Shown: positions 1 through 64,000 of the stretch, piece after piece
Position numbering within the stretch: the first letter of the stretch is position 1
How the letters are laid out: each line of letters opens with the position of its first letter
Assembly: GCF_900177375.1 (NCBI RefSeq)
Contig: NZ_FWZU01000003.1
Coordinates: forward strand, 186,001-250,000
Reading direction: 5' to 3'
Length of the DNA: 64,000 bases
From: Desulfovibrio gilichinskyi
GTDB taxonomy: Bacteria; Desulfobacterota; Desulfovibrionia; Desulfovibrionales; Desulfovibrionaceae
Notes under the pieces: generated by a model
The model's input: the letters and a program-made list of their open reading frames with translations, nothing else
Databases searched by the model: none
What the model was told of the DNA's origin: nothing
Program-made: the position numbers and the translations under genes

Positions 1-429
1 GTAGAGTTTTTCTGGGAACTCATCAGTTCTGGTAAAATTAAAATTCGTGAAAAGTTCCATGAGCCTATCACCATACACGATCCTTGTAACATCATTCGCG
101 GACGCGGTTTGATGGAAGAGTCCCGCAAACTTGCTCACGCACTTTGCGATAATGTTGTTGAAATGCATCCTAACCTTGAGCACAACTATTGCTGTGCTGC
201 AGGCGGAGGCGTTATCAACTGTGGACCTCCGTTTAAGAATGTCCGCATGAAAGGTAACAGGATTAAGGCTGAGCAGTTAAAAGCCACCGGCGTAAAGACT
301 ATCCTTGCGCCTTGTCATAACTGCCACGGTGGGCTTGAGGATTTAGTCCATTACTATGAACTTGGCATGGATATAAAATTCTTCGGCGATCTGATCTTTG
401 ATCTGATGGAAAAGCCTGAAGTGGAATAG
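1..429 (+). CDS. CCG-domain iron-sulfur protein, C-terminal part (HdrD/DsrK/TmcB-like)
   Basis: The reading frame is open from the first base, so the true start lies outside the window. The visible 142 residues hold one cysteine-rich CCG domain: HDPCN near the start, CCAAGGG in the middle and CHNC near the end. This domain binds [4Fe-4S] clusters in the HdrB/HdrD/DsrK/HmcF/TmcB families, which pass electrons between membrane quinones or periplasmic cytochromes and cytoplasmic acceptors. The stop is 13 bp before a tetraheme cytochrome c3 gene, so the two are very probably one operon. TmcB or HmcF of Desulfovibrio transmembrane redox complexes is the best comparison, but the missing N-terminal half prevents choosing between paralogues. 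Family assignment is sure, exact complex is inference. Confidence 0.85.
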
Positions 430-442
430 GGGGAAGATTACA

Positions 443-847
443 ATGTTAAAAAGAGTATTAACTGTCGCGGCGGTTGTCGCATGTGTCTTTCTCTATATGA
501 TTCCAGCATTCTCTCAGGATGAAATCACTTTCCTGAAGGATCCGGCTTTTGTTCATCCGGAAAGACCTGCGGCTCCATTTATGCATGATATGCATAATGA
601 AAAAGCCGTAATTGATGACTGTGCAACCTGTCACCATGTATGGAAAGACGGAAAGGTTGTTGAAGGTGAAAGCTCCGAAGACCAGAAATGTTCATCCTGT
701 CATCAGGTTAAAGCTGAAGCAGGCAAAACAAGTCTTCGTAACGCTTATCACAAGCTTTGCATTAACTGTCATATCAAAAAAGACAAAGGACCTGTAACTT
801 GCGCCGGATGTCATCCAGACGGCGGAGCTGCTCCTGCCGGGCATTAG
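443..847 (+). CDS. Periplasmic tetraheme cytochrome c3 (type II / TmcA-like)
   Basis: A 134-residue protein with an N-terminal signal peptide (about residues 1-24, ending PAFS) and four CXXCH haem motifs (CATCH, CSSCH, CINCH, CAGCH). This is the count and size of cytochrome c3, the periplasmic electron carrier between hydrogenases or formate dehydrogenases and transmembrane complexes. The segment [17 protein letters not shown], followed by an acidic stretch before the second haem, resembles the type II (acidic) c3 TmcA, from memory of that family. A purine-rich ribosome site (GGGGGA) lies upstream of the ATG. It follows the CCG-domain gene closely and is followed by a strong terminator, so it ends the operon. 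In D. vulgaris tmcA precedes tmcB; here the cytochrome comes last. Cytochrome c3 is certain, the TmcA label is moderate. Confidence 0.9.
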
Positions 848-876
848 TCTGGGATTGACTCATTAATTGATTAAAG

Positions 877-910
877 AAAGCCGCCTTTCCATATGGAAAG
901 GCGGCTTTTA
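877..910 (+). terminator. Rho-independent terminator after cytochrome c3
   Basis: Perfect 14-bp GC-rich stem (arms 877-890 and 895-908) with a 4-base ATAT loop running into a short T tract. It ends the redox operon. Confidence 0.9.
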
Positions 911-942
911 AGTTAATGTGCTTTGGAGTATAGAAATAATAT

Positions 943-2607
943 ATGAAGAAGTTGTTTTTAATAAATTGCCGCAAGCCTATGGTTGATGCGTTCAAAGCTG
1001 CGGGACATGACGTTCGCTGTATTTATACTACGGTCCGCGAAGTGGATGTTTTATATGAACTGGAGAAACTTGAGTTTGCACCGGATATACTTTTGCAACA
1101 GGAATCTCTTGGCTGCCGAGTTTTTTTAAACGGGCTGGCGTCAATTGACTGTGTCCGTTTGTTCTGGTCCGTTGATACTCATATGAATATGCATTGGCAT
1201 GGTTTGTATGGATCAATGTTCGACGGGGTGCTGACGACTCAGAAAAGATATGTTTCAGCTCTTGAAAAAGTTTGTACTGCTGAAATTTGCTGGGTTCCTT
1301 GGATGGGTGGCAGGCTTGGGCCGGAAACCGGAACTGAACCGGGACTCATTCCATATACTAAACGTAAACATGATATGACTTTTGTAGGTAGAGTTTCCCC
1401 GCAGAGACCCTCCAGGAAGTTGTTTGTCGATTTTTTGAAAGGCAACTACAATTTGAATCTTGTGGATGGACTTAATTATTCTGAGATGATGTCTCTTTAT
1501 AAGCAAACCAAAATTGTTCCTAACGAAGCTCTTTTCGGTGAAGTAAATTTCAGACTGTTTGAAGCGTGCTCCTGCGGATGCGCCGTGGTAACTCCCTTTG
1601 TAGGTGATGAACTTGGCGAACTTTTTGAAATAGGTAAAGAAATAGCCGTTTATAATGATGTACTGGAGCTGAAAGATATACTTGATAGATTTCGCAATAA
1701 CCCTAAGCTGGCCGCAGAAATGGGGCTTGCTGCTTATGAACGGGTTTTGCGTGACCATATGCCTGCTGACAGGGGGAATAGAATTTTGGATTTTGCGTAT
1801 GGATTAACCCCTCGCAGTATTGATGAATCAGATAATACTTTTTTACTTACACAGATTAAGGCTGTGCTTGCAGAAGCCGGGGATACTACTGTTACCTGGA
1901 GAAATGTGGTTGAACTTTTAATGGTTTCAAGCCCCGGCGTACCCAGAGATACTATTCTGTTTCGGATTTTAGCGAAAGAAAGTATGACAAGTGAATTTTT
2001 GAAAATAGCTCAAACATATGTAGGTAATGCTGTCGGAGTTGAAGATGCCGGTTTCAATATGGCTGCGTCAATTGGCAGCAGCAAAATCGGTAATTGGGAT
2101 TTAGCTAAGTATTTCTGGTTTAGGTACATTACAAGGGCTCAATCTAATAAAGTCGAAAGTCCGCGTGATTATGCCCACTTGCTGATGCTTTGGGGACGGG
2201 AACTTTCAAGAATAGGCATTACAATGAGTCCGGGAGTGGCTTTTAATGAAGATGCAGATATGCCGACATGTGCCAGTCATTGTTTATTTGCAGCCCTTCG
2301 ATTAGATCCGCAGAATTTAGAAATTTATAAGCGTCTTGATGCTCTTTTTACCGGAGTAGCCGGGACTGAATCCTTGCGCCTTGGTTTTTTGTCCCACCTC
2401 TCCATGCATTATCCTGATGATTGGAGAGTCAGCGCGGATCTTGGAATAGTCAGCTTGAAAGTTTTTCGTCTGGACGAAGGGCTTGCTGAGCTTAGTAATT
2501 CTGAAAAAAAAGCTATATCTGCATGTCGTCAAAGGTTCTGGGTTCGCAAAATAGAATCAGAAGTGGAAGTATATTTAAAAATAGTTAAACCAAAAAATAT
2601 GTGTTAA
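943..2607 (+). CDS. CgeB-like glycosyltransferase with C-terminal helical extension
   Basis: A 554-residue cytoplasmic protein. Residues 1 to about 290 fit the CgeB/DUF3880 plus Glyco_trans_1_2 arrangement found in spore-coat and surface-sugar glycosyltransferases: an N-terminal half of Rossmann type (FWSVDTH, VPWMGG), then KHDMTFVGR, and the C-terminal nucleotide-sugar half with VPNEALFGEVNFRLFEACSCGCAVVTP, where the FEACSCG stretch is the conserved E-x7-E-like region. Residues about 300-554 have no recognised domain and look helical, perhaps tetratricopeptide-like. The donor and acceptor sugars cannot be told. No signal peptide is present. The ribosome site is weak (GGAG, 14 bases before the ATG). 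It is isolated between a terminator and an HPt gene. Such genes often decorate flagellin or surface polymers, which is inference here. Confidence 0.75.
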   Translation: MKKLFLINCRKPMVDAFKAAGHDVRCIYTTVREVDVLYELEKLEFAPDILLQQESLGCRVFLNGLASIDCVRLFWSVDTHMNMHWHGLYGSMFDGVLTTQKRYVSALEKVCTAEICWVPWMGGRLGPETGTEPGLIPYTKRKHDMTFVGRVSPQRPSRKLFVDFLKGNYNLNLVDGLNYSEMMSLYKQTKIVPNEALFGEVNFRLFEACSCGCAVVTPFVGDELGELFEIGKEIAVYNDVLELKDILDRFRNNPKLAAEMGLAAYERVLRDHMPADRGNRILDFAYGLTPRSIDESDNTFLLTQIKAVLAEAGDTTVTWRNVVELLMVSSPGVPRDTILFRILAKESMTSEFLKIAQTYVGNAVGVEDAGFNMAASIGSSKIGNWDLAKYFWFRYITRAQSNKVESPRDYAHLLMLWGRELSRIGITMSPGVAFNEDADMPTCASHCLFAALRLDPQNLEIYKRLDALFTGVAGTESLRLGFLSHLSMHYPDDWRVSADLGIVSLKVFRLDEGLAELSNSEKKAISACRQRFWVRKIESEVEVYLKIVKPKNMC

Positions 2608-2673
2608 ATATTAAGTTAATGTTTAACTGGTGAGATTATAAATTAAATTTATCGCAAAAAATTGAGATACATT

Positions 2674-3018
2674 ATGTCTAATGAACTTTTTAACGAGCAA
2701 GCATTTTTTGACCACCTCGGCGGTGATAGAGAGCTGGGAGCTGAAATCCTTGGTGTTTATTTAACAGATGCCCCCGCAAGGATGGGTTCTCTTTTAGAAG
2801 CTGCTAAGACAAATAACCTGAGTTTAGTAATTAAATATTCTCATGCTCTTAAAGGAATTTCAGCAACAATTCGTGCTGAGAAAGTTGCCGACGTTGCAGA
2901 GGCAGTAGAATTAGCCGCAAGGCATGATCATCTTGAAAAAGTGAAAGAATTTTTGCCGGATATTGCCAGAGAATTGGAAAGCACTTTGAAGGTACTGAAA
3001 GATTATTTAGGGATTTAA
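2674..3018 (+). CDS. Single-domain HPt phosphotransfer protein
   Basis: A 114-residue all-helical protein consisting of one histidine phosphotransfer domain. The phospho-accepting histidine is H57 in KYSHALKGISATIRA, the canonical HxLKG context. HPt proteins shuttle phosphoryl groups between receiver domains of hybrid kinases and terminal response regulators. A TTG at 2662 would add four residues, but the ATG at 2674 has a GAG-type ribosome site at suitable distance and starts the domain cleanly, so I use it. No kinase gene adjoins it; the partner may be one of the hybrid kinases in this window or lie elsewhere. A good terminator follows. Domain call is firm, partner unknown. Confidence 0.85.
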   Translation: MSNELFNEQAFFDHLGGDRELGAEILGVYLTDAPARMGSLLEAAKTNNLSLVIKYSHALKGISATIRAEKVADVAEAVELAARHDHLEKVKEFLPDIARELESTLKVLKDYLGI

Positions 3019-3060
3019 TATTATTTGGGTGGTTATGCACAATTTTACTGGTTTGTAAAA

Positions 3061-3097
3061 AAAACTCCTTACGGGCGTATCGTGAGGAGTTTTTTTA
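3061..3097 (+). terminator. Rho-independent terminator after HPt gene
   Basis: 12-bp stem with one G-U pair (arms about 3062-3073 and 3081-3092), 7-base loop, followed by a run of T. Confidence 0.85.
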
Positions 3098-3250
3098 TGT
3101 TATAGGAGTTTTTAAGTATACTTATAATAATAAAAAGCAAAAATGTTGTTATAACATGTTTAGTCTTAAATACTATTATGATAAGTTGCTGTTTGGCTGC
3201 TCGGTTGTTGGAGTCTTGTTTTTAGTATTTAAGCGTACAAGGGGATAGAT

Positions 3251-5299
3251 ATGTTTAAGAATATGCGATTAGGATTAAAATTAGGGCTTAGTTTTGGGCT
3301 GATGATTTTCTTGACAGGCATAATTTCCTTTATCGGTTTTGATGGTATGACAGGTATTCAGGATCGTGTAGATAAAGCGGATGACGTTAACCGTATGGTT
3401 AAAACCTTTCTTGAAACGAGGATTATTGAAAAGAATTTTATACTGCGTAAGGATGAGAATTATTTAAAAGATCATCAAAAAAATATTGCGAGCATAAAGA
3501 CTCAGATAGAAAAGGTAGACAAGCTATTTAGCCAGAAAATAAACTTGGATCAGATGTCAGCAGTTAAAGAGGCTGTGGTAGAATACGAGAAAGCATTTGC
3601 CGACTATGTATCCCTTGTAACTGAACGTACTAAAACTATGGCGGTTATGCGGGATAAAGCTCGCTTAACTCTTAAAGAGCTTGAACAAATCGAGGCTGCC
3701 CAGAAAACCCAGTTAAGCAGTATAATGACTGAAACAAAGTCACAGATAATAAGTGCATTGGATAGCGGAAAAATTGATCAAGTCGGTAATATTTATCAGA
3801 GAAGTCAAGCTGGTATCGATGACAAATTTAAAAAAGCGGATGATGCCAATACAGCTATTAAATGGTTTATTACAGTCAGAAAAAATGAAAAAGAATATAT
3901 AATTTCATCTGACAGTAAGTTTTTAGACATGGTTAAAAGTGACACGGCAAATATTGTTAAGCTTATTAATGATATGAGTGGACGCTTTACAAAACCGGAA
4001 AATATCGCACTGGCTCAGTCTGTTTTAAAAGTAGTGATGAGTTATGAAGAAAATTTTATAAATTATACTAAGTTGATGCAGTCACAAGTGCAGGCTGAGA
4101 AACAAATGGTTGTTGCTGCGCGTAAAGCTGTAAGTGAATGTCAGAATGCCCGTACGGATCAAGAAGCAAAAATGCTCAGTCAAATGGAATTTTCAAATAT
4201 GCTGCTGCTGACTGGTGCCTGTATCGCTTTGCTTATCGGCATTGTTACTGCTTTCCTCTTAACGAAAGGAATCACCGGACCTATCAACAAGGGTGTATCT
4301 TTCGCGCAGCAGATGGCTAAGGGCGATTTTACAAGAACTTTGGATATAGACCAAAAGGATGAGATAGGAATTCTTGCAGCCGCTTTGAACGACATGGTAA
4401 GGAAATTGTCGGCAGTTGTTGCAGATGTAGGTAAATCTTCCGAAAATGTTGCATCAGGAAGTGAACAATTGTCTGCAACCGCCGAAAGTCTTTCAGAATC
4501 ATCAACTGAACAGGCTGCCAATGTTGAAGAAGTTTCTTCGTCCATAGAAGAGATGACAGCAAATATCAGGCAGAATGCCGAAAATGCGCATGAAACTGAA
4601 CGAATTGCTTTGCAGTCAGCAAAACAGGCTGAAGAAGGCGGAGCAGCTGTAACTCAGGCCGTAATTGCAATGAAGAATATAGCGGAAAAAATATCTATAA
4701 TTGAAGAAATTGCCCGTCAAACAAATTTACTTGCTTTAAATGCTGCAATTGAGGCTGCCAGAGCAGGCGAGCATGGTAAGGGGTTTGCCGTTGTAGCGGC
4801 AGAAGTGAGAAAGCTGGCTGAGCGAAGCGGAGAAGCTGCAGGGGAAATAGGAGATCTCTCTTCTACAAGTGTAAGTGTTGCTGAAAAAGCCGGTGAAATG
4901 CTTAATCAGTTGGTACCGGATATTAAGCGAACTTCAGAATTGGTTCAGGAAATTGCGGCTGGAAGTAATGAGCAGCTTACCGGTGCAGAACAGATAAATA
5001 AGGCTGTTCAGCAACTTGATCAAGTTACTCAGCAGAATGCATCCGCATCTGAAGAAATGGCTTCCACTTCAGAGGAATTATCGAGTCAGGCAGAACAGCT
5101 TCAGCAGGTAATGAGCTTCTTCAGGGTTGGGTCGCAAACAAATGTGCAAAGGAAAGCCTTGCCATCGCACCGTCCACCTTCTCGTAAGGTTCAGGAATTT
5201 AAAGCTATTGACTCAGGTAAAAAAGTTAAAACAGAATCATCCGGGGTAGCTCTTGATATGGGTGGAGATTTCTCAGACACTGATTTTGAAAAGTTCTGA
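3251..5299 (+). CDS. Methyl-accepting chemotaxis protein with long helical periplasmic domain
   Basis: A 682-residue transmembrane chemoreceptor. TM1 is at about residues 8-30 and TM2 at about 317-339. The periplasmic part between them (about 285 residues) is rich in helix-forming residues and resembles the helical bimodular (HBM) sensor type, although I cannot confirm it. A HAMP domain follows TM2. The signalling tip, at about 485-520, is the near-invariant [20 protein letters not shown] followed by [18 protein letters not shown]. Ligand binding changes CheA activity through CheW, encoded 89 bp downstream. The C-terminal tail ends SDTDFEKF and has no obvious CheR-docking pentapeptide. The start has a GGGGAT ribosome site. 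Cognate ligand unknown. Confidence 0.93.
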
Positions 5300-5388
5300 T
5301 AATTGCTGGATGAAGTTTCGTTTTTTTATTACTCTAAGCTATGTTGAAATAAAATTGATAAATATTATTTAAATAGAGCAGGAAACCG

Positions 5389-5934
5389 ATGAGTGAAGAA
5401 AAAAATAGTACAATGAATCAATATCTGACATTTACATTAAATAAAGATATTTATGCTCTTGATATATCAAGTGTCAGAGAAGTTTTGGAATTGACCCCCA
5501 TAACAAGGATTCCCAGAACTCCTAAGTTTATGAGGGGGGTTATCAATTTACGCGGTCACGCCGTACCTGTTGTTGATATGCGGCTCAAATTCGGTATGAG
5601 TAAGACTGAAGATACAATAAACACTTGTATTATTATTGTAGAGGTCCTTTTTGACGGTGATAGTACCGTTATGGGAGCTCTTGCTGATTCAGTCAGAGAA
5701 GTAATTGAACTTACCGAAGGGATGATTGAACAACCTCCTAGGATGGGAACTACAATCAAGACTGATTTTATTAGAGGTATGGGAAAACAGGATGATGAAT
5801 TTGTTATAATCCTCGATATTAATAAAATATTATCATTAGAAGAGCTTGCTATGCTTAAGAGTGTGCACCATGATCCCTCAGTTGAGGCGGCTCCTGAGGT
5901 GAATCCTGATCAAGGAATGACTCTTCACCTTTAA
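5389..5934 (+). CDS. cheW: Chemotaxis coupling protein CheW
   Basis: A 181-residue protein covering one CheW domain, which bridges chemoreceptors to the kinase CheA. Recognisable parts are YLTFTLNKDIYALDISSVREVLE near the N terminus, the NLRGHAVPVVDMRLKFGM strand pair in the middle and DFIRGMGKQDDEFVIILDINKIL near the end. It has a 15-residue N-terminal lead and a 20-residue acidic/proline C-terminal tail beyond the domain. It lies downstream of the MCP on the same strand and is followed by a terminator, so the pair probably forms a receptor-coupler unit. No cheA, cheB or cheR is in the window, so it likely feeds a chemotaxis system encoded elsewhere. Confidence 0.92.
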   Translation: MSEEKNSTMNQYLTFTLNKDIYALDISSVREVLELTPITRIPRTPKFMRGVINLRGHAVPVVDMRLKFGMSKTEDTINTCIIIVEVLFDGDSTVMGALADSVREVIELTEGMIEQPPRMGTTIKTDFIRGMGKQDDEFVIILDINKILSLEELAMLKSVHHDPSVEAAPEVNPDQGMTLHL

Positions 5935-5986
5935 ACTTACCGCGCATATTCAAAAATAGACAAAGATTATCAGTAAAGGTTTGTAG

Positions 5987-6022
5987 AAATCCCGTCCCTT
6001 AAAAAGGGGGCGGGATTTTTTA
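5987..6022 (+). terminator. Rho-independent terminator after cheW
   Basis: GC-rich stem built from AAATCCCG and CGGGATTT with an inner CCC/GGG section and one bulge, followed by TTTTTT. Confidence 0.85.
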
Positions 6023-6192
6023 TACATTAAAAATAGAGCATTAATTTATTGTTAAGGTTTGCAAGACTAATATGAATATGTGTTGTATATTAAATGACTT
6101 GTTATAATAGATTATAAAGACTTGCTATATAACATGTAGTGAAATAGAGTTTTTCGTAAGTATATGGTAAATAAATTTTTTTATGGTTTATA

Positions 6193-8223
6193 ATGTGTGT
6201 CTCAAAAATAATTACAGTTAAAAATAGCGATAGTTTTGTCATGCGCCGTATTATTTATTACATTTTATTTGCATTATCTTTAGTCGCAACGTTTTCAGCA
6301 GGAATATTGTATAATTATAATCCTGCTGCTTCCTTGGTTTGTCTGATTGGAGTGATAATTGTTTTAATTTTGATAATGTACGGCGTCAGACGAGTGATGG
6401 AGCGCCATGTCTCCGAAAATCGAGAGTTTTATTCTGCCATTATAAATAATTCTGATGTAGGATTGTACCGGGCGGACCTGAGCGGCAAATGTATTTATGC
6501 CAATGATTACTTTAAGAACCTAGTTAAGACATTACCGAACTTATATAAAAATGATGACCAAAGTATTATAGTTCCTCTCTGTGAAGATTCCTTAAAGCGG
6601 AAAGTTTTTTTGAAAAGTTTGTTGGGCGGTGGTAAAATTCAAGAAAGCGAATCTTGCTTTTCAGCTAATGATGGGAAGAATTTATACCTGGCAGAGACGG
6701 CTAAGCTTGTATGCGATTCAGGCGGAAAGGCTGTCGGCATAGTTGGTGCTGTTAAAAATATTTCAGATGTTAAGACAATTGAAAAAGAACTGGCTCTTGA
6801 AAAGAATTATTTGACTGCGGTTATGGATCTTTTCTCTGAAGGTGTTTTTATTGAAGATCTTGAAGGGACTTTTTTAAAAGTTAACCGTAGTTTTGCTGAC
6901 TATGCAGGTGTGAATAATCCAGAATTGTGTGTCGGCAGTAATGTACATAATTATTTTACACATCGTATTTCCTCAGTAATTTTAGATAATATTTCAACTG
7001 TTGCTCAGACCGGTGAAGATAGTCATTTTGTGCTTCCCATGGAAGACAGCCATGGCAGGAAATTGGATTTATCTGTTAAGCATTCGTTGTTCCGGAATCA
7101 TAAAGGCGAGCCTGCCGCTATTATCGGTTCAGCCAGAGAATCTGCGGACGCGGAAGCGAACAGAATTGATGATACGCGCAGATCTGTGAATAATTCTTGT
7201 GATGTTTCATATTCATTAAATAATTTGTGTCATGAACTCAGAACTCCTTTTGTCGGGATAATCGGGAGCATAAAGGCTCTTGCTAAAGAAGAGTTGCCTG
7301 AAAGAGCCAAATCTTATGCTGCCAAGGCGTTAAAGTCCGCTGAAAGATTTAAGGATGCACTGAATTATTTTTTACATGATTTTTCTCACGAAGAATCAAG
7401 CGATAAAGAGCTCCCTTTTTTTAATTCTAATATAGTTTTTTCAAAGATCTTGGACATGTATATCCCTGCAGTCGAACTTGAAAATAAAAAGATTGAGTTC
7501 TTTACAGAAAATAAAATCCCGAAAAATATTTCGGGAAACAGGCGTGAATTCTTACAAGCTATTTTTTGCTTAGTAGGTAATGGAATTTCTGTTTTGCAAG
7601 GAACAAAACTGGTTGCAGGAATTGAAGTTCAGAATTTAACCGAAAACGACGCTGAATTTCATTTTTTTATCAGGGACATTTCCTATGAAGGGATTAAACC
7701 ACATAGCAGTCAACTTTCGGATGTATTCATAGAAACGGTTCGCAAACTTGGTGGAGAAATTTATTGTAATTCTGAGGATGGTTTTACAATCGGGTTCAAG
7801 GTCATCACCGGATTCAGCTCAGAAAAAGCCGGTTCAGTTGATAGTTTTTCCGGCGTAAAGAAATACGTTTTGTTGGCAGAAGACGATATCAGCAGTCAGT
7901 TTATGATGCGCAAAAAACTTGAGAAAAGCGGCTATGCCGTGCGGACGGCTACAACCGGATTAGAGGTCTTAAGCTGCCTAAAAGACAGTTCATATGATTT
8001 GGTTTTAATGGATGTCCAGATGCCGGAGATGAATGGATTTGAAGCTATAAAAACTATTCGTGCCGAGGAAAAAGGCGATGTAAAAATTCCAATTGTTGTA
8101 ATGAGTGCCTACGATGCAGATATTGATACCAAACAAATGTCTTTGCTTGGTATCAATGAATTTGTTTCTAAGCCGATACGAACTGAAATATTAGAAAAGA
8201 TAATCAGCAAGTACCTGAATTAA
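6193..8223 (+). CDS. Membrane hybrid histidine kinase-like protein with eroded ATPase domain
   Basis: A 676-residue protein. Two adjacent membrane segments (about residues 18-66) are followed by two PAS-like domains (about 77-195 and 205-315), a HisKA domain with the H-box CHELRTP (H347), a region where HATPase_c is expected, and a C-terminal receiver (about 550-676) with acidic LAEDD, phospho-acceptor D607 in LMDVQMPEMNG and the lysine in SKPIR. The HATPase region is unusual: the N-box reads CLVGNGISVLQ, and neither a DxGxG nor a GTGLGL motif can be seen. It may therefore not bind ATP, and may act as a relay or phosphatase. The start is uncertain; 6193 and 6241 are both possible and neither has a clear ribosome site. 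The end is 3 bp from the convergent marC-like gene. Confidence 0.82.
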   Translation: MCVSKIITVKNSDSFVMRRIIYYILFALSLVATFSAGILYNYNPAASLVCLIGVIIVLILIMYGVRRVMERHVSENREFYSAIINNSDVGLYRADLSGKCIYANDYFKNLVKTLPNLYKNDDQSIIVPLCEDSLKRKVFLKSLLGGGKIQESESCFSANDGKNLYLAETAKLVCDSGGKAVGIVGAVKNISDVKTIEKELALEKNYLTAVMDLFSEGVFIEDLEGTFLKVNRSFADYAGVNNPELCVGSNVHNYFTHRISSVILDNISTVAQTGEDSHFVLPMEDSHGRKLDLSVKHSLFRNHKGEPAAIIGSARESADAEANRIDDTRRSVNNSCDVSYSLNNLCHELRTPFVGIIGSIKALAKEELPERAKSYAAKALKSAERFKDALNYFLHDFSHEESSDKELPFFNSNIVFSKILDMYIPAVELENKKIEFFTENKIPKNISGNRREFLQAIFCLVGNGISVLQGTKLVAGIEVQNLTENDAEFHFFIRDISYEGIKPHSSQLSDVFIETVRKLGGEIYCNSEDGFTIGFKVITGFSSEKAGSVDSFSGVKKYVLLAEDDISSQFMMRKKLEKSGYAVRTATTGLEVLSCLKDSSYDLVLMDVQMPEMNGFEAIKTIRAEEKGDVKIPIVVMSAYDADIDTKQMSLLGINEFVSKPIRTEILEKIISKYLN

Positions 8224-8226
8224 ATA

Positions 8227-8838
8227 TTAATTGGTAAATACACTTCTGACATAGAATTCGATCCCGTCCTCAAGCATCTGTACTGAAAGAAGAATCAGAA
8301 TCAGCCCCATAAGCCTTTCACAGGCTCTCAGCCCTCTTTTACCCAAGAAACGGGCTAAAGTCGGTCCTACCATCATAATTCCAAAGCAAACGATCCAAGC
8401 GAGCATAACTCCTGTGAGCACCGTCATGTCTGCATTTCCTTTTGACCCGTAAACCATTACCGCGGCTAAAAGGGACGGCCCTGCAAAAAGCGGAACAGCA
8501 ATCGGAACAATGAAAGGATCTTTTTCCAGAGTTATTTTTTGATTATCAGGCTGTGGGAAGACCATTTTCATTGAAATTATGAAGAGAATGACCCCGCCTG
8601 CCAAGCGCAATGTTGACTGGTGAATGTTAAGCATCTTCATCAGTCCGGCTCCCAGATACATGAAAAGTATGATGATACCCAGTGCAAACAGAAGCTCTCT
8701 AAATAGAATTTTTCTTTGGCGTGCCGGAGAGAACTCTTTGAGCATTGCTAGACATGCCGGAAGGTTGCCAAGCGGGTCCATGATAAGGATTAGCGGAAAA
8801 GCTATTTCAATTATTGCGTGAATTGTTTCATTTTGCAT
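8227..8838 (-). CDS. MarC family integral membrane protein
   Basis: A 203-residue hydrophobic protein with about six membrane helices. The N-terminal FPLILIMDPLGNLPACLAML is the characteristic first-helix signature of the MarC/NAAT family (P-x-G-x-x-P pattern), and VPIAVPLFAGPSLLAAVMVYGSKG matches the second repeat half. The family was once linked to multiple antibiotic resistance; its transport role is unsettled, with some relatives proposed to move amino acids. It is the last gene of a leftward operon: the aldolase gene ends 14 bp upstream and the M48 protease lies before that. Its stop is three bases from the stop of the converging kinase gene, with no terminator visible between them. Confidence 0.9.
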   Translation of the reverse strand: MQNETIHAIIEIAFPLILIMDPLGNLPACLAMLKEFSPARQRKILFRELLFALGIIILFMYLGAGLMKMLNIHQSTLRLAGGVILFIISMKMVFPQPDNQKITLEKDPFIVPIAVPLFAGPSLLAAVMVYGSKGNADMTVLTGVMLAWIVCFGIMMVGPTLARFLGKRGLRACERLMGLILILLSVQMLEDGIEFYVRSVFTN

Positions 8839-8852
8839 GGGAATATTTTATC

Positions 8853-9506
8853 CTATTTCTTTCCGCCGGCTTGACCGTAGGTGGAAAACTTTTCAATTAC
8901 TTTATCCATTTCTTCATCAGGAACAATTACCGGAGTGCCTACAGATAAGGCTTGAATATAAATTCTGGCAATAAGTTCAAGCTCTTCTGCAGCGTCAAAT
9001 GCGTTTTGTATGCGTGCTCCTACAGTAATTAATCCATGATTTGCAAGAAGAACCGCGTTGTAATTTTCAATTGTATTGATAACATGGTCGGCAAGTTCCG
9101 GTGTCCCGAACGTTGCATATGGAGCCAGTGGAACCTTTTTACCCGCAAAACCTACAAGATAATGCACAGCAGGCAGTTCCATATTAAGGCAGGCTACAGT
9201 TGTAGCATAAACGGAATGCGTGTGTACCACAGCATTAACATCAAAACGTTTTTTGTATAAAGCAGTGTGAAATCCTGCCTCGCTCGAAGGTTTTCTTTCT
9301 GAATCATAAAGTTTTCCCTCAAGATCCATAACAACTACATCAGCCGGACTTGATTCGAGATAGTTGAGCCCGCTGGCACTTATGGCAAGCAAGCCTTTTT
9401 CACGATTTAAAATACTCAGATTACCGCCGGTTCCTGTTGTCAGCCCGGCTTCAAGCATTTTGCAACCAAATTTAACAACCAACTTTCTTTCTTCTTCAAG
9501 CAGCAT
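8853..9506 (-). CDS. Class II aldolase/adducin family protein (L-fuculose-phosphate aldolase-like)
   Basis: A 217-residue cytoplasmic enzyme of the zinc-dependent class II aldolase family. Seen motifs: GTGGNLS (27-31 region, phosphate binding), SSEAGFH with E76 as the likely catalytic glutamate, HTHS with H95 and H97, and ANHG with H157, the three zinc ligands. Length and motif spacing match FucA and related aldolases, which split sugar 1-phosphates into dihydroxyacetone phosphate and an aldehyde. No other sugar catabolism gene is nearby, so the substrate is open; 5-deoxyribulose 1-phosphate or methylthioribulose salvage are alternatives within the same family. It sits in the operon M48 protease - aldolase - MarC. 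Confidence 0.85.
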   Translation of the reverse strand: MLLEEERKLVVKFGCKMLEAGLTTGTGGNLSILNREKGLLAISASGLNYLESSPADVVVMDLEGKLYDSERKPSSEAGFHTALYKKRFDVNAVVHTHSVYATTVACLNMELPAVHYLVGFAGKKVPLAPYATFGTPELADHVINTIENYNAVLLANHGLITVGARIQNAFDAAEELELIARIYIQALSVGTPVIVPDEEMDKVIEKFSTYGQAGGKK

Positions 9507-9542
9507 AGCAGGTGTCCTTATTAGTGAATTTGAAATAATCTG

Positions 9543-10781
9543 TTAAATTTGTTGTGAATGTAAATTTTCAATCCTTTTTAAAACAGGTGGATGGCTGTAT
9601 TCAAGCCACACATAGAAGGGGTGCGGAGTCAGGTTGGACAGGTTGCTTGCCGATAACTTTTTCAAAGCACTGACAAGTGCTGCTGGTGTCTTGGTTGTTG
9701 CCGCTGCAAAATTATCAGCTTCAAACTCGTGTTTACGTGATTTCGCATTGCTGAAAACAGCGAGAACTGCTGATACTGGCGTGTAAAGAAGTGCAAAAAA
9801 GATCAGACCTGCATGAATAGAAATGTTCTGCATTCCGAAGGCTGCGAACAGTTCTTTGTTGCCAAGGAATAATGACATCAGCAGAAATATTATGCCTGTA
9901 TTGATTATGCTCATGATGATCATTTTGCGGATATGTCCCAGCTTGCTGTGGCCTATTTCGTGAGCAAGCACGGCGACAATCTCATCTGTCGAAAGTTCTT
10001 TTATCAAAGTGTCAAATAAGGCAATACGTTTTTTTTTGCCGAATCCTGTGAAGTACGCATTGGCTTTTGTGGATCTTTTGGAACCGTCAATCATGAAAAT
10101 GCCTGAAATTTTAAATCCGTTTTGCTGGGCAAAATGTTCAATTTTATCTTTAAGTTCTCCTTCTTCAAGCGGAGTAAACTTATTGAAAAGGGGTAAAATC
10201 CATGTCGGAGCTATGTATTGAATTGCAAGAGTTACAACGACAATAAACAGCCAGCACCAAGCCCATGCAAATTGCCCGGCCATACTGAAAAAAAGTAGAA
10301 CTCCGCTAAGTAGAACTCCGCCTAGAATTCCGCCGAGCAGATATCCTTTCAATTTATCCATTATAAAAGTCTTTAAATCTGTTTTGTTAAATCCGAATTT
10401 TTCTTCAATTACGAATGTCTGGTAGAGTGCAAAGGGTATGGAAATAATGTCGCTGAGGATTGCAAGTCCTGCAAAAAAAATAAGCCCGGTCCCTATTTCA
10501 CCAAATCCGAAATTAGCGGCCCATATATCAAGCAGGTTGAATCCTCCGCAGATGATGAACAGTAGCGTCACCAAGGTCATAAAGATGCTTGATATGTTTT
10601 CGAAACCTATACCCGCTCTAGTATAATCTTGTGATTTGCGGTATTTATCAGCATCGAATGTACCCTTGAATTCATCCGGTAATTCCGGAGAAAGAGCTTT
10701 GCAGTTGAGTTGTCTGGAAATAAGCCCTATCAGGCAGACTGCAGTCAAAGAAAAAATAATGATAAAAAAGTATATGTTCAT
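9543..10781 (-). CDS. M48 family zinc metalloprotease (CAAX protease/Ste24-like)
   Basis: A 412-residue membrane protein with several hydrophobic helices and the zinc motif HEIGH (from H274, in VAVLAHEIGHSKLGHI). The downstream EFEAD (in KHEFEADNFAA) supplies the third ligand. The N-terminal half holds the multi-helix segment typical of the Ste24/CAAX prenyl protease 1 subfamily, including DIISIPFALYQTFVIEEKFGFNKTD. In bacteria such proteins act in membrane protein quality control, since CAAX prenylation is absent. It is the first gene of the leftward operon with the aldolase and MarC genes (36-bp gap). The assignment to M48 is clear; the physiological substrate is unknown. Confidence 0.92.
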   Translation of the reverse strand: MNIYFFIIIFSLTAVCLIGLISRQLNCKALSPELPDEFKGTFDADKYRKSQDYTRAGIGFENISSIFMTLVTLLFIICGGFNLLDIWAANFGFGEIGTGLIFFAGLAILSDIISIPFALYQTFVIEEKFGFNKTDLKTFIMDKLKGYLLGGILGGVLLSGVLLFFSMAGQFAWAWCWLFIVVVTLAIQYIAPTWILPLFNKFTPLEEGELKDKIEHFAQQNGFKISGIFMIDGSKRSTKANAYFTGFGKKKRIALFDTLIKELSTDEIVAVLAHEIGHSKLGHIRKMIIMSIINTGIIFLLMSLFLGNKELFAAFGMQNISIHAGLIFFALLYTPVSAVLAVFSNAKSRKHEFEADNFAAATTKTPAALVSALKKLSASNLSNLTPHPFYVWLEYSHPPVLKRIENLHSQQI

Positions 10782-11115
10782 TTTTATAGTTATGTTTATA
10801 AGTTTAAGGTTAACTTGCTATATTACAGTTACAATTGATAATAGTAGATTTCTGGCAAGGGCGTAAAACTACCTTGTAGGCAGTGAGGCGTCAATCTGGT
10901 AATAGATAAAAAGGATACCTTATTTTTCGATAGAAATGTCTTTTATGTTTCAGGTTAGTCGAGAAGCTTGACAAGTTGTAACAGAGATTGAAGAATTATA
11001 ATGTTTAAAGCTGGTTGAATAAGCTAGTTTATAAATTGTTTAAAAGCAGTTTGCATGTCTCAGTTTTATTGAATTAAAATATTATTTAGAAAGAATTACG
11101 AGGGAGAGAGTCTGT
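10782..11115. promoter_or_regulatory. Divergent intergenic region with candidate promoter for TPR gene
   Basis: This 334-bp AT-rich gap separates the leftward M48 operon from the rightward TPR gene. A TTGACA at 10968-10973 is followed after 17 bp by AAGAAT (10991-10996), and a perfect TATAAT lies at 10997-11002 (spacing 23). The first combination is the better spaced. It would leave a leader of about 100 bases. I see no hairpins, tRNA or small ORF of note here. Confidence 0.35.
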
Positions 11116-12108
11116 ATGAGTTCACCTAAAAGTATCAAGGAAAATGTCGCTCGTGCTAAATCATATGGTCAACGTAAGGATTATTTGAGGTGTCTTTTTT
11201 CGCTGAGCATTTCTCTTGATGAACTGGCAGACAGTCAGGTTTTCGGTCGTGAAAAATTTGAAATCGGGATTCTTGTTGACGAGGTTTTCCGCCAGCTTCT
11301 TGCCATGGAAGAACTCAAAAGCGTGCTCCCACGTGGTTTAAAATACACACGAGGGCATGAAAAAAAATTATCGAAAGCCCTTCGCCATATTCATGATACA
11401 ATTAAAAATGCTATTGAAAAAGCTGCTATCGATAAAATTAGAAAGCAGAAAAATCAGATTGATAAGTATATTTTGACCGGACAGAAATGCCTTGAAGACA
11501 AAGATGCTAAAGAAGCTAAGAAATATTTCCGCCGGATAACCGAGGCTTTTCCTGAAGAACGCGGACTTTTGCAGGATGTTGGCGGAAGATTTGTCAAGGC
11601 CGGATTTGCCCGTGACGGGATTGAATATCTGGAGCGTGCAATAGAGCAGAATCCTACAGACAGTCGCCCCTATATTTTAATACTTCTTGCTTGGGAAATG
11701 CTTGTGGAGCAGGATCAGGCTCTTGCTGTCATAAAAGAGATTGTCCGCCGTTTTGGCGCAAATGAAAGTCTGTTTGTGCGTCAGGCTAAACTTTTTCTTG
11801 CAAAGAGAATGTATGCTGAAGCCTATGATGCCGCAGCATCAGCTCTTAAGCTTAACCCTCTTAGTCGTGATGCTAAGAAAATTTCCGACCAGCTTGGGCC
11901 TAAGATATTTGGAAGAGGGTACAAGCCCGGAACAACTTCAGGTGAGATGAAAGCCGCGAAGGCTAAACGTTCCGCGTCTTCAAGTTCCACAACTAAGGGG
12001 GCGATCAATCTTGATCTTGGCGGCGGTTCGTCTGATGTAAAGAAGCCGGCAACTAAAGAAGCTGTTAAAAAGCCTGATGCTTCTAAAGTTATTAAGCTCG
12101 ATTTTTAA
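11116..12108 (+). CDS. Tetratricopeptide repeat protein with low-complexity basic tail
   Basis: A 330-residue cytoplasmic protein. Residues 1 to about 120 are helical without a recognised domain; about 125-265 hold three to four TPR-like helix pairs (for example CLEDKDAKEAKKYFRRI, AGFARDGIEYLERAIEQNP, KRMYAEAYDAAASALKLNP). The last 65 residues are rich in Lys, Ser and Ala with LDLGGGSSD, and end in VIKLDF. TPRs mediate protein-protein contact, and nothing here points to an enzyme activity. A strong GAGGGAGAG ribosome site precedes the ATG. It is monocistronic and converges on the YegP-like gene. I regard it as a scaffold-type protein of unknown partner. Confidence 0.8.
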   Translation: MSSPKSIKENVARAKSYGQRKDYLRCLFSLSISLDELADSQVFGREKFEIGILVDEVFRQLLAMEELKSVLPRGLKYTRGHEKKLSKALRHIHDTIKNAIEKAAIDKIRKQKNQIDKYILTGQKCLEDKDAKEAKKYFRRITEAFPEERGLLQDVGGRFVKAGFARDGIEYLERAIEQNPTDSRPYILILLAWEMLVEQDQALAVIKEIVRRFGANESLFVRQAKLFLAKRMYAEAYDAAASALKLNPLSRDAKKISDQLGPKIFGRGYKPGTTSGEMKAAKAKRSASSSSTTKGAINLDLGGGSSDVKKPATKEAVKKPDASKVIKLDF

Positions 12109-12161
12109 TTTTTGTGAATTTTATCGTGTCTTATCTGATTTAGAATGAAATCCCTTGATGA

Positions 12162-12180
12162 ACCCCTGTTTGTCAGGGGC
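12162..12180. terminator. Short GC hairpin between convergent genes
   Basis: CCCCTG-loop-CAGGGG stem between the TPR gene and the YegP-like gene, touching the latter's stop codon. It has no proper T tract on either strand, so termination here is doubtful. Confidence 0.3.
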
Positions 12181-12416
12181 TAGTTTGCTTTCCCTGTATC
12201 TGTTATCAACGTTGCTCTGTTGATTGTCTGAAGAATTGCAATTCCATTTTTGCAAGACTGCTTTGTGGTATATCCCTTTCCGCTATCTGCGATAATATTT
12301 CCATTATCTGATTTCAATATCCAGCGGTACTCTCCATTTTTATCCAGACATATTTCAAAATGATAATGCTCAGGATCATTTTTAATATCCGTGTCTACTA
12401 AGGTTAGACTGTCCAT
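12180..12416 (-). CDS. YegP-like DUF1508 protein
   Basis: A 78-residue protein with one copy of the DUF1508/YegP fold: FEICLDKNGEYRWILKSDNGNIIADSGKGYTTKQSCKNGI matches the family pattern of a beta hairpin, a conserved SGxGYxxK turn and a following helix. YegP family members usually carry two such repeats; this one has a single repeat, as in many small relatives. Function is unknown. It has its own candidate promoter at 12458-12484, immediately after the groEL terminator, so it is probably transcribed separately from groESL. Confidence 0.8.
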   Translation of the reverse strand: MDSLTLVDTDIKNDPEHYHFEICLDKNGEYRWILKSDNGNIIADSGKGYTTKQSCKNGIAILQTINRATLITDTGKAN

Positions 12417-12457
12417 ATTTCCCCACCATATATATTAATAAATTTTATATTTGTAAT

Positions 12458-12484
12458 ATTATATATGCTAGCTTGTATAGTCAA
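12458..12484 (-). promoter_or_regulatory. Candidate sigma-70 promoter for YegP-like gene
   Basis: On the minus strand TTGACT (12484-12479) is followed by TATAAT (12463-12458) with a 15-bp spacer, or by the overlapping TAATAT with 17 bp. It points at the gene starting at 12416. Confidence 0.45.
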
Positions 12485-12494
12485 GTGCCATGGC

Positions 12495-12534
12495 AAAAAA
12501 GAACCCCCGACAAACATATGTCTGTCGGGGGTAT
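12495..12534 (-). terminator. Rho-independent terminator of groESL
   Basis: On the minus strand a long stem (ACCCCCGACA paired with TGTCGGGGGT plus inner pairs) is followed by TTCTTTTTTG. It lies 40 bp past the groEL stop. Confidence 0.92.
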
Positions 12535-12575
12535 TGTATCGGTTTTCGAGCCGATGAATGAATTGGAAGGAGTGC

Positions 12576-14255
<1,680 letters not shown>

Positions 14256-14295
14256 TTATCTCCTTAGAAAAATGAATTGTATGATTTTATAAATA

Positions 14296-14586
14296 CTAGG
14301 ATGCGACGACTGCGAGAATGTCGTCTTCACGCATTACGAGATGATCAACACCATCTATTGAAATTTCTGTTCCGGCATATTTAGCGAAAAGAACGATATC
14401 ACCTTCTTTAACGCCGATTGCGATTCTTGAACCGGAATCGTCAAGTTTTCCTGGTCCCACAGCAATTATTTCACCTTTAAGAGGTTTTTCTTTAGCAGAG
14501 TCAGGTATAATGATTCCACCTACAGTTTTTTCTTCCACTTCAAGGCGTTTGACTAAAAGGCGGTCACCTAGCGGTTTCAGTTTCAT
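14296..14586 (-). CDS. groES: Co-chaperonin GroES
   Basis: A 96-residue co-chaperonin that caps the GroEL cavity. The opening [21 protein letters not shown] and the mobile loop [14 protein letters not shown] are standard, as are the middle GPGKLDDSG and the C-terminal [15 protein letters not shown]. It is the first gene of the groES-groEL operon. A good ribosome site (GGAGG) precedes the ATG. The upstream region contains no recognisable CIRCE element (TTAGCACTC-N9-GAGTGCTAA); instead it holds a 13-bp inverted repeat described separately. Confidence 0.97.
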
Positions 14587-14645
14587 TTTTCATCCTCCAG
14601 TAAGATATAATTTTATATTATTTTATAGTTTAGGCGAAAGCCTAT

Positions 14646-14701
14646 AATCCGTTTTGACAAAGACAAAATGTTATTTGAATGTTTTACGGTCTAAACGGAT
14701 T
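14646..14701. repeat. 13-bp inverted repeat in groES upstream region
   Basis: Arms 14646-14658 (AATCCGTTTTGAC) and 14689-14701 (GTCTAAACGGATT) pair at 12 of 13 positions across a 30-bp spacer. The repeat begins 60 bp before the groES start codon. It could be an operator or an mRNA leader hairpin. A TTGACA on the minus strand at 14734-14729 lies just upstream but has no good partner -10 hexamer. Confidence 0.6.
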
Positions 14702-14773
14702 GAACTTAAGTAAGACATTATTGAAAACTGTCAACATCAGAGTGATTTTTTTTTGAAAAATCATTTCTCCCCA

Positions 14774-15421
14774 CTAACGCAAATCCTTGGAGACATACAG
14801 AACTCTGCCGATAGGCTCCCAGCTGAGTGAGGGGTCTTTTAAATCGATCTCAATCTTTTTGGGTTGTGCTTCCGGGTTGTCAGACATTAGGAGTATTTTC
14901 CCAGGCTCTTTAGCAATTCGTTTTACAACTATTTCCTGATCAATACGGACAACATAAATACGTCCTTCGTATAGGTCTTTTTGTGATTCATCGACTAAAA
15001 TATGGTCGCCGTCTTCAATTCGCGGGGCCATGGACTCACCTGTTACTGCCATTAATTTCATACAGTCAGGGTTTCCTTTTTTAGTTAGCCAATCAAGTCT
15101 GAAAGCGTATGTGTTTTCTACAGTGTCATCAGCCTGCAGGCTTCCTCCGCCATCGCTAGGGCGTGCAATAACCTTGGGAACATGATGAAAACTACCCATT
15201 TCATTGTCAGTACCGATAGCCGGAAATATTATTTTTGCGCCTATTTTATCCAGTACTTTTGCAATCACTTGGATATGTTTTCCTCTTTCATGTTTGAGGT
15301 AGCGGATAATCTGATTAGGAGCGACTCCGCAGGCTTTAGCCATCTGAGTCGGATTTGCAAATGTTTTGTCCTGACCGATCATATTCTTCATACCTTCAAC
15401 AAGATCAAAATAAAAACTCAT
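14774..15421 (-). CDS. S24/LexA-type repressor with N-terminal HTH
   Basis: A 215-residue transcription regulator. Residues about 20-60 form a helix-turn-helix of Cro/CI type (NPTQMAKACGVAPNQIIRYLKHERG). The C-terminal half (about 105-210) is a peptidase S24 fold with nucleophile S130 in TGESMAPRIEDGD and general-base K167 in EIVVKRIAK. S24 repressors of phage and SOS type are inactivated by RecA-stimulated self-cleavage, usually at Ala-Gly in the hinge; no Ala-Gly pair is visible in the hinge here (about 85-105), so cleavage is uncertain. A good AAGGAGGGG ribosome site precedes the ATG. It is divergent from a Mor-like regulator, with a 44-bp perfect palindrome between them. No other phage genes adjoin it. 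Confidence 0.88.
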   Translation of the reverse strand: MSFYFDLVEGMKNMIGQDKTFANPTQMAKACGVAPNQIIRYLKHERGKHIQVIAKVLDKIGAKIIFPAIGTDNEMGSFHHVPKVIARPSDGGGSLQADDTVENTYAFRLDWLTKKGNPDCMKLMAVTGESMAPRIEDGDHILVDESQKDLYEGRIYVVRIDQEIVVKRIAKEPGKILLMSDNPEAQPKKIEIDLKDPSLSWEPIGRVLYVSKDLR

Positions 15422-15503
15422 ATCCCCTCCTTATCGGGATAGTGTATGTTATTTTTTTTAAATTGTCCTCTTTTATATTCTATATTTGTGCTTATTTTGG
15501 CTG

Positions 15504-15547
15504 TTTTGTAATTAATATTTACCAATTGGTAAATATTAATTACAAAA
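15504..15547. repeat. 44-bp perfect AT-rich palindrome, probable operator
   Basis: Every base from 15504 to 15525 pairs with its mirror from 15526 to 15547; the centre is ACCAATTGGT and the outer ends are TTTTGTAATT and AATTACAAAA. It lies between the divergent S24 repressor gene (ATG at 15421) and the Mor-like gene (ATG at 15650), next to the latter's candidate promoter. The location and dyad symmetry suggest a multi-dimer binding site for the repressor. Confidence 0.85.
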
Positions 15548-15551
15548 TGGC

Positions 15552-15580
15552 TTGCAAAAAAGAATTATTGTTAATATATA
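15552..15580 (+). promoter_or_regulatory. Candidate promoter for Mor-like regulator
   Basis: TTGCAA at 15552-15557, 17-bp spacer, TATATA at 15575-15580. It begins 4 bp after the 44-bp palindrome, so a protein bound there would touch the -35 side. Confidence 0.45.
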
Positions 15581-15649
15581 CTCTCTCGGTGGATGTGTTT
15601 TTCTGCTTTTAAAGATCTATTTGGATACTTAATTTTTAGGAGAGGCTTT

Positions 15650-15967
15650 ATGATTTTGGGGGTCGTTTCAAACAGTTTAGATTTTCCTGATTTAAATGAT
15701 AAGAGGGTAATGTCCGTGGAAGGTCTTATAAGAGTTTTAGGGCATGAAGGAGCTGAGAGAGTAATATACTTTTGGGGAGGAATGAGAGTCTCGGTACCAA
15801 ATATGGATGAGCTGCAGAAGATCAGACTTCGCGAGCGGGTCAAACAGGCTTTTGATCAGGGGGCGACTCCTTCACAGATTGCTGAACGATTTGGTGTTTC
15901 GGTCAGAACTGCACAGAGAATGCGAAATCCTTCCGCATGTGTTGAGAATGATTCGAAAATGATATAA
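15650..15967 (+). CDS. Mor-like transcription regulator
   Basis: A 105-residue protein with the layout of the Mor/C activator family of Mu-like phages: an N-terminal helical part, a short beta segment with GG (FWGGMRVSVPN) and a C-terminal helix-turn-helix (GATPSQIAERFGVSVRTAQRM). The reading frame is open from 15593, but AGGAG lies just before the ATG at 15650, so I start there. In Mu, Mor switches on middle genes; here no phage genes follow, and the gene stands alone between a palindrome-bearing promoter region and a diguanylate cyclase gene. It may be a domesticated remnant or a working partner of the S24 repressor. The HTH is clear; the Mor label is moderate. Confidence 0.7.
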   Translation: MILGVVSNSLDFPDLNDKRVMSVEGLIRVLGHEGAERVIYFWGGMRVSVPNMDELQKIRLRERVKQAFDQGATPSQIAERFGVSVRTAQRMRNPSACVENDSKMI

Positions 15968-16097
15968 TAGAATTTAAGGTGTAATAGATTTGTTTATTTA
16001 ATAGCACCCAATTGTGTCAAACTGCTAGCTAGTCACCTTTTGATTAATTTGAATCAGTAGTCTGTAATACTCTGATTTTGTAGAGAGATTAATTTTT

Positions 16098-18392
16098 ATG
16101 AGTAACAAAAAAGACTGTAAGCCATTTAAAAAAAGTATAAAAAAATATTTATTAGTTACAGTAGTTATTCTGGCTGTGGCAGTCTGGGCTATTTCTACTT
16201 ATGCAGAGCAATATCTTTTGCGTGTTTCAAAGCATGAATCTGAGTTGACAATGAATAGTTGCAAACAGTTTAACTCGTGGTTTGAACTTGGTGTTCAGGA
16301 TGTAAGCATCCTTAGCGATTTGCTGGAAACCAGTTTGAATAAAGATGTACCATTGAGTTCTAAACTTAATGAAGTTGCAGCTATGTTCACTGTTTTTGGA
16401 AGCCAAAGAAATATTTGTATTCAGATGAGGTTTTTCTCAACAGAAGGGGTTGAGCTCGTTCGCGTCAATTTTAAAAATGGAGTATCCGATCGTGTTTATG
16501 GCGACTTTTCGCAGAGTGAAGGTAACCGTGAACATCTTCAGAATGTTTTAAGTTTGAAGAATGAAGTACATGTTTCAAGTTTAGATTTGAATATAGACCA
16601 TAGCAAAGCTGCATTTCCGCATGCTCCGGTGGTCAAGTTTTTGAAAAAAGTGTCTGGTCAGGGTAAGACAGAACTTGGAATGGTTGAAATCAGTTATTCG
16701 GGGCGATCTTTGGTCAATCTGTTGAAATCCTATGCAAAAGATTCCTTCGGGGATATTTTTCTTCTTAATGGTTCAGGTCATTGGGTGATTGGTTTAGACA
16801 ACAATTATAACCTGAAATTTATTAAGTTAGAACAATTCTTGCTGTTTGCAAGACAATTTTCTGCCGAGCTGGATAACAGTTCTTCCTCTCCGACTGGTCA
16901 GTTTTTAAATTCCAACGGCTTATATACGTATGGATCAGTATATGAAGATTGGAAAATTATTTCTTATGTCGCGCCGGGGAAACTGGTCGCGCCGCGTATC
17001 TGGATTACTATATTTTTGTTTACAATTCTTTTTTTGTGGAGTGGATTTCTGCTTTGGCGCAAATCTATTGCCAGTAGTGAGAAAGAATGTATTAGCAATG
17101 CCTTGCAGGAAAGTGAAAAAAGATTTTTGGATATTACAGATGCTGCGGGTGAATTCATATGGGAGACCGGGCCTGAGGGAAATTTTATTTTTGTAACCGG
17201 ACGGGCAGAGGATATATTGGGGTATAGCGCGGAAGAATTGGTCGGCAGATCTCCATTTGATTTTGTTGATGAAGAGTCTTCGTGGGAAGTTAGAAAAGAA
17301 TTTCTTGATGCTGCTCAGGAACGAAGACCATTCAATTCGCTTGTTTCCACATTTGTTAACCGTGACGGTCATAAATTATGGTTGGAATTTAACGGTGTTC
17401 CTGTTTTGGATAGCGAAGGTAACGTAACCGGTTTTCGCGGAGCTACCTCTGATATAACTGCACAGCGAAAAACTTTACAAGAGTTGCAGGACAGAGAGGA
17501 TATGCTTCAAAGCATAAGTGATTCAGTTCAGGATGCTCTTATATTGCTGGATGACAAAGGTCTTGTTCATTTTTGGAATCCGGCTGCCGAAAAAATTTTC
17601 GGTTTTTCATCTGATGAAATGATAGGCAGGGATTTGCGTTCCTGCGTATGGGCTGAAGATAATCCTGATAATCCTGAGGTATCCCCTGTACAGGGTGGAA
17701 ACGGAAAGGGATTTTTCGCATCGCATGGTTCTTTTACTGTAAATGTGCGTAAAAAAGATGGAAGCGTTTTTCCGGCTGAAGTCCTGTTATCACCGCTCCG
17801 AAGGGATGCAAGTTGGTGGGTTGTCGGAACAATCAGAGATGTTACTGAGCGCAAAGAAGCTGAGGATTCACTCCGTAAGTTAGCGACAACTGATCCGTTG
17901 ACCGGGCTGAGCAATAGACGTTTTTTCATGGAAAAGGCTGAAGAAGAGGTTGAGAAAGCAAAAAGGTATAACAGAAGTTTATCGCTTTTGATGCTGGATA
18001 TTGATTTCTTTAAAAAAGTTAATGATACCTATGGTCATGATGCCGGTGATGATGTCTTAAAAGCCTTATCTGTTGTTGGCCTTAAAGTGTTAAGGAATGT
18101 GGATGTTTTCGGTCGAATCGGTGGTGAAGAATTTTCCATTCTCATGCCGGATACAGATCTTGATGGTGCAGTTTTGGCGGCTGAAAGAATCAGAAGTGAA
18201 ATTGAAAAAGCTAATATGCAGACAAGGTCAGGGATTCTAACAATAACGGTGAGTATCGGCGCGGCCACAGTGAATGAAAGAATAAATACTTTGGAACTCC
18301 TGCTCAAAGCGGCGGACCTTGGTCTTTATGCCGCAAAGGATGCAGGCAGGAATCAGGTGAAGGTTCAACTTTCACCTGATATGACCGACTAA
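16098..18392 (+). CDS. Membrane diguanylate cyclase (sensor-PAS-PAS-GGDEF)
   Basis: A 764-residue inner-membrane enzyme making cyclic di-GMP from two GTP. TM1 is at about 17-37 and TM2 at about 300-322, enclosing a 260-residue periplasmic sensor of dCACHE-like size (CACHE type not proven). Two PAS domains follow: about 340-455, with GYSAEELVGRSPFDFVDEE, and about 468-590, with GFSSDEMIGRDLRS. The GGDEF domain spans about 600-755, with the active-site motif GGEEF at 675-679. RNVD at 666-669 lies five residues before it, the exact position of the RxxD product-inhibition I-site. So it should be active and feedback-inhibited. No EAL domain is present. It stands alone, converging on cheX. Confidence 0.95.
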   Translation: MSNKKDCKPFKKSIKKYLLVTVVILAVAVWAISTYAEQYLLRVSKHESELTMNSCKQFNSWFELGVQDVSILSDLLETSLNKDVPLSSKLNEVAAMFTVFGSQRNICIQMRFFSTEGVELVRVNFKNGVSDRVYGDFSQSEGNREHLQNVLSLKNEVHVSSLDLNIDHSKAAFPHAPVVKFLKKVSGQGKTELGMVEISYSGRSLVNLLKSYAKDSFGDIFLLNGSGHWVIGLDNNYNLKFIKLEQFLLFARQFSAELDNSSSSPTGQFLNSNGLYTYGSVYEDWKIISYVAPGKLVAPRIWITIFLFTILFLWSGFLLWRKSIASSEKECISNALQESEKRFLDITDAAGEFIWETGPEGNFIFVTGRAEDILGYSAEELVGRSPFDFVDEESSWEVRKEFLDAAQERRPFNSLVSTFVNRDGHKLWLEFNGVPVLDSEGNVTGFRGATSDITAQRKTLQELQDREDMLQSISDSVQDALILLDDKGLVHFWNPAAEKIFGFSSDEMIGRDLRSCVWAEDNPDNPEVSPVQGGNGKGFFASHGSFTVNVRKKDGSVFPAEVLLSPLRRDASWWVVGTIRDVTERKEAEDSLRKLATTDPLTGLSNRRFFMEKAEEEVEKAKRYNRSLSLLMLDIDFFKKVNDTYGHDAGDDVLKALSVVGLKVLRNVDVFGRIGGEEFSILMPDTDLDGAVLAAERIRSEIEKANMQTRSGILTITVSIGAATVNERINTLELLLKAADLGLYAAKDAGRNQVKVQLSPDMTD

Positions 18393-18453
18393 TATAATTA
18401 TAAAAATTTACCTGACAATCCCGAAAATAAAATTCGAGTTTGTTGGATGTTTT

Positions 18454-18912
18454 TTAGTCTAAACAGAATTCAATCGTAAATTCCCCGTATTCAGTTGTAA
18501 ACGGAATAGCCATAATGGGGGAAGTAGTTACATGCGTGATGGTATGATTATCCCCGATGATAACTGTCGGAGTAGAACCTTGAAGCTTGTACCCTTGTTC
18601 AGTTAAACCTGCTCTTGCCTGTCCGGAGACCATATTGGTTATTTCTCCTACGGCATCCTTAACATCCTGCATAAGATCTTGAATGTCATCTCCAAGCATG
18701 TTTTTTACGATATTAACTGCACATTTTTTTTCAAAGGATATCGAAATGCTTCCATTAACACTACCGGTAAATCCGACAACGCCAGTTACATCTCCCGAGG
18801 CAACATTTCCTTTTTTTACGAATGGTTTACCAGCCTTAGGGGTGACCATAGCCATCATAGAGAGAATGTCGATGGTTGCTTTTATAAATGGTTTTGCCAG
18901 TTCAACGTTCAT
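18454..18912 (-). CDS. cheX: CheX-type chemotaxis phosphatase
   Basis: A 152-residue single-domain protein of the CheC/CheX/FliY phosphatase family, which dephosphorylates CheY-P. The catalytic ExxN signature is E90-I-T-N93 in KDAVGEITNMVSGQAR, present once as in CheX. The rest fits the family: an N-terminal helix (AKPFIKATIDILSMM), central strands with GFTGSVNGSISISF and a C-terminal strand pair ending IPFTTEYGEFTIEF. No other che gene adjoins it; the MCP and cheW of this window are 13 kb away. Some CheX-like proteins act outside chemotaxis proper, so the partner response regulator is unknown. Confidence 0.88.
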   Translation of the reverse strand: MNVELAKPFIKATIDILSMMAMVTPKAGKPFVKKGNVASGDVTGVVGFTGSVNGSISISFEKKCAVNIVKNMLGDDIQDLMQDVKDAVGEITNMVSGQARAGLTEQGYKLQGSTPTVIIGDNHTITHVTTSPIMAIPFTTEYGEFTIEFCLD

Positions 18913-19344
18913 GACTAGACTCCTTAAAAAAAATCTTATTTTTTATAATCATCATTTTTGACGGATAATATTATTTGAGAAGTACATTCTTTTTAACCCT
19001 TTTGGCAATGAAAAACAGTGTGTTACTTTATGGGCGCTTCTCGTTTGCCGCGTTGTTATTAAGTATTTCAAGGTTTATTTAGAATTAATTTAACTGTTTG
19101 ACTGTTAAATTCTATATAGGCCAACACAAAGTCAAGTATAATTGGCACGTATTTGTATGCAGGATATTACTGTTTTGTCAAATACAGGCAAATTTTCTAG
19201 CTTTTTTCTTCTGGTGAAAATTTGACCGCCTTGTTAAATTTACGTAGTTGAACGTAGTTGAATTTGATAAGACCTAATCGATTTGTGCATGGTCCAAAAG
19301 TTCATAGTCAAATTTTTTAATAATTCATTCGAGGATATAAATCG
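18913..19344. promoter_or_regulatory. Divergent cheX/glnS intergenic region
   Basis: This 432-bp AT-rich gap separates leftward cheX from rightward glnS. A possible glnS promoter is TTAACT (19090-19095), 17 bp, TATATA (19113-19118), which would give a leader of over 200 bases. A 10-bp unit ACGTAGTTGA is repeated in tandem at 19242-19261. No T-box-like leader, hairpin with T run or small gene was recognised. Confidence 0.3.
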
Positions 19345-21045
19345 ATGTCAGATAATATTACAGAATCCACTGTCCCAAAGAATTTTATTGCAGCTATCAT
19401 TGAGAAAGATAATGAAACTGGAAAGTATGATGGAAGAGTTGCAACACGTTTTCCTCCTGAACCGAACGGCTATCTTCATATCGGACATGCTAAATCCATC
19501 TGTTTGAATTTCGGGCTTGCCAAAGGGTTCGGCGGAACGTGCAACCTCAGGTTTGACGACACTAATCCTTCGAAAGAAGAAGTCGAGTATGTCAATTCCA
19601 TTCAGGAAGATGTTCGCTGGCTCGGCTTTGACTGGGACGACCGTCTTTTTTATTCATCAGATTATTTTGACAAGCTTTATGAATTTGCGGTTCAGCTCAT
19701 TAAAGACGGCAAGGCTTACGTTGACAGTCTCAGTGCTGAAGAAATACGCGAATATCGAGGCACTTTGACTGAACCCGGCAAAGACAGTCCATATCGCACA
19801 CGTTCTGTTGAAGAAAATTTTGATCTATTCGAACGGATGAAAAACGGTGAGTTTGCAGATGGTGAACATTTGCTTCGTGCTAAAATTGATATGTCTTCAC
19901 CAAATGTCATAATGAGAGATCCTGCCTTATACAGAATACGCAAGGTGGCTCATCATCGCACCGGCGATAAGTGGTGTATCTACCCCATGTACGATTTTAC
20001 CCATTGTATTTCGGATTCTCTTGAAAAAGTAACTCATTCAGTCTGTACTTTGGAATTTGAAAATAACCGTCCCTTATATGATTGGGTTCTGGAAAATCTG
20101 GGTATATACAGACCGCAGCAGATCGAATTCGCAAGGCTCAACCTCAGTTATACTGTAATGAGTAAACGCCGTCTGATTCAGCTTGTCGAAGAAGGACATG
20201 TATCCGGCTGGGATGATCCTAGAATGTCTACAATTTCCGGTATGAGAAGGCGGGGATATCCTGCGGCTGCAATCCGTAATTTTTGTGAACGCATCGGAGT
20301 TGCCAAGGCAACTAATATGGTTGACTTTGCTCTTCTTGAGTTTTCCGTCCGCGAAGAGTTAAATGCTCATTCTCCACGCTATATGGGAGTTATCAATCCC
20401 CTTAAGGTGGTCATTGAAAACTATCCTGAAGATAAAACAGAAGAGTTCGAATTCCAGAATAATCCAGAAGATCCTGAAGCCGGAACACGCATGGTTCCGT
20501 TTTCAAAAGTTCTCTATATTGAACGGGATGATTTCATGGAAGATGCGCCTAAAAAATTCTTCAGACTTGCTCCGGGACGTGAAGTCCGTCTTCGTTATGC
20601 TTACTATATAAAATGTACAGATGTTATTAAGGATGAAAGCGGCGAAATTATTGAACTGCGCTGTACTTATGATCCTGATTCTAAAGGCGGCGGGTCCACA
20701 GACGGTAGAAAAGTAAAGGGAACACTGCATTGGGTTTCTGTTGCTCATGCAAAGGAAGTTGAAGTTCGGTTGTATGAACACCTGTTCACCAAAGAAAATC
20801 CAATGGACAATAAAGATGGATCAGATTTTAAAGATCATATAAATCCTGATTCACTTAGAGTTTTACCTAAGTGTTATGTTGAACCTATTCTGGGTGATGT
20901 CCAGCCGGGATTTAAATGTCAGTTTGAAAGAATCGGTTATTTTTGCGTTGATAAAGATTCTACTCCTGAAAATCCTGTGTTTAACAGAACTTCGACTCTT
21001 AAAGATACATGGAAGAAAATTGAAAAAAAGCAGAATGGTAAATAA
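19345..21045 (+). CDS. glnS: Glutaminyl-tRNA synthetase
   Basis: A 566-residue class Ib aminoacyl-tRNA synthetase that charges tRNA-Gln with glutamine. The HIGH motif appears in [14 protein letters not shown] near residue 35-48, and the KMSKS-equivalent is VMSKRRL, the usual form in GlnRS. The discriminating GlnRS features [18 protein letters not shown] and the C-terminal anticodon-binding beta-barrels are in place. A direct GlnRS means that glutamine charging need not rely on GatCAB-type transamidation. The gene is monocistronic; GAGGAT precedes the ATG and a strong terminator follows. Confidence 0.98.
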
Positions 21046-21080
21046 ATTTATTTATTGCCAGTAGAGAATGGACACAATTC

Positions 21081-21116
21081 AACCCGGAAATCTGTTTTGA
21101 TTTCCGGGTTTTTTGT
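21081..21116 (+). terminator. Rho-independent terminator after glnS
   Basis: 12-bp perfect stem (AACCCGGAAATC with GATTTCCGGGTT), 6-base loop, followed by TTTT and a second T run. Confidence 0.92.
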
Positions 21117-21276
21117 TTTTTTGCGTGCAAGTTATTTTGCTTATATGCTGTTCTTGATACATTGTTTGATTGATGAAACATTTTTTAAAAAATGTTATAC
21201 AGTCCGTAGTAAGAGAGCAGCTAAATATATTATTAGAAAAAGCGGTAAATACTTTTTTATGGAATGGAGGTAGAGG

Positions 21277-22773
21277 ATGAGTTCTGATATTGATAAAGGT
21301 TCCAGACTAGCCATTGCAATTGCCGGACGGAGTAATGCCGGTAAATCTTCAATAATTAGAGCTCTGTCTGGAGTTGAAGGGGATGAAATAATCCCTGTTG
21401 TTGAAGAAGATGAAATGTATCCTTTGACTAGAACTGAGATCCATCCGCTTGGGCCGGTAACTATTTATGATACTGATGCTCATATTCCGGGAGATGATAA
21501 GGCACGATTGATTAAAGCGGCCTTGTACAGTGTGGATGTAGCTGTTGTTGTTACGGACGAATCCGGCATAACAGATGAAGAACGGGCAATTACGACTCTC
21601 CTTTTTGAAAGGGGAATTCCTTGTGTCATGGTTTTTAACAAGGCTGACATAAGGCGTCCAAGTCTTGCTGATATGGAATTTTGCGGATCAAGAGGGATTC
21701 GGTTTGTTGCAACTTCAACAGTCGACGGGCGCGGAATAGAGCGTCTCAAAAAATCTATACTGGCGTTGGCTCCTGAAGAAAATTTACTGGACCCTGTCCT
21801 TGCCCGTGATCTTATAGGCAAGGGAGATTACGTTATTTGTGCTATTTCAGATGACTCGTCATCTCCTAAAGGGCGGCTCGGTCTTCCAAAATCTCAGGTT
21901 CTGCGTGAAGTTTTAGATGTCGGGGGAATTGCTGTCCTTGCGAAGGAAGGGGAACTTTTTCAAACTATTTCCGGCCAGAAAAGACGTCCTGCGCTTGTAA
22001 TTGCCGATTGGCAAGCCGTTAAAAAGGTAATGGATATTATTCCTGAAGATGTTCCGTTAACCACTTTTCCTATTATTTTTGCCCGTCATAAGGGAAACCT
22101 TGAGCAGTTGGTTCACGGTGCAAATGCCATTGATCTACTGAAAGATGGCGATAGAGTTTTAATTGTTGAAGCTTGCCCTCATCATCCCAAGGCGGAAGAT
22201 TTAGGTAAAGAAATGATTCCGGCTAGAATTGCGGATTATTCCGGTAAGAAGATAACTTTCGAATCCAAAACAGGGTGCGGACTTCCGCTTGATCTTTCCG
22301 GCTATCGTTTGGTTGTCCATTGCGGAGCCTGTATGACTGACCGTGCGGATATGCTCAGACGCATACGTGATTGCGACAGGCAGCAGGTTCCGATTACAAA
22401 TTATGGACTGGCCATTGCGAAGGTTGACGGAACTTTGAACCGTCTAATTGAACCTTTTTTTAAAGAGGATGTTGCCGATAAGAGTGTTACAACCGGAAAA
22501 ATTAATGTTTTCAGGGGGAGCAATTCAAAAGCTATGCATCTGGTTGTTCCTGATGAAATATATCCTGAAAAAGCAGTGCCTTTTAATTTGATGTACCTTT
22601 TCGGTGACATTGATATTACCAAGAAAAGTATCGGGTTTTCATCGCTTCCTTTTGCCAGAGGCGGACAGCAGAAGATTCGAAAATTTGTTGAGAAATATGG
22701 GTATTGTTTTTATAAATGGCCTGGGCGTGTTTTAGGACCGGATCTCGGCGGGCTGCTTGAACCTGATGAATAA
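21277..22773 (+). CDS. hydF: [FeFe]-hydrogenase maturation GTPase HydF, extended
   Basis: A 498-residue protein. HydF is the scaffold on which HydE and HydG build the 2Fe subcluster of [FeFe]-hydrogenase before transfer to HydA. The N-terminal GTPase domain has the P-loop GRSNAGKSS (17-25) and NKAD (121-124). The C-terminal cluster-binding domain has C300-P-H302 and H348-C-G-A-C352, matching the CxH-x(44-53)-HCxxC pattern of HydF. Two oddities: the G3 motif reads DTDAH (65-69), with no glycine where DTPG is usual, and roughly 90 residues follow the NRLIEPF position where most HydF proteins end. hydE and hydG are not in the window. GGAGG precedes the start. Confidence 0.9.
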   Translation: MSSDIDKGSRLAIAIAGRSNAGKSSIIRALSGVEGDEIIPVVEEDEMYPLTRTEIHPLGPVTIYDTDAHIPGDDKARLIKAALYSVDVAVVVTDESGITDEERAITTLLFERGIPCVMVFNKADIRRPSLADMEFCGSRGIRFVATSTVDGRGIERLKKSILALAPEENLLDPVLARDLIGKGDYVICAISDDSSSPKGRLGLPKSQVLREVLDVGGIAVLAKEGELFQTISGQKRRPALVIADWQAVKKVMDIIPEDVPLTTFPIIFARHKGNLEQLVHGANAIDLLKDGDRVLIVEACPHHPKAEDLGKEMIPARIADYSGKKITFESKTGCGLPLDLSGYRLVVHCGACMTDRADMLRRIRDCDRQQVPITNYGLAIAKVDGTLNRLIEPFFKEDVADKSVTTGKINVFRGSNSKAMHLVVPDEIYPEKAVPFNLMYLFGDIDITKKSIGFSSLPFARGGQQKIRKFVEKYGYCFYKWPGRVLGPDLGGLLEPDE

Positions 22774-22836
22774 CTTTGAACAATAATCGCGTGTTAGAAT
22801 TTTGGGCTAACTTTTAAGACTAAAGGCTGAACGATT

Positions 22837-23853
22837 ATGGACAGAGCTAAAAAGAATTGCTTTCTCATGATCATTGTATTTGTGACTGCATTATTATGCA
22901 GTTCCTTATCAGCTGTTTGTTTTGCAAATTCGACTGTAGTCGGTTTTATCACAGATGGATCTAATCTGGATGATGATTCGTTCAACAGTATCACTTTAGT
23001 CGGGTTGAGGATGTTGCAAAAGGATTATGGAATTGAAAAAGAAATTCGTTGCGGCGGATTTACCGCTGAATCTTTTTTGAATGAACTTAATTCCTTACTT
23101 GCTAAGAAAATAAAGATAATTGTTGTCAACACGACAATTCATCGTGACCTTATTGCCGGCGCAATCAAAGATCATCCAGATGTTATTTTTATTTTGAATG
23201 AAATTATTGTAGACGGTTACCCCAATGCGTCCTCTATCAAATTTGATCAGAAAGAAGGGTCATGTCTGGTTGGTGCACTTTGTGCGTGGCAAAGTAAAAC
23301 CGGGAAAATCGGGTTTATCGGCGGCAATGAATCTCCGTCTATTTTGGATTTTTTGTGCGGGTTTAAGGAGGGTGTTCGGTTTGCGGGTAAAAAATGTGAT
23401 ATTGATATCAAATTTATCCGGAGCGGAATGTCTATAGAGGGATTTGAAGATCCTCAGCGCGGAAATGAGCTTGCCAAGGAAATGTATGATTCGGGTGTGG
23501 ATATTATTTATTCAGTCGCAGGACTTTCTGGCAACGGAATAATTTATGCTGCGCAGCAATCAGGAAAGTATGTGGTCGGCGTTGATTCTGATCAGGATTA
23601 CATTGCTAAAGGAACGGTTCTTACAAGTATGAGGAAACGTCTTGATTTGGTCGTTTATCATGAAGTCGAGTCGGTCCTGATTGGTAAATTTAAGCCAGGA
23701 GTGAAGCAGTATGGCTTGCAAAACGGCGGAGTTGCTCTTTCAAATATGGACTATACAAGATGTCTTATTCCTGAAATAATCAGAGATAGGCTGAAAAATC
23801 TGGAGCGACTGTTAAAATCCGGAAAGATTACTTTTAACTGCTCTGAAAAATAA
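22837..23853 (+). CDS. BMP/PnrA-family periplasmic binding protein
   Basis: A 338-residue exported protein. A signal peptide covers about residues 1-31 (cleavage near CFA-NS); no lipobox is seen, so it is probably soluble and periplasmic. The mature part fits the basic membrane protein (BMP/Med/PnrA) type I binding fold: GFITDGSNLDDDSFNSITLVGL near the start, FDQKEGSCLVGALCAW in the middle and GKIGFIGGNESP. PnrA relatives bind nucleosides and normally feed an ABC importer. No permease or ATPase gene is near. Instead a membrane hybrid kinase begins 19 bp downstream and an HPt gene follows, so the protein more likely acts as the ligand-sensing partner of the kinase. Confidence 0.88.
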   Translation: MDRAKKNCFLMIIVFVTALLCSSLSAVCFANSTVVGFITDGSNLDDDSFNSITLVGLRMLQKDYGIEKEIRCGGFTAESFLNELNSLLAKKIKIIVVNTTIHRDLIAGAIKDHPDVIFILNEIIVDGYPNASSIKFDQKEGSCLVGALCAWQSKTGKIGFIGGNESPSILDFLCGFKEGVRFAGKKCDIDIKFIRSGMSIEGFEDPQRGNELAKEMYDSGVDIIYSVAGLSGNGIIYAAQQSGKYVVGVDSDQDYIAKGTVLTSMRKRLDLVVYHEVESVLIGKFKPGVKQYGLQNGGVALSNMDYTRCLIPEIIRDRLKNLERLLKSGKITFNCSEK

Positions 23854-23872
23854 GCTGGCGGCATTAATCTGA

Positions 23873-26251
23873 ATGTTGAAAATCTCTAAAATAAGTTACG
23901 GAATTACTTTTGGCGTGTTGCTGATTATGACAGTGGTCTTAGTCCCTTTAGGCTTTTTCGTAGCAAATCGGCAATATGATCATTCTGTTAAAGCTCTTTA
24001 CTCAAGAGGCGAAGGGATAACTTCTTTTGTGGCTTTTGCAAGTAGCGAAGCAATCATAAAATATCAATTTTACAGGCTGGATGAACTTACGCGTGGAGCT
24101 TGCGCTACTAAAGAAGTTATTTACTGTGCTATTTATCAGCCTGACGGATCGATTTACAGCGAATCAGGAAAAATTCCTTCAGAACCTGCCGATAAGTTTT
24201 TAAGAATTGAAAAGCGTATTTTAAAAGACGGTGATCTGCTCGGGTCGGTCCGTATTGAAATGCTGACTGATTTCGCAGATATAAATGACCGTACTGCCAA
24301 GCAAAATTTTCTCCTCATTTTCCTGTCATCTCTTTTTATCGTCGGCTGCAGTATCAATTTCTTTTTAGGTAAATTTTTTATTAATCCGATAGTTAAATTA
24401 TCTAAGCAGGCAGTTGATATAGGGCAGAATAAATTTGGTAAGCTCAAACAGATGGAGCGTTCTGACGAAATCGGAGCTCTTGCTTTAGCTTTGAATGATG
24501 CAAGTGATAGATTTTCACGGCTCAATTCTGAACTTGAAGAATTGGTGGCTGAGAGAACTCTGGAGCTTAGTGAAACTAATATTAAGCTGAACGAAGAAAA
24601 TAAAGAGCGTATACGGGTTCAGAATAATTTGACAGCAGTTCTGGATGAACTTTCGTTTGCTGTTCGTGAACTTGAGAAGGCAAAAGAAAAAGCCGAAAAA
24701 GCAAGTCATTTTAAAAGTGAATTTCTTGCCATGATAAGTCACGAGATACGGACTCCTATGAATGCCATTTTAGGAATGGGAGAGTTGCTCATTGAGACAG
24801 GGCTTGACTCTGAGCAGATGGGGTACGTCGAAATATTCAGAGGGTCAGGTGAACTGCTACTAAAAATTATCAATGATATTCTGGATTTTGTCCAAATAGA
24901 ATCAGGACAGTTAGACCTAGATCCCGTCCCTTTTAACCCCTCACGTGATGTTCAGAGCGTATGTAAAAGTGTCGCCCATTCCGCTCATGCCAGAGACATT
25001 GAAATTATTTGCGATGTTGACGCGGATGTTCCTCTTCAAGTTGTCGGAGACCCTGTCAGAGTACGGCAGATACTGATGAATATTGTATCCAATGCGGTTA
25101 AATTCACCTTCAGCGGGGAAGTTGAAGTCAGTCTCAGTCTTCAAAGTTCTAGTGAAAATCATGACCAGCTTCTCTACACAGTAAGAGATACGGGAATAGG
25201 AATTTCTGAAGGGAAAAGCAGCACTATCTTTGACAGTTTCGTTCAGGCTAACAGTTCAACCAGCCGTGTACATGGAGGGACAGGACTCGGTCTTGCTATT
25301 GCATCTCGTCTTGCCGGGTTGATGGATGGTAAAATCTGGTTTGAAAGCACGCGCGGACAGGGAAGTATTTTTTATCTTTCAATTCCATTTAGAAAATTTG
25401 TTTCTGAAACTGAACTCGGGGTGGTTGATTTTTCAGGAACTAAAGTTTTGCTTGTTGATGATAATAATACTGTACGGGAAGTTCTTGCACGCAGGCTTCA
25501 TGATCTCGGTGTTTCGGTTTCTGTAGCAATAAATGGGGCAGAAGGTCGGGATTATTTGAAAGGGGCTCATGATCGCAGTGAACAGTATGATTTGATTCTT
25601 ATTGATAGCGAAATGCCGGATATGCCCGGTGTAGATTTTCTTACTGAAGTCAAGCAGAACGGGTGGCTTCATGGACTTGTCGCAATAATGTTTTCGGCTA
25701 GCTGTACGGAAGATGACCGCAGCTCCGTCAGAGCCGTAGGTGCTGATTTCACCCTGATTAAACCTGTATTCGATGTAGACCTTGTCCGATGTCTGTCCAG
25801 AGTCGTTGTGCCGGATAGCAAAGAAGATGAAGAATTTTGTCCCGTATTAAAAGTTTTATTAGTCGAAGATAACGAGGATCACCGTAATATTCTGGAACTG
25901 TTTATAAAAGACACAGGGATGGATGTGACGTCTGTAGCTGATGGGCTTAGAGCCGTTCAATTATTTGCGGAAAGGAAATATGATCTTGTTTTTATGGATT
26001 TGAATCTTCCGGTGCTAAGCGGGCTTGAAGCTGTAGTAAAGATGCGTGAAATAGAGGGAGCAGGAGGAAGGGGGCGAACCAGAATTATTGCGTTGGCAGC
26101 TCATGTTCTGGGCAATTCACAAGCTGAGAGCCTTACGGCCGGATGTGACGGGTTTATTTCTAAGCCGGTTAAGAGGGATACGATTCGCTCTATCGTTATG
26201 GATGTCGCAGCGGGGCAAGATTTTTCAGAAGAATTTAAAGTTTCAAAGTAA
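23873..26251 (+). CDS. Hybrid histidine kinase with two receiver domains
   Basis: A 792-residue membrane sensor. TM1 is at about 10-30 and TM2 at about 143-163, enclosing a 110-residue periplasmic domain. A HAMP domain and a coiled coil (about 215-275) lead to HisKA with H290 in [20 protein letters not shown]. The ATPase domain is complete: [17 protein letters not shown] and [10 protein letters not shown]. Two receivers follow: the first (about 522-640) has LLVDDNN and [10 protein letters not shown], the second (about 660-785) has [20 protein letters not shown] and SKPVKR. The expected relay is H290 to receiver to an external HPt, and such an HPt is encoded 18 bp downstream. The upstream BMP-like binding protein is the probable input. 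Confidence 0.94.
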
Positions 26252-26269
26252 CTCAGGCTTGAGGTTGAT

Positions 26270-26569
26270 ATGACTAAAAGAATATTAAGTATTGATGAAA
26301 GTGTGAGGTCTTTGATTCCTCATTTTGTTGTTCATCAATTTGCTGAATTGGAGCTTATGGAAAAGAGCCTAAAAGATGGCGATTTAGACGAAGTCAGCAG
26401 GTTAGGTCATAGTTTGAAAGGAGCTGCCGCAAATTTCAGTCTGGACCACCTCAGAAAGCTTGGGGCGGCTATTCAGGATGTAGCTAAGTTGAAAATGACC
26501 GATTCACTTGCTCCGCTGCTTGCCAAGTATCGTGTGTACCTTGAAGAATTGAAATCGATGCAGGATTGA
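26270..26569 (+). CDS. HPt phosphotransfer protein, partner of the hybrid kinase
   Basis: A 99-residue single HPt domain with phospho-accepting H47 in RLGHSLKGAAANFSLDHL. The motif HSLKGAAANF is close to textbook. It begins 18 bp after the hybrid kinase gene with a GAGGT ribosome site, so the three genes (binding protein, kinase, HPt) form an operon. It should take the phosphoryl group from a kinase receiver domain and hand it to a response regulator that is not encoded here. Confidence 0.92.
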   Translation: MTKRILSIDESVRSLIPHFVVHQFAELELMEKSLKDGDLDEVSRLGHSLKGAAANFSLDHLRKLGAAIQDVAKLKMTDSLAPLLAKYRVYLEELKSMQD

Positions 26570-26768
26570 TAGTTTAAAGTTTTTAATCTTGCTTGAATTT
26601 TGGAAGTCTGTTTGCATTCATGGTAATGATCTGGTTAAATTTTGACGACTTATTATACCTCACGGTTAAATCTTTTTTTAAGACAAGATGGCAAAAAACT
26701 TTCTTGCATGATATTTTTTTTTTATTTAGGGCACGAATAAAAATTAATTGTTCATGCATGGGAGAAAA

Positions 26769-27692
26769 ATGATTTATTCAATTTGCAAATTCGTTGAGCG
26801 CCATTTTTTGTCACTGGCCGTTCTGCTAAGTGCCGCCGCCTATATAAATCCAGCATTGTTTACGTGGCTTAAGCCTCATATAGCCTTATGTCTTGGGATT
26901 ATCATGTTCGGAATGGGACTGACTCTTGAGGTTGAAGATTTCGCTTCTGCCATTAAAAACTATAAGGCTGTAGGGCTGGGGGTTGTTTTGCAGTACACTG
27001 TCATGCCTGTTTTAGCTGTGGCATTGTCCTCGTTACTGGGCTTACCGCAAGAGGCTTTAATCGGGATGGTGGTAGTAGGTGCCTGTCCCGGTGGTACTGC
27101 TTCCAATGTTATTGCGCATCTTGCTAAAGCAAATGTTGCCCTTTCTGTAACGCTGACTCTGATTTCAACATGTCTGGCCCCAATTCTTACTCCTGTGATT
27201 ATCTATCTGGTTTTGCATCAGCAGATTGAAATACCTTTTATACCGATGGTAAAATCTGTTTTCTGGATTGTAATCTTCCCGCTTGTTGACGGGCTTGTGC
27301 TTAGAAAAATTTTACGTAATAAAATCGACCCCATAATACACATTTTCCCGAGTCTTTCGATTATGGTAATATCTTTTCTGATTGCGTGTATTATCGGTCT
27401 TAACCATGACATGTTGGCAACGTATCCATTGCTCGTTTTTGTTGCAGTTGCACTTCACAATATCGGAGGACTCACTGCCGGGTATTGGGGAGGGCGAATA
27501 GCCGGCTTGTCACATAAAGATTGTGTTACTCTTGCTATCGAAGTCGGAATGCAGAATTCCGGCCTCGGGGTTGCTTTGGCTACGAAATACTTTGGCGCAT
27601 CCAGCGCCTTGCCCGGAGCACTTTTCAGCCTGTGGCACAATATCTCCGGAGTTTTTATGGCAAACAGGAACAGGGCAAGAGCCGATCAGTAA
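26769..27692 (+). CDS. Bile acid:sodium symporter (BASS) family transporter
   Basis: A 307-residue integral membrane protein with nine to ten helices. Family landmarks are LGIIMFGMGLTLEVEDF, the ACPGGTASNVIAHLAKANVALSV unwound-helix region that binds substrate, and EVGMQNSGLGVALATKYF, the second crossover. In bacteria BASS proteins import organic anions such as pantothenate, pyruvate or related acids together with sodium; the substrate here is open. The ORF extends to a TTG at 26748, but GGGAG lies just before the ATG at 26769, which I choose. The upstream gap of about 200 bp has T-rich stretches and no clear promoter. Confidence 0.93.
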   Translation: MIYSICKFVERHFLSLAVLLSAAAYINPALFTWLKPHIALCLGIIMFGMGLTLEVEDFASAIKNYKAVGLGVVLQYTVMPVLAVALSSLLGLPQEALIGMVVVGACPGGTASNVIAHLAKANVALSVTLTLISTCLAPILTPVIIYLVLHQQIEIPFIPMVKSVFWIVIFPLVDGLVLRKILRNKIDPIIHIFPSLSIMVISFLIACIIGLNHDMLATYPLLVFVAVALHNIGGLTAGYWGGRIAGLSHKDCVTLAIEVGMQNSGLGVALATKYFGASSALPGALFSLWHNISGVFMANRNRARADQ

Positions 27693-27790
27693 ATCATCGT
27701 CGTGACTGTTCTGTGTGCGTAAAATCACGCATCGCAAAAGGATCGGAGATCATTCGGATTAAATAAGCTTCAGTTTATGGAGTAGCGAAT

Positions 27791-28195
27791 ATGATAGTTG
27801 TTTCCGGCTGTCTTGCAGGAATCCGTTGTAAATATAACGGCACAGAAAGTACTGATGAAACCGTCCTTGAACTGGTTATGCAGGGGCAGGCTATCCCTGT
27901 ATGCCCTGAACAGTTGGGCGGCTTGCCTACACCAAGGCCGTGCTGTGAACTTTTTGAAGGAAGGGTGGTTACAACTCTTGGTATAGATGTGACCACTCAG
28001 TTTTTAAAAGGTGCAGAAGAAGGTTTGCGGCTGGCAAAGCTGGTCGGCGCGACAAAAGCCATTCTTAAGTCCCGTTCACCGTCATGCGGATGCGGAAAGA
28101 TATATGATGGCACTTTCAGCGGTAAGCTTATCCCCGGTGACGGGTTGTTTACCGCGCTGCTTAAAAAGAATGGCATCGAAGTAGAATCAATCTAA
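27791..28195 (+). CDS. DUF523 family protein (YbbK-like)
   Basis: A 134-residue protein made of one DUF523 domain. The signature parts are VSGCLAGIRCKYNG at the N terminus, PVCPEQLGGLPTPRPCCEL in the middle and AILKSRSPSCGCGKIYDGTFSGKL near the C terminus. Conserved cysteines suggest metal or cluster binding, but the function of the family is not established; related domains occur beside DUF1722 in nuclease-like or tRNA-thiolation contexts. It is followed by a strong terminator and probably transcribed alone or with the BASS transporter 98 bp upstream. Confidence 0.9.
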   Translation: MIVVSGCLAGIRCKYNGTESTDETVLELVMQGQAIPVCPEQLGGLPTPRPCCELFEGRVVTTLGIDVTTQFLKGAEEGLRLAKLVGATKAILKSRSPSCGCGKIYDGTFSGKLIPGDGLFTALLKKNGIEVESI

Positions 28196-28198
28196 TGC

Positions 28199-28241
28199 AA
28201 AATCCCCGTAATCATTATAATTATGATTACGGGGATTTTAG
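28199..28241 (+). terminator. Rho-independent terminator after DUF523 gene
   Basis: Perfect stem of about 16 bp (AAATCCCCGTAATCAT with ATGATTACGGGGATTT) with a short AT loop and flanking A and T runs, so it may work in both directions between the convergent genes. Confidence 0.9.
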
Positions 28242-28259
28242 TTGAACTGTTAAGCTTGA

Positions 28260-28535
28260 TTAATGAATGATTTTATTCTCTTTAATCAACTGCTTAGCAA
28301 CGTTCAAATCGTATAAAGCAAGCGGATTGCGGTCAGAACCGCGTTCTTTATATTCTTCCGCTGCTTCAAGGATAACATCGTATGGAAGCCATTCATGTTT
28401 GTCCCATATAACAGGATTTTCACTGCTCCATAATCTGAATTCAATGCCTCCTCCATGCTGGTCCTCACGCACATACATGCGTGTTTCACGGGTCTGGAGG
28501 GACGGGTAGTAATATAATCCGCGTTCATCTTTCAT
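28260..28535 (-). CDS. Small protein of unknown function
   Basis: A 91-residue hydrophilic protein that I do not recognise. It is rich in aromatic and charged residues (ERGLYYYPSLQTRETRMYVRED, DKHEWLPYDVILEAAEEYKERG), without signal peptide, cysteines or membrane segments; the composition suggests a compact alpha/beta fold. It starts 2 bp after the stop of the YkgJ-type gene, with GGGAG in the preceding coding sequence, so the two are translationally coupled and probably act together. Its position next to the dsr cluster may be only chance. Confidence 0.75.
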   Translation of the reverse strand: MKDERGLYYYPSLQTRETRMYVREDQHGGGIEFRLWSSENPVIWDKHEWLPYDVILEAAEEYKERGSDRNPLALYDLNVAKQLIKENKIIH

Positions 28536-28537
28536 AG

Positions 28538-29206
28538 TTATGCACTCCCTTTAGTTTTGCGAAGTGAAAAAGAATTACCGTTAGGGGTTGCGATAATTCC
28601 AAATCCTGAAACGACTCTGTTTAATGATCTGCCGAAAAAGAAATCCATTGAATCGGCTGGTAATCCAGATTTTTCGACAAGTAAATCTCTTATTGATTTA
28701 TCATAAACCAGCATTTCAAGAAGATCTACTTGCAATTCTGCGCTGTTTTCCCAGTTTTCAAGAATATTTTTAGCCAGTTCAGCTAATTTTTGCGGAGAGC
28801 ATTTCTGGTCGTGTTCTTCAATAATTTCAAAGACAGGATGACCTTCAGGAAGTACATCTTTTCTGGTGATTCTTTCTTTGTCATAAATTTTTAAAAGAGG
28901 TTCAGGATCTCCGCAAAAAAGGACCTGGCATTCTAGAGGTCTATTTTTATATATACGGCAAGCTTGAGTTGAAGGAGCTAAAAATTTGCATACCCACTCC
29001 TGTCCGGTTCCTTTAATTTTCAGAATTTCACTTTTCAGCGGGACAACTGCTCCCTCCGGCTGGTCGTAAACCATTTCGCCTTTTCTGAGTGTGACTATAT
29101 CTGTCAGATCTATTCCGCTTTCACTGTTCAGGAGCTGGAGGTCTTGCGAGTGAAGAGCCGGGCCGCCTTTACGACAGCAGGTGCCGCATTGTTTGCATTC
29201 TTTCAT
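28538..29206 (-). CDS. YkgJ-family cysteine-cluster protein
   Basis: A 222-residue protein with the CxxCGxCC opening CKQCGTCCRKGGPALH at the very N terminus and a second set CKFLAPSTQACRIYKNRPLECQVLFC. These are the metal- or cluster-binding cysteines of the YkgJ/FliB-like family; the function is unknown for most members. The frame stays open to an ATG at 29359, but that extension has no family similarity and would run up to the proposed dsrA promoter, so I start at 29206. The ribosome site there is weak. It is the first gene of a two-gene leftward operon with the 91-residue protein, divergent from dsrA. Confidence 0.8.
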   Translation of the reverse strand: MKECKQCGTCCRKGGPALHSQDLQLLNSESGIDLTDIVTLRKGEMVYDQPEGAVVPLKSEILKIKGTGQEWVCKFLAPSTQACRIYKNRPLECQVLFCGDPEPLLKIYDKERITRKDVLPEGHPVFEIIEEHDQKCSPQKLAELAKNILENWENSAELQVDLLEMLVYDKSIRDLLVEKSGLPADSMDFFFGRSLNRVVSGFGIIATPNGNSFSLRKTKGSA

Positions 29207-29573
29207 AACTTTATTATCACTTTTCAAGTTTATGTTGCTGGTTAGTGAAAATTTTTGTAGGTAATATCTGTTATTGACGTATCTTGTGCTGGGCTGAGTA
29301 AATAAGCTGATTAAGGCAGGCTTGGCAAGTATACGTTTATCTTCTTGAACGTCTTGCATAATTTGACAAGGAACGGCATAGTTCCTTATCTTGCTTCGCA
29401 GGTTGTATTTTTTTTCACTTAAGGGTATTGTTCCCTCCCTTGCATCATTATGATTTAAGGGGTCTCGTATGAAGATGAGGAAAGCAGATCGGTTTATGCC
29501 TTTTTGGTGAATTGAACCGGATGTCTATTGTATTGGTAGGTATATCTATTAAACTTTATGGAGGTTTAAGGGA
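29207..29573. promoter_or_regulatory. Upstream region of the dsr operon with candidate promoter and operator
   Basis: Within this 367-bp gap TTGACA (29363-29368) is followed after 18 bp by TATCTT (29387-29392), a plausible sigma-70 promoter for dsrA with a leader of about 170 bases. The spacer between the two hexamers is mostly an inverted repeat, AAGGAAC (29368-29374), six bases, GTTCCTT (29381-29387). Its placement is that of a repressor site. No riboswitch-like leader structure was recognised downstream. GGAGG lies just before the dsrA start. Confidence 0.45.
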
Positions 29574-30887
29574 ATGGCGAAACACAAAACTCCCTTGTTG
29601 GACCAGCTAGAAAGCGGGCCCTGGCCTAGCTTTGTGTCTGACTTGAAGCTGGAAGCAGCATCCAGAGCTAAAAACGAGAAGAACGTGAATTATCAGATTC
29701 CCGTTGAAGTCTGTGAAGACCTTCTTGGTGTTCTGGAACTGTCTTACAACGACGGTGAAACACATTGGAAGCACGGCGGAATCGTAGGCGTATTTGGTTA
29801 CGGTGGTGGCGTTATCGGTCGTTATTGTGACCAACCTGAAGCATTTCCTGGTGTAGCTCACTTCCACACTGTTCGTGTGGCACAGCCTACAGGTAAATAC
29901 TACAACACTGAGTTCTTACGTCAGCTCACCGATATCTGGGATATGCGCGGATCCGGTCTGACCAACATGCACGGTTCTACAGGTGACATCGTCTTCCTTG
30001 GAACAACCACTCCTCAGCTCGAAGAAATTTTCTACGAACTGACACATAATCTAAATGTAGACCTTGGTGGTTCCGGATCCAACTTACGTACACCTGCAGC
30101 ATGTCTTGGTAAATCACGTTGTGAGTATGCTTGTTACGATACTCAGGCCATTTGCTATGACATGACCATGGAATTCCAGGATGAACTTCATCGCCCAGCA
30201 TTCCCCTACAAGTTCAAATTTAAATTTGACGGTTGTCCTAACAGCTGTGTTTGCGCACTTGCTCGTTCTGACTTCTCAGTTGTAGGTATCTGGCGTGATG
30301 AAATCCGCATCGACCAGGAAGCTGTAGCAGCATACGTTGGCGGCGAATTCGCTCCTAACGCTGGTGCTCATTCCGGCCGTGACTGGGGTAAATTTGATAT
30401 TCAGTCTGAAGTTTGTGACAACTGCCCAAGCAAGTGTATTACTTACGCTGACGGCAAACTCTCAATCAACGACAAAGAATGCGTACATTGTATGCATTGT
30501 ATCAACACCATGCCTCGTGCACTGATGATCGGTAACGACCGCGGCGCATCTATCCTCTGTGGTGCTAAAGCTCCTATTCTTGACGGTCCTCAGCTCAGCT
30601 CACTTCTTATTCCTTTCATTAAGGTTGAAGAACCTTTCACCGAAGTTAAAGAAGTTGTTGAAAACATTTGGGACTGGTGGATGGAAGAAGGTAAAAACCG
30701 TGAACGTCTTGGTGAAACCATGCGTCGCATGGGCTTCCAGAAACTTCTCGAAGTTACCAACACCAAAGCTGATGCAAGACACGTACAGGAACCTAGACAC
30801 AACCCTTACATCTTCTGGAAAGCAGATGAGGTTGATGGTCCTTGGGATCGTGACGTTAACGAATACAGAAAAAGACACCAGAGATAA
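29574..30887 (+). CDS. dsrA: Dissimilatory sulfite reductase alpha subunit
   Basis: A 437-residue subunit of the DsrA2B2 enzyme, which reduces sulfite with DsrC as partner in the cytoplasm, the last step of sulfate respiration. Length and sequence follow D. vulgaris DsrA almost throughout (MAKHKTPLLDQLESGPWPSF at the start, GKNRERLGETMRRM near the end). C177, C183, C221 and C225 fall where the sirohaem-coupled [4Fe-4S] ligands lie in known DsrA structures. The inserted ferredoxin domain shows CDNCPSKC and CVHCMHCINTMP. Many codons end in C (AAC, TTC, TAC, CGT type), unlike the neighbouring genes, as expected for very high expression. dsrB begins 15 bp downstream. Confidence 0.99.
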   Translation: MAKHKTPLLDQLESGPWPSFVSDLKLEAASRAKNEKNVNYQIPVEVCEDLLGVLELSYNDGETHWKHGGIVGVFGYGGGVIGRYCDQPEAFPGVAHFHTVRVAQPTGKYYNTEFLRQLTDIWDMRGSGLTNMHGSTGDIVFLGTTTPQLEEIFYELTHNLNVDLGGSGSNLRTPAACLGKSRCEYACYDTQAICYDMTMEFQDELHRPAFPYKFKFKFDGCPNSCVCALARSDFSVVGIWRDEIRIDQEAVAAYVGGEFAPNAGAHSGRDWGKFDIQSEVCDNCPSKCITYADGKLSINDKECVHCMHCINTMPRALMIGNDRGASILCGAKAPILDGPQLSSLLIPFIKVEEPFTEVKEVVENIWDWWMEEGKNRERLGETMRRMGFQKLLEVTNTKADARHVQEPRHNPYIFWKADEVDGPWDRDVNEYRKRHQR

Positions 30888-30902
30888 CTCGGGAGGACAG
30901 AT

Positions 30903-32048
30903 ATGGCGTTCGTATCTTCTGGCTATAATCCAGATAAACCGATGGAAGGCAGAATCTCGGATATTGGACCTCGTGACTTTAATGAGTTCCTTCCTCCGGT
31001 TCTTAAAAATAACTATGGACAGTGGAAATACCACGATATCCTTGAGCCAGGTATTCTGCTTCACGTAGCAGAATCCGGCGATGAAGTTTACACAGTTCGC
31101 TGCGGTACTGCTCGTCTTATGAGTATTACTCTTATCCGCGAAATGTGCGACATCGCTGACGCTCATTGTGACGGTTACCTGCGCTTCACAACACGTAACA
31201 ACGTTGAGTTCATGGTTGATTCCAAGGACAAATGTGACGGCCTGGTAAAAGATCTCAGATCCCGCAAGTTTGACGGCGGCAGCTTCAAGTTCCCAATCGG
31301 TGGAACAGGCGCTGGTGTTTCAAACATCGTTCACACTCAGGGTTGGGTACATTGTCACACACCTGCAACTGATGCTTCCGGTACTGTTAAAGTTATCATG
31401 GATGAGCTCTTCGAAGAGTTCACCGGTCATAACATGCCAGCTCCTGTTCGTATCGCTGTTGCTTGTTGTCTTAACATGTGTGGTGCTTGTCATTGCTCCG
31501 ATATCGCTGTTGTCGGTATCCATCGTAAGCCACCACTCATTGACCATGAATACCTCGACAACCTTTGCGAAATTCCTTTAGCAGTTTCAGCTTGTCCTAC
31601 CGGTGCTGTTCGTCCTTCCAAGGTCGAAATCGACGGTAAGTCTTTCAAGACTGTTGCTATTAAAGAAGAGCGCTGCATGTACTGTGGTAACTGCTACACT
31701 ATGTGTCCTTCACTGCCTCTTTCCGATAAGGAAGGCGACGGTATCGCTCTGATGGTTGGTGGTAAGGTTTCTAACCGTATCAGCATGCCTAAGTTCTCCA
31801 AAGTTGTTGTTGCATTTATTCCTAACGAACCACCTCGTTGGCCTACACTGACTAAAACTATCCGCAAAATTGTGGATGTTTACAAAGCAGAAGCTAACAA
31901 GTACGAACGTCTGGGTGATTGGGCAGAGCGTATTGGTTGGGAACGTTTCTTCGAAAAGACAGGTATTGAGTTTACTCCGCATCTTATCGATGATTTCCGT
32001 GATCCAGCTTATTACACTTGGCGTCAGTCCACTCAGTTCAAGTTCTAA
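30903..32048 (+). CDS. dsrB: Dissimilatory sulfite reductase beta subunit
   Basis: A 381-residue partner of DsrA, carrying the catalytic sirohaem. C151 (in VHCHTP), C188-C189 and C193 (in [14 protein letters not shown]) match the cluster and sirohaem ligands of known DsrB proteins. The ferredoxin domain has [16 protein letters not shown]. Its start follows dsrA by 15 bp with GGGAGG as ribosome site. Codon use is the same optimised type as dsrA. A strong GC hairpin follows the stop before dsrD, which could set different mRNA levels for dsrAB and dsrD. Confidence 0.99.
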
Positions 32049-32062
32049 GAATTGAGAATCCA

Positions 32063-32091
32063 GGGGCGCGGCACTTTGCCGCGCCCCGTTT
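32063..32091 (+). terminator. GC-rich intercistronic hairpin between dsrB and dsrD
   Basis: Perfect 11-bp stem GGGGCGCGGCA / TGCCGCGCCCC with a three-base loop, followed by only GTTT and then AAAAAAA. The T tract is short, so it may be a partial terminator or a 3-prime end stabiliser rather than a full stop. Confidence 0.65.
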
Positions 32092-32108
32092 AAAAAAAGG
32101 GGCTAATT

Positions 32109-32354
32109 ATGGCGATCGAGCTAGAATCTGCAAAACAAGTTATTCTGGACTTCCTTGCTTCGAAGACAGGTGACAAGAGCAAATTTTACTTTAATGACTT
32201 TACTAAACTTTTCCCTGATGAAAAAGGTCGCGACGTTAAAAAAGTCCTGACTGCTCTCGTTAAAGACGAAAAGATTGTGTACTGGTCAAGTGGTAGTACT
32301 ACCATGTACGGTCTCAGCGGCGCTGGCAAACAGGGCGGAGCTGAGGGCGAATAG
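32109..32354 (+). CDS. dsrD: DsrD, allosteric activator of DsrAB
   Basis: An 81-residue winged-helix protein. The core SKFYFNDFTKLFPDEKGRDVKKVLTALVKDEKIVYWSSGSTTMYGL is near-identical in pattern to DsrD of D. vulgaris. DsrD has been reported to raise the activity of DsrAB rather than to bind DNA. The gene follows dsrB after a 60-bp gap that holds the GC hairpin, with AGGGG as ribosome site. A terminator follows, then cbiA. Confidence 0.97.
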   Translation: MAIELESAKQVILDFLASKTGDKSKFYFNDFTKLFPDEKGRDVKKVLTALVKDEKIVYWSSGSTTMYGLSGAGKQGGAEGE

Positions 32355-32377
32355 ACCTTTTTAGGCCTAGAGTCTTG

Positions 32378-32418
32378 AATGCCTTGTCCATATTTTTGGA
32401 CAGGGCATTTTTAGTTTT
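32378..32418 (+). terminator. Rho-independent terminator after dsrD
   Basis: 12-bp stem with one G-U pair (AATGCCTTGTCC / GGACAGGGCATT), 8-base loop and TTTTTAGTTTTT tail. Confidence 0.9.
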
Positions 32419-32497
32419 TGATTCCTGTTGTAATTTTCCGGCAAATGTTTTCTTTCTTTCTGAGTAATCAAAACATCTTATGGGAATTAGTTGTTTT

Positions 32498-33898
32498 ATG
32501 AATTTTCCTCGACTCGTTCTCGCCGGACTTAGCGGCGGCACTGGTAAGACCATTGTCACTCTCGGGCTTTGCAGAGCTTTTAAAAATCTCGGCAAAAAAA
32601 TTAAACCCTTTAAAAAGGGACCGGATTATATTGATGCAAGATGGCTGGGCTTAGCTTCCGGAAATTTTGCGACAAATCTTGATCCTTTTTTAATGCCTGT
32701 TGATAAATTAAAAGCCTTGTTTCTTGAGAAAGGGGTCGGGTTTGATATATCGATAGTTGAAGGGAACAGAGGGCTTTTTGATGGCAAGGACGTGCAGGGT
32801 TCGTGTTCAACCGCTGAACTTGCCAGATTAATCAATGCACCTGTCATTTTGGCAATAGATTGTACTAAAATGACCCGCACCGTTGCCGCGATAGTTGCCG
32901 GGTGCAAAGCTTTTGAAGAAGGTTTTAATCTCGCCGGAGTTATTTTAAACCGTACAGCCGGAGAACGGCATCGCAATATCCTCCAAAAATCTATTGAGAC
33001 TTATACAGATGTTCCTGTGCTCGGGATGCTGCCGAAATTAAGTGAAAATCCGATTCCAGAGCGTCATATGGGACTGGTTTCTAATACTGAATACGGTCCG
33101 CAGGACGAATCATTAGATATTCTCGGAAAGATGGCTCAGGATTGCATCGACCTTGATAAAGTTTTTGAGATCGCTTCAAATTCAGGTGTTATCCCTGGAA
33201 ACCATGATCCGCTCTGGTCCGGAATAGAGCTTGTAACTGATAAGCAGCCTGTAATTGGGGTTGTTCGGGACGAAGCTTTATGGTTTTACTACGAAGAAAA
33301 TTTTGAAGCTTTAGCAAAGGCCGGAGCTAAGATCGTAGAAGTCTCTCTTGTTTCAACTGATAAGTGGCCTGAACTTGATGGTCTTTATCTTGGAGGAGGC
33401 TTTCCGGAAACTTTAGCTGCTGAACTTTCTTCGAATATTTTTATACGTGATCACGTCCGGGCACTCGCAGATTCAGGACTTCCTATCTATGCGGAATGCG
33501 GCGGGTTTATGTACCTAGGCGAAGACGTAGAGTATGAAGGGAAGAAGTTCCCTATGTCAGGCGTTTTGCCGATATCGACATGTCTGTGCGCTAAACCTCA
33601 AGGGCTCGGGTATACTTCAGGTAAAATTATTCAGGAAAATTCTTTTTTCCCTGTCGGAACAGAAATTGTCGGTCACGAATTTCATTATTCATTGTGCATC
33701 AGCCGGACAGGCGGGAATCCTGTTTACGGGCTTAAACTTGATCGCGGTAAAGGTATGGCTGACGGCTATGACGGCATGATTAAGAGTAATGTTTACGCCG
33801 GTTACAACCATATCCATGCCCTTGGAGCTCCCTGCTGGGCAGGAAATTTTGTAAAGGCTGCTCTGAAATTTAAAGAAGGAAATATTCAGGACATATAG
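32498..33898 (+). CDS. cbiA: Cobyrinate a,c-diamide synthase
   Basis: A 466-residue two-domain enzyme that amidates cobyrinate (or, in DsrAB organisms, sirohydrochlorin-type side chains) using glutamine and ATP. The N-terminal P-loop domain starts RLVLAGLSGGTGKTIVT. The C-terminal class I glutaminase domain has the nucleophile cysteine in PIYAECGGFMYLGE and the histidine in GYNHIHALGAP. Position after dsrD is conserved in Desulfovibrio, which fits a role in making the amidated sirohaem found in DsrAB; that link is inference from known context. An in-frame ATG at 32480 adds six residues; the family start is at MNFPRLV, so I use 32498. The end overlaps the convergent gene by 13 bp. Confidence 0.95.
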   Translation: MNFPRLVLAGLSGGTGKTIVTLGLCRAFKNLGKKIKPFKKGPDYIDARWLGLASGNFATNLDPFLMPVDKLKALFLEKGVGFDISIVEGNRGLFDGKDVQGSCSTAELARLINAPVILAIDCTKMTRTVAAIVAGCKAFEEGFNLAGVILNRTAGERHRNILQKSIETYTDVPVLGMLPKLSENPIPERHMGLVSNTEYGPQDESLDILGKMAQDCIDLDKVFEIASNSGVIPGNHDPLWSGIELVTDKQPVIGVVRDEALWFYYEENFEALAKAGAKIVEVSLVSTDKWPELDGLYLGGGFPETLAAELSSNIFIRDHVRALADSGLPIYAECGGFMYLGEDVEYEGKKFPMSGVLPISTCLCAKPQGLGYTSGKIIQENSFFPVGTEIVGHEFHYSLCISRTGGNPVYGLKLDRGKGMADGYDGMIKSNVYAGYNHIHALGAPCWAGNFVKAALKFKEGNIQDI

Positions 33899-34632
33899 GC
33901 TTTGGCTATCCTGAATATATCGTCATAATTAAGTTTATTTCTGATTGCGATACACATTTCTGTAGCCATTTGCATTTTGCGGTTGGAGTATTTTAAAATT
34001 TCTTTACTCTGCACTGTTAAATTTAATTTAAGAATTCTGTGCTCGAATCCGTCAATGACCTGTGTCATTCCGTTCGCATAAAACGGGGTCTTAATGTGCG
34101 GGATTAATTGTTCAAGTTGTTGCTTTCCTTCTTTACGGCTCAGTATGACATGGAAAAGCATTTTTACGAGTAGTCTGTCGCCTTGAAGTTTATGATCGAA
34201 TTCCAAAAGAACGCTCTGGTCGGAATCTTTTTCATTCATTCCGTCAATTAATCCGTGTGCAAGCGTAAATGCTTTCTTCTCAGATATCAGAGCTGTGGGG
34301 TATTGCGCAGCCATACGCACGAATGATATGCGGGGATTTTCCTGTGAAGACATTGCCAGCAAGGCTATGCACATGGAAGACAGCTTGCGCGAATACTCGT
34401 CAGAAATTGTATCCGATTTTGCCTGAGCCAGACGGCGCACAGTGGCTTCATCCAGCTCGGAGAAAGCCGTTTCAAGCAGATATTTGATAAAAGGCTCTCT
34501 GGTATATTTTATTTCGTCATCAAGAACTTTTTTACTTCGTTTTACATCGATAAGCTTTTTAATTGAAAGCCAATAGGCTGCCAGCCCTTCGGCAGGCATT
34601 TCCAGTATATCAAAATCTTTTTGTTCGTTCAT
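33886..34632 (-). CDS. Protein of unknown function, all-helical
   Basis: A 248-residue cytoplasmic protein that I do not recognise. No signal peptide, membrane helix or cysteine cluster; it is rich in leucine, lysine and glutamate and probably all alpha-helical, perhaps of repeat type. Recognisable stretches are PAEGLAAYWLSIKKLIDVKRSKKVLDDEI near the start and YSNRKMQMATEMCIAIRNKL near the end. It is monocistronic. Its last 13 bases overlap the end of cbiA on the other strand, with no terminator between, so the two transcripts may interfere at their 3-prime ends. Confidence 0.75.
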   Translation of the reverse strand: MNEQKDFDILEMPAEGLAAYWLSIKKLIDVKRSKKVLDDEIKYTREPFIKYLLETAFSELDEATVRRLAQAKSDTISDEYSRKLSSMCIALLAMSSQENPRISFVRMAAQYPTALISEKKAFTLAHGLIDGMNEKDSDQSVLLEFDHKLQGDRLLVKMLFHVILSRKEGKQQLEQLIPHIKTPFYANGMTQVIDGFEHRILKLNLTVQSKEILKYSNRKMQMATEMCIAIRNKLNYDDIFRIAKAYMS

Positions 34633-34744
34633 GGGATTTCCTTGTATTTCCTAGTATCTAATTGTAACTGAATTTGTTCAGGAAACAAAGTACCCATAGT
34701 ATAGATTTTGATATTGAAATTTTTCAAATAGCAGGGAATTGAAT

Positions 34745-35554
34745 ATGATTGTTTTACCGGAATTTGACACTACAGCTTTTCATATAGGACCGCTTAAGGC
34801 TAACTGGTACGGCCTTATGTATATGATAGGTTTCTCACTTGCGTGGCTGCTCGGACGCTATCGTGCTTCGAAACCCACCAATAATTGGACTCCTATACAG
34901 GTTGATGACCTTATCACTTGGTTGGTTGTAGGGTTGGTGCTGGGCGCGCGAATCGGTTATTGCCTCATATATGAACCGGCTTACTTTTTAGCCCATCCTT
35001 CCGATATTATAGCTGTGTGGAAAGGCGGGATGTCTTTTCACGGCGGAGCCATAGGGGTAGCTGTTGTAGCGTGGAGATTTGCAAAATCAACCGGCAGAAC
35101 AACTCTTGATGTAGGTGACTTCATGACTCCGCTTGCGCCGTTAGGGCTCTTGTGCGGAAGGATGGGAAATTTTATTAACGGTGAACTTTGGGGAAGAGTT
35201 ACGGATATGCCTTGGGGAATGGTTTTTCCAAGTCAGCGAGCCGGGAATTTACCACGTCATCCATCGCAGCTTTACGAAGGTGGCCTTGAAGGGTTGCTTC
35301 TATTTTTAATTTTGTGGATCTGGTCATCAAAACCGCGCCCTAGAGGAACTACAACAGGCTTATTCTTAATAGGGTATGGAACATTCAGGGCGTTTGTTGA
35401 ATTTTTCAGACAACCGGACCCACAGCTTGGCTTTATTGCTTTTGGATGGCTGACTATGGGGCAATTGTTATGCGTTCCTATGATTTTGCTCGGAGTGTTG
35501 CTGTTTGTCTGGGGAATTAAGAAAGGCCCTATACCTCCAGCTGCGAAGGCTTAA
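34745..35554 (+). CDS. lgt: Prolipoprotein diacylglyceryl transferase
   Basis: A 269-residue inner-membrane enzyme with about seven helices that moves diacylglycerol from phosphatidylglycerol onto the lipobox cysteine of prolipoproteins. The Lgt signature GRMGNFINGELWGR, the HGGAIGV loop and RHPSQLYEGGLEGLLLF are all present. A TTG two codons upstream is in frame, but the ATG at 34745 follows a GGGA site and begins the family N terminus. The gene stands alone with a terminator. Lipoprotein substrates predicted in this window include the TraT-like and trypsin-like proteins at 40.5-43.5 kb. Confidence 0.97.
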   Translation: MIVLPEFDTTAFHIGPLKANWYGLMYMIGFSLAWLLGRYRASKPTNNWTPIQVDDLITWLVVGLVLGARIGYCLIYEPAYFLAHPSDIIAVWKGGMSFHGGAIGVAVVAWRFAKSTGRTTLDVGDFMTPLAPLGLLCGRMGNFINGELWGRVTDMPWGMVFPSQRAGNLPRHPSQLYEGGLEGLLLFLILWIWSSKPRPRGTTTGLFLIGYGTFRAFVEFFRQPDPQLGFIAFGWLTMGQLLCVPMILLGVLLFVWGIKKGPIPPAAKA

Positions 35555-35600
35555 ATTCAGCGAAATATTTGTGATATAAAATATTCTTATTTTAGATAAT

Positions 35601-35647
35601 AAATCCGCATTTTGTCTGCTTTAAACAGGCTGAATGCGGATTTTTTG
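35601..35647 (+). terminator. Rho-independent terminator after lgt
   Basis: AAATCCGCATT pairs with AATGCGGATTT and an inner CTG/CAG section, followed by TTTTTT. Confidence 0.88.
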
Positions 35648-35867
35648 TCTGCATAAATATCTATCATGAAATTTAATCTAGTATTGAAAAAAATGTTAGC
35701 TACATATCATATTAAATCATGCAAATAATTTTTTAAATGAACTAGCTGATTTTAAAATAGAAGTTCACTTTATATTTGCTGACAGTTTGTTGTAAGTGTT
35801 TACTTGTTGTGAGACCGTATATAATGTATAAATATTACAGGAGTAATTTTTTACTGAGAGGTGGTTT
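35648..35867 (+). promoter_or_regulatory. Upstream region of FecR-RTX gene
   Basis: The lgt-RTX gap is 313 bp; its second half is very AT-rich. A perfect TATAAT at 35820-35825 has only a weak -35 match (TGTTTA, 17 bp upstream). GAGAGGTGG lies before the ATG. Nothing else was recognised. Confidence 0.35.
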
Positions 35868-37979
35868 ATGTCGCCTACACAAAATACTGATCTAAATTCG
35901 ATAGGTGTTGTCCTTTCTGCTGATGGCGAGGTTTTCTTACAGTCTGATTCCGGTATGAGGCCGGTTGAATCCGGTGCTCCGGTTTATGTCGGTGATAAAC
36001 TAATAACCGGATCAGGAAGTGCTGCGGAAATCAGGTTTGTTGACGATACTCTTCTTTCTCAAGGGGCGGATTCATCAATCTCCCTTGACGACTATGTTTA
36101 CGATAATACGGATGACTCTTCGTCCGACCTTCTTTTTAAAATGAGTCAGGGCACCTTCCGTATGGTGACCGGAAAAATTGCTGAGCAGAATCCCGAAAGA
36201 TTCAAGGTCGGTTCTCCTCTTGCGACCATCGGTATACGAGGCACTATTACTGTTCACGAAATCGGACCTGATGGTGAAAAACACGGAGTTGAGGAAATTC
36301 ACAGCGGCAAGGCTTTGCTGATTCAGAGCATTGACGGGCAGATGCGTCAAATTTCGTCACCTCGGGCGTTAGTTGATATTGCCGCGTCCGGTCTAATGAG
36401 TACTGTCCGTGTAATGACAGTGCAGGAATTTGAGCATTTTCAGTCTATTGCCCCGTCAGCGATTCAGGCAGAGCAGGAAATTCAGCAACAGCATGATCAG
36501 GAACAACAGGACCAACAGGATCAGCAGGACCAGCAAGATCAGCAAAATGACGGAGAACCTCAAGGTGAAGGTGACGTGAATACTGATGGTGAACCCGGGC
36601 AGGGTGTAGTAGGCGGAGAAGCCGGTGGACCTATAGTCACAGGAGAAGGCGTTTTCGGCACAAGTATGGAAGGCGTCATGAGTGGGCTATTTGCTGGCGA
36701 AGAAGGTTTTGGGCAACTTGTTGACGGATTTATGCTCGGAATTGCTCAGGAAGCGCTTAACGCTATTGCACAGGGAGATTCAGAAAAGGCGCTCGAACTA
36801 CTTGATAAATTAGAAAACATTCCTGATGACCAAGATATTTTGGCCTTACTGGAAAACGGCAAGACTGCAGATATTCCGGAAGAAGCTGAAGGACATACTC
36901 ACACATCCGATGGTGGGATTACCTGGATTTTAGGAACTTCAGGAAATGATGATCTTCATGGTACCCCTAATACCGATTATATAGATGGCCTTGCCGGAAA
37001 TGATACAATTGATGGTAAGGGCGGAGATGATTATATTCTCGGAGGAACAGGTAACGATACGATAAAGGGTGAAGACGGTGATGACACGATTGCCGGCGGC
37101 GATGGCAACGATATTATAAGCGGCGGAGCTGGCGACGACACCATTTATGGTGATGATAGTACTTTTGTTCACGGTCAAGAAGTTCAAGCTTCAGGGAATG
37201 ATACCATTGACGGCGGTGAAGGCGCTAATACCATGTATGGTGGATTCGGCACTGACTTTGTTTCATTCGCGAGTTCTACTCATTCTGTTACGGCATGTTT
37301 AGACGAAGGTACTGCTACGCATGGAGATGATATTGATCATTTTTATAATTTTGAAGGGATCATCGGTTCTGATCAGGATGATTCACTTTATGGGAATGGT
37401 CAGGATAATACGTTTATCGGTGGATTAGGTAACGATACAATTGATGGCGGGGTAAACAGCAATAATACCGCTTCGTATGCTAGCGCAACAAGTGGCGTTG
37501 TCGTATCGCTCGTGTCAGGAGCAACTAACAGTGGTGGAGCCGGGAACGATACACTTACGAATATTCAGAATTTAATCGGTTCTGATCATGTTGATATTTT
37601 AACTGGCGATAACACTTCTAACATACTGACAGGTGGCGTAGGCGCGGACACTATGAGTGGAGGACTCGGTAACGATATCTTTCACTATTCTGCAACAGGT
37701 CAGGGTGGTGACACAATAACTGACTTTGATATGGACTCACAGGATGTTTTTAAATTTGAAATTTCCGGAGGGTTCAGCAGCGAAGCCCTATATGAACGTG
37801 TTGCCAGCTATGATGGCAACGCCGGTGGCAGTTCTGGAGCACATTTTATTTTCGCTGAAGATACAGGTAAACTTTGGTATGATGCTGATGGCAGTGGAGC
37901 TGGGGGTGGAGAAATGATTGCTGATATTGGTACTGATGTGAATTTGAATGGCATTGGTACAGATATTCTTCTTGTATAA
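35868..37979 (+). CDS. FecR-domain RTX calcium-binding exoprotein
   Basis: A 703-residue acidic protein without an N-terminal signal peptide. Residues about 20-150 are a FecR-like domain (AEIRFVDDTLLSQGADSSISLDDYVYD, GTFRMVTGKI, VGSPLATIGIRGT), followed by a Gln/Asp-rich linker (about 200-235). From about 355 come RTX nonapeptide repeats of GGxGxDxUx type, e.g. GLAGNDTIDGKGGDDYIL and GGTGNDTIK, with a second group near 520-610. The C terminus (GKLWYDADGSGAGGG to DILLV) resembles the uncleaved secretion end of type I secretion substrates. The repeats fold into calcium-bound beta-rolls outside the cell. No ABC/MFP/TolC genes adjoin. It may be an adhesin, matrix or surface protein. Confidence 0.88.
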   Translation: MSPTQNTDLNSIGVVLSADGEVFLQSDSGMRPVESGAPVYVGDKLITGSGSAAEIRFVDDTLLSQGADSSISLDDYVYDNTDDSSSDLLFKMSQGTFRMVTGKIAEQNPERFKVGSPLATIGIRGTITVHEIGPDGEKHGVEEIHSGKALLIQSIDGQMRQISSPRALVDIAASGLMSTVRVMTVQEFEHFQSIAPSAIQAEQEIQQQHDQEQQDQQDQQDQQDQQNDGEPQGEGDVNTDGEPGQGVVGGEAGGPIVTGEGVFGTSMEGVMSGLFAGEEGFGQLVDGFMLGIAQEALNAIAQGDSEKALELLDKLENIPDDQDILALLENGKTADIPEEAEGHTHTSDGGITWILGTSGNDDLHGTPNTDYIDGLAGNDTIDGKGGDDYILGGTGNDTIKGEDGDDTIAGGDGNDIISGGAGDDTIYGDDSTFVHGQEVQASGNDTIDGGEGANTMYGGFGTDFVSFASSTHSVTACLDEGTATHGDDIDHFYNFEGIIGSDQDDSLYGNGQDNTFIGGLGNDTIDGGVNSNNTASYASATSGVVVSLVSGATNSGGAGNDTLTNIQNLIGSDHVDILTGDNTSNILTGGVGADTMSGGLGNDIFHYSATGQGGDTITDFDMDSQDVFKFEISGGFSSEALYERVASYDGNAGGSSGAHFIFAEDTGKLWYDADGSGAGGGEMIADIGTDVNLNGIGTDILLV
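36507..36542 (+). repeat. Tandem 9-bp repeat coding Gln-Asp-Gln
   Basis: Four in-frame units of the type CAGGAYCAR encode a QDQ-type linker in the RTX protein. Slippage here could change linker length without a frameshift. Confidence 0.8.
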
Positions 37980-38002
37980 CTGATCTGCCAAACTGTTTTA
38001 TT

Positions 38003-38036
38003 AAGCCGTTTCGTCAAAACCGAAACGGCTTTTTAT
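38003..38036 (+). terminator. Rho-independent terminator after RTX gene
   Basis: 11-bp stem AAGCCGTTTCG / CGAAACGGCTT with 6-base loop and TTTTT. Confidence 0.9.
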
Positions 38037-38172
38037 ATTTTACGTGACATATCCGGACTGCAGGAATAATCACTTCTTTTTTAATGGTTACTATGTCAGA
38101 CTATACTTAAATTTTTAATTGAAACAGTTTGTTGTGGAATCTTAAACAAAAGCGTTTAACACAGGGTAGTAA

Positions 38173-38757
38173 ATGAATAGAATAGATGAAATCCTCGGTA
38201 AAATTGATGTCCTTGAAAAAGATCTCCGCACTGAATTACGCGATGTTCAAAATAAATTTTACTATACTGTTCAAGAAAGAAAGGTTCGGTTCAGCTCAGA
38301 GGTAAAAGCGGCTCATAAAAAGTTTGCTGCAAAATGGTTTGATTATGTTTATGATTCAGGTTTTTGGGTAATTCTGACCATGCCGTTTATATGGATGCCT
38401 GTTGTGCCGGCTTTAATTCTTGATTTTACAGTCTGGCTGTATCAACTGATGTGTTTTCCTGTTTACGGTATCCCGAGGGTAAAGCGCAGAGATTATATTG
38501 TGCTTGATCGTCATTCCTTAAAATATTTGAATTTAATTGAAAGAGTGAATTGCTTTTATTGCAGCTATTTTAACGGGCTCATAGGGTTTGTGCGTGAGGT
38601 GGCAGCGCGGACAGAGCAGTACTGGTGTCCTATCCGTCATGCCCGCCCTGTTAAATCAGTACACAGCCGTTATCGTCACTTCTTCCAATATGGTGATGCT
38701 GAAGGGTATCGCAATGGACTTGCTGAAGTTCGTGAGACATTTGATGACACTAAATAG
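38173..38757 (+). CDS. Membrane-associated protein of unknown function
   Basis: A 194-residue protein. Residues 1-55 are charged and heptad-like, probably coiled coil; about 66-100 hold one or two membrane helices (GFWVILTMPFIWMPVVPALILDF). The C-terminal half carries cysteines in NCFYCSYFNGLIGFVREVAARTEQYWCPIRHA, a stretch I remember in uncharacterised proteobacterial proteins. The CxxC and the later Cys-Pro-Ile could bind a metal. It is monocistronic between two terminators. No function is proposed. Confidence 0.78.
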   Translation: MNRIDEILGKIDVLEKDLRTELRDVQNKFYYTVQERKVRFSSEVKAAHKKFAAKWFDYVYDSGFWVILTMPFIWMPVVPALILDFTVWLYQLMCFPVYGIPRVKRRDYIVLDRHSLKYLNLIERVNCFYCSYFNGLIGFVREVAARTEQYWCPIRHARPVKSVHSRYRHFFQYGDAEGYRNGLAEVRETFDDTK

Positions 38758-38775
38758 ATAAAAATCATTCAAAGG

Positions 38776-38814
38776 AAAAGCCCGCTTCAGATTATCTGAA
38801 CCGGGCTTTTTAAA
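38776..38814. terminator. Bidirectional terminator between convergent genes
   Basis: AAAAGCCCG...CGGGCTTTT stem with an inner TTCAG/CTGAA part, loop ATTAT and one unpaired base; T runs on both strands serve the 38173 gene and the NSS transporter. Confidence 0.85.
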
Positions 38815-38842
38815 TTCTAAACGGGGTGTCAGCGTTGCTTGG

Positions 38843-40219
38843 TTAAAAAACTTTAAGCATATTCAGCATGACGACCGCGACAAGCAGCGGGCTTACATAT
38901 TTAATGAGGAAGAACAATGAATCAATTATAGCCTCATTCTTAATAAGTCCGTGATTGGTGAGTTCTGCCTTAAACTTGTCTTTTCCAAATACCCAGCCTG
39001 TGAAAATACAGATGAGCAAACCGCCTGCAGGCATGCAGAGGTTGGAGGAAAGGAAGTCAAAGAGGTCAAAGAAGGTCAATCCGAATATTTTTACATCTTT
39101 TGTCATGCTGCTTGAAAGTGCCGCAGGTGCGCCGAGAAGCATGACCAGCAAAGCTGTCGTCATGGTGGCCGCCTTACGGGACATTTGACGGGCTTCACAA
39201 AGGTAGGCAACCGGCACTTCAAATAGAGAGAGCATTGCGCCTGTTGAGGCTACAGCGGCCAATACAAAGAAAAGAACCGCAAAAAACTGACCCATTGGCA
39301 TGGACGCGAATACCGCCGGGATTGTGATGAAAAGCAGAGACGGACCTGCAGATACATCAAAACCGTATGCAAATACAGCCGGGAATATAGCAATACCGGC
39401 AAGCAGTGATATCACAAGGTCAGCCAGTACAACCCGTCCGGCTGTTAGCGGTATGTTCTGTGAGTCTCGAAAGTATGAACCGTAAGTCATCATGGTTCCC
39501 ATTCCTATGGAAAGCTTGAAGAACGCAAGGCCCATTGCCATAAGAATTACAGATCCTGTTATTTTGGAGAAATCAGGCGTAAAAAGAAACTCAAGTCCTT
39601 TTTCCGCGCCTGGTAAAGTCAAGCTTCTTGCGCAAATAACTAGCAGAAGTAAAAATAGAATCGGCATCAATCTCATGGTAACTTTTTCGATACCTTTTGA
39701 AATGCCGAAAGTAATTATTATTGATACAAAAACTATTACAAACCATTGCCAGCCGATAGCCTGCATAGGATCAGATATAAGCGATGCAAATGCCGCGGAG
39801 GCGACTTTAGGGTCAGTTGTCAGGACAGATCCGGATAGCCCTTTGAATATGTAAGCGAAAACCCACCCAGCTACTTCTGTGTAAAAGCAGAGGATCAAAA
39901 AAGCTGCAACTACGCCGGAAACACCGACGATGCCCCACGGCTGTCCCTTAGGGGAGAGCTTGCGCAACGTTGTAATGGCGTTAGCTTTGACTTTACGTCC
40001 AAGCATAATTTCAGAGATCATTATCGGCAGCCCGACAACAACTGTACAGGCCAGATATACAAAAAGAAAACTTGCTCCGCCGTTTGATCCGGTCATGGAT
40101 GGGAATTTCCAGATGTTTCCAAGTCCGACAGCTGAGCCTAAAGTAGCGGCGAGCATTCCAAGACTTGATGTGAAAGCGTCTCTTCCTGAACGTCCTGCAT
40201 TTTGTTGTTTGTCTGTCAT
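38843..40219 (-). CDS. Sodium:neurotransmitter symporter (NSS/LeuT) family transporter
   Basis: A 458-residue transporter with 11-12 membrane helices. The unwound TM1 signature GSAVGLGNIWKFP and the following GGASFLFVYL are diagnostic for the NSS/SNF family, which couples amino-acid uptake to sodium. The lengths of the N- and C-terminal parts are those of bacterial members such as Tyt1 and MhsT. Substrate is likely an amino acid but cannot be read from the sequence. The gene is monocistronic. The 299-bp upstream gap is AT-rich, with no riboswitch recognised. Confidence 0.94.
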   Translation of the reverse strand: MTDKQQNAGRSGRDAFTSSLGMLAATLGSAVGLGNIWKFPSMTGSNGGASFLFVYLACTVVVGLPIMISEIMLGRKVKANAITTLRKLSPKGQPWGIVGVSGVVAAFLILCFYTEVAGWVFAYIFKGLSGSVLTTDPKVASAAFASLISDPMQAIGWQWFVIVFVSIIITFGISKGIEKVTMRLMPILFLLLLVICARSLTLPGAEKGLEFLFTPDFSKITGSVILMAMGLAFFKLSIGMGTMMTYGSYFRDSQNIPLTAGRVVLADLVISLLAGIAIFPAVFAYGFDVSAGPSLLFITIPAVFASMPMGQFFAVLFFVLAAVASTGAMLSLFEVPVAYLCEARQMSRKAATMTTALLVMLLGAPAALSSSMTKDVKIFGLTFFDLFDFLSSNLCMPAGGLLICIFTGWVFGKDKFKAELTNHGLIKNEAIIDSLFFLIKYVSPLLVAVVMLNMLKVF

Positions 40220-40442
40220 ATATTAAACTTCCTTAAAGATAATGTTAGAAAAAACTAATGACGCCCTACCATCAAGTGGCTCTGTGTTCAACAGATAAAT
40301 ATCCATGTGATTTTGTGTAACGTCTTTTTTGATGGGGCAAAATAAAATATATGCTGTATATCTCTGCTATTTTTTATCATTACTTAAATTTATTGGGTAA
40401 GATGAAATGCAATAGATTATTTAAAATTATTGGAATTTTCGC

Positions 40443-40478
40443 AAAAAAATACCCCGCACATATTGTGCGGGGTATTTT
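40443..40478 (-). terminator. Rho-independent terminator after TraT-like gene
   Basis: 13-bp stem AATACCCCGCACA / TGTGCGGGGTATT with a 3-base loop; on the minus strand it runs into seven T. Confidence 0.92.
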
Positions 40479-40518
40479 CGGGATTATCTACTGAAGCTTA
40501 TATTAAATTAGAACTGGA

Positions 40519-41262
40519 TTATATTGCGTCTTCGAGTATTCTTTTGAATCTTACGGTAACACCGTTCACTATTTCAGACTGCGGAGTGTTGTCACCGCCT
40601 GCATATACTGCGACCTGTGATCGCTCGCTGGCGCGATATGCTGTGAATCCGGTATCTTCATCTTCTTTTTTAATCTGGGTATCGCCAAAGTTGATCATGT
40701 ATTTTTTTCTCTTAGAGAGAGTGTCAACCAACCCGATAGCAACATCAGCGACCATAATATAGGTGTCTTCTGTAGAATAACTTCCTAGAATTGCTCCAAT
40801 TGTCGCGCCTCCGGCTGTTCCGAGAATGGCTCCATCAACAGAGCTCGGGCTTTTGCTTCCGGCATACCCTCCGGCGGCAGCACCCATCAAGCCGTATTCG
40901 ATAGCCATATTAGATGAAATCTGACCGGAGTAGCGCATATTGATATCGATATGGATACCGTAATTCTTCCCTTTAGTAATTTTATATCCTTTATCTTTGT
41001 ATGCCTGCTCTATGTCGTTGCGCAGAGCTTTGAGGTCGACCGCAGGATCACCGGAGGTGTTGCGGATAGACAGCTTGATTGTGGGATTTGAAAATTGTGA
41101 CGGGTCCATGAACAGGTTGCCGCTCATGTAGGAGCCATACATCAGCCCGGTACCTTTTTCTCTGATCATTCCCATGCGCTGTCTGGACTGACAGCCGGAT
41201 AGAATAATGGTTAAACCGACTATTGCCAGAAGAGCTGTGAATATTCTTGTTCTATTTGTCAT
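40519..41262 (-). CDS. TraT-like outer-membrane lipoprotein
   Basis: A 247-residue lipoprotein with lipobox LSGC (C24) and Gln at +2, which favours outer-membrane sorting. The mature part matches plasmid TraT in order: PTIKLSIRNTSGDPAVDLKALRNDI, KGYKITKGKNYGIHIDI, a glycine-rich hydrophobic segment (GLMGAAAGGYAGS and GGATIGAILGSYS), then EDTYIMVADVAIG. TraT blocks conjugation between like cells and confers serum resistance. Chromosomal relatives occur without conjugation genes, as here, and their role is unknown. It follows a trypsin-like lipoprotein gene by 9 bp on the same strand and is the last gene of that operon. Confidence 0.88.
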   Translation of the reverse strand: MTNRTRIFTALLAIVGLTIILSGCQSRQRMGMIREKGTGLMYGSYMSGNLFMDPSQFSNPTIKLSIRNTSGDPAVDLKALRNDIEQAYKDKGYKITKGKNYGIHIDINMRYSGQISSNMAIEYGLMGAAAGGYAGSKSPSSVDGAILGTAGGATIGAILGSYSTEDTYIMVADVAIGLVDTLSKRKKYMINFGDTQIKKEDEDTGFTAYRASERSQVAVYAGGDNTPQSEIVNGVTVRFKRILEDAI

Positions 41263-41271
41263 TTCAAATTC

Positions 41272-43509
41272 CTATTTGCGATACATAATGCCGTTCTGTT
41301 TGAGAAAGTCTATGACTTCGGCATAGTGGATTGAGAAGTTGAGTCCTTCAGTTGCCTGTTTGGAAAGTCCCCATGTGTTTACGCCGACCAGCTTGTCTTT
41401 GTAGAAAAGCGGGCCGCCTGAGTTACCATGATTGATAGGGGCATCCGTTTGGATGTAGCGGACTTTGTGTCCTGACGGAGCCGGTCCCATGCCTTTAAGA
41501 TCTCTGTAGGCACTGAAAACTCCGCGAGTAATGGTATAAGGGTATCCTTCCGGATGACCTATTGCATCAAGCGTAACTCCGGCAGGAAGAGATTGTCCGG
41601 TGTAGAAGGTGACAGGTTTTCCACGTGTCTGCATTTTTATCAAAGCAAGGTCGCGGTTCATATCATAAACCATAACTTTACCGAATGTTTCCATATTATT
41701 ATGGAGTTTCATCTCTGCAAAGTTGCTTCCTTCAACCACATGAAAGTTTGTAAGCACAATGTCATCGGTGACATAGAAGCCGCTTCCAAGAGAGCCTTGC
41801 GGATTCAAAACTACTACAACAGAATCAAAGCGCGGATCATTTGAAGTGTCGGAACTGTATTTGTTGGAATAGAATTCAGCTAGAGCCGTGTTACGGTCAT
41901 TGAGGATAGATTTTTGAATTTGAGAAATATCCTTGTATTTTTTTACCTTGCTGCTTTGAGAAGCATAATGGTTTAAAATGTCGGATAAAAGTACACTTAC
42001 AGGCTGTTTTTCATAATTTTCAAGGTCTTTTTCGGTTTTGAACTTGGATAATATAGATGTAGCTTCCGGATCTTCGTCCTGAACACCGTAGGCGACTTTA
42101 AAAGTGCGCTTTTGTGTAATATCAAAATGATTTTCATAGTAGGACTTATTGCGACGGTCGATTATGTAATACTGCACTGATGCCAGTTTCGCGTCGTTTA
42201 CTGATACAACTTTATATTTGTATTTTTCGTAGACAGGCTTGTTGAGCATGCGCGGAGTATTGGTTGCATTAGCCTGTGCTGTAGTGAAACGCTTGTTGTT
42301 AATATCAATTTCAGATTGCATTGATAATAGTACTAAGCCGCCTACAAGGCCGCCGTTTCTGCACTGGTTGATTCTGAATTGTAGATTATTGTTAATGGTT
42401 TGAGCTGTCTGATAAAGCATTTGTGCTTTATCGTAGTCATTATTGTAAACTTCGCGGTATCCGGTTATGAGTTGACTTTTTTCAGCTCTATAACCTGTTG
42501 TTTCGCGATTAATTTTGGAAACGGTTTCATTAATCAGGATTACGATATCAGCATCTTTTGCTGTCTGTGAGTCAAACATCCCATGAGCTTCAGCCTGTTC
42601 AGCTTTAATAGGCATGTCTACATCAATACCAAGTCCGAATTCAATGCCGTGCTGATTAAGCATGCTCTTGCTGGTAACTCGGACGAAGGCGATTTTACAG
42701 TCCGGTATTTCAGAAATCTCGAACCCTGTATTTTTTGTGGCCTGAAGAGCTTTGATTATAGCAGGTAATGACGGGACGCCTTTTCCGGAGATTTTGCGGA
42801 GTGCATTTCTATAATATTGTTCAGCTAGATGATTTTTGAATGTTTCTGAAAGATCAGAAGCGTATGTTTTCATCAAATGAGGAACGCCTGTTCCTTTTGC
42901 TGTCAGAATGGTCTCAGTAAAGAACTCTGCCTGTGAATCCAGAAACTCTGCATTCTTTAGGCTTACCGGGTATGATTCAAAAAAGTTTTTCCCGGTCAGA
43001 AGTGGATAATTATGAAATGTTGCTGCTGCGCCGTCAGTGATTAGTTTTGTTTTTTCAGCCGTAGCAGATTTAAGCTGGGACAGCTCTGCCGGGCTCTGAT
43101 TAAACGCAGGCAGTATGGAGTCAGAAGAAACAGTTGCAATCATTTTTCCGGCATCTGCGAGACTGCTTTTGATTGCCGGCCATTGTTCAGCAGGAGCCGG
43201 CCATCTAATCGAATCTATGCGAGCTTTTGAAGCGGCCAGTTTCGGTTGAAACATGCTCTTTATGGATGAGGCAAGAGCTTCTAACTGCGGCTGTGTTGCT
43301 GGGTTGTTCTCAAAAAATTCTTTATTCTGTTTCCAGACGTTTTCAGCCTTAATCAGTTCATTTTGCTGAACCAGCTGAGTGATATGGTCAGCAGGCGTGA
43401 AAAACATTGAATATTTAGCGTCTCCGCCCGTGCCTGTTCCGGCTGTTTTACAGCCAGATATCGTTATTATTATAATAAATATCAGTAATCCCGAAAACTT
43501 AAGTCTCAC
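41272..43509 (-). CDS. Large lipoprotein with C-terminal trypsin-like protease domain
   Basis: A 745-residue lipoprotein with lipobox ISGC (C20). Residues about 40-550 have no domain that I recognise: mostly helical, with a later beta-rich region (YKYKVVSVNDAKLASVQYYIIDRR). From about 565 comes an HtrA/Do-like S1 protease domain with a complete triad: H590 in LTNFHVVEG, D620 in MNRDLALIK, S697 in HGNSGGPLF. No PDZ domain follows. It is first in a two-gene operon with the TraT-like lipoprotein (9-bp gap). The pair suggests a surface or periplasmic proteolytic unit with a long sensor or docking region; that is inference. Confidence 0.88.
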   Translation of the reverse strand: MRLKFSGLLIFIIIITISGCKTAGTGTGGDAKYSMFFTPADHITQLVQQNELIKAENVWKQNKEFFENNPATQPQLEALASSIKSMFQPKLAASKARIDSIRWPAPAEQWPAIKSSLADAGKMIATVSSDSILPAFNQSPAELSQLKSATAEKTKLITDGAAATFHNYPLLTGKNFFESYPVSLKNAEFLDSQAEFFTETILTAKGTGVPHLMKTYASDLSETFKNHLAEQYYRNALRKISGKGVPSLPAIIKALQATKNTGFEISEIPDCKIAFVRVTSKSMLNQHGIEFGLGIDVDMPIKAEQAEAHGMFDSQTAKDADIVILINETVSKINRETTGYRAEKSQLITGYREVYNNDYDKAQMLYQTAQTINNNLQFRINQCRNGGLVGGLVLLSMQSEIDINNKRFTTAQANATNTPRMLNKPVYEKYKYKVVSVNDAKLASVQYYIIDRRNKSYYENHFDITQKRTFKVAYGVQDEDPEATSILSKFKTEKDLENYEKQPVSVLLSDILNHYASQSSKVKKYKDISQIQKSILNDRNTALAEFYSNKYSSDTSNDPRFDSVVVVLNPQGSLGSGFYVTDDIVLTNFHVVEGSNFAEMKLHNNMETFGKVMVYDMNRDLALIKMQTRGKPVTFYTGQSLPAGVTLDAIGHPEGYPYTITRGVFSAYRDLKGMGPAPSGHKVRYIQTDAPINHGNSGGPLFYKDKLVGVNTWGLSKQATEGLNFSIHYAEVIDFLKQNGIMYRK

Positions 43510-43643
43510 AATTCCCTCCAGTATAAATGCAAAATAACTACTCCACCGTTAAGCGGAGCTTAGGTACCATGATTATTATGGGTATATCAAGGAAGTATTA
43601 AGCTTAAATTAAGATTTTGATAATGAAATGATAATATTGGAGA

Positions 43644-46600
43644 CTAACCGCTTAGGTTAGTTTTATTATTTTTTTGTAAAAGCTGGCGGTGGTGAAGTCT
43701 TGAAGCCTGTAAGCAAAATGCTTCGAGACGGGCTTCAATTAATTGTGGAAACGGATTCCCATCTGTTTCAATGGCAAGAAAGGGAAGTCTGGTATCGTTT
43801 TTAAGAATAGTGGTAGCTTTTTTACCTGCTGCTATTGCATTAAAATTTTCGCTGAGTATTGAGTCCGCAACACGTGCCGGCATGCACCCGAACGGCCCGA
43901 TTGAGATAACTCCGCAGGACGGGCTCATAATTTCATGCAGTGACGCACCGACTGTAAGTACTGCTTCACCTGTGAGCTGTTTAGAAATATGCGGCGCGGC
44001 TGTATCAACTATTTGCTTAATGTTTGGACCGTCAAAGCTTATTAATCCGCTTGCGGAAAGAATAGAGCGAATCTTTTTTTCAAAATATCTTTTCACGCCC
44101 TGCTTGATGATTGTTCCGAGTCCTGCTTTGCCTTCTATTCCTTTGCGGTTCAGCCAGTCAGTATATTTCATCCATTCCAGAACTGGCGCAACCCGCACTA
44201 TAAAACCCTGCTCGGCAAGACGGTTCGGTAAATCCCTCCGCGCCAGAGGATCATGCCTGACATATATTTCTCCAAGGAGTGAAATTACAGGGTATTCTTC
44301 AATAGGCTTATCAAGTTTTATGGCTGAAAGGTCTTCAGCTCCTTTGCGAAGGGCCGCCGAGAATCTTTTCCAGTCCGTTTTTATACCGTTAAGCAGGTCT
44401 TGTCTCACTTTCCAGAATAACCTGAGTGACTTTTCTTTGTCGCGGGCGGCTGTAACAATAGTTGCATGGATATCTTCAAGAATAGATCCCGTAACCAGTC
44501 CTTGCCAAATACCTAAGGTAACTTTTGTGCTGAGTCCTCCGTATCCATTAGTCGAGCTTGGTGAAAAAATAGCAAGATCAGGGATTTCAAGCCTGTCGAC
44601 AAGGTCATTCATAAAGACAGAATACTGCCCGAATCGGCATGGGCCTTTAGCTTTCGGCATGAGGAACAGCGATACTTCGGACTCTTTCCTTTCTTCAAGA
44701 TGGGTAAGCAGAGCTCCGGCAGTAAGCTGGAGCGGCAGGCATTCCTTGCAAGATGAATTATTTCGCCCGAGCTTGAGTGCTTTTTCGTCAGCGTGAGGCA
44801 GAACTTTGTAACGGATATTGTCTCTGCTCATTGAAGCTGCCAGAAAATCAGTGCTTATTTCTCCAAGGCTTGGAATAAGCAGAATTACCTCGGGATCATT
44901 GATCGGACGCCATTTCCCTTTGGAGTCGATTATTCCTGAGATTTTATTACGAGTTTCACTGCGCGCCTTAATAAATTCTTTTTTGTACACTTCAGATGTG
45001 ATGTTCTGCCGTTTGAAACCGTTAACAATATCAAGAAATGCTTCAATACGGGTTTCTATACCTGCATCGGCGGTATGGCTGTCCAGCTCAAGCGTGAGTG
45101 ACGGTTTTCTACCCATGGCGCGTCTGAAATGGCTTAATAAAAAAGAGTCAGGGCCGCATGAAAAATTAGTGATAAAAGTTCCGAAAAGCTGAGGATGTTT
45201 TGCAACGTAATCAGCTGAATCTAAAATCTGTTCACCTGTTGCCCAGTACATGTTGCGTTCTTTACTGCGTTTTTCTGCTTCGTTTTTATCTGTGCGCGGT
45301 AGCATATCGCAAGGAATAATATCGATAGAGCGGGTGGAAAATTTGGCCGGGATTGATTTGTTCGCCCACGAATTGAACGCATTGTAAGGTCTGCCGAAGA
45401 GTGCGACCCCGGATTTTTCCGGTGAATTCTCAATGTCTGCTATAAACTGTTCACCCTTTTTGCGAAGATCTGCAAAAAAAAGATCCTGCGCTGCAACAGC
45501 TTCTTTAAAAGCATGTTCAGCCTTGTGTGAACTTATACCGAGATCCTTTGCTGTCTTAAGAAGAACCTTGCAAACTTGATCCATCCCTTGCTGCATATGA
45601 AGAACAGGCGTCAGTATCGACCTGTTTGCAAGTTCTGGAAAAGCTGAGCGTAAATAGTACGGCTCGCCCTGTACAAGTACGCAGGCTGAGGACCGATTAC
45701 CGTTTATAAGCGGAAGTGACCGTACATGAGGCAGAAAAATATGATCTGTACTCAGCTTTAACAGTTCGCCCATACTGCCGTGAGCCAGTTCAACCGGATG
45801 GCAGAAGGGTGCACCTTTTTGTTCAATGCTTTCCTGATCCACTCCGGCAGGGAGAACTACTCCGAACCCAAGTGAACGGAAAAAAGAATTATAGAACGGG
45901 AACCATGTGTTCATGAGTAATGAACGGTTCATGCCGATAGTAGGCTGACCTTTTTCAGGTTCCGCGAGATCGCGGTAAACTCTTTTTTCACGCCATGTGA
46001 CAAGGTCTTCACCTTCGGCTTGTCGCGATGATACTTTGGAATTATCAAACCTGTTGCAGATTCCGCCGAAAGGGAAAATTTTATTATTCACCTCAATGCG
46101 GGCAATGGAACATCCAAGGTCGCAGTCACGTCCGGCTCCGTTGCAGATAAAAGAGGATTTATACCGTACTTCCCGTTTCGACAGCAGGTGCGGATCAAAG
46201 AATCCTTCGGATAATATTCCCTGTTGCGTCCTTTTTGCGGCTTCAAGTGCAACTCCGAATGCTCCGGTCAGACCCGGATGAGGAGGTACGATTATTTTTC
46301 TGCCAGTCAGTGCTGCCATGGCAACGGGAACGGCTTTGTTGTAGCAGACGCCGCCCTGCATAAAAATTTTATTTCCAAGTGTGCGGTTGCCTTTGACTCT
46401 GTTTGAGTAGTTGATGCAAACAGAGTAGACCAGCCCTGCTATCATATCATCAAGCGGGACTCCTTCCTGACTTGCCAGCTTTAAATCAGATCCGATAAAG
46501 GCTGCACATTGATCGTTGAAATTAGGAGGATTTTGTCCTTTGAAAGCAATTTCCGCAATCTCTGTTACTTCAATTCCAAGTGTTTCTTTGGCACTTTCTT

Positions 46601-47906
46601 CAAGAAATGATCCTGTGCCTGCGCTGCATGCTTCGTTCATGGCATAATCGCAGGGAACGGAATTTTTCAGCCATGTATACTTGGCATCCTGACCGCCAAT
46701 TTCAAAAATGGTATCAACTTCAGGATTATAATGAACAGCCGCCGCTGCGTGCGCGGTAATTTCGTTGATTATACCGCTTGTTCCGGCGTGAAGCCCTGCT
46801 ATATTGCGCCCTGATCCTGTAACACCCATAATTGTGGCAACGGTTCCGGCAGGAACTTGTTTTGCCAGCTCGGCATAAACCTTGCGCGCCGCTCCGACGG
46901 GGTCTCCGTCAGTACGCAGGTAGCAGGATGCGATTATTTTCAGGAGCTTAAGATCAACCAGAACTCCTTTAGTGGTAGTTGATCCGACATCAAGACCTAA
47001 AGCCAGTTTGTTGCCTTCAGTGAATTCTGCCTGTTCTTCCTCATGAAATTCTACGGAATCGATATACTCTTTGAGAGGTGGCAAAAAGGTAAAACTGGTG
47101 TTCCCATGACTGATTAAATTACTGAAATCTCCAGAATTGATTTTTCCGTTTTCAGATCCCCACAAAGCCGCTCCGATGGCTTCCATGCAATGGGCATGCT
47201 CTGGAATTAACAGGTCCGGTAATTCTTTTTTCAGTTCCCTGACCATGAACTTGTTCATGGTGCAGCTTCCGATAAGGGCTACTTTGTCAGAAGGAAGTTT
47301 TCTAAGCAGTTCTAAACATTTGCCGGCCATCATGCCTGCCAGACCTGCTACAACGGCATCCTTTGCTATTCCCTTGTTCAGTGCGTGGGTGCAGTCACTT
47401 TTACAGAATACAGAACATCTGCCGGAAACTTTATATGGTGGCAGATTTTCGTCCATGTCAGCCATTGATTCAAGATTAAGGCCCATGCGTCCAAGTTGCT
47501 GAACCAGAAATTCTCCTGTGCCGGAAGCGCATTTATTCCCTGTGTGAACTGTTTCAACTTTACCGTCCGCGCTTAAAAGATATGCCATAAAGGTTTCACC
47601 GCCTGCGCTTAGAAGTGTGCGGTATCCTTTTCGGGCAAGATCTATGAAAGACAAAGCTGATTCAAGGGCTTGCGGCTCAGATATGGAAGGCAGGTTTAAA
47701 AGATGTCTGAATTTTCTGCCGGTAGTTGCAATTTTAACGTTATCCAGGTTGCCGAATTTTTTTAAAAGGGAAAGTATTGTCGCAGCGGGATTTCCTTCGT
47801 GGGAAACAGAAGCGGTTTTAAGTATAGTAAAGTTTCCATCTTCTGAAGAAAGTAAAACCATGCCGATGGTAGAGGCTCCGGCGCAGATGCCTAGTGATTT
47901 ATACAT
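43644..47906 (-). CDS. Large acyl-CoA dehydratase activase-type protein
   Basis: A 1420-residue fusion of the BadF/BadG/BcrA/HgdC ATPase family with HgdB-like parts. The first ASKHA unit (about 1-270) has GICAGASTIGMVLL in place of the ATP-binding DxGSTxxK motif but keeps the cluster cysteines CASGTGEF and GRCSVFCKSD. The second (about 300-560) is canonical: GLDVGSTTTKGVLV, EIGGQDAKY, ACSAGTGSFLEES, NDQCAAFIGSD. A DUF2229-type region follows (GMNRSLLMNTWFPFYNSFF), then C-terminal Cys-containing parts (CKECLPLQLTAGALL, SPSCGVISIGPFGCMPA). Such activators drive ATP-dependent electron transfer to 2-hydroxyacyl-CoA or benzoyl-CoA enzymes; the acceptor here may be its own C-terminal half. It starts 3 bp after the cyclotransferase gene. 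Confidence 0.9.
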   Translation of the reverse strand: MYKSLGICAGASTIGMVLLSSEDGNFTILKTASVSHEGNPAATILSLLKKFGNLDNVKIATTGRKFRHLLNLPSISEPQALESALSFIDLARKGYRTLLSAGGETFMAYLLSADGKVETVHTGNKCASGTGEFLVQQLGRMGLNLESMADMDENLPPYKVSGRCSVFCKSDCTHALNKGIAKDAVVAGLAGMMAGKCLELLRKLPSDKVALIGSCTMNKFMVRELKKELPDLLIPEHAHCMEAIGAALWGSENGKINSGDFSNLISHGNTSFTFLPPLKEYIDSVEFHEEEQAEFTEGNKLALGLDVGSTTTKGVLVDLKLLKIIASCYLRTDGDPVGAARKVYAELAKQVPAGTVATIMGVTGSGRNIAGLHAGTSGIINEITAHAAAAVHYNPEVDTIFEIGGQDAKYTWLKNSVPCDYAMNEACSAGTGSFLEESAKETLGIEVTEIAEIAFKGQNPPNFNDQCAAFIGSDLKLASQEGVPLDDMIAGLVYSVCINYSNRVKGNRTLGNKIFMQGGVCYNKAVPVAMAALTGRKIIVPPHPGLTGAFGVALEAAKRTQQGILSEGFFDPHLLSKREVRYKSSFICNGAGRDCDLGCSIARIEVNNKIFPFGGICNRFDNSKVSSRQAEGEDLVTWREKRVYRDLAEPEKGQPTIGMNRSLLMNTWFPFYNSFFRSLGFGVVLPAGVDQESIEQKGAPFCHPVELAHGSMGELLKLSTDHIFLPHVRSLPLINGNRSSACVLVQGEPYYLRSAFPELANRSILTPVLHMQQGMDQVCKVLLKTAKDLGISSHKAEHAFKEAVAAQDLFFADLRKKGEQFIADIENSPEKSGVALFGRPYNAFNSWANKSIPAKFSTRSIDIIPCDMLPRTDKNEAEKRSKERNMYWATGEQILDSADYVAKHPQLFGTFITNFSCGPDSFLLSHFRRAMGRKPSLTLELDSHTADAGIETRIEAFLDIVNGFKRQNITSEVYKKEFIKARSETRNKISGIIDSKGKWRPINDPEVILLIPSLGEISTDFLAASMSRDNIRYKVLPHADEKALKLGRNNSSCKECLPLQLTAGALLTHLEERKESEVSLFLMPKAKGPCRFGQYSVFMNDLVDRLEIPDLAIFSPSSTNGYGGLSTKVTLGIWQGLVTGSILEDIHATIVTAARDKEKSLRLFWKVRQDLLNGIKTDWKRFSAALRKGAEDLSAIKLDKPIEEYPVISLLGEIYVRHDPLARRDLPNRLAEQGFIVRVAPVLEWMKYTDWLNRKGIEGKAGLGTIIKQGVKRYFEKKIRSILSASGLISFDGPNIKQIVDTAAPHISKQLTGEAVLTVGASLHEIMSPSCGVISIGPFGCMPARVADSILSENFNAIAAGKKATTILKNDTRLPFLAIETDGNPFPQLIEARLEAFCLQASRLHHRQLLQKNNKTNLSG

Positions 47907-47909
47907 ATT

Positions 47910-48716
47910 TTATGAGTCAGATGTAATTTGTTTAATTGGGGGAAATTTAATTTCAAAAACTTTGTTCCAGAATTTTCCGGTAACGAAAAGGCGTTTATTT
48001 TTTTTGTCCCACGCAATGCCATTGGCAACTTCCGCATTTTTTCCGGCAAGGGGGCGAAGGGTTGAAATATCGATCCAAAATATTATTTTACCGTTAGCCG
48101 GGTCGATAGCTCCGATTATATCTTTGTGCCATACGTTACAAAGGATGACTCCGTCTGCATATTCCAGTTCATTTAAGCGGTAAATTTTTTTAATACCGTC
48201 AGTAATGCAAATCTTGTTTATTTTCTTGAAATCATGCGGGTCACGCAGGGTCAAACATTCAGATCCATCACTTTGAATCAGAAAATCTCCATCAGAGGTC
48301 AGCCCCCATCCTTGGCCTTGGTATTTAAATACGGCTAAGCGCGTAATGGAATGTAAATCGTACACAAAGCACTTTTCCGATTTCCATGTAAGTTGAAATA
48401 TTTCGTTATTCCAAAGACATATTCCTTCTCCGAAAAGGGCGTTGTCAATTTTATACTCTGTGCGGACAGTCCCGCTTTCCGGTTCAATTTTACGTATGGC
48501 AGAGTGACCGAGCTTGCCGGTGCTTTCATAGAAATAGTAGTCATGATATAAAAAGCCTTGAGTATATGCTGACTCATCGTGCGGTAATGATCTTATAATT
48601 TCACACGTTATTGTGGGGGCTTTATGTGGATTATTTCCAGCGTAGCCTTTTGCCGCAAAAACGGGCAAGATCATCAAAAGGGCTGCCAGATGGATAATTA
48701 TATAGTATTTGCGCAT
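47910..48716 (-). CDS. Glutaminyl-peptide cyclotransferase (beta-propeller type)
   Basis: A 268-residue exported protein with signal peptide about 1-26 (ending KGYAG). The sequence follows the plant-type glutaminyl cyclase fold, a five-bladed propeller: SLPHDESAYTQGFLYHDYYFYESTG, NALFGEGICLWNNEIFQLTWKS, GWGLTSDGDFLIQSDGS, RLNELEYADGVILCNVWH and EVANGIAWDKKNKRLFVTGKFW are the standard blades. The enzyme turns N-terminal glutamine of exported peptides into pyroglutamate. It precedes the giant activase gene by 3 bp, so they are co-transcribed, although no functional link is evident. Confidence 0.92.
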   Translation of the reverse strand: MRKYYIIIHLAALLMILPVFAAKGYAGNNPHKAPTITCEIIRSLPHDESAYTQGFLYHDYYFYESTGKLGHSAIRKIEPESGTVRTEYKIDNALFGEGICLWNNEIFQLTWKSEKCFVYDLHSITRLAVFKYQGQGWGLTSDGDFLIQSDGSECLTLRDPHDFKKINKICITDGIKKIYRLNELEYADGVILCNVWHKDIIGAIDPANGKIIFWIDISTLRPLAGKNAEVANGIAWDKKNKRLFVTGKFWNKVFEIKFPPIKQITSDS

Positions 48717-48839
48717 TGCTCGGAAACCTAGCTGATTTTTGTAAGAAGTTCCATATATGACAAGCCGTTTTTTATTTTTAAGGAGCGGTGCAGGGTAAAC
48801 TTAATAAAATTTAAAAATACCTCTTCAGAGGTGAATTAA

Positions 48840-49829
48840 ATGGGATCAAAAAGTAATTTTTTTAAATACACTCCTCCCGTACAGGAAGAGAATAAAAAGG
48901 CTCCGGAATTAGTAACTGTTGTTTCTCGTAAGTCGGACAGCGGCGCAAAGAGTCAAAATAAAAAGTATTGGCTCGTGCGTGAAACTCCGTCAGAGATGTT
49001 TAAACTGCAAGAGATTAATTTAAAAAATATTCCGACAGGTCCTGCTAAATTAGTTTCCAGCGAAGAATTTTCTTCTGATTATTCTCTGGAGCTCGATTAT
49101 TGGCAAAAAGAAGTTCGTCCTTCTATGGAAAATTTAGAAAAGACCGTGCAGAGAGGTGAGAACCATAGATCGCGGGGAGAACTCTATAGCGCAGAAATGG
49201 AATATTCCGGTGCGCTTGAAGTTGACGAGGATAATGTCAGGGCAACTTTTGGACTCGGCCTTACTTATCTTGCAAAGGGAGATATCGAAAAAGCTCAGGA
49301 AATATTTTCTAAAGTTGTGCAGCTCGAATCTGCTTTTGAGGTGGAACATAAACATATGTTCAATGACTTCGGCATTTCTATGCGTAAAATGGGCATGTAT
49401 AAAGAGGCGTTGCAGTTTTATAAACGAGGCTTAACTTTAGACAGTGAGGATGAAAATCTATATTTTAACATAGCCAGAACTCATTTTGAATCTGGCGACT
49501 GGGAAAATTGTTTTAGATATCTGACCATGTGTCTTGAGAAAAACAGAGGCGTAGAGGAAGCCCGCAAGTTCTGCTTCTATATTATAGAAAAAAGCACAAC
49601 TGATGATGATATGCTCCGCGAATTCGGTTCGTCCGAGATAGGGACTAAACTCCGCAGTGACATCCTGTCTTTGCTGCGGAAAATGCAGATTGCTGCCGGA
49701 GTCGATCTTGATGACGCAATTGAAAAGACGCATCAGATACGGGACCGTATGCTCGTAATTGAAGAGGAGGAAAGGCACACTCGCGAAATTGAGAAAGATC
49801 TTTATAATTTAGATGAAAATAATGGATGA
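48840..49829 (+). CDS. Tetratricopeptide repeat protein
   Basis: A 329-residue cytoplasmic protein. An N-terminal basic, low-complexity part (1-60) is followed by about three TPR units between residues 95 and 225 (HRSRGELYSAEMEYSGALEVDEDN, GDIEKAQEIFSKVVQLES, MGMYKEALQFYKRGLTLDSEDENLYFNIA). The last 60 residues are charged and probably coiled coil. It is a likely scaffold. It ends 11 bp from the convergent ktrA stop, with no terminator between. No partner is indicated by the context. Confidence 0.82.
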   Translation: MGSKSNFFKYTPPVQEENKKAPELVTVVSRKSDSGAKSQNKKYWLVRETPSEMFKLQEINLKNIPTGPAKLVSSEEFSSDYSLELDYWQKEVRPSMENLEKTVQRGENHRSRGELYSAEMEYSGALEVDEDNVRATFGLGLTYLAKGDIEKAQEIFSKVVQLESAFEVEHKHMFNDFGISMRKMGMYKEALQFYKRGLTLDSEDENLYFNIARTHFESGDWENCFRYLTMCLEKNRGVEEARKFCFYIIEKSTTDDDMLREFGSSEIGTKLRSDILSLLRKMQIAAGVDLDDAIEKTHQIRDRMLVIEEEERHTREIEKDLYNLDENNG

Positions 49830-49840
49830 TCTGACGAATT

Positions 49841-50494
49841 TTAAGGCATTTTGACGAGATTCTCGTGATAGCCTATCAGGACAAGCATGTCGTGTTCTTC
49901 TAAAGGCTCTGTAGCCTTAGGTACAAAGTTAAGTTCGTCAGTGCCGCCTTTCCGGATAGCAATGACCTGTACTTGAAAATTGTTCGTTAAATTCAAATCT
50001 ATCAAAGTTTTTCCTTTCCAGTCGCCGACTTTTTTCTCTTTTATAAGTACATCTTGTCCCATGGAAAGATAATCAAGCATCCCTGGAGTTGCAAGCTTGT
50101 AGGCCAGCTGTTTAGCTGCGAAATGTTCGGGGAAAACAACGAAATCCACGCCGAGTTTGTTCAGAACTTTCTTATGAGCGTCGCTCATTGCCTTGACCCA
50201 TATTTTCTTAACGCCAATTTCCTGTAGGTTCAGAACAACCAGAATGCTTGCTTCCATGGAATCACCGGTGGAAACTACAACATAATTAAAATCCTGAAAG
50301 CTGAGTTGTTCAAGAGTCTGCTGGTCTGTACCGTCAGCCTGAAAAACATGGGTCAGGTAGGGTTTTGCAATTTTTACTTTTTCCGTACTGGAATCAATTC
50401 CGGTTACTCCGTGTCCCATTTCACGTAAGTTGCGGGCTAATTCAAGTCCGAATTTTCCAAGTCCGATAACTCCTACTTCTATTCTGCCTGCCAT
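49841..50494 (-). CDS. ktrA: KtrA/TrkA-type potassium transport regulatory protein
   Basis: A 217-residue cytoplasmic RCK protein. RCK_N (1-130) is a Rossmann domain with GVIGLGKFGLELARNLREMGHGVTGID and terminal acidic residue for NAD or ATP binding; RCK_C (about 140-217) follows. As a ring it gates the KtrB channel. The single RCK unit is the KtrA form, unlike the doubled TrkA of E. coli. It lies 38 bp after ktrB in the same operon. In many bacteria RCK_C binds c-di-AMP; nothing here shows whether this one does. Confidence 0.93.
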   Translation of the reverse strand: MAGRIEVGVIGLGKFGLELARNLREMGHGVTGIDSSTEKVKIAKPYLTHVFQADGTDQQTLEQLSFQDFNYVVVSTGDSMEASILVVLNLQEIGVKKIWVKAMSDAHKKVLNKLGVDFVVFPEHFAAKQLAYKLATPGMLDYLSMGQDVLIKEKKVGDWKGKTLIDLNLTNNFQVQVIAIRKGGTDELNFVPKATEPLEEHDMLVLIGYHENLVKMP

Positions 50495-50532
50495 TTAATT
50501 CTCCAAGTCTGTATACAATTAATTATAGAAAA

Positions 50533-51894
50533 TTAACCTAATGAAAGGTCGTCTTCCGGTAATTTGTAGCGCGGTTCTTTCTGCCAGCTGTTAATGGCCG
50601 TAAGCAGCCATACAGGTCCGAGTCTTCCAACGAACATCAGTGAAATGATAATTATTTTACCGGAAAAAGTCAGCTTCGGGGTGATCCCTGTAGAAAGGCC
50701 CACGGTTGCAAATGCTGAGACTGTTTCAAAAAATATTTCAATAAAATGTCCTCTGGCTTGAGTATGCGGGATATTTCCGCCCTCAGTTATGCTGAGCAGA
50801 ATAACTGCTATCCCGAGGATAACTCCTGCAAGTGCCATCAGTGTCAGGGATTTATTTATACTGTCTTCTGTCAGAGCGTACCAGCCGACGCGAACCTGAC
50901 TTCTCCCCCTGATCTTGGCAACCACAAATGCGAATAACGCACGGAAGGTCGTTGTTTTTAACCCGCCGGCGCAAGATCCAGGGGAGCCTCCGATGACCAT
51001 TAGAAATATCATGAAAATAAGTGAAACATTAGTCATGTTGGAAATGTCCAGCGTGTTGAACCCTGCAGTACGGCAGGTGACAGACTGGAACAAGGCACTC
51101 AGTTCATTACTTTCAAAATTTGGTATTACGTGAACTCTTAAGCTTTCCGCCAGCCAGATAGCCACCGCTCCGGCAATGATCAAAATCAGGGTAGTTTCAA
51201 GTACCACATGCGTCTGCCAGGAAATAGGGTGCGCTGCTATAGGTCGTTTCTTTTTAAGTATAAAGTCGCATAACTTTTGCCACAGCTCTATCAATACATA
51301 AAATCCGAGACCTCCCAAGACAATGAGAGCCATGAAAACAGCGTTGATACCTACATTGTCTTTCCATGAGGAAAGGCTGTCTGAGTACAATGAGAATCCC
51401 GCATTACAAAAAGCTGAGACAGAGTGGAATATTGCCGAGTAGGGCGCAAATCCATGCGGGTCCATTCTGTTCAGGAGAAATGCTCCTATAAGTTCAATGG
51501 AAAGAACTGCGGCTACCACTCCGACAATAAATCTTCCAATATTAAAAGAGGGGTCGTGAATAAGAGTCTGACTTACAGCGATACGGTCTGAGGCACTTAC
51601 CTTTTTGCCCAGAAGGTATATTACAAGACTTGCGTAGGTCATGATTCCTAATCCGCCGAGCTGTATCAGAGCCAGAATTACGCTTTGACCTGTACGGCTG
51701 AAAAATGAGCCTGTATCAACTACAGCAAGGCCTGTTACACAAACGGCTGATGTTGCTGTGAATATTGCATCAATCAGTGAAAGTGTTTTGTCAGGATGGC
51801 AAATATCCAGTTTAAGCAGCAAGCCACCGGAAATAATTGTGATCATGAATGCATAAATGGGCACCCAGAAAGGAGAAGATGCTTTTGATTTCAT
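50533..51894 (-). CDS. ktrB: KtrB/TrkH-type potassium transporter
   Basis: A 453-residue membrane protein of the SKT superfamily with four M1-P-M2 repeats. Selectivity-filter segments are visible, e.g. TSAVCVTGLAVVDTG, SAFCNAGFSLYSDS, VTCRTAGFNTLDIS and SAFATVGLSTGITP, one per repeat. Together with KtrA it imports K+ with Na+ dependence. It lies downstream of the ABC-F gene on the same strand, with a hairpin in the 105-bp gap, and precedes ktrA. Confidence 0.95.
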   Translation of the reverse strand: MKSKASSPFWVPIYAFMITIISGGLLLKLDICHPDKTLSLIDAIFTATSAVCVTGLAVVDTGSFFSRTGQSVILALIQLGGLGIMTYASLVIYLLGKKVSASDRIAVSQTLIHDPSFNIGRFIVGVVAAVLSIELIGAFLLNRMDPHGFAPYSAIFHSVSAFCNAGFSLYSDSLSSWKDNVGINAVFMALIVLGGLGFYVLIELWQKLCDFILKKKRPIAAHPISWQTHVVLETTLILIIAGAVAIWLAESLRVHVIPNFESNELSALFQSVTCRTAGFNTLDISNMTNVSLIFMIFLMVIGGSPGSCAGGLKTTTFRALFAFVVAKIRGRSQVRVGWYALTEDSINKSLTLMALAGVILGIAVILLSITEGGNIPHTQARGHFIEIFFETVSAFATVGLSTGITPKLTFSGKIIIISLMFVGRLGPVWLLTAINSWQKEPRYKLPEDDLSLG

Positions 51895-51915
51895 CGGCTG
51901 AATTTACGCTCGAGC

Positions 51916-51949
51916 GGAGGATATGGCAATAGTCTTGCCTTTATCCTCC
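51916..51949. repeat. Nested perfect hairpin in ktrB leader
   Basis: GGAGGATA (51916-51923) and TATCCTCC (51942-51949) enclose a second stem GGCAA/TTGCC with loop TAGTC. There is no T run on either strand, so it is not a normal terminator. It lies 21 bp upstream of the ktrB start. Confidence 0.7.
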
Positions 51950-51999
51950 ACTTAAGACTTGTTTCAAATTAAAAGGTATTTATATCCGGCAGGTTGGTA

Positions 52000-53916
52000 T
52001 TAAGAATTATACTCGGCAAGTTTGGCTTCAACTTCTTCCCAGCGTTCAAAAGTCTTTTCATGTTCGCTTTCGAGTTCTTGCAGCTTGGATGTGGTTTTAG
52101 CCATTTCCTGTGCCGATTTTCTATAAAAGTCTGAATCGAGCATTAATTCCTGTATTGCCTTGATCTCTTTTTCAAGCTTCTCGATCTGAGCCGGAAGAAT
52201 TTTCATTTCTTCTTCAAGAAGTTCCAGCTCACGCTGTTCTTTATAACTGAGTTTTTTTGGGCGACTCGCAAGAGACGGCTGCTCAACCTTAACAGATTTC
52301 AGCGTTTTAGGTTTATTCTCTTTTTCTTCTTTAGGTTTTTGTCTCAGCCAGTCGTCATAGCCGCCGACATATTCTTTTACCGTGGCATTGCCTTCAAAAA
52401 CGATTGTGCTTGTCACTACGTTATTCAAAAATGCACGGTCATGGCTGACTATAATAACAGTTCCCGGGTATTCCATCAATTTGTCTTCAAGAAGTTCCAG
52501 AGTTTCAGCATCAAGGTCGTTTGTCGGTTCATCCATTATAAGCAGGTTGGATGGACGTGTGAACAGTCTGGCCAGCAGAAGACGGTTTCTTTCTCCGCCG
52601 GAAAGATCTCTTACTTTGCTGTTGGCGCGTTCGGCCGGAAATAGGAAATCCTTAAGATAGCCCATAACATGCTTAGTGCGTTCGCCCATTGTAACAACAT
52701 CATTGCCGTCTGCAACGCTGTCGCGAACTGTCGCATCCGGGTTAAGCTGTTCCCTGTGCTGGTCAAAGTATGAAATCTCAAGTTTGGTACCTAAATTTAT
52801 TTTACCGGATTTGAGTTTAAGGTTACCGAGCAGGGTTTGAATAAGTGTTGTTTTACCGGTTCCGTTAGGTCCGATAATTCCTATTCTGTCCCCGCGCAGG
52901 ATGGTGATATTAAGATCATCGAAAACAGGATTTGTGCCCCATGAAAAATATGCATGTTCCGTTTCAGCCACAATTTTACCTGAACGGGACGCTTCCTGAA
53001 TCTGAATCGCTGCGGTTCCGGTCCGGTCGCGGCGTTTACCTCTCTCGCTGCGTAACTTTTCCAGTTCACGAACTCTTCCTTCGTTTCTGGTCCTTCGGGC
53101 TTTAATTCCCTGCCTGATCCATACTTCTTCTCTGGCAAGTTTTTTATCGAACTCGGACCATGTTTTTTCTTCGGCGTCCAGCAGTTCTTCTTTGCGTTTT
53201 AAGAATGTGTCATAATCGCAGGTCCAGTCAGCAAGTTTGCCGCGGTCCAGTTCAATAATGCGGGTAGCAATCCGGCGCAGGAACATCCGGTCATGGGTGA
53301 TGAAAATTAGAGTTTTGATATGTTTTAAAATAAATTCTTCAAGCCATGCAATGGAGTCGATATCCAGATGGTTGGTAGGTTCGTCAAGAAGTAATATGTC
53401 CGGGGTGCTGGCTAGTGCGCGAGCGAGGAGTACGCGCCTTTTCAGTCCTCCGGAAAGGTTTTCAAAGCGTGTTTCAGGGTCAAGCGAGAGGCGGGATATG
53501 ACCATTTCAATCGTGGTCATGGCATTCCAGCCGCCATGCTGTTCCATAATGTCTTCAATTTCAGAAAGTCTGGAAACATCGCCGCCGTTAGCAACTTCTG
53601 TGCTGACGCGATGATATTTTGCCAGTGCATTACCCAGTTCTCCAAGTCCTTCTGCGACTACATCAAAGACAGTACCGTTAAGAACTTCCGGCACTTTCTG
53701 TGAAAGTCTGGCTACAGTGACTCCTTTCTGGGTTGAAATAATTCCGCTGTCAGGAGTCAAGTCACCGCTCATAAGCCTAAGCAGTGTAGATTTGCCTTCA
53801 CCGTTTCTGCCTACTATACATATACGCTGTCCTGCCTGAACTTGAAACGAAGCTTTATCTAAAAGCAGTGGTCCGCCAAACGACATTGAAACATTATTAA
53901 CACTCATTAAGGCCAT
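52000..53916 (-). CDS. ABC-F ATPase (Uup-like)
   Basis: A 638-residue soluble protein with two ABC ATPase domains: Walker A GRNGEGKST and GPNGTGKTT, signatures LSGGLKRR and LSGGERNR, Walker B LLLDEPTNHLD and LIMDEPTNDLD. A C-terminal tail of about 100 residues is charged coiled coil (LEEEMKILPAQIEKLEKEIKAIQEL), as in Uup and related ABC-F proteins that act on ribosomes or DNA rather than membranes. No transmembrane domains exist. It is first in a leftward series with ktrB and ktrA. Confidence 0.95.
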   Translation of the reverse strand: MALMSVNNVSMSFGGPLLLDKASFQVQAGQRICIVGRNGEGKSTLLRLMSGDLTPDSGIISTQKGVTVARLSQKVPEVLNGTVFDVVAEGLGELGNALAKYHRVSTEVANGGDVSRLSEIEDIMEQHGGWNAMTTIEMVISRLSLDPETRFENLSGGLKRRVLLARALASTPDILLLDEPTNHLDIDSIAWLEEFILKHIKTLIFITHDRMFLRRIATRIIELDRGKLADWTCDYDTFLKRKEELLDAEEKTWSEFDKKLAREEVWIRQGIKARRTRNEGRVRELEKLRSERGKRRDRTGTAAIQIQEASRSGKIVAETEHAYFSWGTNPVFDDLNITILRGDRIGIIGPNGTGKTTLIQTLLGNLKLKSGKINLGTKLEISYFDQHREQLNPDATVRDSVADGNDVVTMGERTKHVMGYLKDFLFPAERANSKVRDLSGGERNRLLLARLFTRPSNLLIMDEPTNDLDAETLELLEDKLMEYPGTVIIVSHDRAFLNNVVTSTIVFEGNATVKEYVGGYDDWLRQKPKEEKENKPKTLKSVKVEQPSLASRPKKLSYKEQRELELLEEEMKILPAQIEKLEKEIKAIQELMLDSDFYRKSAQEMAKTTSKLQELESEHEKTFERWEEVEAKLAEYNS

Positions 53917-54191
53917 ATTTTTAAGCTCCGCATTATGCTCTGGGAAAAATTATATGTTATGAAATTTGAGAAAGTTTGTAAAAAGGATTAATCTGCACGA
54001 GGGCGGTATTGTAGATGGTTGCAGGAGAAAAGGGAAGGGTTTACAGTGGCCCATAAATTTATGGAGTCGGAGATTGACGAAATTAATACAGTAGGGCAGA
54101 TAGGCTGTATACTTAAAATTAAATACTTGCAAAAAAATCACCCGTAGTTAGCGAGCGAAGCAGAATTAATAAAATAAAGGCATTACATTAA

Positions 54192-54599
54192 ATGAGTACA
54201 GGCGACAGATTACTAGATATATTCCAAGAAGAGACCTTGGAACGTCTCGACAGCTTGGAATCCGGGCTACTTGTTTTAGAAAAAAATACTGAGAATGGTT
54301 CTCATGAACTTATAAATTCTATTTTCCGAGATGCCCATTCCGTTAAAGCCGGTTCCAATTTATTAAAGCTTCATAATATTGAAGAACTTTCTCATACTCT
54401 TGAGAATGTTTTAGAATTGATACGCTCAACGGATCTTGTACCTACTGAACTTATGATAACAGCCTGCCTTGAAGCTGTGGATAAACTGCGCGGTCTTGCA
54501 GGGGATATTCGTGAGAGTGATTCAAAGAGTATCCGTTTGCAAAAAATGATGCTTGAAGTATCCCTCAAAAGAGCCCTTAACGGAGACTCCGAAGCCTAA
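54192..54599 (+). CDS. CheA-type HPt domain protein
   Basis: A 135-residue protein consisting of one HPt domain of the CheA P1 type. The phospho-site is H49 in IFRDAHSVKAGSNLLKL, and EELSHTLENVLELIR matches the adjacent helix of CheA. No kinase core follows; the protein ends after a short helix. It may take phosphate from a CheA or hybrid kinase elsewhere. It is preceded by an AAAGG site and followed by a 140-bp gap before the aromatic genes. Confidence 0.87.
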   Translation: MSTGDRLLDIFQEETLERLDSLESGLLVLEKNTENGSHELINSIFRDAHSVKAGSNLLKLHNIEELSHTLENVLELIRSTDLVPTELMITACLEAVDKLRGLAGDIRESDSKSIRLQKMMLEVSLKRALNGDSEA

Positions 54600-54741
54600 A
54601 TTACTCGCGGAGATCTTTTGATCCCCCTGTCTTACATATTTCTTTTGCCCGGTCGGTTCCTTCTGCTGCTTGATTCTTAGTTAAGAATTCCGACTTGGTC
54701 CATTCTTGAAAACCTATCAACAAATTTCGGAGGTCTTAACT

Positions 54742-55833
54742 ATGAGTGTTAAACTTGATATTAAAGGTATTGATTCTTGGGGATTTAAACACGAAGGTCC
54801 TTTTATTATTGCAGGTCCTTGCAGTGCTGAAACCCGTGAACAGGTGCTTGAAACTTCTCGCGGCGTGGCTAAGACCGGAGCACATATGCTGCGGGCCGGT
54901 ATCTGGAAACCTCGTACCCGTCCCAATTGTTTTGAAGGTATGGGCGAAGAAGGTCTTAAATGGCTGGTTGAAGCACGTGAAGAAACTGGACTCCCTATCT
55001 CCACTGAAACTGCAACTCCTGAACATGTAGAACTCTGCCTTAAGTATAATGTTGACCTTATCTGGGTGGGCGCAAGAACCACTGTTAACCCATTTGCTGT
55101 TCAGGCTCTTGCCGATTCCCTTAAGGGCACAGATATTCCGGTGCTTGTAAAAAATCCTATCAACCCTGATGTTGAACTTTGGATTGGAGCTCTCGAGCGT
55201 CTAAATGCTGCCGGAGTTAAAAAACTCGGTGCTATTCATCGCGGATTTTCTTCTGCAAAAGCTTCCGAGTTTCGTAATGATCCTAACTGGAAAATTTTTA
55301 TTGAACTTCGCCGTCGTTGTGAAGGTTTGCCTATCATCTGTGATCCAAGCCATTTGTGTGGAAAAAGAGAACTTATCCCCGCTGTTGCACAGAAAGCACT
55401 CGATCTGCTTTTTGACGGTTTGATGATTGAATCTCATATTGATCCCGATAAAGCTTTAAGTGACAGCAAACAGCAGTTCACCCCTGAAGATCTGGGAAAA
55501 GTTATTGCCGGACTCAAGGTTCGTTATCCCGCTATTGAAGACGAAGAATTTATTCATGCAATTGAAGGAAAACGTATCAGACTTGATGAAATAGACGAAA
55601 CTATCGTTGAACTTCTTGCTGAACGTATGGCAATAGGCCGTACAATCGGTACTCTCAAAAGAGAAAAAGGAATTGCTCTTCTGCAGCCTGCACAGTGGAA
55701 AAAAACTGTTGAAAAACGTACCCGTGCAGGTGTTGCCCGCGGTATGGACGAACATTTCATGCTTCGTGTTTTCCAGTACATTCATGAAGAATCATTGCGC
55801 CAGCAGGAATCAACTTTTGCCGGAGATAAATAA
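54742..55833 (+). CDS. DAHP synthase fused to chorismate mutase
   Basis: A 363-residue bifunctional enzyme. Residues 1 to about 265 are a type I-beta DAHP synthase (FIIAGPCSAETREQVLETSRGV, MLRAGIWKPRTRPNCFEGMG, LVKNPINPD, ICDPSHLCG), which condenses phosphoenolpyruvate and erythrose 4-phosphate. About 275-355 is an AroQ chorismate mutase (RIRLDEIDETIVELLAERMAIGRTIGTLKREKG). This order, with the mutase at the C terminus, is known from some other bacteria, where it serves allosteric control. GGAGG at 54729-54733 selects the ATG at 54742 over an in-frame TTG at 54706. The stop overlaps the aroB start by one base, so both are one operon. Confidence 0.95.
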   Translation: MSVKLDIKGIDSWGFKHEGPFIIAGPCSAETREQVLETSRGVAKTGAHMLRAGIWKPRTRPNCFEGMGEEGLKWLVEAREETGLPISTETATPEHVELCLKYNVDLIWVGARTTVNPFAVQALADSLKGTDIPVLVKNPINPDVELWIGALERLNAAGVKKLGAIHRGFSSAKASEFRNDPNWKIFIELRRRCEGLPIICDPSHLCGKRELIPAVAQKALDLLFDGLMIESHIDPDKALSDSKQQFTPEDLGKVIAGLKVRYPAIEDEEFIHAIEGKRIRLDEIDETIVELLAERMAIGRTIGTLKREKGIALLQPAQWKKTVEKRTRAGVARGMDEHFMLRVFQYIHEESLRQQESTFAGDK

Positions 55834-56921
55834 TGCCGAGGGTCGATGTTGCGCTGAAAGGAGAGTTTGATAACTCTTATGAGATTTTAGTTGAAGACGG
55901 GGTGATGGATAATCTCATCCCGGATCTCTGTTCGCGGAAATTCGGTCGTACCCCCGTTGTTATATGTGATGAAAATACCCGTGAACTTTTCGGTCTTTCA
56001 TTAATTGAGAAGCTTGCTCTTGAAAATATTGATCCGCTCCTGCTTACTGTCCCCGCCGGTGAGAAAAGCAAAAGTCTGGATGTTTTCGGGTCCCTGCTTG
56101 AAGCTATGCTCGAAGCAGGAATAACTCGTCAGGATGTTGTTGTTGCCCTTGGCGGCGGAGTCGTTGGCGATCTTTCCGGTTATGTTGCCGGAAGTTATAT
56201 GCGCGGAATAAACTTTATTCAGGTGCCGACCACGCTTCTCTCACAGGTTGATTCTGCTGTAGGCGGAAAGGTGGCTGTAAATATTTCCGGCGGTAAAAAT
56301 TATTGCGGAATGTTTTATCAGCCTAAGCGGGTTTATTCAGACATATCTGCACTGAGTACGTTACCGGAACGGGAAATTCTGAGCGGGCTTGGTGAAGTTG
56401 TAAAATACGGTTTTATCGCAGATAGGAAGTTTGCGGAATATCTGCTGGATAATGCTGACAAAATACTGTCGCTTGATAAGGAAGTTATGTCAGCCGTGGT
56501 TGCCCGTTGCTGTGAAATAAAAGCAGACGTGGTTTCCAGAGATGAAAAGGAAGGAGGACTTAGGCGTATACTCAATTACGGTCATACCGTAGGGCATGCT
56601 ATTGAGACTTTTTCCGGATATAAACTGTCACACGGAGAGTGCGTAGCACACGGCATGAGAATTGTCGCCCGCGCCTGCAACCGGGCAGGAATGCTTTCTG
56701 ATTCAGATCTAAAGCTGCACCAGAACGTGATGGACAGACTCTCTCTTGCAACTGGCGGCTTAAATATTCGTCCTGCCGATATCATGGAACTCATGAAGCG
56801 GGACAAGAAAGTAAAAGATGGATCAGTTGTGATGGTTGCTCTTGATAAGGTCGGGCATGCGGTCATCAGCGATGATTTCCCGCTTGAAATTATCGAGGCT
56901 GAGCTTAACGAAATGTACTGA
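55833..56921 (+). CDS. aroB: 3-dehydroquinate synthase
   Basis: A 362-residue NAD- and metal-dependent enzyme that cyclises DAHP to 3-dehydroquinate. The NAD-binding VVALGGGVVGDLSGYVA, the GINFIQVPTTLLSQVDSAVGGKVAVN stretch, and metal ligands in GLGEVVKYGF, LNYGHTVGHAIE and KLSHGECVAHGM are all standard. It is the canonical AroB, not the archaeal-type DHQ synthase. ATG overlaps the upstream stop (TAATG), so translation is coupled. A long hairpin terminator follows. Confidence 0.97.
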   Translation: MPRVDVALKGEFDNSYEILVEDGVMDNLIPDLCSRKFGRTPVVICDENTRELFGLSLIEKLALENIDPLLLTVPAGEKSKSLDVFGSLLEAMLEAGITRQDVVVALGGGVVGDLSGYVAGSYMRGINFIQVPTTLLSQVDSAVGGKVAVNISGGKNYCGMFYQPKRVYSDISALSTLPEREILSGLGEVVKYGFIADRKFAEYLLDNADKILSLDKEVMSAVVARCCEIKADVVSRDEKEGGLRRILNYGHTVGHAIETFSGYKLSHGECVAHGMRIVARACNRAGMLSDSDLKLHQNVMDRLSLATGGLNIRPADIMELMKRDKKVKDGSVVMVALDKVGHAVISDDFPLEIIEAELNEMY

Positions 56922-56951
56922 TTCTGATAAGTTTTCATTCAGGTTTAAACG

Positions 56952-57022
56952 GGGAGTCCCTGCCTTTAAATATTTTATTATTTATATTTAAAATATTTGA
57001 AGGCGGCGGGCTTCTCTTTTTT
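56952..57022 (+). terminator. Long hairpin terminator after aroB
   Basis: The arms CCTTTAAATATTTTA and TAAAATATTTGAAGG extend outward through GC-rich pairs with bulges, then CTTCTCTTTTTT. It separates aroB from metC. Confidence 0.75.
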
Positions 57023-57068
57023 ATTTATTGAAATAATTAATTGTCTGCGCAAACAGGAGCGTTAAGAA

Positions 57069-58232
57069 GTGAAAAATATCGCAACAAAGTTAGTTACCGG
57101 GGGCAAAAAAGAAGCCCTTCAAAATATAAATACGATCAATCCTCCTTTGCACCGTGCTTCAACAGTGCTGTTTGACTGTTACGCAGATATGCAGCTGGAT
57201 ATGCAGGGTAAATTTGAAGGAATTGCATATGGAACCAGCGGGCTTGCCGCGCAGAATGCTTTTGAAGCGGCTATGGCAGAGCTTGAAGGTGCATATCGCT
57301 GCAAAGCTTTCCAGTCCGGTATCAATGCTATTGCTATGGTTCTGATGGCCTATACTAAACAGGGCGATCATGTTCTCATTTGCGATAATGTTTACGGTCC
57401 GACACGTCATTTCTGCACCGGATTTTTATCAAAGTACGGAGTTACAGCAGATTTTCTACCGTCAAATATCGGCCCGGATATCAGCAGGTTTTTAAAGGAT
57501 GAAACCCGCCTGGTGTTCATGGAATCACCAGGATCAAATACTTTTGAAATTCAGGATGTTCCGGCCATTGCTAAGGTTTGCCGTGAGAAGGGAGTTGTCA
57601 GTGTTATTGATAACACATGGGCGACTCCGCTGTATCTCAACCCCTTTGAGCTTGGTGTGGATGTTTCCATACAGTCTGCCACAAAGTACATTACAGGCCA
57701 TTCAGATATTCTGCTTGGAACAGTCTCAACTACTGAAGAAAGATGGGCGGAGTTCAAAACATGTTGTCATCTTTTTGAAAGTTTTGCTTCGCAGGAAGAC
57801 TGCTATCAGGCTTTGCGTGGTCTTAGAACTCTTCATGTACGCCTTAAACACCATGAACAATCCGCGCTTGATGTTGCACACTGGCTGACAGCTCATAAAG
57901 CTGTAGATAAAGTCATACATCCTGCGCTTGAAAGTCATCCTGAGCACGAACTTTGGAAGCGCGATTTTAAAGGCTCGAGCGGACTTTTCGCATTTACTCT
58001 TTGTGATGAATGCGAAAATATGGATCATTCCGCCTTTGTAGACAGCCTTGAGCTCTTCGGTATCGGTTACAGCTGGGGTGGGTATAAAAGCCTTATTACA
58101 GGTGGGAAATTGAAAAGAAATAATTTCTTTGCATACGAAGGAAAAACTATTTTCAGACTTAATATCGGGCTGGAAGACGTAGATGATTTGAAAAAAGATT
58201 TAGAGCAGGGACTTGCTAAGTTGATTAGTTAA
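57069..58232 (+). CDS. metC: Cystathionine beta-lyase-type PLP enzyme
   Basis: A 387-residue enzyme of the trans-sulfuration PLP family. The PLP lysine is K206 in QSATKYITGHSD; GKFEGIAYGTSGLAAQNAFEAAMAELEG, VFMESPGSNTFEI and VIDNTWATP fit the cystathionine beta-lyase branch (cleaving cystathionine to homocysteine) better than the gamma-synthase. It starts with GTG; AGGAG lies 10 bases upstream. Related enzymes also act as cysteine desulfhydrases, so hydrogen sulfide release is possible. It is flanked by terminators and so monocistronic. Confidence 0.92.
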   Translation: MKNIATKLVTGGKKEALQNINTINPPLHRASTVLFDCYADMQLDMQGKFEGIAYGTSGLAAQNAFEAAMAELEGAYRCKAFQSGINAIAMVLMAYTKQGDHVLICDNVYGPTRHFCTGFLSKYGVTADFLPSNIGPDISRFLKDETRLVFMESPGSNTFEIQDVPAIAKVCREKGVVSVIDNTWATPLYLNPFELGVDVSIQSATKYITGHSDILLGTVSTTEERWAEFKTCCHLFESFASQEDCYQALRGLRTLHVRLKHHEQSALDVAHWLTAHKAVDKVIHPALESHPEHELWKRDFKGSSGLFAFTLCDECENMDHSAFVDSLELFGIGYSWGGYKSLITGGKLKRNNFFAYEGKTIFRLNIGLEDVDDLKKDLEQGLAKLIS

Positions 58233-58268
58233 GTCTTGTATTTTCATTTTTCTAAGCTTGTTAATAAT

Positions 58269-58302
58269 AAAGCCGACTGGAATAACTTCCAGTCGGCTTT
58301 AT
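58269..58302. terminator. Terminator between metC and ArnT-like gene
   Basis: 14-bp perfect stem AAAGCCGACTGGAA / TTCCAGTCGGCTTT with a TAAC loop, AT-rich flanks on both sides. Confidence 0.85.
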
Positions 58303-58325
58303 TATTTAAGCAGAATAGTGACGTA

Positions 58326-60194
58326 TTAAAAACCTTTCATAAATACTACATAGAAGAGTTCGTAATCCCATGAAACATTTGCTCCCTGTATGGGAATTGA
58401 TGCAGCCGGAGAACCGAATATTTTATTCAGATAAATTGAATTGCGGTATAGCTGAGTCAGCTCAGCGCCGCTTAGGATCAGAACTGATTTGCGGAATTTA
58501 GACTTGTCTATAAATTTATACAGCGGAGTATGTTCCGCATGCGGATATTTGTTTTTCAGAATCTGCCGTGAAACAACCGGCGCCATAATCATGTCGTTGA
58601 ATTTTTGAACGTCAAAAGGAAGAGTTGCCAAATATTTCCCATTTGAGCTGTTGATAGCATTACGCAAAAAGAAGCTGAGGCCCGGATTGGTATGCATTGT
58701 ATGTTCTGAAATTATAAAGAGGCAATCAGCGGAAAGATCTTTTTTGATCATTTCTGCCAGATTTACAGCAATCAAAGGGGTTGGCTGAAATTTATTTTCT
58801 GAATTTATTCTCGGAGCGGCATTAAAATATAAAGGGTATATTGCAAGCAGGGCAAGGAAGGCTATGGAAAGGAATGCCATAGGTTTTCGGTAATTTCTGA
58901 TTGCAGAAAATATCATCAGTGCCGCCACAGCAAAGGTGGAAATGGCGAAAGGCAGAAGCTCTGAGCTGAAGTTTGTTACAGGAACATTTTTCCATAGATT
59001 TACAGAGATTTCTCCAGTCGCCAGAACTGCGGTGCCAATGAAAATAGCTGTTCCGGCTATGATTACGTTTCCGAGTACAAACAGCCTCTTAAACATTTTG
59101 TCACGCGTTGCTGTCAGCAACCAGTTTACAGTGACAACTGACAATAACGGCAAAATCGGCAGAAAGTAGCGGTGCGCCCTCAGTCTGTACACAAAGATGC
59201 TCAGCAGCAGATAGAAGATGGAAGTCCATACAATAATATTTTTTTCTTTAAATTTATCAGGTCCATATTTAAGAAGGTTATGGATTGCTCCTAAAGAAAA
59301 AGATCCTAATGGGAAAAATAAAATGATTGCTTCATAGCTGTAAAATCCAAGGCTCCCCAAATAGAAGAAAATAAGGCTGCCCTTATGCGCTGTATTTTCA
59401 GCAGCGTCACCGAGCATTCCTGATAGATAGTTCATACCCGGAGAGCTGGCAGACCATATCCATAACAAAAACGGACCGCATCCAAGAATAATTCCTAGAG
59501 TGATGGTTAAAGATTCTTTGCGTAAAGTAGGGACCGCAGATTTTATAAAGGTATTAACATAGCTCTTGCATGGTCTGTCTCTAAGCAGTTCTGCCATGAG
59601 ATATCCTGCCAACGGAGGGAGTGCGAACGGGCCTTTCGTTAATACTCCAAAAGATAAGGCTATTGTTGCTCCCAGTAGATTCGCAATACCTCTGTTTCCT
59701 TGAAATCTGCGGAGGTAGAAATATGTCGCCCATGTTACCGCGGCTGTGTAAATGATGTCCGCTTTGAGCATCATCCCTTCAATTTTAAAAGTAGGCGCAA
59801 TTAACAGTAATAAAGCTGCCAGTAATCCTACTTTTGCAGAATACAGCCTTTTCCCTATCAGGTAAGTGGCTGTAACCGTTAAAACTGAGCTTAAAATTGC
59901 CGGAATACGGGTAATAAATAAGAGTGTTCCGTTACTGAAGGATGCTCCGAACATTTTTAACGCAGGAACTGCCATCCAGTATGGCAAGGGCGGTTTTTCC
60001 ATGCGCGGTAAGCCGTTGAACATTGGATGGAGCCAGTCGCCTGATCTGAACATCTCAAGGGCTGCGGTTATATATTTGGGTTCATCTATATCAAAGAAAA
60101 ATGGCCGCCACTCGCCCATACAAGCGAATAGGAACGCAAAAATTATTAACCCTATGAGTGGTAGATGGTCTTTGTAGGAATTTCGGATGGTCAT
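58326..60194 (-). CDS. ArnT-like membrane glycosyltransferase
   Basis: A 622-residue polytopic membrane protein of the PMT_2/ArnT (GT-C fold) family. The N-terminal loop after TM1 has FFFDIDEPKYITAALEMFRSGDWLHPMFNGLPRMEKPPLPYW, the catalytic acidic motif (D-E) and the family KPPLxYW signature. About ten to twelve helices follow, then a soluble periplasmic tail of about 160 residues. Relatives transfer sugars from polyprenyl phosphate to lipid A or other surface lipids. No arn genes are near, so the sugar is unknown. Confidence 0.9.
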   Translation of the reverse strand: MTIRNSYKDHLPLIGLIIFAFLFACMGEWRPFFFDIDEPKYITAALEMFRSGDWLHPMFNGLPRMEKPPLPYWMAVPALKMFGASFSNGTLLFITRIPAILSSVLTVTATYLIGKRLYSAKVGLLAALLLLIAPTFKIEGMMLKADIIYTAAVTWATYFYLRRFQGNRGIANLLGATIALSFGVLTKGPFALPPLAGYLMAELLRDRPCKSYVNTFIKSAVPTLRKESLTITLGIILGCGPFLLWIWSASSPGMNYLSGMLGDAAENTAHKGSLIFFYLGSLGFYSYEAIILFFPLGSFSLGAIHNLLKYGPDKFKEKNIIVWTSIFYLLLSIFVYRLRAHRYFLPILPLLSVVTVNWLLTATRDKMFKRLFVLGNVIIAGTAIFIGTAVLATGEISVNLWKNVPVTNFSSELLPFAISTFAVAALMIFSAIRNYRKPMAFLSIAFLALLAIYPLYFNAAPRINSENKFQPTPLIAVNLAEMIKKDLSADCLFIISEHTMHTNPGLSFFLRNAINSSNGKYLATLPFDVQKFNDMIMAPVVSRQILKNKYPHAEHTPLYKFIDKSKFRKSVLILSGAELTQLYRNSIYLNKIFGSPAASIPIQGANVSWDYELFYVVFMKGF

Positions 60195-60419
60195 TATTTG
60201 TTAGATCCTATGAAATATATGACATGTATAGTTTAAAGTTTAAGCTAGGGAGCCCTGTGACCGGCACGGACTCTTATCACACATGTTTATGTCTCTTTTC
60301 AAGAGGTAGTGAATATATAAAATTTTACTTGGAATATTCTCTATCGTCGGCGTTTAGTATCTATTTACATATTTAAAAACGTGTTTTATTATTTAAATAT
60401 AGAATAAACGTTGATACGG

Positions 60420-60445
60420 AAAAGGATGAGTGGCATAGTCCTTTT
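60420..60445 (+). promoter_or_regulatory. Hairpin masking the ribosome-site-like sequence before the 60446 gene
   Basis: AAAAGGA (60420-60426) pairs perfectly with TCCTTTT (60439-60445), which abuts the ATG at 60446. The only purine-rich ribosome-site candidate is thus inside the stem. Confidence 0.5.
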
Positions 60446-60808
60446 ATGAAAGCGTTAATTTTATTTTCCCTGATTTTCCTCTTGCCGCCTGCTGCCGTTG
60501 GTGCAGAAAGAGATTATCAAGAGTTATGGTGCACTCAGAACCACGGGCAAATGGAATATGTACTTCCTGATGCTACGCGCGTGGACTGCTTGACTAAAAC
60601 TCATGCTGTTGAAATGGATTTCGGGAAAAAATGGGCCGAAGCCATAGGGCAGTCTTTATATTACGCTTCATGTACCGGAAAACGGGCCGGTGTTGTTCTT
60701 ATCATGAATAAGGAAAAAGACATTCGTTTTTTACGCCGCTTAAACGAAGCAATCACATATGCCAAACTTCCTATTGATGTTTGGGTTATGGATGACTCTA
60801 AGCCATAG
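60446..60808 (+). CDS. Small exported protein, possible PD-(D/E)XK-like fold
   Basis: A 120-residue protein with signal peptide about 1-20 (ending AVGA). The mature part contains R45-V-D47-C-L, then H53-A-V-E56-M-D58 and KKWAEAIGQSLYY. I recall this pattern from a family of small uncharacterised proteobacterial proteins; the order D ... E-x-D ... K and the following helix resemble a PD-(D/E)XK nuclease core, but that is only a suggestion. The C-terminal VWVMDDSK may form the last strand. Two cysteines (C29, C48) and one at 76 could form disulfides in the periplasm. A YkgJ-type gene follows by about 70 bp. Confidence 0.72.
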   Translation: MKALILFSLIFLLPPAAVGAERDYQELWCTQNHGQMEYVLPDATRVDCLTKTHAVEMDFGKKWAEAIGQSLYYASCTGKRAGVVLIMNKEKDIRFLRRLNEAITYAKLPIDVWVMDDSKP

Positions 60809-60880
60809 ATTAGAGCTGTCAGCGTTTGCATGTTTTTTGAGTGCAGGGTAAATAAATTCATTCGTAAGATGGAGGAAAGG

Positions 60881-61645
60881 ATGAATTTTAGCTCTGACGC
60901 GGTGATAAGCAAGGAACTTGCTCATGTTTACGCAATGTTTGAAGGACATGCTGAAATGCAGAAGTGGTTTAATGATATGGCCCTTGCTGTGTGCGCGGAT
61001 TTAAAGGGCATTACTCCGGATCACAACCTTTTTGCACGTATACTTGCTGATAAAGGAAGACATTGTTTTGAAGGAAATTTTGATGTTATTACAAGTCAGA
61101 TCAGTAAGCTTGACCCTTCGTTTAAGATAGCATGCGTTAGCGGTTGTTCATATTGTTGTTATTCGCACATAACAGTGTCACCGCAGGAAGCTTTCAGTAT
61201 TGCATTACATTTAGCCGAGAATTTTGATGCTGGCGTGCTTGAGGAAATTGTTGCAGCATGCGCGAAAGAATCAGAAAATTTCCATTGCGCAGGATTGCAG
61301 GAATTTTCAAAAAAATATTTTGGCAAGTGTCCGTTTTTGAAAGATAATAAATGTTTAATATATGAAGTGCGTCCTATTGCCTGCCGCAACTGGATATCGC
61401 ATGACCTGAAAGCTTGCAGTGCAAGTTTTAAATCAGAGAACAGCATCGCCGTTCCTCAAAATGCCATGATCATGATTCAAAAAGATCTGATCTTTGCCGG
61501 TCAGCATACTTATCTGGCAAATTTAGGAATTAACGGGCATATCGCATCATTATTGCCTTTGATGCAGCAAATTTTATTGGACTACGAAGGCACATACGCC
61601 AGATGGCTTGCAGGGGAAACTTTGCCGGGGCAAATGGACAGATAA
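60881..61645 (+). CDS. YkgJ-family cysteine-cluster protein (second copy)
   Basis: A 254-residue protein. A helical N-terminal part of about 80 residues leads to the cysteine core CVSGCSYCCYSHITVSPQEAF and CPFLKDNKCLIYEVRPIACRNW, a YkgJ-type zinc- or iron-sulfur-binding pattern. The first set differs from the other copy in this window (28538-29206) in having CxxxCxxCC. The frame opens at 60830, but GGAGG at 60871-60875 points to the ATG at 60881. Function unknown; relatives have been linked to methylation of flagellin lysines (FliB) by distant similarity only. Confidence 0.85.
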   Translation: MNFSSDAVISKELAHVYAMFEGHAEMQKWFNDMALAVCADLKGITPDHNLFARILADKGRHCFEGNFDVITSQISKLDPSFKIACVSGCSYCCYSHITVSPQEAFSIALHLAENFDAGVLEEIVAACAKESENFHCAGLQEFSKKYFGKCPFLKDNKCLIYEVRPIACRNWISHDLKACSASFKSENSIAVPQNAMIMIQKDLIFAGQHTYLANLGINGHIASLLPLMQQILLDYEGTYARWLAGETLPGQMDR

Positions 61646-61646
61646 C

Positions 61647-61689
61647 AAAAATCCTGTCAGCTTTATAAATAAAGCTGACAGGATTTTTA
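61647..61689. terminator. Bidirectional terminator between YkgJ-type gene and trpB
   Basis: Perfect stem of about 17 bp (AAAATCCTGTCAGCTTTAT with its complement) with T runs on both strands; the gene pair is convergent. Confidence 0.9.
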
Positions 61690-61724
61690 CTTTTATATCA
61701 CACGAAAAGCGGAATTTGCTTGAT

Positions 61725-62936
61725 TTACGGCATGCAAAATTCACCTTTGCTGATCAGACTTTCGATTTCAGCTACGTCTTTATCACCGCGACCGGATAAG
61801 TTGACGATGATGATATTATCTTTGTGAAGTGTCGGAGCAAGCCTTATGGCATGGGCCAGCGCGTGTGATGATTCCAGTGCTGGAATGATTCCCTCTTTTT
61901 GAGAAAGTGTGAAGAAAGCATCAACCGCTTCTTTGTCGGAAGCGTGTACGTACGTTGCTCTGCCTAAATCTTTAAGGTGTGAATGTTCAGGACCGACGCT
62001 TGGGTAGTCGAGTCCGGCAGATATTGAATAAACCGGAGCGGGTTCGCCTTTTTCATCTTTAAGCATATAGGAATTGAATCCGTGCATTATGCCGGGCTTA
62101 CCGAGGCAGAGTGTCGCTGCGTGGTCGCCGGGATTCAGGCTGCGACCGGCCGGTTCTACGCCGACAAGTTTTACTGTTTCGTCTTTTACAAAATCAGAGA
62201 AAAGGCCGATAGCATTTGAGCCGCCGCCTACGCAGGCAATGCAATAGTCAGGCAAGCGTCCTTCATCTTCAAGGCATTGTTCCCGTGCTTCCTTACCGAT
62301 AACTGACTGAAAGTCGCGGACCATAGACGGATATGGATGCGGTCCTACTGCTGATCCCAGCAGGTAAAAAGAGTCGTCTGCGTCCTTAATCCATGCACCG
62401 AGAGCTTCGTCAACGGCTTCTTTAAGGGTGCGCTGCCCGGACTGCGCAGAGACAACTTTTGCGCCCATCATCTGCATACGGAAAACATTAAGTTTTTGTC
62501 TTTCAACGTCAACTGCGCCCATGTATACAGTGCATTCCATTCCCATGAGAGCCGCGGTTGCAGCTGTGGCAACCCCGTGCTGTCCGGCACCTGTCTCGGC
62601 GATGATTTTCTTTTTGCCCATGCGTTTTGCAAGCAGGATCTGACCGATGGTGTTGTTAACTTTGTGCGCGCCGAGGTGGTTTAAATCTTCGCGTTTCAGA
62701 TATATTTTTGCTCCGCCCAGTTCATTTGTCAGGTTGGAACAGAGGTAAAGAGGAGTAGGGCGGCCGGAATACTTGGATAGATAATATTCCAATTCCCGTT
62801 TGAATTCTTCATCGTCTTTATACTTATTGTAAGTGTCGGCAAGTTCGTTAAGGATAGGGATGAGTTGTTCCGGAACGAATTGTCCACCGTATTCACCGAA
62901 AAAACCGTCTGCAGTAATTGTTGAATTGTCAGCCAT
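61725..62936 (-). CDS. trpB: Tryptophan synthase beta subunit
   Basis: A 403-residue PLP enzyme that joins indole and serine to tryptophan. The PLP lysine is K92 in [23 protein letters not shown] and the phosphate-binding GGGSNAIG are present. It is the TrpB1 type. The frame extends seven codons upstream (62957), but AGGAGAG before ATG 62936 decides the start. No trpA or other trp gene is adjacent: the next gene on the left converges and on the right is a transaldolase facing away. A terminator attenuator and a Trp-rich leader peptide precede it, so the gene is controlled alone by charged tRNA-Trp. Confidence 0.97.
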
Positions 62937-62977
62937 TTTTTCTCTCCTGAATCTCATTTTAGACAGTGGGCCGCTGA

Positions 62978-63016
62978 TAATAAAAAACCGCGACCAGTTT
63001 TCACTGTCGCGGTTTT
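62978..63016 (-). terminator. trpB leader attenuator terminator hairpin
   Basis: On the minus strand AAAACCGCGAC (63016-63006) and GTCGCGGTTTT (62994-62984) form a perfect 11-bp stem, followed by TTATTA. It stops transcription about 45 bases before the trpB start. The alternative partner of CCGCGAC is GTCGCGG at 63068-63062, just after the leader peptide stop, giving the antiterminator. Confidence 0.9.
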
Positions 63017-63071
63017 ATAATTCTTTATTTGCCAGTCACTTTCTAATGAACGTAACCTAACCCGCGACGCA

Positions 63072-63125
63072 TTACATGCGCCACCACCAATTACAAAGGG
63101 TAAAGTTAGATGAAGAAATGTTCAT
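63072..63125 (-). CDS. trpL: trp leader peptide
   Basis: An 18-codon frame on the minus strand encodes MNISSSNFTLCNWWWRM and a TAA stop. Three TGG codons in a row lie four to six codons before the stop, the arrangement of proteobacterial trp leaders. A stalled ribosome at the Trp codons would cover the first segment and leave GTCGCGG free to form the antiterminator. The GGCGCAT-GTA-ATGCGTC pause hairpin (about 63083-63067) overlaps the stop. Its ribosome site is weak (GGTAATT). Confidence 0.9.
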   Translation of the reverse strand: MNISSSNFTLCNWWWRM

Positions 63126-63140
63126 AATGATTGGTAATTA

Positions 63141-63163
63141 CCCGCCAACGCAAAAGTTGTCAA
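63141..63163 (-). promoter_or_regulatory. trp leader promoter candidate
   Basis: TTGACA at 63163-63158 (minus strand) with 17-bp spacer leads to TAATTA, a poor -10. The -10 lies inside the perfect palindrome GGTAATTACC (63133-63142), which may be an operator. The rest of the 63126-63393 gap is AT-rich and holds the divergent transaldolase upstream region, with AAGGAG before that gene's ATG. Confidence 0.5.
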
Positions 63164-63393
63164 TATAGTGTTAAATTTTTATTCTATCTAATATAAAGGA
63201 TGTTTAAGGTCTCAATTTTAAATGTAAATATAGTTAGCTGATGATAAATTAAACTTCTGTAAATATTAAAAGATAGTGCTTTTGCTCGCGATTTATTTGC
63301 GATATGAAAACAGCACATGTAGTGGGCTTGAAACAGAGCTCAATTAAATATTCCAGTCATAATATACATGATCAAGATTAAGGAGATATTTTA

Positions 63394-64000
63394 ATGGAAT
63401 TTTTTTTAGATACAGCCAACATTGATGAAATAAGGAAAGCGCAGAGCCAAGGGCTTCTTGACGGAGTCACCACAAATCCTACGCTTTTAGCCCGCGAAGG
63501 CGGGGACTGGCGTAAGCAGGCGCAGATAATTTGCAATGAAGTCGAAGGGCCTGTCAGCCTAGAAGTTATGGGCGAAACCGCCGAAGAAATGATAAATGAA
63601 GCGGAAGATCTTTCTAATTTCGGAAAAAATGTTGTTATTAAGATACCTATGACAACCGAAGGGTTGATTGCCACTAAAGCTCTTCATAAAAAGGGAATGA
63701 AAACAAATGTGACTCTCGTGTTTTCTCCGCTTCAGGCTCTTTTGGCCGCAAAGGCAGGAGCAACTTACGTAAGCCCTTTTGTGGGACGGCTTGACGGTAT
63801 TTCTCACGATGGGATGGAACTTATTTCTCAGATACGGACAATTTTTGATAATTATGAATTCCCGACTAAAATTCTTGTGGCAAGTGTCCGCACCCCTTTG
63901 CATGTTCTTGACTCTGCGTTGATAGGCGCAGACGTGGCAACTATTCCGTTTAAAATTATAAGTGATTTTGTCAAACATCCTCTTACTGATCAAGGCCTTG
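63394..64000 (+). CDS. Transaldolase (small Fsa/TalC-type), truncated by window end
   Basis: The frame runs from ATG 63394 (AAGGAG site) to the window edge without a stop: 202 codons of a family of about 215. It starts [20 protein letters not shown] with [10 protein letters not shown], and K83 in NVVIKIPMT is the Schiff-base lysine; [28 protein letters not shown] is the standard second half, and [12 protein letters not shown] follows. Members of this class transfer a dihydroxyacetone unit (transaldolase) or split fructose 6-phosphate; the two cannot be told apart here. It is divergent from trpB. Confidence 0.95.

Follow-up and report, generated by a model that had tools for sequence, protein, structure and literature searches.

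A probable tryptophan attenuator of a second, monocistronic trpB and related putative attenuators of aromatic amino acid synthesis in Desulfovibrionales

In the window, the whole 64,000-nucleotide stretch of Desulfovibrio gilichinskyi DNA that was analysed, it is very probable that expression of a second, monocistronic trpB is governed by a ribosome-mediated tryptophan attenuator. This switch is one of three apparent attenuators of aromatic synthesis in the genome. A short open reading frame with tandem Trp codons lies before a trp gene, with an intrinsic terminator between the two; the antiterminator, in which segment 2 pairs with segment 3 (2:3), and the terminator (3:4) exclude each other, and segments 1 and 2 can form a protector hairpin (1:2). 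As far as its sequence goes, the switch would fall within the definition of the E. coli trp leader, yet it lies beyond the models of Rfam. The case is made of sequence, conservation, covariation and geometry, from which we infer ribosome stalling, termination, the response to tryptophan and the transcript start.

The trpB leader and its predicted switch

The features of the locus, in the direction of trpB transcription, are as follows.

63158 to 63163, minus strand: TTGACA, the -35 hexamer of a presumed promoter of the leader; its would-be -10 partner, TAATTA (63140-63135), is poor
63072 to 63125, minus strand: trpL-like leader reading frame, MNISSSNFTLCNWWWRM, by eye without a Shine-Dalgarno site, present in 16 of the 17 genomes of the genus
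63081 to 63089, minus strand: three tandem Trp codons, the presumed stall site
63076 to 63082, minus strand: segment 1, GGCGCAT, overlapping the last Trp codon; its partner is the 5' half of segment 2
63062 to 63072, minus strand: segment 2, ATGCGTCGCGG; the 5' part pairs with segment 1 and GTCGCGG with segment 3
63004 to 63014, minus strand: segment 3, AACCGCGACAG, in 2:3 and 3:4 pairing, each in 97.5% of cells
62982 to 62997, minus strand: segment 4 and T-run, CTGGTCGCGGTTTTTT, an intrinsic terminator together with segment 3
62962 to 62968, minus strand: segment 5, CACTGTC, in certain clades only; complement of GACAGTG (segment 3 and terminator loop)
62944 to 62948, minus strand: Shine-Dalgarno sequence AGGAG of trpB
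61725 to 62936, minus strand: trpB, second copy (TIGR00263 trpB), likely start ATG at 62936
61646 to 61689, both ways: two-way terminator of 19-20 pairs between trpB and a converging CxxCxxCC-domain gene (identified by Pfam)

A preliminary description, read from the letters of the window, had already located the leader frame at 63125-63072 on the minus strand, with its peptide MNISSSNFTLCNWWWRM and three Trp codons, as well as the stretches GTCGCGG (63068-63062), CCGCGAC (63012-63006) and GTCGCGG (62994-62988), the last followed by six T, and all of these positions were borne out. It was there proposed that three mutually complementary segments make up the switch; their complementarity stands, but the segments number four, the 1:2 stem having been overlooked. 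Segment 1 itself, the TTGACA at 63163-63158 and the CACTGTC at 62968-62962 had likewise been passed over.

The Trp codons taken alone are unconvincing, because TGGTGGTGG is found once in the window and is also present in 19 of 100 shuffled windows. A chance origin of the leader is ruled out by its conservation and by complementary bases that change together, and not by the WWW motif. The leader RNA of the window folds moderately better than shuffled sequence (z -2.53, with 1 of 200 shuffles equally good). A consensus terminator scan lists only the terminator after trpB and omits that of the leader, probably owing to a bulged base in the stem of the latter.

The product of the gene scored 614.8 bits against TIGR00263, above the cut-off of 392.45, which places it in the TrpB family. 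Its monocistronic nature, claimed previously, holds at the level of the sequence with the bidirectional terminator that follows it, and the gene upstream of the leader is a transaldolase gene on the plus strand, running in the opposite direction. The claim that no other trp genes stand beside trpB was found to hold locally and to fail for the genome, as a complete trpEGDCFBA operon lies elsewhere; this rules out the idea that trpB is the only trp gene of the genome. There are thus two trpB genes, the operon copy being 54% identical to the lone one, and the lone copy might serve to make tryptophan from free or salvaged indole.

We propose that transcription would start at the leader AUG itself or no more than a few bases ahead of it. 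With Trp-tRNA plentiful, the ribosome would reach the leader stop and cover segment 2, so that 3:4 could form and transcription would end before trpB. With Trp-tRNA short, it would stall on one of the three Trp codons, at segment 1, leaving segment 2 free to pair with segment 3 ahead of the synthesis of segment 4, and the polymerase would read into trpB. If no ribosome were present, 1:2 and 3:4 would both form and transcription would stop. Folding of the leader RNA in both states, a check suggested beforehand, gave the antiterminator when the ribosome was stalled and the terminator when it stood at the stop: in constrained folding, which addresses geometry only, a simulated ribosome on the first Trp codon, with RNA made up to segment 4, yielded the antiterminator in each of the 40 leaders, and one at the leader stop yielded it in none and the terminator in all 40. 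For the window, the terminator is the preferred fold of the completed RNA at equilibrium, stalled ribosome or not; therefore 2:3 would have to form before segment 4, as in the classical case.

A perfect TTGACA stands 35-39 nt ahead of the in-frame leader ATG in all 44 leader loci (four of them near-duplicates). With the geometry of sigma-70 promoters, such spacing puts the start of the transcript at the AUG or within a few bases of it. Because of this spacing, and since no Shine-Dalgarno site was seen by eye, the leader mRNA is probably leaderless or nearly so, beginning at the AUG or a few bases before it. Against such a start are the poor -10 and a consensus promoter scan, in which the leader promoter is unlisted and another minus-strand site, at 63190-63162, would begin the RNA upstream of the leader AUG. 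An operator-like palindrome over the -10 in locus L010 was, by eye, absent from the other loci and was dropped.

Conservation, pairing and distribution

The same trpB was found in all 17 genomes of the genus, with leader and segments in 16. A broken leader frame in sister species, or segments that were not conserved in relatives, had been named as grounds for rejecting the switch; the frame is intact in 16 of the 17 genus genomes and the segments are kept, with compensatory changes. In the remaining genome (G004, locus L009) the leader and attenuator have been lost naturally, and a promoter-like TTGACA-N17-TAAATG remains upstream of trpB.

Pairing was assessed in an alignment (A1) of 40 distinct leaders, from which four near-duplicate loci had been removed beforehand. 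All 200 cells of the 1:2 stem are paired, one of its positions showing GC, AU, CG, UA and GU, and the 2:3 and 3:4 stems are each paired in 97.5% of cells. For all three stems both the number of paired cells and the covariation score lie above every shuffle (0 of 500 as high), and when partners are slid by 1-3 columns pairing falls to 22-63%. Changes on both sides of a pair were seen in three of five pairs in 1:2, one of seven in 2:3 and one of nine in 3:4; by the number of such two-sided pairs, or by that of pair types, no stem stands clearly above its 500 shuffles, of which 34 and 115, respectively, were as high for 1:2, 491 and 500 for 2:3, and 498 and 500 for 3:4. A base of segment 2, the base of segment 3 that pairs with it and the segment 4 partner of the latter change in concert, reading U-A-U in 15 rows and C-G-C in 25, which may be a single event inherited by 15 genomes.

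That the region is instead the terminator of some other transcript or a small RNA gene, with trpB served by a promoter further downstream and the WWW frame incidental, appears very unlikely. The position of the terminator between leader and trpB would suit such an arrangement, as would a weak promoter-like site (9/12) that overlaps the terminator in the consensus scan, and the rnTrpL leader of Sinorhizobium meliloti is described as acting in trans as a small RNA (PMC7298713). Nevertheless, the upstream transaldolase gene, on the plus strand, points the opposite way, and WWW, segments 1 and 2 and the pairing between them are kept across the 40 leaders.

Segment 5 opens another alternative, in which translation of the leader acts on the stability or translation of the trpB mRNA, through pairing of segments 3 and 5 near the trpB start, and not on termination. 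The complementarity of CACTGTC and GACAGTG is present in the genus and in some relatives; in L018 segments 3 and 5 have changed in a compensatory manner, and cells altered on both sides outnumber those of most shuffles (6 of 500 reach as many). The covariation is mixed, and the 3:5 score is matched by 134 of 500 shuffles; moreover, only 80.8% of 234 cells are paired, gaps fall there in the Desulfomicrobium-type rows of A1, and conservation of the T-run and the terminator is much stronger. We therefore accord this explanation very little probability and retain attenuation by termination as the preferred reading.

Least credible of all is control of trpB by a T-box, a TRAP site or a riboswitch, with the reading frame arising by chance. 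Such elements can all end in a terminator before trp genes, but Rfam gives no such match in the stretches scanned and both the Trp codons and the frame are conserved. Models for Trp_leader (RF00513), T-box and riboswitch families were unmatched in window positions 60000-64000 and in loci L004, L018, L151 and L041; at E values up to 1 the same part of the window gave microRNA-family matches on the two-way terminator only, and at gathering scores the four loci gave no match.

Outside the genus a pattern scan placed the leader before trpB in 12 of 21 loci of the family. Among the named loci L034-L069 it was found before 16 of 36 trpB genes, including those of Halodesulfovibrio and Desulfomicrobium (4 of the 16 repeat genus or family loci), and by that pattern it was absent from 20; in the more distant trpB loci L070-L113 the pattern occurred in 0 of 44. 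These counts of presence are lower bounds, and absence means absence of that pattern, because the scan missed L164 (genome G059), where a covariance model of the leader, R1, matched at E 5.8e-7, and chose a late ATG in L018. With R1 itself, 59 of 199 Desulfovibrionales genomes, covering 18 of 43 genera, had a single match apiece, many of the 59 having supplied sequences to the model, and 140 were without a match at E 0.01. The placing of the window in this order is backed by named relatives and by taxonomy. For 12 of the R1 matches the downstream gene was read, and it was trpB in eight, trpE in three (all in genus g40) and a DctP-type gene in one. The last of these (L268:146-344, in genome G178 from another family of the order) consists of a WWW leader, MKKLNFQTAALDFSWTGFWWWRSRICCGLKGAL, and a terminator before the gene for a DctP-family (PF03480) solute-binding protein, possibly part of a tryptophan- or indole-related importer under tryptophan attenuation.

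In genus g38 (L150, L156, L157 and L159) a vestigial leader end, (R/Q)WWRP*, and GGGCCGTGG precede trpB without a T-run terminator, and by its sequence this leader appears to be a decayed attenuator. The switch seems dispensable, because it has been lost in G004 (L009) and is vestigial in the four readable g38 loci.

Probable attenuators of the aromatic supraoperon

The complete trp genes belong to a supraoperon with the order aroA' (a DeoC-family aldolase), aroB' (DHQ synthase II), pheA, aroA, tyrA, trpE, G, D, C, F, B and A, in which names were given by family matches and others by reading of the sequence, trpA by Pfam, and aroA corresponds to the older aroF. In front of aroA', in the same genome (C3, L004:970-1170), a leader MQTFNTLGASHSFFYYFYFWCTHACGRVEVCS is followed by a terminator. 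Leaders of this kind, in which a terminator comes after successive Phe, Tyr and Trp codons, were found upstream of aroA' homologues in 47 of 50 loci; the script had returned 48, of which L316 was spurious, having no terminator, L311 and L336 are without a leader, and a simpler rule also missed L318. Trp was present in the chosen codon run of 45 of the 47 front leaders, their 2:3 pairing was better than that of at least 196 of 200 shuffles in all 47, and in 43 of them TTGAC stands 35-40 nt ahead of the AUG. In 42 of the 50 loci tyrA lies 3-7 kb downstream (31 established by coordinates and 11 picked by that distance), and 41 of these 42 carry the front leader.

The second attenuator of the supraoperon would be formed by the end of tyrA. 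In D. gilichinskyi TyrA ends in ERASWWWRENNT (WWWR), and its stop codon overlaps GGGAGAA, the complement of TTCTCCC inside the terminator before trpE (L004:6100-6375). The arrangement is the same in 16 of 16 genus loci, and in L118 and L119 both tyrA-trpE arms differ together (TAGGAGAAT and ATTCTCCTA). A table of 92 tyrA loci, 16 from the genus and 76 others, contains WWW in 81. Binding of the tail to the terminator was tested in 69; the other 23 either came from g40, in which tyrA stands apart from trpE, or yielded no terminator that could be used, and in L180, L181, L182 and L191 among them a hairpin is present by eye. In 63 of the 69 the tail binds the 5' arm and loop of the terminator better than it does in at least 190 of 200 shuffles. 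One locus, L214, was dropped since its 'terminator' lies inside trpE and is a false call, so that 63 of 68 pass; L221, L225, L226, L250 and L254 fail this binding test. The 68 loci represent 20 genera of six families, and trpE is the next gene in 66, the other two stretches ending too soon.

Across the 20 genus means, the first Trp codon lies 25.5 nt from segment 2, with a standard deviation of 1.6, whereas the distance from the stop codon to segment 2 has a standard deviation of 7.2 and in single loci ranges from -19 to +11. With shuffled sequences the former distance has a standard deviation of 15.3; not one of 5000 draws of 20 matched the observed tightness. The position of segment 2 in tyrA tracks the Trp codons and not the end of the protein, and in many loci segment 2 falls within the coding sequence, where it is read as GG-rich codons. 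When the RNA was folded with the ribosome placed at the first Trp codon, the antiterminator formed in 68 of 68 loci, as compared with 1 of 68 with the ribosome at the stop and 9 of 68 for the finished RNA. A control in which terminators were exchanged was mixed: no foreign terminator was the equal of the native one in 9 of the 20 genera, and between 1 and 10 of 19 were in the other 11, an outcome to be expected if the terminators are alike across genera.

In a table of 28 genera compiled by hand, each of the 20 genera with a terminator includes one or more members with WWW (L231 of g54 has WWF), and of the eight without a terminator call three have WWW and five WW only (Fisher P 0.0006, kinship being ignored). 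Five further loci of g38 have the same tyrA layout by eye, and L255 of genus g7 has a WWWKEER tail, by eye without a clear attenuator. The g40 genomes have WWW in a tyrA that is not followed by trpE, which either speaks against a purely regulatory meaning of the motif or marks it as a relic. Their trpE has a separate WWW leader in all three loci that were read (L261-L263).

This g40 leader reads GWWWR with a tail like QLRGGDVRA; similar tails, among them WWWRSHTERGGVRPS, are seen in TyrA, and the leader may have been left over from the end of a tyrA gene.

Outside the order, the TyrA matches listed stop short of residue 251, the start of WWW, apart from a single weak one that extends to 252, and among 20 tyrA stretches from outside the order WWW occurs once, beyond the tyrA stop (the frame is doubtful in about six). 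It is likely, judging from the sequences, that the WWWR tail of TyrA is the tryptophan sensor of trpEGDCFBA, with the end of a functional enzyme serving as the leader.

Taken together, Desulfovibrionales probably, though with less assurance than we attach to the trpB switch, possess three tiers of translation-coupled attenuators: a front leader, its Phe, Tyr and Trp codons in an uninterrupted or almost uninterrupted series, that would respond to all three charged tRNAs, the WWWR tail of TyrA, and a leaderless WWW leader for a spare trpB whose product could draw on salvaged indole. In such a scheme the front leader could read three amino acids at once and the lone trpB would gain tryptophan control of its own. 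In 20 genera a functioning enzyme of metabolism seems to supply a leader peptide with its C-terminal end, and, if this is true, TyrA carries a regulatory 'leader peptide' in which the residues after WWW are dictated by RNA pairing.

Relation to known attenuators

In E. coli, trpL is a short leader with tandem Trp codons and four segments, and a terminator precedes the trp genes. The leader in the window is like it (and like the RF00513 family) in its tandem Trp codons, its four segments and its terminator before a trp gene, and differs in having no Rfam match and no visible Shine-Dalgarno site, in an AUG near the expected start of the transcript, and in governing a lone second trpB and not an operon. 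A presumed RNA start at the leader ATG is shared with rnTrpL, the trpLE(G) attenuator of S. meliloti, for which an RNA beginning with the trpL ATG is reported (PMC7298713). The S. meliloti attenuator, unlike that of the window, governs trpE(G) and is alphaproteobacterial.

In a survey of Rfam motifs, with 10 Desulfovibrionales genomes among those covered, it was suggested that amino acid attenuators are gammaproteobacterial in origin, with few transfers (PMC3766115). The trpB switch would extend classical trp attenuation to Desulfovibrionales. Neither the trpB leader nor the TyrA tail was found to be described in the literature consulted, chiefly open-access and mostly at the level of titles and abstracts. 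For the aro supraoperon of Desulfovibrio vulgaris, a supraoperon of the same kind, a putative attenuator at the front was given from Merino's database (Song et al. 2005, PMC1173090), and the existence of the front attenuator is therefore already known; the parts of that paper that bear on it hold no description of a Phe/Tyr/Trp leader peptide, and the triple-codon peptide is to that extent undescribed there, as are a tyrA-internal sensor and a trpB leader.

A counterpart of the proposed TyrA attenuator is that of E. coli rph-pyrE, whose leader is likewise the final part of the gene upstream and which responds to UTP through coupling. The TyrA tail, unlike rph-pyrE, would sense charged tRNA through specific codons and not UTP. 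The nearest precedent found is YtgCR of Chlamydia, in which, according to the available account, a WWW motif within the gene of a functional protein couples the supply of tryptophan to transcription (PMC7755916). The sign of the two responses would be opposite, as starvation is there described to end transcription of the repressor gene, whereas at the TyrA tail starvation should allow readthrough into trpE.
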